A DNA stretch of 11,774 nucleotides. Source: Pseudomonadota bacterium. Lineage in GTDB: Bacteria; Pseudomonadota; Gammaproteobacteria; Steroidobacterales; Steroidobacteraceae. The notes beneath the pieces were generated by a model. That model searched no databases. It was not told where the DNA came from and saw nothing but the letters and a program-made list of their open reading frames with translations. A program made the translations under genes and the position numbers. Position 1 is the first letter of the stretch, and the number at the start of each line of letters is the position of its first letter. The stretch covers positions 1 through 11,774 of the forward strand of contig JAJXYU010000324.1 in NCBI GenBank assembly GCA_021780395.1. Reading direction: 5' to 3'. Positions 1 through 11,774 of this stretch are shown here, one piece after another.

Positions 1-720
1 GATCGCCTCGCCATTGATCCCGCCGGCGGCGTCGCTGCACAGGAAAGCGATCACCTCGGCGACCTCGCGCGGCTCGAGCACGCGATTGCGCGGATAGATC
101 GCGGCCCGCTCGCTCCATACCTGATCGACGCCGATCCCGCGCCGCGCGGCCTCGGTCTTCGCCGAGCGTTCGGCCATCTCGGTGCGGACCCAGCCCGGCA
201 GCACCGCGTTCGAGGTCACGCCGAACGGGCCCGCATCCTGCGCGACCGCGCGCGCAAGCCCGATCACGCCGTGCTTCGAGGCCGTGTACGCGCTTCCCGA
301 ACGCTCGGCCTTCTCGCCGGCGGTCGAACTCGTGAACACGAGCCGGCCGTAGCCGCGCTGGCACATCCCGCCGACCGTGAGCCGCGCAAGCTCGAACGGA
401 CCGTCGAGGTTGATCCGCATCGTCTCGCGCCAGACCTTCGGATCCTGCTCCCAGACGAGCCGCTCGTGCGCCGAGCCGATCCCGTGGTTCACGACCAGCA
501 GGTCGATCGGCCCGAGGCGCCGCTCGGTCTCCTGCACCGCGAGCGCGCAGCCCTCCGGCGTGCCGAGATCCGCAGCGACGTAATCCACGCCTACGCCCGC
601 GAGCTCGGCGGCGCTGCGCGCAGTGATCATCACCCGCGCGCCTGCGTTCGCGAGCAACAGCGCCACTTCGCGGCCGATCCCTCGTCCGCCGCCGGTCACC
701 AACGCCACTCGTCCCTTCAT
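1..720 (-). CDS. Short-chain dehydrogenase/reductase (SDR), C-terminus cut by window edge
   Basis: Predicted cytoplasmic NAD(P)(H)-dependent oxidoreductase of the classical SDR family; the substrate is unknown. The 240 visible residues hold the whole Rossmann core. TGGGRGIG (residues 9-16) is the cofactor glycine motif, D51-L52 contacts adenine, N78-H-G replaces the usual NNAG, and N104, S132, Y145 and K149 (in YTASK) form the full catalytic tetrad. P175-G176 is the usual motif after the active site. Arg13 in the glycine loop and Arg35 at the end of strand 2 hint at NADP(H), but this is inference. The sequence runs off the edge just after INGEAI, so only the last 10-20 residues, with the usual glycine-rich end, are missing. 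The start at 720 is supported by GGGAGA (729-734) 8 bases upstream. It could be a FabG-like reductase or a hydroxyacyl-CoA/alcohol dehydrogenase. It lies 85 bases downstream of the next minus-strand gene, across a hairpin, so a shared transcript is uncertain. Confidence 0.93.
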   Translation of the reverse strand, partial: MKGRVALVTGGGRGIGREVALLLANAGARVMITARSAAELAGVGVDYVAADLGTPEGCALAVQETERRLGPIDLLVVNHGIGSAHERLVWEQDPKVWRETMRINLDGPFELARLTVGGMCQRGYGRLVFTSSTAGEKAERSGSAYTASKHGVIGLARAVAQDAGPFGVTSNAVLPGWVRTEMAERSAKTEAARRGIGVDQVWSERAAIYPRNRVLEPREVAEVIAFLCSDAAGGINGEAI

Positions 721-753
721 GCCAGATTTCTCCCGTGACGGGGACCGCGGCGA

Positions 754-782
754 CGCCGGCGCTGCGCGATGCAACGCCGGCG
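754..782. repeat. Hairpin-forming inverted repeat between two minus-strand genes
   Basis: CGCCGGCG occurs at 754-761 and again at 775-782. The 8-mer is self-complementary, so the two copies form an 8-bp perfect stem. Inside it TGC (763-765) pairs with GCA (771-773) after one C-A mismatch, leaving a 5-base loop. It lies after the stop of the H-E-x-x-E protein gene and about 20 bases before the SDR ribosome binding site. No T-tract follows on either strand, so it is not a textbook intrinsic terminator. It may reduce read-through or protect an mRNA end. Confidence 0.5.
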
Positions 783-795
783 ACCCGGTCATCGT

Positions 796-805
796 CGATT
801 AATCG
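796..805. repeat. Perfect 10-bp palindrome CGATTAATCG
   Basis: CGATTAATCG is its own reverse complement. It is flanked by a direct repeat, ATCGTC at 791-796 and 802-807, and abuts the TGA stop codon (806-808, minus strand). Its TTAA centre is AT-rich against the GC-rich surroundings. It could be a small operator for the downstream SDR gene or chance; no homologous site was recognised. Confidence 0.3.
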
Positions 806-1807
806 TCAATAGGACATCACGCAACCGCCGGCCCCGCCGTTGTCGGCGTTGCTCCACAGCGGCTGGACCGGAAACACCGAGCCGCCGAGGGTCTCATCCG
901 CAGTCGCCGAGTTCCACGCGCACTTGTCGCCGATCTCCGATCCCTTGGAATCGGTCCATCCGGTGCTCGGGAACGGATCCGTGACCGACTCGGCCATTTC
1001 ATGACCCGCGACGATCGTGATCCCCGCGTCAGCACCGAGGTTGTTGAAGTTCGCGCCGCAATTCGCGCCCGCATCGGTGATGTATGGCAGATTCGTATAA
1101 GAGAGGTTGCCGTACGCGGAACTCGTCGAACTGTGCCACGCGCAGTATTGCGTCCCGAAGCCCGAGGAGTTGTTACCGGTCGCGGTCGCGATCACGTACT
1201 GCACGTTCGCGTTGGCGCTCGCCGAAGTGTTGCCGAAGTGGCCCGCAGCCTTCACCGCCTCGGCCGCGATCTGCGACTGCTTCGGATGCGTCGGCGCGAG
1301 GCTCTGGTGGTCGTACCAGAAGGACACGTACATCGGCGAATTGCCGGCTGCCGTCCCCTGGCCGTTGCAGAAGATGGTCCCGCTGGCGACCCCCTCGCAA
1401 TATTGGGTATCGGTCGCGGACCAGTTGCTTCCCGAGAGCGCGGCATAGAACGACTCGAGCGTCGCCGCCTCGTGGCTCGGATCGTTGTTGTTCCACTGCG
1501 AGCCCCAGAAGACCACGTAGATCGCGGGCGCGGTTTGCACCCCGACCCCGCCGCTGCCGCCGTGGTACGAGAGGCTGCTGCTGCCGCCTGAACTCGGGCG
1601 CGATTTACCCTGCGCCAGCGCGCGCTGCGCCGCTTCGACCGTCGCGTGCACCATCGCGACCGGCTGGCCGGCCTCGAGGTGCCGTGGGCCGCCCGCGAGA
1701 CCGACGTCGCCGGCCGCGGCCGTGCCGACGGCCAGCACGAGGCTCGCGAGCCCGAGCGACGACGCGAGGAGCATGGTTCGAAGTGAGCCCGATTTCCCTG
1801 TTTTCAT
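806..1807 (-). CDS. Secreted protein with H-E-x-x-E motif, phosphate-induced protein 1 / EXORDIUM-like
   Basis: Exported protein of 333 residues; the biochemical role is unknown. A signal peptide is clear: KTGK basic start, hydrophobic segment about 12-28, likely cut after TAAA (residue 32). A Gly/Ser-rich linker (about 68-85) leads to a core that starts with YVVFWGSQW. Near the C-terminus is H269-E270-M-A-E273-S-V-T-D-P, followed by GW-D (283-286) and EIGDKCAW (291-298). This resembles the plant EXORDIUM/PHI-1 pattern (HELAE..TNP, EIGDLC) from memory; an H-E-x-x-E arrangement could bind a metal, so a secreted metallopeptidase is possible but unproven. Six cysteines suggest disulfides, in keeping with export. 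The start at 1807 is preferred over the in-frame start at 1894, because AGGAGA (1817-1822) lies 9 bases upstream and the signal peptide begins here. The gene is divergent from the NTF2-like gene. Product type is moderately sure, family assignment less so. Confidence 0.75.
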   Translation of the reverse strand: MKTGKSGSLRTMLLASSLGLASLVLAVGTAAAGDVGLAGGPRHLEAGQPVAMVHATVEAAQRALAQGKSRPSSGGSSSLSYHGGSGGVGVQTAPAIYVVFWGSQWNNNDPSHEAATLESFYAALSGSNWSATDTQYCEGVASGTIFCNGQGTAAGNSPMYVSFWYDHQSLAPTHPKQSQIAAEAVKAAGHFGNTSASANANVQYVIATATGNNSSGFGTQYCAWHSSTSSAYGNLSYTNLPYITDAGANCGANFNNLGADAGITIVAGHEMAESVTDPFPSTGWTDSKGSEIGDKCAWNSATADETLGGSVFPVQPLWSNADNGGAGGCVMSY

Positions 1808-1816
1808 TATCGTGGT

Positions 1817-1822
1817 TCTCCT
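1817..1822 (-). promoter_or_regulatory. Ribosome binding site AGGAGA that fixes the start at 1807
   Basis: Read on the minus strand, AGGAGA ends 9 bases before the ATG at 1807. This supports that start over the in-frame ATG at 1894, which would add 29 residues with no export logic in front of the signal peptide. Confidence 0.75.
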
Positions 1823-1956
1823 GAAGATCGCGGGCAGCGGAGGCCGCCGCTTCACGCGGACGTGGACGATTGACTCCCTCGGGCATTCTGCCACGAGCGC
1901 GTCCCCCTCGCGAAGACGGACCCGCGACTGCCGCCCTCACCCGCATCGAAGATCCG

Positions 1957-1969
1957 GTTAAGTTAAACT
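1957..1969. promoter_or_regulatory. AT-rich near-palindrome in divergent intergenic region
   Basis: The 216-bp gap between the two divergent genes (1808-2023) is GC-rich except for GGTTAAGTTAAAC and one following base. This spot contains TTAA-G-TTAA, a near-palindrome (1958-1966). It lies about 55 bases before the NTF2-like start and about 150 before the minus-strand start. It may be part of a promoter or an operator. Hexamers of only 4/6 match to a -10 box are present on both strands (TAAACT forward, TTTAAC reverse) and neither has a credible -35 box, so no promoter is claimed. The rest of the gap shows nothing recognisable. Confidence 0.25.
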
Positions 1970-2023
1970 CGATCGCGGCCGCCGACCCGGCGCCGCCCAT
2001 CGCACGATCGAGGAGCGATTCCG

Positions 2024-2506
2024 ATGAACATCTTGCGCCACACCACCGCGCTGTTCGGCCTGACCCTTGCGTTGCTGCCCTGGAGTCACGCGGCGCAGGC
2101 GGCCGATCGGACCGCGGAGCTCGCGGCGCTGCATGCCGCGGACGACGCCTGGGTCGCCGCCTACAACGCCGGCCAGGTCGAGCCGATCGTGCAGCTCTAC
2201 GACCAGCATGCGGTGGTCTTCCCGCCCGGTCTGCGACCGGTGCGCGGTTCGGCCGCGATCCGGGCATACCTCACGAAGGACGACGCGGCGTTCGTGCGCA
2301 GCGGCTTGGTCTACCGGCTCGTGGGCCCACGCGACGGCGGAATCTCGGGCAAGCTCGGCTGGGTGTCGGGCAACTATCTCGTGAAGGACAAGACCGGTCG
2401 GATCGTGGACCGCGGCTGGTACTTCTCGGTCTCGCGCCTCGAGGGCGGCCGTTGGCTCTACGTGCGCGACACCTGGAACTCGGATCCGGCGGGCACCGCG
2501 CACTGA
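2024..2506 (+). CDS. Exported NTF2-fold (SnoaL / DUF4440-like) protein
   Basis: Small protein of 160 residues with a signal peptide: hydrophobic segment about 8-20, predicted cleavage after AQA (residue 26). The mature part looks like the DUF4440/SgcJ branch of the NTF2-like fold. It opens with a long helix (ELAALHAADDAWVAAYNAG), followed by VEPIVQLYDQHAVVFPPG, a glycine-serine turn with an IRAYL helix, then alternating strands ending in GRWLYVRDTWNSD. Such domains form a cone-shaped pocket and act as small-molecule binders or, in some, as isomerases or cyclases; no catalytic residue can be named here. Length fits the family. The ATG at 2024 is supported by GAGGAG (2010-2015) 8 bases upstream. 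It ends 17 bases before the promoter of the CHAT operon, so it is probably transcribed separately. Its link to the neighbours is unknown. Confidence 0.8.
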   Translation: MNILRHTTALFGLTLALLPWSHAAQAADRTAELAALHAADDAWVAAYNAGQVEPIVQLYDQHAVVFPPGLRPVRGSAAIRAYLTKDDAAFVRSGLVYRLVGPRDGGISGKLGWVSGNYLVKDKTGRIVDRGWYFSVSRLEGGRWLYVRDTWNSDPAGTAH

Positions 2507-2523
2507 AAACGCGCCGCCGGTGA

Positions 2524-2551
2524 TTGACGCGCGGACGGGCCGGCATATACC
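2524..2551 (+). promoter_or_regulatory. Sigma-70-type promoter of the TPR-CHAT operon
   Basis: TTGACG (2524-2529, 5 of 6 matches to the -35 consensus), a 16-base spacer, and TATACC (2546-2551, 4 of 6 matches to the -10 consensus). Transcription would start near 2558, leaving a leader of about 20 bases before the ATG at 2581. The TTG of the -35 box happens to be in frame with the CHAT gene, which makes it look like an upstream start codon; the promoter reading argues against that start. It looks like a housekeeping promoter rather than an ECF one, which would carry a GAAC-like -35. Confidence 0.55.
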
Positions 2552-2580
2552 CTCAGGCTGCGCCGCGTAGAACGTCGATC

Positions 2581-5500
2581 ATGCCCAAGAGAAGCTTCGG
2601 GCGCGGGATCTCGATGCGCTCGATCGGGGTGATGCTCGCGTCGTCAACGCTGTCGGTCTCACTCGCGGTCGCACGCACGCCTGCGGTCACCGCCGCGCGT
2701 GCCTTGCGACCCGGCGACACGGTGAACTACCGGGTCGACGCCCGCCGTCGCGCCGAATTCGCCGTCACCGTGCCCGCGAACCAGACGGTGCAGGTGCGCA
2801 TCACGCAGATGCGGCATTTCACGCAGCTCGAATTGCAGGCGCCGCGCGGCGCGGCGCCCGAGCCGCGCTTCTGCGACAGCGGCAAGGGCGCGCTGATCCG
2901 CGCGACGCTGGTCACCGCGGCCGGCGGGACGTATCGCCTGACGCTCACACCCTATGATCCGCACCAAGCGGCCAGCGGCCGGATCCATGTCTCGGCGCCG
3001 CGTGCGCCCACGGCCGTCGATCGCGAGCGTGCTATGGCCGAGCAGGACCTCGCGCGCGCGGAGTGGGCGCGCCACCGCGGCGCGCCCGCCAGCTGGCCGG
3101 GGGCGCTCGCGGACTATCGCGAGGCACGCGGTCTCTCGCGACGGATCGGCGACGAGCGGCTGCTGCGGGCGACCCTGGTCGGCGAGGCGCGCCTCGATAT
3201 GTTCGAGCGCGGCGACTATGCGGCCGCGGTACCGCTCGCGCGCGCGGCGGTCACGCTGCCCGATCGCGGCGACCAGCCGGGCGAGGCGCTCGCCTGGAAG
3301 ACGCTCTCGTCGGCGGATGCCTACCAGGCTCGCTATCCAGCGGCGATCCAGGCTGCGCGGCAGGCCTTGCGGCTGTATCGACGCACCGGCGACCGGTACT
3401 GGCAGGACGTCGTCCTCGGCAATCTCGCGTACACCGAGTACGAGACCGGTCGCACCGCACTGGCGCTGCGCACGGCCAACCAGTCACTCGCGATCGCCCG
3501 GGCCATCGGGGATGCATTCGGGGTGGACTTCGACCTCGAGGCGATTGCGGAGTTTCACCGCGGACGCGGAGAGTTCGATCAAGCGTTTGCCGATTTCCGG
3601 CGCGCACTCGATGCGCTGCGCCGGCAGCCCTACCCGGATCGCGAGGCGGCGGTGTGGAACGGCCTCGGCGAACTGTACGAATCGCTCGGCGAGCCGGCCG
3701 ATGCGCGCGCCGCGCTCGCGAAGGCGCTGCGGATCGCCGATGCGGCGCACGACGCCGCGACGCAGCTCGAGGTGCTGGTCAATCTCGCGGATGCGAACCG
3801 CGACCAGGGCGATGCGCACGCGGCATTGGTCGCCGACCTCGCGGGCGTGCGCCGCGCGGCGGCGCTCGGCTTGCCGCGCGAGCAGTCCTTCCTGCTGCTC
3901 GGGCTCGGCCGTGACTACGCCGCGCTCGGCGAGCAGCGGCGTGCGCGCGCGGCGTATCGGCGCGCGATCGCGCTCGCGGAAAAGATCGGTCAATTCGACA
4001 GCGAGGCGGCCGCCTGGCTCGCGCTCGGCGACCTGCAGGCGGTCGAGCGGGACCCGCGCGCCGCACGGACCGACTACCGGCGCGCACTGGCGCTGTGGCG
4101 CCGGCAATCCGCGCGGCTCGGCATGGCGAGCGCCGAGGGCAGCCTCGCCCGTCTCGACTGGCGCCAACACGCGCTCGATCGGGCGCAACGGCATATCGAT
4201 CGGGCCGTGAATCTGATCGGATCGGTCCGGTCGACGCTCGCGACGAAACAACTGCGCACCGCCTACTTCGCGTCCGAGCACGCGTACTACGACCTCGGCG
4301 TGCGCATCCTGATGGCACTGCGGCAGGCGCATCCCGGGGCGGGTGATGCGCGCGCGGCACTTCGCCTCGCGGAACGCGCGCGGGCGCGCACGCTCCTCGA
4401 TGCGTTGAGCGGCGCCGCCCGCGTCAGCCCGACGCTGCTGCCCGCGCGCCTGGCGCGCGCGATGCGTCGCACCGATGCCGAACTCGATGCGGCCTATGCG
4501 GATTCCAACGCAGCACTGCAGGATCCCGCCGCAAATCCCGTACGTCTCGCATCGCTGCGACGGCGGATCGACGCGCTGCGCGAGGAGCGGGGCCGGCTCG
4601 AGGCGCTGGCGCGCTCGAGCAGCCGCCGGTACGCGGCGTTCGCGGATGCGCGGCCGATGCCGCTGCGCGAGCTGCAGCAGCACCTGCTCGGCCCCCGCGA
4701 CGCGGTGCTCGAGTATTGGATCGGTGCGCGTCGCGGGGTGGCCTGGCTGATCCGCGACCGCCGGATCACGACCCTGCCGCTCGCCGGGGCCCGGCAGCTC
4801 GCGCCCGAGGTGCGGGCGTTTCGGGAAGCGCTGACCGCGCGTTCCCGAACACCGCCCGGCGAGAGCCTCGAACGTCGCAACGCACGCATCGCCCGGGCCG
4901 ATGCTCGTGCCGCCGCCCTCGCCGGTCGGCTGGGCGCGCAGCTCCTGCCCACCCTCCGGCGGTTGCAGGGCATCGATACGCTCTACGTGGTGCCCGACGG
5001 CCCGTTGTTCGGCGTCCCGTTCGCGGCGCTGCGGCCCGCGGACGACCCGCAGGCGCTGATCGAATCCATCGCCGTCGTCGAGGAGCCGTCCGCAGCGGTC
5101 ATGGCCCAGCTGGCGCGGGATCCCGTGGCGGACCGCGCCGCGCCGGATCGAGGACCGCCATCGATCGCGGTGTTCGCCGACCCGGTGTACGGCGCCGGCG
5201 ACCCACGGATCCTCGCGCGCACGCCCGCGACGACCCCGCGCATCGCCTCGCTCCGCTGGGCGGCGGCCGCGCGGCTTGCGCATCTGCCACGGCTGCCGGC
5301 TTCCGCCCGCGAAGCGCGCGCGATCGCAGGCTTCGACGAAGCCGGGACCACGCTTCACATCGGATTCGGCGCCACGGTGCAGGCAGTGCGCCAGACGCCG
5401 TGGTCGCATTTCACCGTAGCGCATTTCGCCGTCCACACCTTGCTCGACGCCGATCATCCTGCGTTGTCCGGGCTGGTGTTCACCCGCTTTCACCGCGATG

Positions 5501-5868
5501 GCGCACCGGAACCGGACGTGCTGTGGCTGCGCGACATCTACGCGCTCGACATGCCGGTCGACCTGGTGGTACTCAGCAGTTGCGATACCCTCGGCGGACG
5601 CGACGTGCCGGGCGAGGGTCTGGTGGGGTTGTTCCGGGCGTTCCTGATGGCGGGCGCTCATGCGGTGCTCGGCACGCTCTGGAGCGTCGAGGACCGGGCC
5701 ACCGATCGGCTGATGCGGTCCTTCTACGCCGGACTCCTGCCGGGACGGCTCGCACCGGCACGAGCGCTGCAGCGGGCGCAGCAAGCATTCATCCGCTCCA
5801 CGCACGATTCGGCGCCGTATTACTGGGCAGGGTTCTCGATCGAAGGCATGGGGGCGCCGCTGCGGTGA
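2581..5868 (+). CDS. Exported TPR-CHAT protein, putative caspase/separase-like cysteine protease
   Basis: Protein of 1095 residues. Order of parts: a signal-peptide-like start (RSFGR basic, hydrophobic about 14-31, possible cut after AVA at 31); a beta-rich domain about 40-140 resembling pre-peptidase-type sandwiches; about eight tetratricopeptide repeats about 150-545 (patterns such as AAWLALGDLQAVERDPRAA); a helical linker; and a C-terminal CHAT domain about 694-1095. The CHAT core strands are visible (LYVVPDGPLFGVPFAAL). The caspase-like dyad is intact: His952 in HFAVHT and Cys1001 in VVLSSCDTLGG, followed by GLVGLFRAFLMAGAHAVLGTLW, typical of the family. CHAT proteases cleave specific protein partners, and TPRs usually bind them. 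ATG 2581 is chosen because the ORF's upstream TTG (2524) is part of the promoter; the ribosome binding site is weak, and ATG 2614 is an alternative. The stop overlaps the sigma-factor start by 4 bases, so the two are translationally coupled. The likely partner is the membrane protein at 6519-7259. The signal peptide is modest, so a cytoplasmic location is not excluded. Confidence 0.88.
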   Translation: MPKRSFGRGISMRSIGVMLASSTLSVSLAVARTPAVTAARALRPGDTVNYRVDARRRAEFAVTVPANQTVQVRITQMRHFTQLELQAPRGAAPEPRFCDSGKGALIRATLVTAAGGTYRLTLTPYDPHQAASGRIHVSAPRAPTAVDRERAMAEQDLARAEWARHRGAPASWPGALADYREARGLSRRIGDERLLRATLVGEARLDMFERGDYAAAVPLARAAVTLPDRGDQPGEALAWKTLSSADAYQARYPAAIQAARQALRLYRRTGDRYWQDVVLGNLAYTEYETGRTALALRTANQSLAIARAIGDAFGVDFDLEAIAEFHRGRGEFDQAFADFRRALDALRRQPYPDREAAVWNGLGELYESLGEPADARAALAKALRIADAAHDAATQLEVLVNLADANRDQGDAHAALVADLAGVRRAAALGLPREQSFLLLGLGRDYAALGEQRRARAAYRRAIALAEKIGQFDSEAAAWLALGDLQAVERDPRAARTDYRRALALWRRQSARLGMASAEGSLARLDWRQHALDRAQRHIDRAVNLIGSVRSTLATKQLRTAYFASEHAYYDLGVRILMALRQAHPGAGDARAALRLAERARARTLLDALSGAARVSPTLLPARLARAMRRTDAELDAAYADSNAALQDPAANPVRLASLRRRIDALREERGRLEALARSSSRRYAAFADARPMPLRELQQHLLGPRDAVLEYWIGARRGVAWLIRDRRITTLPLAGARQLAPEVRAFREALTARSRTPPGESLERRNARIARADARAAALAGRLGAQLLPTLRRLQGIDTLYVVPDGPLFGVPFAALRPADDPQALIESIAVVEEPSAAVMAQLARDPVADRAAPDRGPPSIAVFADPVYGAGDPRILARTPATTPRIASLRWAAAARLAHLPRLPASAREARAIAGFDEAGTTLHIGFGATVQAVRQTPWSHFTVAHFAVHTLLDADHPALSGLVFTRFHRDGAPEPDVLWLRDIYALDMPVDLVVLSSCDTLGGRDVPGEGLVGLFRAFLMAGAHAVLGTLWSVEDRATDRLMRSFYAGLLPGRLAPARALQRAQQAFIRSTHDSAPYYWAGFSIEGMGAPLR

Positions 5869-6518
5869 ACGATTCGAGCCCACGGGACGCGACCGCGCGA
5901 TGGCAGCTCGACGAGGACGCGCTGCGCGCGTTGCTGCGCATGCTCGATGTCGACCCGACGCGGGCGGCGCACGAGTATGAGCGGCTCCGGGCGCGTCTGG
6001 CGCGCTATTTCTCGCTGCACGGCGTGCCGCACGCGCTCGAGGCCACGGACGAGGCGTTCAACCGCATCGCCAGGCGCCTGAGCGAAGGGGAATCGGTGTT
6101 GAACGTCGAGGCGTATCTCGCGGGGATCGCCCGGCTGGTGATGCTCGAGGAGCGCCGCAAACTCGAGCGCGAGCGCGCGGCGCTCGTGCGCCTGGTCGGA
6201 CCCGAAGCGAAGGAGGCGCCAGCGCCGGACGATCCATCGCCACCGGAGGAGGTGCTGCGCGCGGCATTCGAGGCCGGGCTCGCCGAGCTGCCGCGGGACG
6301 CGCGCGAGATGCTGGCCGACTATTACCGCGGGGACGGCGGCGAGCGGATGCGGGCGCGGGAAGCGATGGCCCGCCGCCTCGGGCTGTCGATCCACGCCCT
6401 GCGCAACCGGATGCTGCGCTTGCGCCAGCGGCTGGAACGGACCGTGCACCGCCAGTTGGACGCCGAGGCGCGTGACGTCGCGCCCCGCGCGGACACTAAC
6501 CCACAGGAGGATCGCTAG
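5865..6518 (+). CDS. ECF-type RNA polymerase sigma factor
   Basis: Sigma-70 family protein of 217 residues that would direct RNA polymerase to a specific promoter set. Region 2 spans about 36-100: LARYFSLHG, then ATDEAFNRIARRLSEG and NVEAYLAGIARLVMLEERRK, the core-binding and -10-melting part. An acidic, proline-rich linker about 108-128 follows. Region 4 spans about 129-196 (ELPRDAREML, YYRGDG) with a helix-turn-helix about 164-190 (MARRLGLSIHALRNRMLRLRQRL) for -35 recognition. Region 3 is absent, as in ECF sigmas. The start is GTG at 5865, overlapping the TGA of the CHAT gene (GTGA). The reading frame stays open upstream to 4716, but that stretch only shadows the CHAT gene and has no sigma-like content. 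No strong ribosome binding site precedes it, so it depends on coupling to CHAT translation. Its 3' end carries the ribosome binding site of the next gene. The ECF subgroup cannot be assigned by eye. Confidence 0.88.
   Translation: MNDSSPRDATARWQLDEDALRALLRMLDVDPTRAAHEYERLRARLARYFSLHGVPHALEATDEAFNRIARRLSEGESVLNVEAYLAGIARLVMLEERRKLERERAALVRLVGPEAKEAPAPDDPSPPEEVLRAAFEAGLAELPRDAREMLADYYRGDGGERMRAREAMARRLGLSIHALRNRMLRLRQRLERTVHRQLDAEARDVAPRADTNPQEDR
6505..6510 (+). promoter_or_regulatory. Consensus ribosome binding site AGGAGG inside the sigma gene
   Basis: AGGAGG lies in the last codons of the sigma gene, 8 bases before the ATG at 6519; the sigma stop TAG (6516-6518) touches that ATG. The inhibitor-like gene thus has a near-ideal signal while the sigma gene has none, which would favour excess inhibitor over sigma. 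Confidence 0.8.
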
Positions 6519-7259
6519 ATGCGGGTGCCGGGCGAGATCTCGCGCGAACGGTTCCTCGCCTACCTGCTCGGGGAACTACCGGCCGAGGAACTGTCGGCGC
6601 TCGATCGACGGATCCTCGCCGACGAGGAATTCGCCGCCGCGCTCGACGCGCTGCGGACCGACTGCCTGGACGATTACGCGCTCGGCCGCGGTTCCGGCGC
6701 GGAACGCGACCGGATCGCCCGCGCGCTGCATCTTGCCGCGACCGACGATCGGTCGGTCGCACTCGCCCGCGCATGGCACCGTGCGCTCGGGTTCCGAGAT
6801 CGCCGCGCCGCCGGCCGCGGCCGATGGATCTGGACGCTCGCGCTCGCGGCGAGTGCGGTGCTCGCGGTCGGCATCGGCTGGATGCATCCCTGGGAATCGA
6901 CGCCGGTGAACCCGGGGACGGGGCACGGTCACGGGTTCGTGCTGCTGCTCCAGCCCCAGGTATTGCGTGGCGCGACCGCGTCGCGCCCGCTGGTCGTCCC
7001 GACAAGCTCTGCCGATCTCGAGGTGCAGATCGTCGTCCGCGGATCGGCGCCCCGCTACACCGTGCGGGTGCGGGGTCCGGCCGGATGGTCGACTGACGAG
7101 GCGCTCGCGGTCCGCGCCGCGGGCGCATCACGCTACGTGCAGTTCGCGATTCCGCGCGCGCGGATCGCCGCGGGTAGGTATCGCTTCGAGGTGCTGCAAC
7201 AGCGGGGGGATCGCCAGATCCTCGAGGATCGCTATGCCGTGACCCTCGCGCTGCGCTGA
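6519..7259 (+). CDS. Single-pass membrane anti-sigma-factor-like protein
   Basis: Protein of 246 residues, probably the inhibitor and sensor partner of the adjacent sigma factor. The N-terminal about 100 residues are helical (RERFLAYLLGELPAEEL, ILADEEFAAALDALRTDCLDDY), matching the LL-G-L-----A-Ex-hxxDxE pattern of cytoplasmic anti-sigma domains. The zinc-binding H-x3-C-x2-C of classical ZAS domains is absent; the only Cys is C49, with H71 and H87 nearby. One membrane segment spans about 103-122 (WIWTLALAASAVLAVGIGWM), preceded by RRAAGRGR, so the N-terminus is predicted inside. The C-terminal about 120 residues are beta-rich (FVLLLQPQVLRG, LEVQIVVRG, YTVRVRGPAGW, GRYRFEVLQ), consistent with one Ig-like periplasmic sensory domain. 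Sigma and anti-sigma genes abut, the usual pairing. No direct evidence of binding is possible from sequence. The alternative is a membrane scaffold unrelated to sigma control. Confidence 0.75.
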   Translation: MRVPGEISRERFLAYLLGELPAEELSALDRRILADEEFAAALDALRTDCLDDYALGRGSGAERDRIARALHLAATDDRSVALARAWHRALGFRDRRAAGRGRWIWTLALAASAVLAVGIGWMHPWESTPVNPGTGHGHGFVLLLQPQVLRGATASRPLVVPTSSADLEVQIVVRGSAPRYTVRVRGPAGWSTDEALAVRAAGASRYVQFAIPRARIAAGRYRFEVLQQRGDRQILEDRYAVTLALR

Positions 7260-7338
7260 TCGGCGCCGCGCCCGCGTGACGTTCACCGCCGATTCGACAC
7301 TTCTCTCATGTTGGGGGAACAATCGACGGGGGTGGATC

Positions 7339-10300
7339 ATGATGCGGACGCGATCCTGCGCGAACCTTGGGCGGCAGCGCCGCGCGCCGCTCGCCGGGGT
7401 CCTTTTGTTCCTCCTCGCCTGCGTCGGGCCGGCGACCGGGCGGGCGGTCAACCCCACCGCCGGACCGGCAGCGCGCCTCGTGCGCATACCCGGCAGCGTA
7501 CCGGCGGTGCTCACCCGCGCGACCCCGATCGCCACCCCCGCCGAGATCACGCGCGAGGCGAAAGCGCCGATCACCGTCACGCTCGTGCTCAAGCGCGACC
7601 ACGAGCAGGCGTTCGAGCGGTATCTGGCGCAGCTGTATCGGCCGGGGTCGCCGGTGTATCGGCAGTTTCTCAGTCAACGGCAGATCGCCGCGAGGTTCGG
7701 TCCGTCTCGGGCGGTGTATCGACGGGTGGTCGCGTACTTGCGGGCGGCCGGTTTCACGCTCGCCCAGAGTTCGACGAATCGTCTGACGGTGACCGCACGG
7801 GGCAGCCGGTCGCAGGCGCAGCGCGCGTTCGACGTCGCGATTCGCGACTATCGGATCGGGCGCCGGCGTTTTTACGCGAACAGCACCGATCCGGCGCTGC
7901 CGGCGGAGCTGGCCGCGCACGTGCAGGCGATTGCGGGGCTTTCCGATCTGGCGCGTCCGTGGCGGGCCGGGGCGAACCGGCTCGGCGGCGGCGCGGCGAA
8001 CCAATTTATTCGGAAGCAAGCCAAATCGGCGGCGGGGAAATACGCCTGGAGCCAGATACCTTTACAAGGTCAGTTATTGATCAAGTGTTCGATTCCGGGC
8101 CTCGCCAAAGCGATCAACAGTCTGTCGCTCTCGGCACCCGGAATAGCACCCGGATTAGGGGACGCCATCCTGGCGGCGACCGCGCCGGTCGCGTGCGAGC
8201 TGAACATGATCGCCGCCTATGCGGTCGGTCAGGATCCATTCTCCAGCCATTGGCTGCCGCGACCTGGGCAGCGGCGGCTGCAGACGGCGAGCGCAGTCGC
8301 GCCGAGCGCGGCGGTGCCGGGCACGGGTCAGACGATCGGCTTGCTGGAGTTCGACAATTTCCACCCGTCGGACGTGCAGAACTACCTGAATCTGACCGGA
8401 GCCGGTAGCGAGTTCAGCCAGCTCTCCGAGGTCGACGTTGACGGCGGGGCCGGCGCACCGGGTCCGAGCGAGTCGGAGGTACTGCTGGATGCCGACATCG
8501 CGCTCTCGCTCGCACCGGGAGCGAAGGTGGTCGTCTACGACGGCTCGTTTCACGGAGCTGGCAGTTTTCAGGCGATATTCAACGCGATGATCAACGGCGG
8601 GGTGACCGTGATCTCGAACAGCTGGGCGGCCTGCGAGAACCAGGAATCGACCGCGGACGTACAGAGCCTGAACAGCGTACTGGCGAATGCCGCCGCCGCC
8701 GGGATCACGGTGGTCAGCGGCTCCGGGGACACCGGCAGCACCTGCCTCGACGGGGCCGCGAACACGGTCGCGGTGCCCGCCGACTCACCGAACGTGACCA
8801 CGGTGGGTGGTACGACGGCGACGCCGATGCTGGCGGGCGCCTACTACAACGAGCAGTGGTGGGACGGCACGACGCAGTCGCCACCGACCGGCCAAGGCGG
8901 TTTCGGGGTCAGCAAGTTCTTCAGCGTCCCCAGCTATCAGACCTCGTTCACCTCGGCAAGCGGCCGGTCGGTGCCCGACGTGGTCGCACCGGCCGATCCG
9001 GCCGAGGGCTGGACGCTGTGTCAGGCGGACCAGGGCGGCTGTCCCGCGCCGTACCTGTACGGTGGCACGAGCGCGGCGGCACCGGAGTTCGCGGCGATCG
9101 TCGCGGTGCTGAACCAGGAGTTGGGCCGCAACCTGGGGTTCCTGAACCCCACGTTGTACGCGCTCGCGGGGACGAGCGCATTCCATTCGCCGACCTCGAT
9201 GGGCAGTGACTTTGCGCACGTCGGGCTCGGCTCACCGAACGTCAATGAGCTGCGCCGGCTGCTCGCCAAGGGAACCACCGGGTCCGTCGATCTGGCGAAC
9301 TCGGGAATCATCGTGCCACCGGTCCCGGTGACTGCGGACGGCACGAGCGCCGCGCCGGTGGCGGTGATGACGCTGGATGCGAATTTCTACACTGTGCCCG
9401 GTCAGGCCGTGACCCTGAGCGCGAACAGCGGTTCGCATGCGCAGATCGACACGGTGCGCGGGACGACGGACATCGACAGCGGCGAGGCACTGTTCGCGGT
9501 CACGGACACGGTGCCGGAAACGGTGACCTTGACCGCCTCCACCGCGGCCGGTGCGATCCCCGGCAGCGTCACGGTGACCTTCGTGTCGCCGCCGGCCGCG
9601 TCGGGCGGGATCAGCGCGTCGCCGACCACGGTGACCGCAGACGGTAGCAGCACGACGACGATCACGGTCACGCTGAAGGATGCGAACGGCAACCCCTCGC
9701 CCGGCAAGACCGTGGGGCTTGCGCAGGGCAATGGCGCATCGCAGATCTCGGCGGCGAGCGCGACGACGGATGCGACCGGCACGGTCAACTTCACCGCGAC
9801 CGACGCCCTGGCCGAAACCGTGACCTACACCGCGACCGACCTCACCGACGGCAACCTGCCGGTACCGGGCAGTGCGCAGGTGCAATTCACTAACGCCACC
9901 GCCGCGCCGCCATGCAGTGTCGGCCTGGGCACCGCCGCGAACGGCTACGCCGTATCGACCTTCGCGAGCGGCTTTGTCTACAGCAGCAGTTGCATCGGCC
10001 CGATCGGCCTCGCGTTCGATCCGCAAGGAAATCTTCTCGTGGGCAACTACACCACCGGCCTGCTGTACCGCTTCAGCCCACAGGGTGGCAGCGCTGATCC
10101 CGGTCACGTGATCGGGGATCCCTACAACAGTGCGGGGCTCGAAGGCCTCGTATTCGGCGCGGACGGCTCGCTGTACAGCACGGGTCGATATGGCGGCGCC
10201 TGCAGCATTCTCAACGCCGTCGCCCAGATCGACCCGCAGACCGGGCAGGACGTCCGCAATCTGAACGCTCCCGGCTGTCCGACCGGAATAGCGGTCGATC

Positions 10301-11774
10301 CACTGAGCGGCGATCTGTTCATCTCGTCGGGTTACGGCGGCATCTACCGCTTGTCGAACTACGCGAGCGGCGCCGGGACGCTGACCAACTACTCGAACGT
10401 GGCAGCGGATGGCATGACGTTCGCGCAGGACGGCACCCTGTATGCCAGCGACAACGGCAATGGCGTCGTCTACTCGATCACCGGCACCAACAGTCCGACA
10501 CCTGGCGTTGCAACACCGATCGCCTCGGTGCAGGGCACCGACGGGATCACGCTGATCACCAATCCAGCCAACCCGGCGCTGCCCTACGTGGTCGTCAACT
10601 CGAACAATGGCGACATCGTGAAGATCGACCAGACGACCTCGCCGGCAACGCTGACGACGATCTACAGCGGTGGGTCACGGGGTGACTTCGTCACCGTCGG
10701 ACCGGATGCCTGCATGTACGCCACCCAGACTGATCGGGTGATCAAGATCACCAACGCCGACGGGAGCTGCTCGTTCCAGCCGGTCGCGGTGGCGCCGGCG
10801 GTCGCGCTGACACCGGCGGTGATTGCGCCGGATCCGACCCAAGGCGGAACGCTCACCCTGACCGCGCAGCTGCAGAACATCGCGAGTCCCGCCGGGATGC
10901 CGGTGCAACTGCTCGTGACCGGCGCGAACCCGAACGTGTACGCGGGCTCGAGCGACGCGAACGGTCGGGTGAGCTTCACGCTCGCCGGCGTGGAGTCCGG
11001 CGAGGACACCGCGACCGCGGTGTTCGCCAACAACGGGACCCCGTTGCCATCCAACAACGTGCAGGTGCACTGGCTCGCAGGGCCGCATACCACGTTCATC
11101 GCGATGAACCAGAACCCGGGATCCGGGGCGGCGGGCACGCCGATCACGGTGACCGGCACGCTGCAGGACGTGTCGGCGAGTCCGCCGGCGGCGCTGTCCT
11201 CGCAGTTGGTCGAGTTCACGCTCGACGGCCAGAGCTGCAGCGCGGTGACCAACGGCGCGGGTACCGCCAGTTGCAGCCTCACGCCCTCCACCCCCGGAAC
11301 TGGAACCCTGAATGCGGCGTTCGCGGGCAACTCGCAGTACCTCGCGAGCGCGGCGATCCGGCGGGTGGACGTCACCACCGCGCCGCCGACGGTGTCGATC
11401 AGCGTCAACCCCACCACGATCGCGGTCGGCGGCAGTGCGACGCTCACCTGGTCGAGCAGCAATGCGACGTCTTGCACCGCGAGTGGTGCGTGGAGCGGCA
11501 CTCAATCCACGTCGGGGAGCCAGACGGTGTCGTCGAGCATGGCCGGGAGCGACACCTACACGCTCACCTGCATGGGTTCGGGCGGCAGTGCGAGCGCCTC
11601 GGCGGTGCTTGCAGCGACGCTGGTGAGCGTCACCGTCGCGGCGCACTCCGGCGGCGGCGGGTCCCTGTCGGACGCGGTGCTCGCGCTGCTCGGCGCGGCG
11701 CTCGCGCTGCGCGTGCTGGCGGGTCGTGCGGCCGGCGCGCGCGGCCGGCTGCTGATGGGACTACTGCTCGCGCT
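7339..11774 (+). CDS. Large multidomain S53 sedolisin (pseudomonalisin/kumamolisin-like), C-terminus beyond window
   Basis: Secreted acid-type serine-carboxyl peptidase precursor; 1478 codons are visible and no stop is reached. An export signal (about 1-35) is followed by a pro-kumamolisin activation domain about 75-203 and a linker. The catalytic domain starts about 326 (GTGQTIGLLEF) and ends about 655. Its active site is complete: E380 and D384 (EVLLD), oxyanion Asp464 (SGSGDTGS) and Ser578 (GGTSAAAP). The calcium region keeps D624 (GSDFAHVGLGSPN), but the usual DVT stretch reads SPT. After this come two invasin/Big_1-like domains (about 658-750, 755-850; the second has TVTADGSSTTTITVTLKD), a beta-propeller-like segment (about 867-1150), three more Ig-like domains (about 1155-1245, 1250-1350, 1352-1430), GGGG (1438-1441) and a hydrophobic anchor. 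Start: ATG 7339 or 7342, with a G-rich stretch (7328-7335) as weak ribosome binding site. It lies 79 bases after the anti-sigma gene; no clear promoter or terminator is seen between. Confidence 0.92.
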   Translation, partial: MMRTRSCANLGRQRRAPLAGVLLFLLACVGPATGRAVNPTAGPAARLVRIPGSVPAVLTRATPIATPAEITREAKAPITVTLVLKRDHEQAFERYLAQLYRPGSPVYRQFLSQRQIAARFGPSRAVYRRVVAYLRAAGFTLAQSSTNRLTVTARGSRSQAQRAFDVAIRDYRIGRRRFYANSTDPALPAELAAHVQAIAGLSDLARPWRAGANRLGGGAANQFIRKQAKSAAGKYAWSQIPLQGQLLIKCSIPGLAKAINSLSLSAPGIAPGLGDAILAATAPVACELNMIAAYAVGQDPFSSHWLPRPGQRRLQTASAVAPSAAVPGTGQTIGLLEFDNFHPSDVQNYLNLTGAGSEFSQLSEVDVDGGAGAPGPSESEVLLDADIALSLAPGAKVVVYDGSFHGAGSFQAIFNAMINGGVTVISNSWAACENQESTADVQSLNSVLANAAAAGITVVSGSGDTGSTCLDGAANTVAVPADSPNVTTVGGTTATPMLAGAYYNEQWWDGTTQSPPTGQGGFGVSKFFSVPSYQTSFTSASGRSVPDVVAPADPAEGWTLCQADQGGCPAPYLYGGTSAAAPEFAAIVAVLNQELGRNLGFLNPTLYALAGTSAFHSPTSMGSDFAHVGLGSPNVNELRRLLAKGTTGSVDLANSGIIVPPVPVTADGTSAAPVAVMTLDANFYTVPGQAVTLSANSGSHAQIDTVRGTTDIDSGEALFAVTDTVPETVTLTASTAAGAIPGSVTVTFVSPPAASGGISASPTTVTADGSSTTTITVTLKDANGNPSPGKTVGLAQGNGASQISAASATTDATGTVNFTATDALAETVTYTATDLTDGNLPVPGSAQVQFTNATAAPPCSVGLGTAANGYAVSTFASGFVYSSSCIGPIGLAFDPQGNLLVGNYTTGLLYRFSPQGGSADPGHVIGDPYNSAGLEGLVFGADGSLYSTGRYGGACSILNAVAQIDPQTGQDVRNLNAPGCPTGIAVDPLSGDLFISSGYGGIYRLSNYASGAGTLTNYSNVAADGMTFAQDGTLYASDNGNGVVYSITGTNSPTPGVATPIASVQGTDGITLITNPANPALPYVVVNSNNGDIVKIDQTTSPATLTTIYSGGSRGDFVTVGPDACMYATQTDRVIKITNADGSCSFQPVAVAPAVALTPAVIAPDPTQGGTLTLTAQLQNIASPAGMPVQLLVTGANPNVYAGSSDANGRVSFTLAGVESGEDTATAVFANNGTPLPSNNVQVHWLAGPHTTFIAMNQNPGSGAAGTPITVTGTLQDVSASPPAALSSQLVEFTLDGQSCSAVTNGAGTASCSLTPSTPGTGTLNAAFAGNSQYLASAAIRRVDVTTAPPTVSISVNPTTIAVGGSATLTWSSSNATSCTASGAWSGTQSTSGSQTVSSSMAGSDTYTLTCMGSGGSASASAVLAATLVSVTVAAHSGGGGSLSDAVLALLGAALALRVLAGRAAGARGRLLMGLLLA
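8001..8100 (+). other. Low-GC patch with rare codons inside the sedolisin gene
   Basis: Fifty of these 100 bases are G or C, against clearly higher values on both sides (68 of the next 100). Codons otherwise avoided in the window cluster here: ATA, CCT, TTA twice, TTG, CAA twice, ATT twice. The patch encodes the linker between pro-domain and catalytic domain, the part that is least conserved and usually cut during maturation. The frame is intact. It may be a recent insertion, a recombination junction, or a slow-translation zone between two folding units. Confidence 0.5.
11650..11730 (+). other. C-terminal sorting signal: GGGGS plus hydrophobic segment
   Basis: Residues 1438-1441 are four glycines followed by SLSD, a hydrophobic run about 1446-1457 (AVLALLGAALAL) and arginines at 1458 and 1463. 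This is the pattern of the GlyGly-CTERM signal, which in Gram-negative bacteria is recognised by rhombosortase and is common on secreted proteases. Unlike most examples, the chain goes on past the arginines (GRAAGARGRLLMGLL) to the window edge, so the true end is not visible. Confidence 0.5.

What the first reader, a model, noticed from the sequence alone, without database searches (positions are those of the whole stretch)
2581..7259. TPR-CHAT protease, sigma factor and membrane anti-sigma in one coupled operon: a Craspase-like switch without CRISPR
Seen: three genes with a 4-base overlap (GTGA) and an abutting TAG/ATG, encoding a TPR-CHAT protein with intact His952/Cys1001, an ECF-type sigma, and a one-pass membrane protein with an anti-sigma-like N-terminus. 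Known: in type III-E CRISPR systems the TPR-CHAT protease Csx29 cleaves Csx30, which otherwise inhibits the sigma factor RpoE. Inference: the same logic (TPR-CHAT protease cuts a sigma inhibitor to free sigma) may operate here as a CRISPR-independent envelope-stress pathway. CHAT proteins beside sigma/anti-sigma pairs may already be known in other genomes, so novelty lies in the mechanism more than in the parts.
Basis: partly seen in the sequence, partly recalled or inferred. Interest (0 to 1): 0.82.

Follow-up and report, generated by a model that had tools for sequence, protein, structure and literature searches.

The report
Exported caspase-like protease with sigma switch
A little-known bacterium carries, in one operon, a caspase-like protease that appears to be exported, a gene-switching sigma factor and its membrane-bound inhibitor; many relatives keep the same parts together, which suggests that the protease helps to control the switch, but this has not been tested here.

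Summary
In detail: TPR-CHAT (2581-5868), ECF-like sigma (5865-6518) and one-pass anti-sigma (6519-7259) overlap or abut, with H952/C1001 intact. The linkage is real. Of 47 related TPR-CHAT loci from 396 genomes of the same order, 36 have an ECF sigma in the fetched stretch and 33 an anti-sigma; random regions gave 1 of 19 and 0 of 19. Ten of the eleven misses lie near contig ends. In one genome (G323) CHAT and sigma/anti-sigma sit on different contigs, yet share a TTGACG-N16-TATACG-like element. Some relatives add a secreted S53 or S8 protease. The Craspase reading needs correcting. CHAT proteins often carry export signals (34 of 40 by a loose rule, 24 of 40 by a strict one), so the protease probably faces the periplasmic part of the anti-sigma, as DegS faces RseA. 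The family keeps a separase-like Asp (D1038) that the aligned Csx29 sequences lack. All 42 linked anti-sigmas keep one Arg (R150), about 30 residues past the membrane segment. I propose a periplasmic site-1 protease of caspase type, cutting near R150. Cleavage and binding are untested, and 9 of 10 relatives without a neighbouring CHAT also keep this Arg. CHAT beside ECF sigmas is already in print (ECF54, type III-E).

The parts
2524..2553 (+). Promoter-like element TTGACG-N16-TATACC-CT upstream of CHAT
   Evidence: Same element and 16-nt spacing upstream of CHAT in L074, L075, L072 and L077 and upstream of the unlinked sigma in L073; the first half is absent at L091. The pattern was derived from these sites.
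2581..5868 (+). Probably exported TPR-CHAT protein (1095 aa): signal-peptide-like N-terminus, beta-sandwich about 40-137, TPRs about 145-548, CHAT domain 780-1087; H952/C1001 dyad; D1038 at W+4
   Evidence: Pfam; alignment; AF2 pLDDT 83; fold search; residues
5865..6518 (+). ECF-like sigma factor (GTG start, 217 aa)
   Evidence: TIGR02989 2.1e-10, below cut-off; family alignment A5 with Sigma70_r2 in 9 of 16 members
6519..7259 (+). Membrane anti-sigma (246 aa): helical N-terminal part, one TM helix (104-121), beta-sandwich predicted to be periplasmic; invariant R150 (window 6966-6968)
   Evidence: NF052375 weak, in 12 of 18 family members; AF2; A6; R150
7341..11772 (+). Secreted S53-type protease with pro-kumamolisin domain, Ig-like repeats and a Gly-rich/hydrophobic C-terminus; frame open at the window end; possible fourth operon member
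   Evidence: Pfam; a relative in the same place in L140 (G792), tblastn 42% over 1058 columns

Best explanation
The genes form one extracytoplasmic sigma-factor switch. Shown by sequence: the sigma, a one-pass anti-sigma and an intact TPR-CHAT protease are encoded together, and this partnership is kept in relatives through rearrangements. Inferred: the anti-sigma holds the sigma at the inner membrane; the TPR-CHAT protein is exported, its TPR and beta-sandwich part senses an envelope signal, and the activated CHAT domain acts as the site-1 protease that cuts the periplasmic part of the anti-sigma, probably in the loop around the invariant R150. RseP-type intramembrane proteolysis and cytoplasmic proteases would then free the sigma. 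The sigma would switch on its own operon through the TTGACG-N16-TATACG-like element, including the secreted S53 protease, which would be the output. That the genes are one functional module is close to certain (about 0.95); that CHAT acts on the anti-sigma is the uncertain step, and the confidence below is for the whole statement (lowered from 0.48 to 0.46 after the export counts were repeated with equal limits).
Against: No contact or cleavage was predicted or measured; no co-folding tool was available. R150 is also kept in 9 of 10 anti-sigma relatives without a neighbouring CHAT, so it may be structural. Weaker relatives of the anti-sigma are common (131 of 396 genomes at 1e-6), and only 3 of 10 such loci that I sampled have a CHAT in the stretch. 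Three of seven stronger loci in genus g3 (L209, L210, L213) have no CHAT within 18 kb. Craspases cut at non-conserved sites (PMC11106740), so a conserved site is not required of a CHAT protease. With equal limits the export signal is enriched about twofold, not universal, and the window's own CHAT misses the rule (hydropathy about 1.5 by my reckoning, threshold 1.7), though the 80% homologue L091 passes. D at W+4 also occurs in 10 of 21 frames from the other CHAT loci. The promoter element also resembles an ordinary sigma-70 promoter.
Confidence: 0.46

Rival explanations
1. CHAT is an output, not the trigger: the sigma/anti-sigma pair answers an unknown signal and drives expression of exported proteases (CHAT, S53 or S8) that act on other envelope or external targets.
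For: The shared element sits before CHAT as well as before the unlinked sigma in G323, so CHAT may be sigma-controlled. A second secreted protease of variable type travels with part of the modules. R150 is conserved also without CHAT.
Against: CHAT is the constant partner in these loci while S8 is variable (11 of 38), though the loci were chosen by CHAT. Among 43 genomes with an anti-sigma match at 1e-30, 37 are in the CHAT list and 4 of the other 6 show a CHAT beside it (that profile was built from CHAT-linked members).
Confidence: 0.28
2. Protease cascade: the S8/S53 enzyme is the site-1 protease of the anti-sigma and CHAT matures or activates it (or the reverse).
For: S53 is the next gene after the anti-sigma in the window and in L140; an S8 gene lies between CHAT and sigma in, among others, L054, L060, L064 and L229.
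Against: tblastn with the window's S53 found a relative in 1 of 60 stretches (L140), and an S8 profile hit 11 of the first 38 loci, so the module exists without them within the stretch seen.
Confidence: 0.13
3. Craspase-like cytoplasmic switch: CHAT cuts the cytoplasmic part of the anti-sigma.
Against: Export signals; no RAMP protein found in the window's own genome; W+4 residue unlike Csx29.
Confidence: 0.07
4. The three genes are neighbours by chance.
For: ECF sigmas are common in bacteria of this kind (general knowledge).
Against: 36 of 47 loci against 1 of 19 control regions, across five families of the order and varied gene orders.
Confidence: 0.02

Closest known systems
ECF54 sigma group (as described in PMC8999054, section 3.3; passage read)
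   Same: ECF sigma with CHAT-domain and subtilase genes in the conserved context; proteolytic control proposed there.
   Different: [quoted passage not shown] here a membrane anti-sigma follows the sigma. ECF54 profiles were not available, so membership could not be tested.
Craspase / type III-E Csx29-Csx30-RpoE (PMC10028731, passages read)
   Same: TPR-CHAT protease, sigma inhibitor and ECF-type sigma; similar fold.
   Different: No CRISPR parts found; CHAT probably exported; inhibitor is a one-pass membrane protein; separase-like Asp at W+4, where the aligned Csx29 sequences have S or P.
DegS/RseP-RseA-RpoE regulated intramembrane proteolysis (described in passages of PMC10028731)
   Same: Membrane anti-sigma, proposed periplasmic protease, site-2 protease encoded in the genome.
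   Different: The proposed site-1 protease is of caspase/separase type, not HtrA (recalled for DegS), and is encoded in the same operon.
CalpL/CalpT/CalpS (PMC11417357, passages read)
   Same: Protease cuts an anti-sigma to free an ECF sigma.
   Different: Lon/SAVED protease activated by cA4, not a CHAT protease.
DdvS/DdvA of Myxococcus xanthus (PMC12288465 and PMC4374960, passages read; the structure papers are not held)
   Same: ECF sigma with transmembrane anti-sigma; the DdvA structure (8rw5) is the second Foldseek match to the TPR-CHAT model, E 2.9e-14.
   Different: A CHAT-domain profile does not list DdvA among PDB sequences, so the likeness may rest on helical repeats only.

Membership tests
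Craspase (type III-E CRISPR) | Cas7-11/gRAMP (RAMP family) and Cas1 in the genome | tested here: not met
   RAMP family 0 of 1 (own genome, 84% complete), Cas1 0 of 6 incomplete genomes; positive controls ring
Craspase (type III-E CRISPR) | CHAT protein scores as Csx29 | tested here: not met
   NF041237 10.1 bits against cut-off 300
Craspase (type III-E CRISPR) | TPR-CHAT fold with His-Cys dyad | tested here: met
Craspase (type III-E CRISPR) | Sigma scores as the III-E sigma | tested here: not met
   NF041236 14.2 bits against cut-off 100
ECF sigma with membrane anti-sigma | Sigma with region 2 and region 4 only | tested here: inconclusive
   P0002 alone is below Pfam cut-offs; r2 in 9 and r4_2 in 3 of 16 family members
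ECF sigma with membrane anti-sigma | Adjacent anti-sigma with helical N-terminal domain, one TM and a periplasmic part | tested here: met
   By prediction; profile A6 matches 3hug_B over 49 residues, E 2.2e-5 (listed as a probable conserved membrane protein, recalled to be the anti-sigma RslA)
ECF sigma with membrane anti-sigma | Anti-sigma binds and inhibits the sigma | not testable with these tools
   No co-folding or assay
Regulated intramembrane proteolysis (DegS/RseP type) | Site-2 protease in the genome | tested here: met
   M50 in 5 of 6 genomes, own genome included
Regulated intramembrane proteolysis (DegS/RseP type) | Site-1 cleavage of the anti-sigma in the periplasm | not testable with these tools
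   Inferred only
ECF54 | CHAT and subtilase genes in the context | tested here: inconclusive
   CHAT by selection; an S8 subtilase in 13 of 47 loci, not in the window, which has the related S53 type instead
ECF54 | No anti-sigma | tested here: not met
   Anti-sigma present
ECF54 | Match to the ECF54 group profile | not testable with these tools
   No ECF group profiles available; the classification paper is not held
DdvS/DdvA | Anti-sigma carries the large repeat domain itself | tested here: not met
   P0003 is 246 aa with a beta-sandwich only; the repeat protein is a separate gene here. That DdvA carries such a domain is inferred from the Foldseek match, as its papers are not held

The most novel reading that the evidence does not exclude
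A caspase/separase-type protease works in the periplasm as the dedicated, operon-encoded site-1 protease of an ECF anti-sigma factor: an Arg-specific CHAT domain (S1 Asp D1038) gated by a peptide- or protein-sensing TPR superhelix cuts the anti-sigma at a conserved juxtamembrane Arg (R150). It would be a CRISPR-free parallel to Craspase on the other side of the membrane, with its CHAT family found in 46 of 396 genomes searched of one order, and distinct from HtrA, Prc and signal-peptidase site-1 enzymes.
Probability: 0.27. Interest if true: 0.86.

Novelty: new variant of a known kind. Interest (0 to 1): 0.63.

Why it matters
If true, caspase-like proteolysis would be an envelope-signalling device in ordinary bacteria, not only a CRISPR-linked tool, and the activator of a group of ECF sigma/anti-sigma pairs would be known. 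It would also suggest a function for exported TPR-CHAT proteins, and the CHAT-subtilase-ECF association noted for ECF54 could be tested with two point changes (C1001 and R150).

Tried and rejected
Rejected: membership in type III-E. Rejected: chance clustering (controls). Lowered: R150 as a CHAT-specific cleavage site, because 9 of 10 relatives without a neighbouring CHAT keep it. Lowered: the export evidence. In one search the CHAT frames were allowed far more candidate starts than the controls; with the same 60-codon limit it is 24 of 40 against 33 of 109, and with a wide limit 34 of 40 against 17 of 46 control genes of 400 aa or more. Lowered: a sigma-specific promoter. The strict pattern is not commoner genome-wide than its reversed control (11 sites against 17 in 12 genomes), a looser one gave 9 sites against 7, the six operon sites match by construction, and the element also resembles sigma-70; no regulon beyond the operon could be seen.

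No diagnostic fold match was found for the anti-sigma: nearly all of the structure matches shown cover only the beta-sandwich (about 130-246), and none stands out. DdvA likeness not resolved: it is the second Foldseek match, but a CHAT-only profile lists only Csx29 and separase in the PDB with better than chance scores. Padloc gave a TPR match (4.6e-17) and otherwise weak ones. No tRNAs in the window. The sigma alone has no PDB sequence match of note.

Limits of the counts: the sigma and anti-sigma profiles were iterated on the CHAT loci themselves, so they favour linked members. Control regions were picked by me at round positions, 20 regions, of which L102 is masked. Related genomes are not independent. 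The 47 loci are the 51 places less the window's own, the second half of the G257 gene, and the second copies of two tandem pairs. Rows dropped before the first count of 38: L002 (same contig as L091), L073 (fetched for its anti-sigma) and L077 (the other half of the G257 CHAT). The other nine were scanned (eight; L018). The 42 frames include L002 and L091, which are one contig. Of the 28 other CHAT places, 20 were fetched.

Full report
Observation. The window holds a TPR-CHAT gene (2581-5868), an ECF-like sigma gene (5865-6518) and a one-pass membrane protein gene (6519-7259), overlapping by GTGA and abutting at TAG/ATG. The CHAT domain is clear (PF12770 E 1.2e-55) and H952 and C1001 are invariant in 22 of 22 homologues. 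The sigma and anti-sigma are weak as single sequences (Sigma70_r2 E 0.01, TIGR02989 E 2.1e-10, NF052375 E 1.2e-4, all below curated cut-offs) but clearer as families (Sigma70_r2 in 9 of 16; NF052375 in 12 of 18). The genome is a 2.68 Mb incomplete assembly (84% complete) with one CHAT match; the nearest named relative is a Steroidobacteraceae assembly with the same CHAT at 79-80% identity.

A fourth gene. The next gene (from about 7341, open at the window end) encodes a pro-kumamolisin (S53-type) protease with Ig-like repeats. In genome G792, of another family of the same class, the order CHAT, sigma, anti-sigma, S53 recurs (L140). No other of the 60 stretches searched gave a relative of this S53 protein. 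An S8 subtilase gene is found in 11 of the first 38 loci and in L228 and L229 of the other nine, so 13 of 47, and in none of the random regions.

Linkage across genomes. A CHAT profile hit 46 of 396 genomes of the order at E 1e-60 or better, in 51 places. Leaving out the window's own place and merging split or tandem genes, these are 47 loci, all fetched. A sigma lies in 33 of the first 38 and an anti-sigma in 30 of 38; with the later nine, 36 of 47 and 33 of 47. Of the eleven without sigma, ten have a contig end within about 2 kb of the CHAT frame (L018, L052, L061, L072, L084, L230, L231, L233, L234, L235); the eleventh, L078, has an anti-sigma. Two of these genomes (G276, G161) carry sigma and anti-sigma on another contig, and the L078 genome (G190) carries a pair elsewhere. 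Where both were found in the first 38 loci, sigma directly precedes anti-sigma in 29 of 29. Gene order varies: sigma downstream, upstream, divergent or convergent to CHAT. The sigma-positive loci come from five families of the order (handles). Twenty random 12-kb regions of the same genomes, one of them masked, gave sigma in 1 and anti-sigma in 0 of 19. Twenty other CHAT loci of the phylum, of 28 places found, gave sigma in 3, one of them the close homologue L140.

Co-occurrence and a split locus. A profile of the close anti-sigmas hit strongly (E 5.5e-36 or better) in six of 396 genomes, the same six that hold close CHAT homologues; the matches in the other eleven genomes are weak. In one of the six, G323, CHAT is on contig C43 and sigma/anti-sigma on C35. 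Both loci carry TTGACG, 16 bases, then a TATACGCT-like box, as do the window (2524-2553), L074, L075 and L077; L091 lacks the first half. The strict pattern occurs 11 times in 12 genomes, six of these at the CHAT or sigma loci, and its reversed control 17 times. The pattern was derived from these loci, so the informative part is the fixed spacing and its presence at both halves of the split locus. It may be a target of this sigma or a sigma-70 promoter. A wider anti-sigma profile, built from CHAT-linked members, hit 43 genomes at 1e-30 or better; 37 of them are in the CHAT list, and of the six others four show a CHAT beside it. At 1e-6 it hits 131 of 396 genomes, so weaker relatives are common; of ten such loci sampled, three have a CHAT in the stretch.

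Compartment. Many CHAT proteins begin with Sec-type or lipoprotein-type signals. By a simple rule of mine (not SignalP), 34 of 40 frames pass if every start before the matched region is allowed and 24 of 40 if only the first 60 codons are. Sigma frames give 0 of 36 and control genes 33 of 109 with 60 codons; control genes of 400 aa or more give 17 of 46 with 250 codons. The window protein itself misses the threshold; its model has a helix at 15-29, in a low-confidence N-terminal stretch before the folded part. The anti-sigma model has N-terminal helices, one helix at 104-121 and a beta-sandwich at 140-245 (mean pLDDT 70.5), and Arg-rich sequence before that helix, so its C-terminal part should be periplasmic (inference). 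A TM-like segment is present in 41 of 42 linked anti-sigmas. CHAT and the periplasmic part of the anti-sigma would thus share a compartment, unlike CHAT and sigma.

Mechanism. The best reading is an extracytoplasmic switch in which the exported CHAT protease is the site-1 enzyme of its anti-sigma, followed by RseP-type cleavage (M50 present in the genome). The gene set, its conservation and the intact active site are shown; export and topology are predicted; cleavage, binding, signal and targets are inferred. The main rival is that CHAT is an output of the sigma.

Known context. PMC8999054 (passage read) records that ECF54 sigmas have carboxypeptidase, subtilase and CHAT genes nearby and proposes proteolytic control without an anti-sigma. 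PMC10028731 (passages read) describes Csx29-Csx30-CASP-sigma, and PMC11417357 (passages read) CalpL/T/S. PMC8195603 (passages read) reports ECF sigma genes in some caspase-containing systems. In the listings I saw no paper whose title or start of abstract describes an exported TPR-CHAT protease acting on an anti-sigma; one search listed 20 of 389 papers and one search listed 10 of 25. The library lacks most subscription journals, and the ECF classification and DdvA papers are not held.

Noticed in passing
window 7341-11772: The S53-type protease ends in a Gly-rich stretch (SGGGGS) and a hydrophobic, Arg-containing tail, like a C-terminal sorting signal (recalled resemblance to GlyGly-CTERM); the frame is open at the window end.
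   Followed up: no
L064 3576-10567 and L079 4738-11676: Two TPR-CHAT genes in tandem in one module, with lipoprotein-like N-termini, next to one S8, one sigma and one anti-sigma.
   Followed up: partly
L072 and L073 (genome G323): CHAT separated from sigma/anti-sigma on different contigs, both with the same promoter-like element; CHAT lies about 280 bases from its contig end.
   Followed up: partly
L054, L055, L057, L058, L064, L071 directly downstream of CHAT: ORFs of about 150-200 aa, not scanned for families, some with a signal-like N-terminus, recur after CHAT.
   Followed up: no
L073 3130-4956 and L075 6369-8249: A 608/626 aa gene without a Pfam match lies next to the module and a bactofilin-like cluster (recognised by eye) in two genomes, divergent from sigma in one and from CHAT in the other.
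   Followed up: no
L218-L221, L224, L225: Second-tier anti-sigma relatives without a CHAT or a match to the sigma profile in the fetched stretch.
   Followed up: partly
L223, L226, L227: Further CHAT genes next to sigma/anti-sigma pairs, found through the anti-sigma and outside the 1e-60 CHAT list.
   Followed up: partly
[not shown]
   Followed up: no
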